8,483 nucleotides of DNA, from contig QHOZ01000098.1 of assembly GCA_003219495.1 (NCBI GenBank), forward strand, positions 1 to 8,483, read 5' to 3'. Every line of letters starts with the position of its first letter. Positions within the stretch are counted from its first letter, which is position 1. A program made the translations under genes and the position numbers. Origin of the DNA: Verrucomicrobiota bacterium. Lineage in GTDB: Bacteria > Verrucomicrobiota > Verrucomicrobiae > Chthoniobacterales > UBA10450. The notes beneath the pieces were generated by a model, which saw only the letters and a program-made list of their open reading frames with translations, had not been told where the DNA came from and searched no databases. Positions 1 through 8,483 of this stretch are shown here, piece by piece.

Positions 1-2
1 AC

Positions 3-1094
3 TGGCCTGCTCTCACCGGCGCTGGCCAACGTTTCCGCGCCAAGGCGCAGGTCGGCAGCCAACGAAAAGATTTCATCGTCAGCTTGACCGAGCCTTATTT
101 CTTGAACCAACGAATCGCACTCAGCACCTCGGCATTCTATTCCGAAGCGACGTACCTCAGCTCGGCGTACGACCAACGCAATTACGGATTCTCGGTTGAA
201 GCGCGCAGGCCGATTTATTCCTGGATCTACGGAGTCCTCGGATACAGCCTGCAAAATTACGACATCTACAATCTTGCTTCCGGTATCTCTCCCCAAATCG
301 AATCGGAAAAGGGAACAACCACCCAAAGCATGGTCACCGGTTCTTTGGTTTAGGATCGTAGAGATAATCCATTTCTCACACGTCGGGGCGAGCGGGTTTC
401 GCTAACGTCATACATCGCGGGCGGTGAAGACGTAATTGTCCTGGCGGACGTTGAAGCCTCCACCGTGGATACGTGGGAGGTCCCGGAGACCAAACTCTTC
501 CAGACAGAAGGAGACGTTCAGAATGCGAACGGGAAGCCCACCGGCACAGTCGTAAGTTTCTTACAAGAAATTTCAAACGTTCCAATTTACGATCGGCTTT
601 ATCTCGGCGGCTCGAACAACCTTCGCGGTTTTCGTTTCCGCGATATCGGCCCGAAAGATTCCAACAGCCAACCGATTGGCGGTCAGTCTCTCGCCCGCGC
701 GACTGTTGAAGTCAGTTTCCCGATTATCGAGAAGGCGCGCGGCGCTTTCTTTTATGACTGCGGCTTTGTGAATCCGGGCGCGTGGGACTTTAGTCCGGAC
801 ACGATCGACATCCCGCGCGGCAATGGCGCGATCGCGACCATGCTTCACAATCAATTTGGGCTTCCCGGGCCGGTGCCTCCCGGGCTGGGAACTAGCAGCA
901 ATCCAGCACCCCTTTCGTTGGTAAACCAAATCAGCCCGAGATCGAGCTTCGACGCTTTCGCGTCGGATTTCGGCTTTGGTCTTCGGCTCGATCTCCCGAT
1001 CGGACCTTTGCGCCTCGATTACGGGTGGCCGATTGACGAGGCTGGAAATTCCAAACACGGCCACCTGAACTTCAGCGTCGGCTATCAATTTTAA
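3..1094 (+). CDS. bamA: BamA outer-membrane assembly factor, C-terminal part, with an internal in-frame stop
   Basis: Partial at the left edge. The reading frame beginning at base 3 (WPALTGAGQRF...) encodes the end of a BamA/Omp85 protein, the barrel subunit that inserts beta-barrel proteins into the outer membrane. Visible features are alternating amphipathic strands, the loop-6 type motif GGSNNLRGF (about 606-632), the strand start DRRDNPFLTRRGERV just after base 353, and a C-terminal strand ending GYQF with terminal Phe, the usual beta-signal. The frame is broken by a single TAG at 351-353, between GSLV and DRRDN. The coding sequence continues in the same frame on both sides, so this is a nonsense codon and not a frameshift. 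It may be a sequencing or assembly error or a real mutation. Conceptual gene callers would split it into 3-353 and 465-1094 (GTG start). OmpH/Skp follows 54 bp downstream, the classic neighbour. Family assignment is strong; intactness is uncertain. Confidence 0.88.
351..353 (+). other. In-frame amber codon inside bamA
   Basis: TAG occurs in the bamA frame, between GSLV and DRRDNPFLTRRGERV. In BamA proteins the residue before the Asp-x-Arg-Asp-Asn motif is commonly aromatic (often Tyr), and TAG is one base from TAC or TAT. TAG closes three other genes here (prcA, the amidase and the ABC exporter), so genome-wide reassignment of TAG is unlikely. Confidence 0.85.
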
Positions 1095-1148
1095 CCGATA
1101 TTGGCACTTGCGGTCTGAACCGTTTCCGACGACTTAGTTAGCCCTCTT

Positions 1149-1805
1149 ATGAAAAAACTGCTCTCTTTGACTCTGGTTTCCCTGCTCGTCCTGCCGATCG
1201 CGGCCTGGGCGCAAGGCACCTTAAAAATTGGAACGGTCGATATGAACAAGACCTTCCGCGACTACAACAAGACAAAGGACGCCGAGGCGAAAATTAACGA
1301 TGCGAAGAATCAGGCCAAGAAAGAGTACGACGAACGCGCCGATTCCTACAAAAAAGCCCTCGACGACATTAACAATCTCAACAAACAGCTCGAAGCTCCC
1401 GCGTTGAGCGCCGATGCCAAGGCCGCAAAAGCCAAGGAGCGTGATGACAAAATCGCGAACATCAAAAACATGGAGCGCGAGATCACGGAATTCCGCCAGA
1501 CGCGCGAGCGTCAGCTTCAGGAGCAGGCGTTGCGCATGCGTGAAGGCATCGTGAAGGAAATCACCGACGTCGTGATGGAACGCGTCAAAGCGAACAATCT
1601 CGATCTCGTATTCGACAAATCGGGCAACAGTCTCAACGGCGTGCCGGTGTTGATGTACTCGCGCGATAACGTCGATTTCACAGCCGATGTCATCACCGCG
1701 TTGAACAAGCCCGGGCGGCCAAGCTCATTCAACCCGAACGCGGCGGCCAGTCCCGCCAAAGAAAGCACTAGCGCAACGAGCTCGGCGACCCCGAAGAAGC
1801 CTTAA
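1149..1805 (+). CDS. skp: OmpH/Skp-family periplasmic chaperone
   Basis: This 218-residue protein fits the OmpH/Skp family, periplasmic holdases that carry unfolded outer-membrane proteins to BamA. Residues 1-21 form a signal peptide (MKKLL, hydrophobic core, cleavage likely after AWA). The mature start TLKIGTVDMNKTF matches the family's opening strand (IgxVDmxkvf). Residues about 40-150 are highly charged and predicted coiled-coil, the tentacle region, and VKANNLDLVFDKSG (about 147-159) is the returning C-terminal strand. Residues 188-218 are a Pro/Ser/Ala/Thr-rich tail ending TPKKP, longer than in enterobacterial Skp. The gene lies 54 bp after bamA, as in many Gram-negative genomes, and is followed by a strong terminator. 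No clear Shine-Dalgarno precedes the ATG; the start is chosen because it gives an intact signal peptide. Confidence 0.9.
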   Translation: MKKLLSLTLVSLLVLPIAAWAQGTLKIGTVDMNKTFRDYNKTKDAEAKINDAKNQAKKEYDERADSYKKALDDINNLNKQLEAPALSADAKAAKAKERDDKIANIKNMEREITEFRQTRERQLQEQALRMREGIVKEITDVVMERVKANNLDLVFDKSGNSLNGVPVLMYSRDNVDFTADVITALNKPGRPSSFNPNAAASPAKESTSATSSATPKKP

Positions 1806-1825
1806 ACAAAATTTCAAACAACGAG

Positions 1826-1859
1826 ACACACGCGGGAGCTCATCTCGCGTGTGTTTTTT
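1826..1859 (+). terminator. Intrinsic terminator after the bamA-skp unit
   Basis: The arms ACACACGCG (1826-1834) and CGCGTGTGT (1846-1854) are perfect complements. G-T, G-C and A-T pairs extend the stem to 12 bp around the 5-nt loop GCTCA (1838-1842). A run of six T (1854-1859) follows directly. It lies 21 nt after the skp stop, so it is well placed to end transcription of bamA-skp. Confidence 0.9.
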
Positions 1860-1904
1860 GTGTACCCGCCGAATTGTGAATTAGACTTCTGCCGGATCGA
1901 CATC

Positions 1905-2717
1905 GTGCAAGATCGACATCTATTTTTCCTCGTCACCAGCACGATCCTCTTGTTGTTCGCGCAAACACTGACTGCCACGCCCGATTGGGAAGCGAGCGTG
2001 AGCAAAGATCCGCCTGGAAATTTTCCACCGTTGCGACCGCTCCGCGCCAGCTATCATTTCGGCTGGTCGGGAATCACCGCCGCAACCGGGGAGGTTCATT
2101 TCAGCAGAGCGGACAAACGCTTCCAGCTCGACGCCTCCGGCAAGACAATCGGCTTTGTCCGGGCATTGTGGAAGATGGACGTAAGTTATCGCGGTTTCGC
2201 CGACGCTGAGACCCTTCGGCCGATCGAAACCAAACAGACCGAAATCTATCGTAAGAAAAAATTCGTCGTTGATCTCGCCTTCACGAACACCGGCGTTTCC
2301 CGCACGCGCACGGAAGGCATCGGGACCACCAAGACGACCACGGTGCCGTTCAATTTCTCCGGACTACAAGATCTCCATAGCGCGCTCCTTTATTTGCGCA
2401 GCCAGCCGTTGGCCGATCGCAGCACCTACCGGGTTGTCGTTTATCCCGCGACCTCCGCGTATCTCGCGACGATAAAAGTTTTGGGGCGCGAGCGGACCTC
2501 GGTTCACGCAGGCAGCTACAACGCAATCAAGATCGACATTGACCTCAAACGCGTTGGCAAGAAGATGGAACTCGAGCCGCACAAAAAGTTCCGGCACGCG
2601 ACGATTTGGGTTTCGGATGATGAAAATCGCATCCCGCTTCGGATCGAAGCGCAGATTTACGTCGGGACCGTATTCGCCGAATTACAATCGGTGCGATTCG
2701 ATCAGGACAAACCCTGA
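1905..2717 (+). CDS. DUF3108-type exported protein
   Basis: This is a 270-residue protein of unknown function resembling the DUF3108 family of envelope proteins in Gram-negative bacteria. From the GTG at 1905, residues 2-24 form a signal peptide with core LFFLVTSTILLLFAQ. The mature protein is beta-rich: an opening strand LRASYHFGWSGITAATGEV, a central DLHSALLYLRS segment, and the C-terminal WVSDDENRIPLRIEAQIYVGTVFAEL block, typical of DUF3108, in which a sheet ends in a W-x-S-D-D-x-x-R-x-P pattern. The frame stays open upstream to a GTG at 1851, but that start lies inside the terminator stem and would bury the signal peptide, so 1905 is preferred. No Shine-Dalgarno is visible at either. It ends 2 nt from the convergent peptidoglycan-binding gene. 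The role is not known; nearness to bamA and skp suggests envelope work, but the terminator separates it from them. Confidence 0.75.
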   Translation: MQDRHLFFLVTSTILLLFAQTLTATPDWEASVSKDPPGNFPPLRPLRASYHFGWSGITAATGEVHFSRADKRFQLDASGKTIGFVRALWKMDVSYRGFADAETLRPIETKQTEIYRKKKFVVDLAFTNTGVSRTRTEGIGTTKTTTVPFNFSGLQDLHSALLYLRSQPLADRSTYRVVVYPATSAYLATIKVLGRERTSVHAGSYNAIKIDIDLKRVGKKMELEPHKKFRHATIWVSDDENRIPLRIEAQIYVGTVFAELQSVRFDQDKP

Positions 2718-2719
2718 GC

Positions 2720-3505
2720 TCAGTGCTCGCGGATCCATTCGCCGCGCACTGGCTCTTCAGGCCCGCCGCGGCGCGGACGATAAATTGGCGCATGGGCGCC
2801 GGGAAGAAGCTGGAGCGCCGCGAGCGTCTCGAGATCCAGTCGACCGGTGACGGGCAATCGAACGCGGGATTGATACGCGCGCAACGAAAACTCAAGCTCG
2901 GGTCCCGCGAACCCGTCAACTGTGCCGCGATATAATCCCTGACGCGCCAAAACATCTTGGGCGGATAAAATCACGTCGCGCTGAACTTCCAACGGCGAAT
3001 TTGCGTAAGGCGTGCCGGCAAAATGCGCGCCCGATTGCACCGGTGCGGCGCCGTACTCCGGTTGCGGTGGCACTTGCTCGTTAGGCTGCAGCGGAGGCGA
3101 GACCGATCGATCTTGTTGTTGCGGTTGCGGGAACGGCTGACCCGTCAACGGATTGGTTGGCGCTGAACTTTCACGGCTCTCCTCACGTAAATCGGAAGTG
3201 TTGGGAGGCGCCGCAGCCTCTGGCGCGGTTGTCGGTGAAGCTTTCACCGTCGCGTGAATGCCGGAAGCATCGACGCCGAGCGACTTCAACGTCTCATCGT
3301 TTGTTTCGCCGGTGATCTGCAATCCGTTGCGAATCTGATAACGCCGGATGGCTGCAGTTGTGTCGGCGTCTTTGGTTCCGGTGACGTCGCCGTAATAAAA
3401 ACCTTCGTCCTTGAGCGCTTGCTGGACGTTCTGCGTAAGACTGTCCCCGCGCGCAGTAATCGCAATTGCACCGAGCAACGTCACCACTGCGAGCCGAAGT
3501 TTCAT
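2720..3505 (-). CDS. Exported protein with two peptidoglycan-binding (PG_binding_1) domains
   Basis: This 261-residue protein has a signal peptide at residues 1-20 (MKLRLAVVTLLGAIAITARG). A first PG_binding_1-like three-helix repeat covers about 23-77 (VQQALKDEGFYYGDVTGT ... AAIRRYQIRNGL ... TLKSLGV). A Pro/Gln/Ser-rich flexible linker spans about 85-165. A second repeat covers about 174-234 (AQDVLARQGLYRGTVDGFAG ... LRAYQSRVRLPVTGRLD ... LAALQLL). Both repeats show the family pattern of length helix, G-x-x-x-G turn, R-x-Y/F-Q and T-G-x-x-D-x-x-T-L. No catalytic domain is present, so it probably binds or anchors to the cell wall. It is the last gene of the apparent ubact-proteasome unit, 29 nt after the amidase stop, and may work with that amidase as a wall-targeting partner (inference). 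No Shine-Dalgarno is visible. It ends tail-to-tail with the DUF3108 gene. Confidence 0.85.
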   Translation of the reverse strand: MKLRLAVVTLLGAIAITARGDSLTQNVQQALKDEGFYYGDVTGTKDADTTAAIRRYQIRNGLQITGETNDETLKSLGVDASGIHATVKASPTTAPEAAAPPNTSDLREESRESSAPTNPLTGQPFPQPQQQDRSVSPPLQPNEQVPPQPEYGAAPVQSGAHFAGTPYANSPLEVQRDVILSAQDVLARQGLYRGTVDGFAGPELEFSLRAYQSRVRLPVTGRLDLETLAALQLLPGAHAPIYRPRRGGPEEPVRGEWIREH

Positions 3506-3534
3506 TGATGTGTTTTGACGCCGATTTCGATGCC

Positions 3535-4329
3535 CTATTCAGTCTTCGCCCCGGTTACCGCGAGCGGCAGTTGTCGATCTTTCAACACGTCTCGGTAATG
3601 CAAAATGCCTTCGCTAATTGCCGCTGCCATTTGATCGCGATAATCGTTGCTCTCGAGCCGGGCGATCTCGTCCTTGTTTAGAAATCCGCCTTCCACCAAC
3701 ACCGCCGGCGCGGCAACGTTCGCGATGACGAAAAACTGTTCAGCTTTAGTCCCGCGGTCGGGCGCTCTTGTTCGCGCGATCATCGCTTCTTGAATAAATT
3801 TCGCGAGACTCTCGCTGGCCAGGGTCGGACTCTCTGCCGCCGGCCCCTGGAAAAACGGCATCCACGAAACCAGCCGCGGAGCGGGGGCGGATTGATGCTC
3901 CGCGAAATAAGTTTCCACGCCGCTTGCCGGCTTCTTGCTCTCATTGAAATGAATGCTCACAAAAATGCAATCGCGCGCGCGATTGGTGACCGCGACCCGG
4001 TCCTGAAGCGAAACGTAACTGTCGCCCACGCGCGTCATCAAAGTAGCGAGACCTTGCGATTGCAATAAGCGATCGACGCGTTGCGCGATGTCGAGCGTGA
4101 GATCTTTTTCCAGAATTGTGCCGCACATCGCTCCCGAATCCTGACCGCCATGGCCTGGATCGAGCACGATCAAAGTAAACGGCGCGGGCACGCCGGCATT
4201 CGGCGCGGAAGATGTCGACCTTGGAACGATAAGAATCTCGCCCCAGATGAACGACGCGAGCATGAGCGCAAGCCCCAGCCACGCGACAATGTTTTGCATT
4301 GCCCAGCCGATGTTGAATCGCCGCGGCAT
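3535..4329 (-). CDS. N-acetylmuramoyl-L-alanine amidase (Amidase_3, AmiC-like)
   Basis: This is a zinc hydrolase that cuts the bond between MurNAc and the stem-peptide L-Ala in peptidoglycan. The 264-residue protein starts MPRRFNIGW and has one membrane segment or uncleaved signal at about 12-35, so the catalytic domain should face the periplasm. The Amidase_3 signature is complete: DPGHGGQDSGA with zinc His60, LEKDLTLDIA with zinc Glu74, SLQDRVAVTNRA, VSIHFNES with zinc His127, and VLVEGGFLNKDE with catalytic Glu213. No AMIN or LysM targeting domain is present. The ATG at 4329 lies 2 nt after the prcA stop. The open frame extends upstream into prcA with Arg-rich sequence unlike a signal peptide, so that longer start is rejected; an internal Met11 is a possible alternative. 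Close packing with prcA implies co-transcription with the proteasome. Confidence 0.92.
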   Translation of the reverse strand: MPRRFNIGWAMQNIVAWLGLALMLASFIWGEILIVPRSTSSAPNAGVPAPFTLIVLDPGHGGQDSGAMCGTILEKDLTLDIAQRVDRLLQSQGLATLMTRVGDSYVSLQDRVAVTNRARDCIFVSIHFNESKKPASGVETYFAEHQSAPAPRLVSWMPFFQGPAAESPTLASESLAKFIQEAMIARTRAPDRGTKAEQFFVIANVAAPAVLVEGGFLNKDEIARLESNDYRDQMAAAISEGILHYRDVLKDRQLPLAVTGAKTE

Positions 4330-4331
4330 TT

Positions 4332-5111
4332 CTAACTCTGCAAAATCGAGCGCAGCTCCTGGTCGGCCAACGTGCGATAGCGAATGGCGCTTTTTCCGTC
4401 GCGCTCGAGAATGGCAGCTTCCACAGCCGAATTTACAAGTTGTTCCTGCGAATATTTTCGGGCGACTTCGCGATCTGGAACGTCCTTCGTCTCGCTTCCG
4501 TGGATCGCCATGTGGCCAACGCTCCATGCGTCGGCGGCAGTGAGGATCGCATCCGGCAAGGCCGCATCGGTCACGTGATTCTGTTGCAGAAATTTTTCCA
4601 TCAATTCGCTGGACGCTTTCGTTCCACTAAGCACGGCAAAGCGTTGTCGCGGCTGGGCGGTTGGCCCGTCGGCGGCGATTGAACCGTCGTAGTCCACCGA
4701 CAAAAACAAATCTTCTTTTGGACTCGAACCGATCTCCGCGAACAAAAGGCGCGCAAGATAAGGCGGACCATAAATTTGCTCGAACGCACTCTTCATCACC
4801 GGGCTCAATGAATAATGCGCGAGCCGCCGCAGCGACACGTCCGCCGCGGAGCGCGTGAATCCTTCAGTGCTCGCCACTTCAATCGCCGCCAGACGCAAGC
4901 GCTCGATATCGCCTGGATGACCGATCGCTCCCATTGCAATCCGATCGTAAATCTCGAAAAGTTTTTGCCGCGAACGGCGGCCGATGGTGAGAAACAAGAT
5001 GCCGTCGCGATAGCCGACGGCCGCGATCGGACTTCCCTGCGCGAGCTGCGTCTCGATGTACTCGCGCCGGTTCGCGATCGCTTCTACCCATCTGTACGGT
5101 TCTTCGATCAT
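4332..5111 (-). CDS. prcA: 20S proteasome alpha subunit (PrcA)
   Basis: This 259-residue protein forms the outer, non-catalytic ring of the bacterial 20S proteasome, gating entry and docking the ring ATPase. The order matches actinobacterial PrcA: an N-terminal helix PYRWVEAIANRREYIE, then SPIAAVGYRDGILFL, RRSRQKLFEIYDRIAMGAIG (family pattern QKxxELYDRxxxAxxG) at about 45-64, GDIERLRLAAIEVASTEGF (RRGGIQxADTxGY equivalent), and a C-terminal half with VDYDGSIA (139-146). There is no catalytic N-terminal Thr or propeptide, as expected for alpha. Lys50 aligns by eye with the pocket lysine that binds the C-terminal HbYX-type tail of the ATPase in known proteasomes. The ATG overlaps the prcB stop as ATGA, suggesting translational coupling and matched dosage of the two rings. 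Similarity to actinobacterial PrcA is clear but diverged, consistent with a non-actinobacterial lineage. Confidence 0.9.
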   Translation of the reverse strand: MIEEPYRWVEAIANRREYIETQLAQGSPIAAVGYRDGILFLTIGRRSRQKLFEIYDRIAMGAIGHPGDIERLRLAAIEVASTEGFTRSAADVSLRRLAHYSLSPVMKSAFEQIYGPPYLARLLFAEIGSSPKEDLFLSVDYDGSIAADGPTAQPRQRFAVLSGTKASSELMEKFLQQNHVTDAALPDAILTAADAWSVGHMAIHGSETKDVPDREVARKYSQEQLVNSAVEAAILERDGKSAIRYRTLADQELRSILQS

Positions 5112-5905
5112 CCCACGCGTTCCATAAAGATCTGCGAAACTTTCTCTTCCGACAGCGTCGTGATTCCATCGCGCGAAACGATTTTGATCAGCGGGAAAAT
5201 TTTCCCGCTACGATCCACCCCGCCGGTTGCAGTGTCGGATTCGGCTGCCGTATCCAAGGCGCGCAAGGCAATCGCGACCGCTTCCTCTTCATTGAGTTCG
5301 TGAAGTTTTTTCGCGCCCCAATGGTTCTCGTAATAAAGAATGCCGCGCACGGCCGGCGAACCCGAACCCGTCGCGGCGAACTCTGTCACTTCGAAGTTTG
5401 CGCCCATTGCGTCGTAAAAATATAACCGCGCTTCCGGCTTAGAGTTGCCGTCGTACGTCGCAAAAATCGGGACGACCACGCCGACGCCTTGCATGACCAA
5501 TCCGAAATTGTCGCGCAACAGCTTTGATAACGCGCGCACTTTTCCGTCCACGCTCATCTCCTGCAATTGAAACGAATGTTCAAGCACGCGCGCCATTTCC
5601 CAGGCCGTGGCGGGCACACCTGCGATCGCCATGATCGAATGTCGATCGATATCGAGCACTTTGTCGGCGCGATCGTAAACAATGGTGTGAGCGGCCGTCG
5701 CGCGACGATCGCCCGCAACCAGAACGCAGACGGAAAACTTAACAGCGAGGATCGTGGTCGATTCTGTCGGCACGAACGATTGGTTCGTCGGGGCGGCAAC
5801 GTTCTCGGGCGCAATTTGCATTAATCCTTTCCGGCGCAACATCGCCGGAAAATCTTCGCTCCCTGCCGAAAAATTCGGATCGAGCGCCAGTGGCGGCTTG
5901 TCCAT
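5108..5905 (-). CDS. prcB: 20S proteasome beta subunit (PrcB), catalytic threonine protease
   Basis: This is the proteolytic subunit of the bacterial 20S core. It is 265 residues from the ATG at 5905, whose first base is the last base of the ubact TAA (TAATG). Residues 1-49 are a propeptide; autocleavage before Thr50 would expose the active site. Numbering from that Thr, Thr1, Asp17 (in VLVAGDRRAT) and Lys33 (in DRADKVLDID) all fall exactly where the threonine-protease set is expected. Further matches to PrcB are MQGVGVVVPIFATYD, ATGSGSPAV and ALDTAAESDTATGGVD, which carries the conserved Asp and Ser/Thr near the active site. The protein should be active. A longer frame adding 46 residues exists, but it runs through ubact and gives non-family sequence, so the MDKPPLALD start is chosen. 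Confidence 0.94.
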   Translation of the reverse strand: MDKPPLALDPNFSAGSEDFPAMLRRKGLMQIAPENVAAPTNQSFVPTESTTILAVKFSVCVLVAGDRRATAAHTIVYDRADKVLDIDRHSIMAIAGVPATAWEMARVLEHSFQLQEMSVDGKVRALSKLLRDNFGLVMQGVGVVVPIFATYDGNSKPEARLYFYDAMGANFEVTEFAATGSGSPAVRGILYYENHWGAKKLHELNEEEAVAIALRALDTAAESDTATGGVDRSGKIFPLIKIVSRDGITTLSEEKVSQIFMERVG

Positions 5906-6081
5906 TATTGCCCGGTGCGCTGGCGGTAGCGCTTGGATTGGTTGGGATCCACTTTCCGCATTTTCTTCAGCAGATCCTTCGTGTCCGGCCGGGAAATATC
6001 CGGCGAGCGCGGACCACCCTCGTCCCCTTGCTTCGGACCCCACGGAGCGGGATCAACTGGCTTCTGCACGCGCTCCGGCAT
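5905..6081 (-). CDS. ubact: UBact/Pup-like prokaryotic ubiquitin-like modifier
   Basis: This is a 58-residue protein found by reading the gap upstream of prcB. It is hydrophilic and looks disordered: the first half is Pro/Gly-rich (PVDPAPWGPKQGDEGG), the second holds an amphipathic segment DTKDLLKKMRKVDP (about 33-46), and it ends KRYRQRTGQ. Small size, disorder, a C-terminal Gly-Gln and a position directly before prcB fit a Pup-type modifier. The RYRQR(T/S)G(Q/E) ending is the mark of UBact, the Pup relative in several Gram-negative phyla including Verrucomicrobiota (established knowledge). A Gln end implies deamidation to Glu by a Dop-like enzyme before a PafA-like ligase can form an isopeptide bond to substrate lysines. 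The coding strand has no Shine-Dalgarno, and the mRNA may be leaderless. Its TAA overlaps the prcB ATG. Confidence 0.93.
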   Translation of the reverse strand: MPERVQKPVDPAPWGPKQGDEGGPRSPDISRPDTKDLLKKMRKVDPNQSKRYRQRTGQ

Positions 6082-6168
6082 GGGAAAAATTTAAGTAGAA
6101 ACGGTAGGAAGGCAAGCTGACCGGCCTTGCTTGCCAGGGAAAGCGCCTGATGCCAGAATCCAGATTCC
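6082..6168. promoter_or_regulatory. Divergent intergenic region between ubact and the LysM gene, with an inverted repeat
   Basis: This 87-bp spacer must hold promoters for both the minus-strand ubact-proteasome unit and the plus-strand LysM-GYF pair. It contains a perfect inverted repeat, GGCAAGC (6111-6117) and GCTTGCC (6129-6135), with an 11-nt spacer, which could be an operator or a hairpin. A site for a shared regulator is plausible but not shown. Confidence 0.45.
6088..6115 (-). promoter_or_regulatory. Possible sigma70-like promoter for ubact-prcB-prcA
   Basis: On the minus strand TTGCCT (6115-6110, 4 of 6 to TTGACA) and TAAATT (6093-6088, 4 of 6 to TATAAT) are separated by 16 nt. Transcription from this pair would begin about at the ubact ATG (6081), giving a leaderless mRNA, which would fit the missing ribosome binding site. 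The -35 box overlaps one arm of the inverted repeat. The matches are weak, so this is tentative. Confidence 0.25.
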
Positions 6169-6669
6169 ATGAAATTGCTCGCCGAAGGTGTTTTGGGCGC
6201 GCTTGCAGCTTTCACCATTTGCAGCGCTGCCGCGCAAACATTCGCGCCAAGTCCTAATCCGGCCGCCAGCGAGGCGGCGCAACTTCAGGAGCTCACGAAA
6301 AAGATCGACGAGCAAAACGCGAAGATCGACATGTTGTCGCAGCAGATTTTGAAACTTCAGCTCGAGGTCACCCATCAGCGTCCCGGGGTGATGATCGGCG
6401 AAGCGAGCGCATCGAGCACCGCATCGGCGTCCATCGCAGCGTCAACCTCCTCACCCGCCGCATCACCTTCCGCTTCCGCCGCGGCCAATGGCAACAGTCA
6501 CGTCGTCGCGCGTGGCGAGACGCTCACTTCGATTGCCAAAATGCACGGAGTGAGCGTGAGCGATCTGCAGAAATTCAATCACATCGATAACCCGCTCAAG
6601 TTGCTGGCCGGACAAACTCTCCAGATTCCGCCATCTCCAGTCCCGTCTCCTTCTTCGTCCGGCGAATAA
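6169..6669 (+). CDS. Exported coiled-coil protein with a C-terminal LysM domain
   Basis: This 166-residue protein has a signal peptide at residues 1-23 (core VLGALAAFTICSAAAQ). A short coiled coil follows at about 35-68 (LQELTKKIDEQNAKIDMLSQ), then a low-complexity Ala/Ser-rich linker at about 78-108, one LysM domain at about 110-153 (HVVARGETLTSIAKMHGVSV ... LQKFNHID ... LLAGQTLQIP), and a Pro/Ser tail. LysM binds N-acetylglucosamine glycans such as peptidoglycan, so it is probably a periplasmic wall-binding protein; the coiled coil may oligomerise it. There is no enzymatic domain. It starts divergently from ubact across 87 bp and is followed after 3 nt by the GYF_2-like gene, implying an operon. 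No clear Shine-Dalgarno precedes the ATG; the signal peptide supports this start. Confidence 0.85.
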   Translation: MKLLAEGVLGALAAFTICSAAAQTFAPSPNPAASEAAQLQELTKKIDEQNAKIDMLSQQILKLQLEVTHQRPGVMIGEASASSTASASIAASTSSPAASPSASAAANGNSHVVARGETLTSIAKMHGVSVSDLQKFNHIDNPLKLLAGQTLQIPPSPVPSPSSSGE

Positions 6670-6672
6670 TCG

Positions 6673-7200
6673 ATGGACGAAACTTCCGGCCAACGCTGGT
6701 TTTTGCGCAAGTATCAGGGCGGCGCGATCTACGGACCAATTTCCTTCGATCAACTCGCGGCCTGGGCCGCCGCCGCGCAAGTCGCGCCGCACGATCTCGT
6801 TTCAACCGATCAGGTCACATGGTTAAAAGCGCCGATGATTCCGCAGCTCGCGATGGATTGGCTCGTGGAAGTGACGAGCGAACATCTCTACGGACCGACA
6901 ACGGTCGGCGCCATTCAGGAATTTCTTCGGCTCGGCGACATCAACGCCGACACGTTTGTGATCAATTCCTGCGACGCGACGCGCAAACAGATCCGCGATT
7001 TGCCGGCGCTGTTCAAGATCAATGCGCCACGAGCGAATCACGAGGACGTCAGCGCGGAGCCCGCGAGCAGTGGCATTTCGATTCGTCTTCAGGAACGGAT
7101 TCGTGATCTCGAGCAAACGTTGCGCGAAGAGCGCCGCGCTTTTGCCGAGCTCGAAGAAAAATACAACGCGCTCGTTCAGCAAAATCCGCCGCGCGCTTAA
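6673..7200 (+). CDS. Double GYF_2-like domain protein with a C-terminal coiled coil
   Basis: This 175-residue protein has no signal peptide or membrane segment and is probably cytoplasmic. Residues about 8-60 look like a GYF_2 domain: aromatic start RWFLRKYQGGAIYGPISFDQLAAWAAAAQV, then D-L-V-S and a Trp before a short tail (VTWLKAP). A second, more diverged copy follows at about 64-114 (EHLYGPTTVGAIQEFLRLGD ... DTFVINSCDATRKQIRDLPALF), sharing the Y-G-P and L-x-x-G-x-I/V signature. Residues about 135-170 form a charged coiled coil (RLQERIRDLEQTLREERRAF). GYF_2 domains are thought to mediate protein contacts, often in bacterial membrane or regulatory proteins; the partner here is unknown. It lies 3 nt after the LysM gene and ends 5 nt from the convergent ABC gene. 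Domain naming is by pattern only. Confidence 0.75.
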   Translation: MDETSGQRWFLRKYQGGAIYGPISFDQLAAWAAAAQVAPHDLVSTDQVTWLKAPMIPQLAMDWLVEVTSEHLYGPTTVGAIQEFLRLGDINADTFVINSCDATRKQIRDLPALFKINAPRANHEDVSAEPASSGISIRLQERIRDLEQTLREERRAFAELEEKYNALVQQNPPRA

Positions 7201-7205
7201 TTTAC

Positions 7206-8483
7206 CTAAGGCTTCGGCGTGGCCGGCATTTGCTCGTCGGGCGACTCGATCGGCGCTTCTTCCAATTCTTCGGGCTCAGTCTCCCTTGGCGCTTCGAGCA
7301 GACTTTGCTCGCACAAGCGCGCGTACTTTCCGCCGTGCGCGATCAACTCCTCGTGCGTACCGCGCTCGATGATTCGGCCGTGATCCAAAACTAGAATCTG
7401 ATCGGCGCGCACAATTGTCGAAAGCCGATGCGCAATGACAATCGAAGTCCGGTTCGCCATCAAATGCTCGAGCGCTTCCTGGATCAAACGCTCGGTTGCA
7501 GTGTCCACGCTCGCAGTCGCTTCATCGAGAATCAGGATCGGCGGATCTTTCAACAACGCGCGCGCGATCGAGAGCCGTTGTTTTTCGCCGACGCTTAATT
7601 TCACGCCGCGCTCGCCGACCACGCTTTCGAGTCTTTCCGGCAAACGCTCGATGAAGCTGCGTGCGTTCGCCGCGTCCACCGCGCGCCACAATTCTTCATC
7701 GCTCGCGCTCGGTTTTCCCATCAACAGATTTTCGCGAATGGTTCCGTTGAACAGAAAACTTTCCTGCGTCACCACGCCAATGTTTTCGCGCAATGCGCGC
7801 ATGTCGTAATCGCGGATCTCTTTGCCATCGATGAAAATTTCGCCGCCGTCAGCCGGCAGCTCGTAAAATCGCGGCAGCAAACTCGCCAGGGTCGATTTGC
7901 CGGCGCCAGTCGTCCCAACCAACGCAATGGTTTCGCCCGGTCGCGCGTGAAATGAGACTTGGTTCAGCGCCGGTCGCCCGTCGTCGCGATAACTGAAGGT
8001 CACGTTTTCGTAGCGCAGATCGCCGGCAACGGACGATGTCGATCCTTGCGATAGCCAACCGGGCTCGATCGGCTCGTCCATGATTTCAAAGACGCGCTCA
8101 CCCGCGGCGCGGCCGGCTTGAAGCAGCTGATTGAGTTGATGCAACTTCCCGACCGGCTCATAAAGATAACCGGTGAGCAATAGAAACGCGACGAGCGCGC
8201 CTAACTGCATCGTGCCACCGAGAACGGCCTGCGTTCCGACAAACACCGTGATGATCACGCCGATCGTTCCGATCAAATACATTGAGGGGTTGTACATTGC
8301 CCAGACTTTCATCACCACGAGCGTGGCGCGCCGCAATTGATCGCTGACGCGATTGAATCGTTGATGTTCCTCTCTTTCCCGCGCGAAACTTCGGATTTGC
8401 CGAATGCCGGAGAGATTGTCGTGGAGCAGCGAGTTCATCGCGGATGAGGCGCGCCGTTGCAATCGATAACGCCGATGCGCGGT
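7206..8483 (-). CDS. MsbA-like ABC exporter, fused membrane and ATPase domains (5' end outside the window)
   Basis: The last 425 residues of a half-size ABC exporter are present; the frame is open to the right edge, so the N-terminal membrane helices are missing. The fragment begins in an ABC_membrane domain: the coupling-helix region LLHDNLSGIRQIRSFAREREEHQRF, then two hydrophobic helices around MYLIGTIGVIITVFVG and LGALVAFLLLTGYLY. The ATPase domain follows with Walker A GTTGAGKST (fragment residues 190-198), Q-loop VTQESFLF, signature LSVGEKQR in place of LSGGQ, Walker B ILILDEA with its catalytic Glu, D-loop SVD, and H-loop IAHRLS. All ATP-hydrolysis residues are present. It ends with an acidic, Pro-rich tail of about 30 residues. 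Such exporters flip lipids (MsbA moves lipid A core) or export drugs; the substrate cannot be told here. A TTG at 8462 could be miscalled as a start but lies inside the membrane domain. Confidence 0.92.
   Translation of the reverse strand, partial: TAHRRYRLQRRASSAMNSLLHDNLSGIRQIRSFAREREEHQRFNRVSDQLRRATLVVMKVWAMYNPSMYLIGTIGVIITVFVGTQAVLGGTMQLGALVAFLLLTGYLYEPVGKLHQLNQLLQAGRAAGERVFEIMDEPIEPGWLSQGSTSSVAGDLRYENVTFSYRDDGRPALNQVSFHARPGETIALVGTTGAGKSTLASLLPRFYELPADGGEIFIDGKEIRDYDMRALRENIGVVTQESFLFNGTIRENLLMGKPSASDEELWRAVDAANARSFIERLPERLESVVGERGVKLSVGEKQRLSIARALLKDPPILILDEATASVDTATERLIQEALEHLMANRTSIVIAHRLSTIVRADQILVLDHGRIIERGTHEELIAHGGKYARLCEQSLLEAPRETEPEELEEAPIESPDEQMPATPKP

Follow-up and report, generated by a model that had tools for sequence, protein, structure and literature searches.

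Bacterial proteasomes are described from Actinobacteria in the accessible portions of PMC4254994 and PMC12288473. Pup-like genes in Verrucomicrobia were reported by Iyer et al. (2008), where the text available (PMC2588565) lists Chthoniobacter flavus among the abbreviations for its ligase alignment. The UBact conjugation system was described in 2017 (Lehmann et al. 2017, as cited in the accessible part of PMC12751074), and a 2020 study (PMC7947786), in its available sections, called the occurrence of Dop/PafA very sporadic in groups other than Actinobacteria and Nitrospirae, among them Verrucomicrobia.

We analyzed a stretch of DNA of 8,483 nucleotides, hereafter the window, whose minus strand carries ubact, prcB and prcA in that order between 6081 and 4332 (Table 1). 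It is highly probable that in their host, a member of the Chthoniobacterales, these genes belong to a protein-tagging and proteasome system of the UBact (Pup-like) type. Verrucomicrobia are a Gram-negative group, and the original prediction of a Pup-type tagging and proteasome system in a Gram-negative bacterium is supported by Verrucomicrobia-titled loci closest to the window and by the presence of UBact, Dop, a PafA-like protein and the ATPase in relatives. In the parts of the literature available, systems of this kind are already known, with Pup-like genes of Verrucomicrobia on record since 2008 (PMC2588565) and UBact since 2017. What is new here is its frequency in the order, the layout of its genes and the Tyr-less tail of its ATPase.

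The locus shares with the UBact system of Lehmann et al. (2017) the modifier family, a C-terminal G[QE], adjacent prcB and prcA genes and a Gram-negative host, but in this order ubact-prcB-prcA lies apart from the ATPase gene, and an amidase gene comes next. With the mycobacterial Pup-proteasome (Pup, Dop, PafA, Mpa and PrcBA) it has in common the catalytic residues, a lysine equivalent to Lys52 and the C-terminal Gln of the modifier, and homologues of Dop, PafA and Mpa are present in relatives of the window. In contrast to the mycobacterial system, the modifier is UBact by profile and not Pup, the ATPase tail is [VI][VI] and not GQYL, and the PrcA positions of Arg26 and Glu119 are changed. 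The residue before Thr1 is Gly in PrcB chains 2h6j and 2jay, whereas here it is Ala or Ser. The Pup-like genes of PMC2588565 resemble this one in phylum and in encoding modifiers of 50-90 residues with a G[EQ] end; according to the accessible text of that paper the Pup gene invariably adjoins the PafA gene, whereas ubact of the window has no neighboring pafA, and in C. flavus (L140) pafA lies upstream of ubact beyond other genes.

Table 1. Features of the ubact-prcB-prcA locus and its flanks, in positions of the window
Feature	Positions	Strand	Evidence
ubact, 58-residue protein modifier, C-terminus RTGQ (Gln predicted to be deamidated)	5905..6081	-	PF20513 81.1 bits, NF033388 83.2 bits
prcB, catalytic 20S beta subunit, 49-residue propeptide	5108..5905	-	PF00227 90.2 bits, TIGR03690 152 bits, bacterial beta subunits top in PDB
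Codon of mature Thr1 (PrcB residue 50)	5756..5758	-	aligned with 1q5q_H residue 1
Mature PrcB Asp17 (5708-5710) to Lys33 (5660-5662)	5660..5710	-	both invariant, 81/81 rows
prcA, 20S alpha subunit, 259 aa	4332..5111	-	TIGR03691 81.4 bits; 8/8 PDB matches are proteasome alpha chains
Amidase_3 N-acetylmuramoyl-L-alanine amidase, N-terminal hydrophobic segment	3535..4329	-	PF01520 160 bits on longer ORF 3535-4527
Peptidoglycan-binding-domain protein, next in gene run	2720..3505	-	PF01471 89.9 bits
LysM protein, divergent, bounds operon on its 5' side	6169..6669	+	PF01476 53.7 bits

The modifier and the two proteasome subunits

The small protein scored far above the cut-offs of both UBact models (27.8 bits for PF20513 and 35 for NF033388), and UBact was the sole family that it matched in Pfam and NCBIfam at E up to 1. 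The Pup profile gave no match in the same search, and Pup proper was rejected as its identity. A 58-residue modifier ending RYRQRTGQ directly before the proteasome subunits had been predicted, with a profile search against UBact and Pup as its check; the reading frame was found as described, joined to prcB through a one-base overlap (TAATG), and the profiles assigned it to UBact. A free C-terminal Gly-Gln or Gly-Glu is present as RTGQ in 66 and as RTGE in 11 of 78 copies, counting the window, and the last copy (L065) is broken. The expectation that automated annotation can miss such a gene holds in part: curated models do recognize UBact, yet many of the top 120 out of 384 matches go by the name hypothetical protein, and only two of these 120 are 58 aa long.

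All three genes are under purifying selection. In comparisons with the three closest relatives (L001-L003), ubact gave a dS of 0.71-0.86 and a dN of 0.008-0.015, and dN/dS of the subunits was 0.07-0.12 overall, with 0.07-0.09 for PrcB and 0.07-0.12 for PrcA.

The mechanically called frame of the beta subunit spans 5108-6043, and prcB probably starts at 5905, with an ATG whose first base is also the last of the ubact stop codon, giving a protein of 265 aa. Alignment with chain 1q5q_H puts Thr1 at residue 50 with Asp17 and Lys33 in place, the catalytic residues of the original prediction. Thr1 is present in 78 of the 81 aligned rows, the other three being truncated at a contig end (L037, L048) or broken (L065). 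It is preceded by Ala in 62 and by Ser in 16 of 78 readable copies, the window having Ser and Gly not occurring; among 120 protein-database matches listed, a sequence pattern located this residue in 112, as Ser in 84, Ala in 27 and Gly in 1. Gly at this position is a common, not a defining, feature of bacterial PrcB.

Both subunits pass the cut-off of the Proteasome family PF00227 (22.4 bits), PrcB widely and PrcA narrowly (25.5 bits). Their best NCBI families are the bacterial 20S beta (TIGR03690, 152.3 bits) and alpha (TIGR03691) models, as the original prediction required, but both stay below the equivalog cut-offs of 191.9 and 139 bits. In PDB both PrcB and PrcA come closest to chains of bacterial 20S proteasomes, and structure models were of middling confidence (mean pLDDT 66.9 and 71.5). 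The predicted structural subunit beside PrcB is identified by its best family as a bacterial 20S alpha subunit, and in one relative's genome (G001) this PrcA/PrcB pair provides the only two Proteasome-family matches.

The prcB and prcA frames overlap by four bases (ATGA). With start codons chosen by script and the counts tallied from rows that include the window, the ubact-prcB junction measures -1 in 56 of 78 sequences and falls between -4 and +6 in 76, and the prcB-prcA junction measures -4 in 70 of 76. At one locus (L073, 4523-6641) about 2.1 kb separates prcB and prcA, which elsewhere usually overlap. Three loci (L077, L078, L080) carry ubact-prcB with no prcA beside it. A core built without alpha subunits was considered for such genomes and rejected: the genomes to which L078 and L080 belong (G314 and G036) carry prcA at another place, and assembly gaps may explain why it was not found in G034 (L077) or in G315 (L013), where the contig ends just after prcB.

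Gene order and partner genes in relatives

To collect PrcB relatives, one genome per species was scanned and the best 80 of 92 loci were kept. The closest loci are titled Chthoniobacterales or Verrucomicrobia, with a top identity of 84%, and by these titles the host can be placed in Chthoniobacterales, Verrucomicrobiota. The flanks are syntenic: among sequences assessable on that side, an MsbA-like exporter lies upstream in 52 of 66 and the divergent LysM gene in 60 of 66, which argues for an old, vertical residence of the locus in the group. The window also encodes Omp85- and OmpH-family genes. An in-frame TAG at 351-353 interrupts an otherwise continuous Omp85 (BamA-like) frame at 3-1094 on the plus strand; both sides of it match Omp85, relatives have matches at the same position in the gene order, and the TAG is either a sequence error or a real nonsense change.

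The Amidase_3 frame can start 2 nt after the prcA stop in the window. The region downstream of prcA was assessable in 66 of 81 sequences (window included; 10 were too short and 5 had no prcA at the locus), and among these 66 an amidase gene follows in 62, a peptidoglycan-binding gene in 62 and both in 61. Taking the amidase start nearest to the prcA stop, a choice that favors short gaps, the distance is -10 to +40 nt in 58 of 62. The amidase is likely to share one transcript or operon with prcA, an arrangement that may tie the core functionally to the cell envelope. No link between proteasome and amidase in Verrucomicrobia was found in the accessible literature searched, which included few subscription journals.

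The tagging enzymes are not encoded within the window and were found in relatives. In 36 genomes taken from the 80 loci, all of them selected for having PrcB, Pup_ligase, UBact and the ARC OB-domain were each matched in 35; in 14 control genomes Pup_ligase was matched in 1, UBact in 0 and the OB domain in 5. One PrcB-selected genome (G004, an assembly of 1.7 Mb) gave no UBact, Pup_ligase or ARC match, and the contig that carries its prcB breaks off at the expected place of ubact. Dop is clear in L137, with 501 bits against a cut-off of 492 and PDB scores of 414 bits to Dop and 262 to Pup ligase. The second enzyme is closest to PafA by small margins over Dop: 325 against 307 bits in L138 (cut-off 551; PDB 238 against 232), 335 against 324 in L140 and 336 against 311 in L145. 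The ATPase is closest to the proteasome-associated ATPase (342 bits in PDB), and its TIGR03689 scores of 465 (L139) and 443 bits (L144) lie under the cut-off of 505. A named genome with these parts is that of Chthoniobacter flavus Ellin428 (L066, G027). The window's own genome presumably encodes pafA, dop and arc as well.

Placement of these genes varies. In several relatives (L137, L139, L144) dop and the ATPase gene are neighbors, in G027 they lie on different contigs, and pafA is on another contig than ubact in G001 and G003. Of 41 UBact genomes from outside the order, 31 have the ATPase gene no more than 4 kb from ubact. Inside the order 0 of 35 do: the two genes are on different contigs in 34 genomes and 36 kb apart in one (G032). 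The order of the window thus appears to have split an ancestral cluster, a reading to be taken with caution as many of the assemblies are fragmented.

Proposed pathway, ATPase tail and alternative readings

By analogy with the mycobacterial system, UBact would be synthesized with a C-terminal Gln, which Dop, encoded elsewhere and in several relatives beside arc, would deamidate to Glu. PafA, from outside the window, would then join this Glu to lysines of substrates, and an ARC/Mpa-type ATPase would thread the tagged proteins into a PrcA7-PrcB7-PrcB7-PrcA7 core, to be cut there by PrcB Thr1 once loss of the 49-residue propeptide had freed it.

In the accessible text of PMC12288473 and PMC9599533, mycobacterial Mpa and PafE require GQYL, whose carboxylate can pair with Lys52 of the alpha subunit and whose Tyr contacts Arg26 or Glu119. 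We collected 55 ATPase stretches, 25 from the first set of relatives and 30 from the 41 class genomes outside the order, of which L174 and L200 are truncated and the other 53 have a readable C-terminus. Each of these 53 closes with two Val/Ile residues (VI in 21, VV in 20, II in 8 and IV in 4). Tyr occurs in the last four residues of 0 of 53, GQYL was never seen, and a tail of the hydrophobic-Tyr-X type was not encountered among them. The entropy of the last two positions is 0.99 and 0.77 bits, compared with 2.2-3.4 bits at positions -3 to -16, although the ungapped numbering of columns from the C-terminus inflates linker entropy, and the sequences are related and hence not independent events. 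The tail is therefore held as the linker drifts. No report of a Tyr-less ATPase tail was found in the literature searched, as far as its text was accessible and with few subscription journals covered.

On the side of the alpha ring, K50 of the window's PrcA aligns to Lys52, Q25 to Arg26 and L119 to Glu119. All 73 PrcA rows examined have Lys at the Lys52 position, Leu at the Glu119 position and Asp at the Asp144 position; none has Arg at the Arg26 position, and only 9 have Ser at the Ser146 position. Another 35 rows, 30 of them taken from the class sample and 5 from the order, with two of the genomes also contributing to the 73, have Lys in 35, Leu in 25, Ile in 9 and Met in 1 at the Glu119 position, Asp144 in 34, and Arg at the Arg26 position in 3. 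As far as a pocket mapped through a distant alignment and tails from this class alone can be compared, ATPase and PrcA show correlated losses at the two partners of a single contact. There is moderate support for docking of the ATPase by a Val/Ile-Val/Ile tail in place of one with Tyr. As a second lineage whose ATPase tail differs, this group offers a natural experiment on the contacts that gate opening requires.

We tentatively propose, as a combined reading whose chances fall a little short of even, that the ATPase of the UBact systems in this class opens the 20S gate through a C-terminal Val/Ile pair that lacks the Tyr on which mycobacterial and eukaryotic activators rely, with a pocket changed to match (Lys kept, Leu, Ile or Met at the Glu119 position in every row read, Arg at the Arg26 position in only 3 rows), and that the Chthoniobacterales core is co-expressed with a peptidoglycan amidase and tied to envelope work. 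A different reading makes UBact tagging mainly regulatory, with an ATPase that does not feed the 20S core and a core that uses another activator or none. The lack of Tyr in all 53 readable tails would fit this, as would the position of the ATPase gene in the order, off the ubact contig in all but one of 35 genomes and at a distance of 36 kb in that one, again with many fragmented assemblies. However, a tail whose last two residues are nearly fixed behind a variable linker, a docking-pocket lysine kept in every PrcA row (73/73 and 35/35) and the proximity of the ATPase gene to ubact in 31 of 41 genomes outside the order (within 4 kb) all argue for an ATPase that still serves the core, and a mainly regulatory role seems to us rather improbable.

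The other two alternatives to a working UBact-proteasome concern the beta subunit itself, and both are weaker candidates. The core of the window could be decaying, with PrcB losing function: this PrcB is without six residues, after LEHSF, that the other 19 copies of alignment A2 contain, and it deviates at mature positions 6, 10, 11, 23, 26 and 36 and at one propeptide position, the deviating positions each showing a conservation of at least 90% among the 119 nearest other matches listed. Positions 10 and 26 vary more across the wider set of loci. Against decay, the frame and the catalytic residues are intact, the dN/dS of PrcB lies within the range of PrcA, and at the gap the PrcB chains in PDB exceed that of the window by just two residues; decay is quite unlikely. 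The gap and substitutions may be real drift or a sequence error, the latter being possible since the nearby Omp85 frame also has an in-frame stop. An identity of the beta subunit as HslV or another Ntn hydrolase could appeal only to weak HslV profile matches of 27 and 22 bits (NF003964 27 bits, cut-off 137), which the bacterial 20S beta score far exceeds. PrcA had no HslV match at E up to 1, an alpha subunit adjoins prcB and no further Proteasome-family match occurs in G001. This identity was rejected on the profile scores and has practically no likelihood left, and the original assignment of the subunits to PrcB/PrcA over HslV stands.

Distribution in the order and class

The PrcB-selected genomes are complemented by a less biased sample of 213 genomes from the order of G001, in which two match lists were compared by eye. 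UBact was above cut-off in 111 genomes, Pup_ligase in 121 and both in 110. In the class sample, UBact was above cut-off in 56 of 286 genomes, and all 41 UBact-positive genomes outside the order have ARC and PrcA matches, with that to PrcA weak and partial in G223. The UBact-proteasome set is common in this order, in about half of the genomes sampled, and the rarity of such systems was overstated as far as this order is concerned. A modifier found in about half of one order's sampled genomes and a fifth of the class sample compares with the "very sporadic" occurrence described in the available part of PMC7947786.

In the order sample UBact occurs by itself in one genome (G165), and Pup_ligase is accompanied by no listed UBact in 11 others (G334, G368, G388, G389, G396, G412, G415, G420, G422, G423 and G428), which could be incomplete assemblies or use a different modifier. 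Two UBact-family matches per genome were seen in three cases: in G355 and G437 both exceed the cut-off, and in G106 one of the two stays below it.
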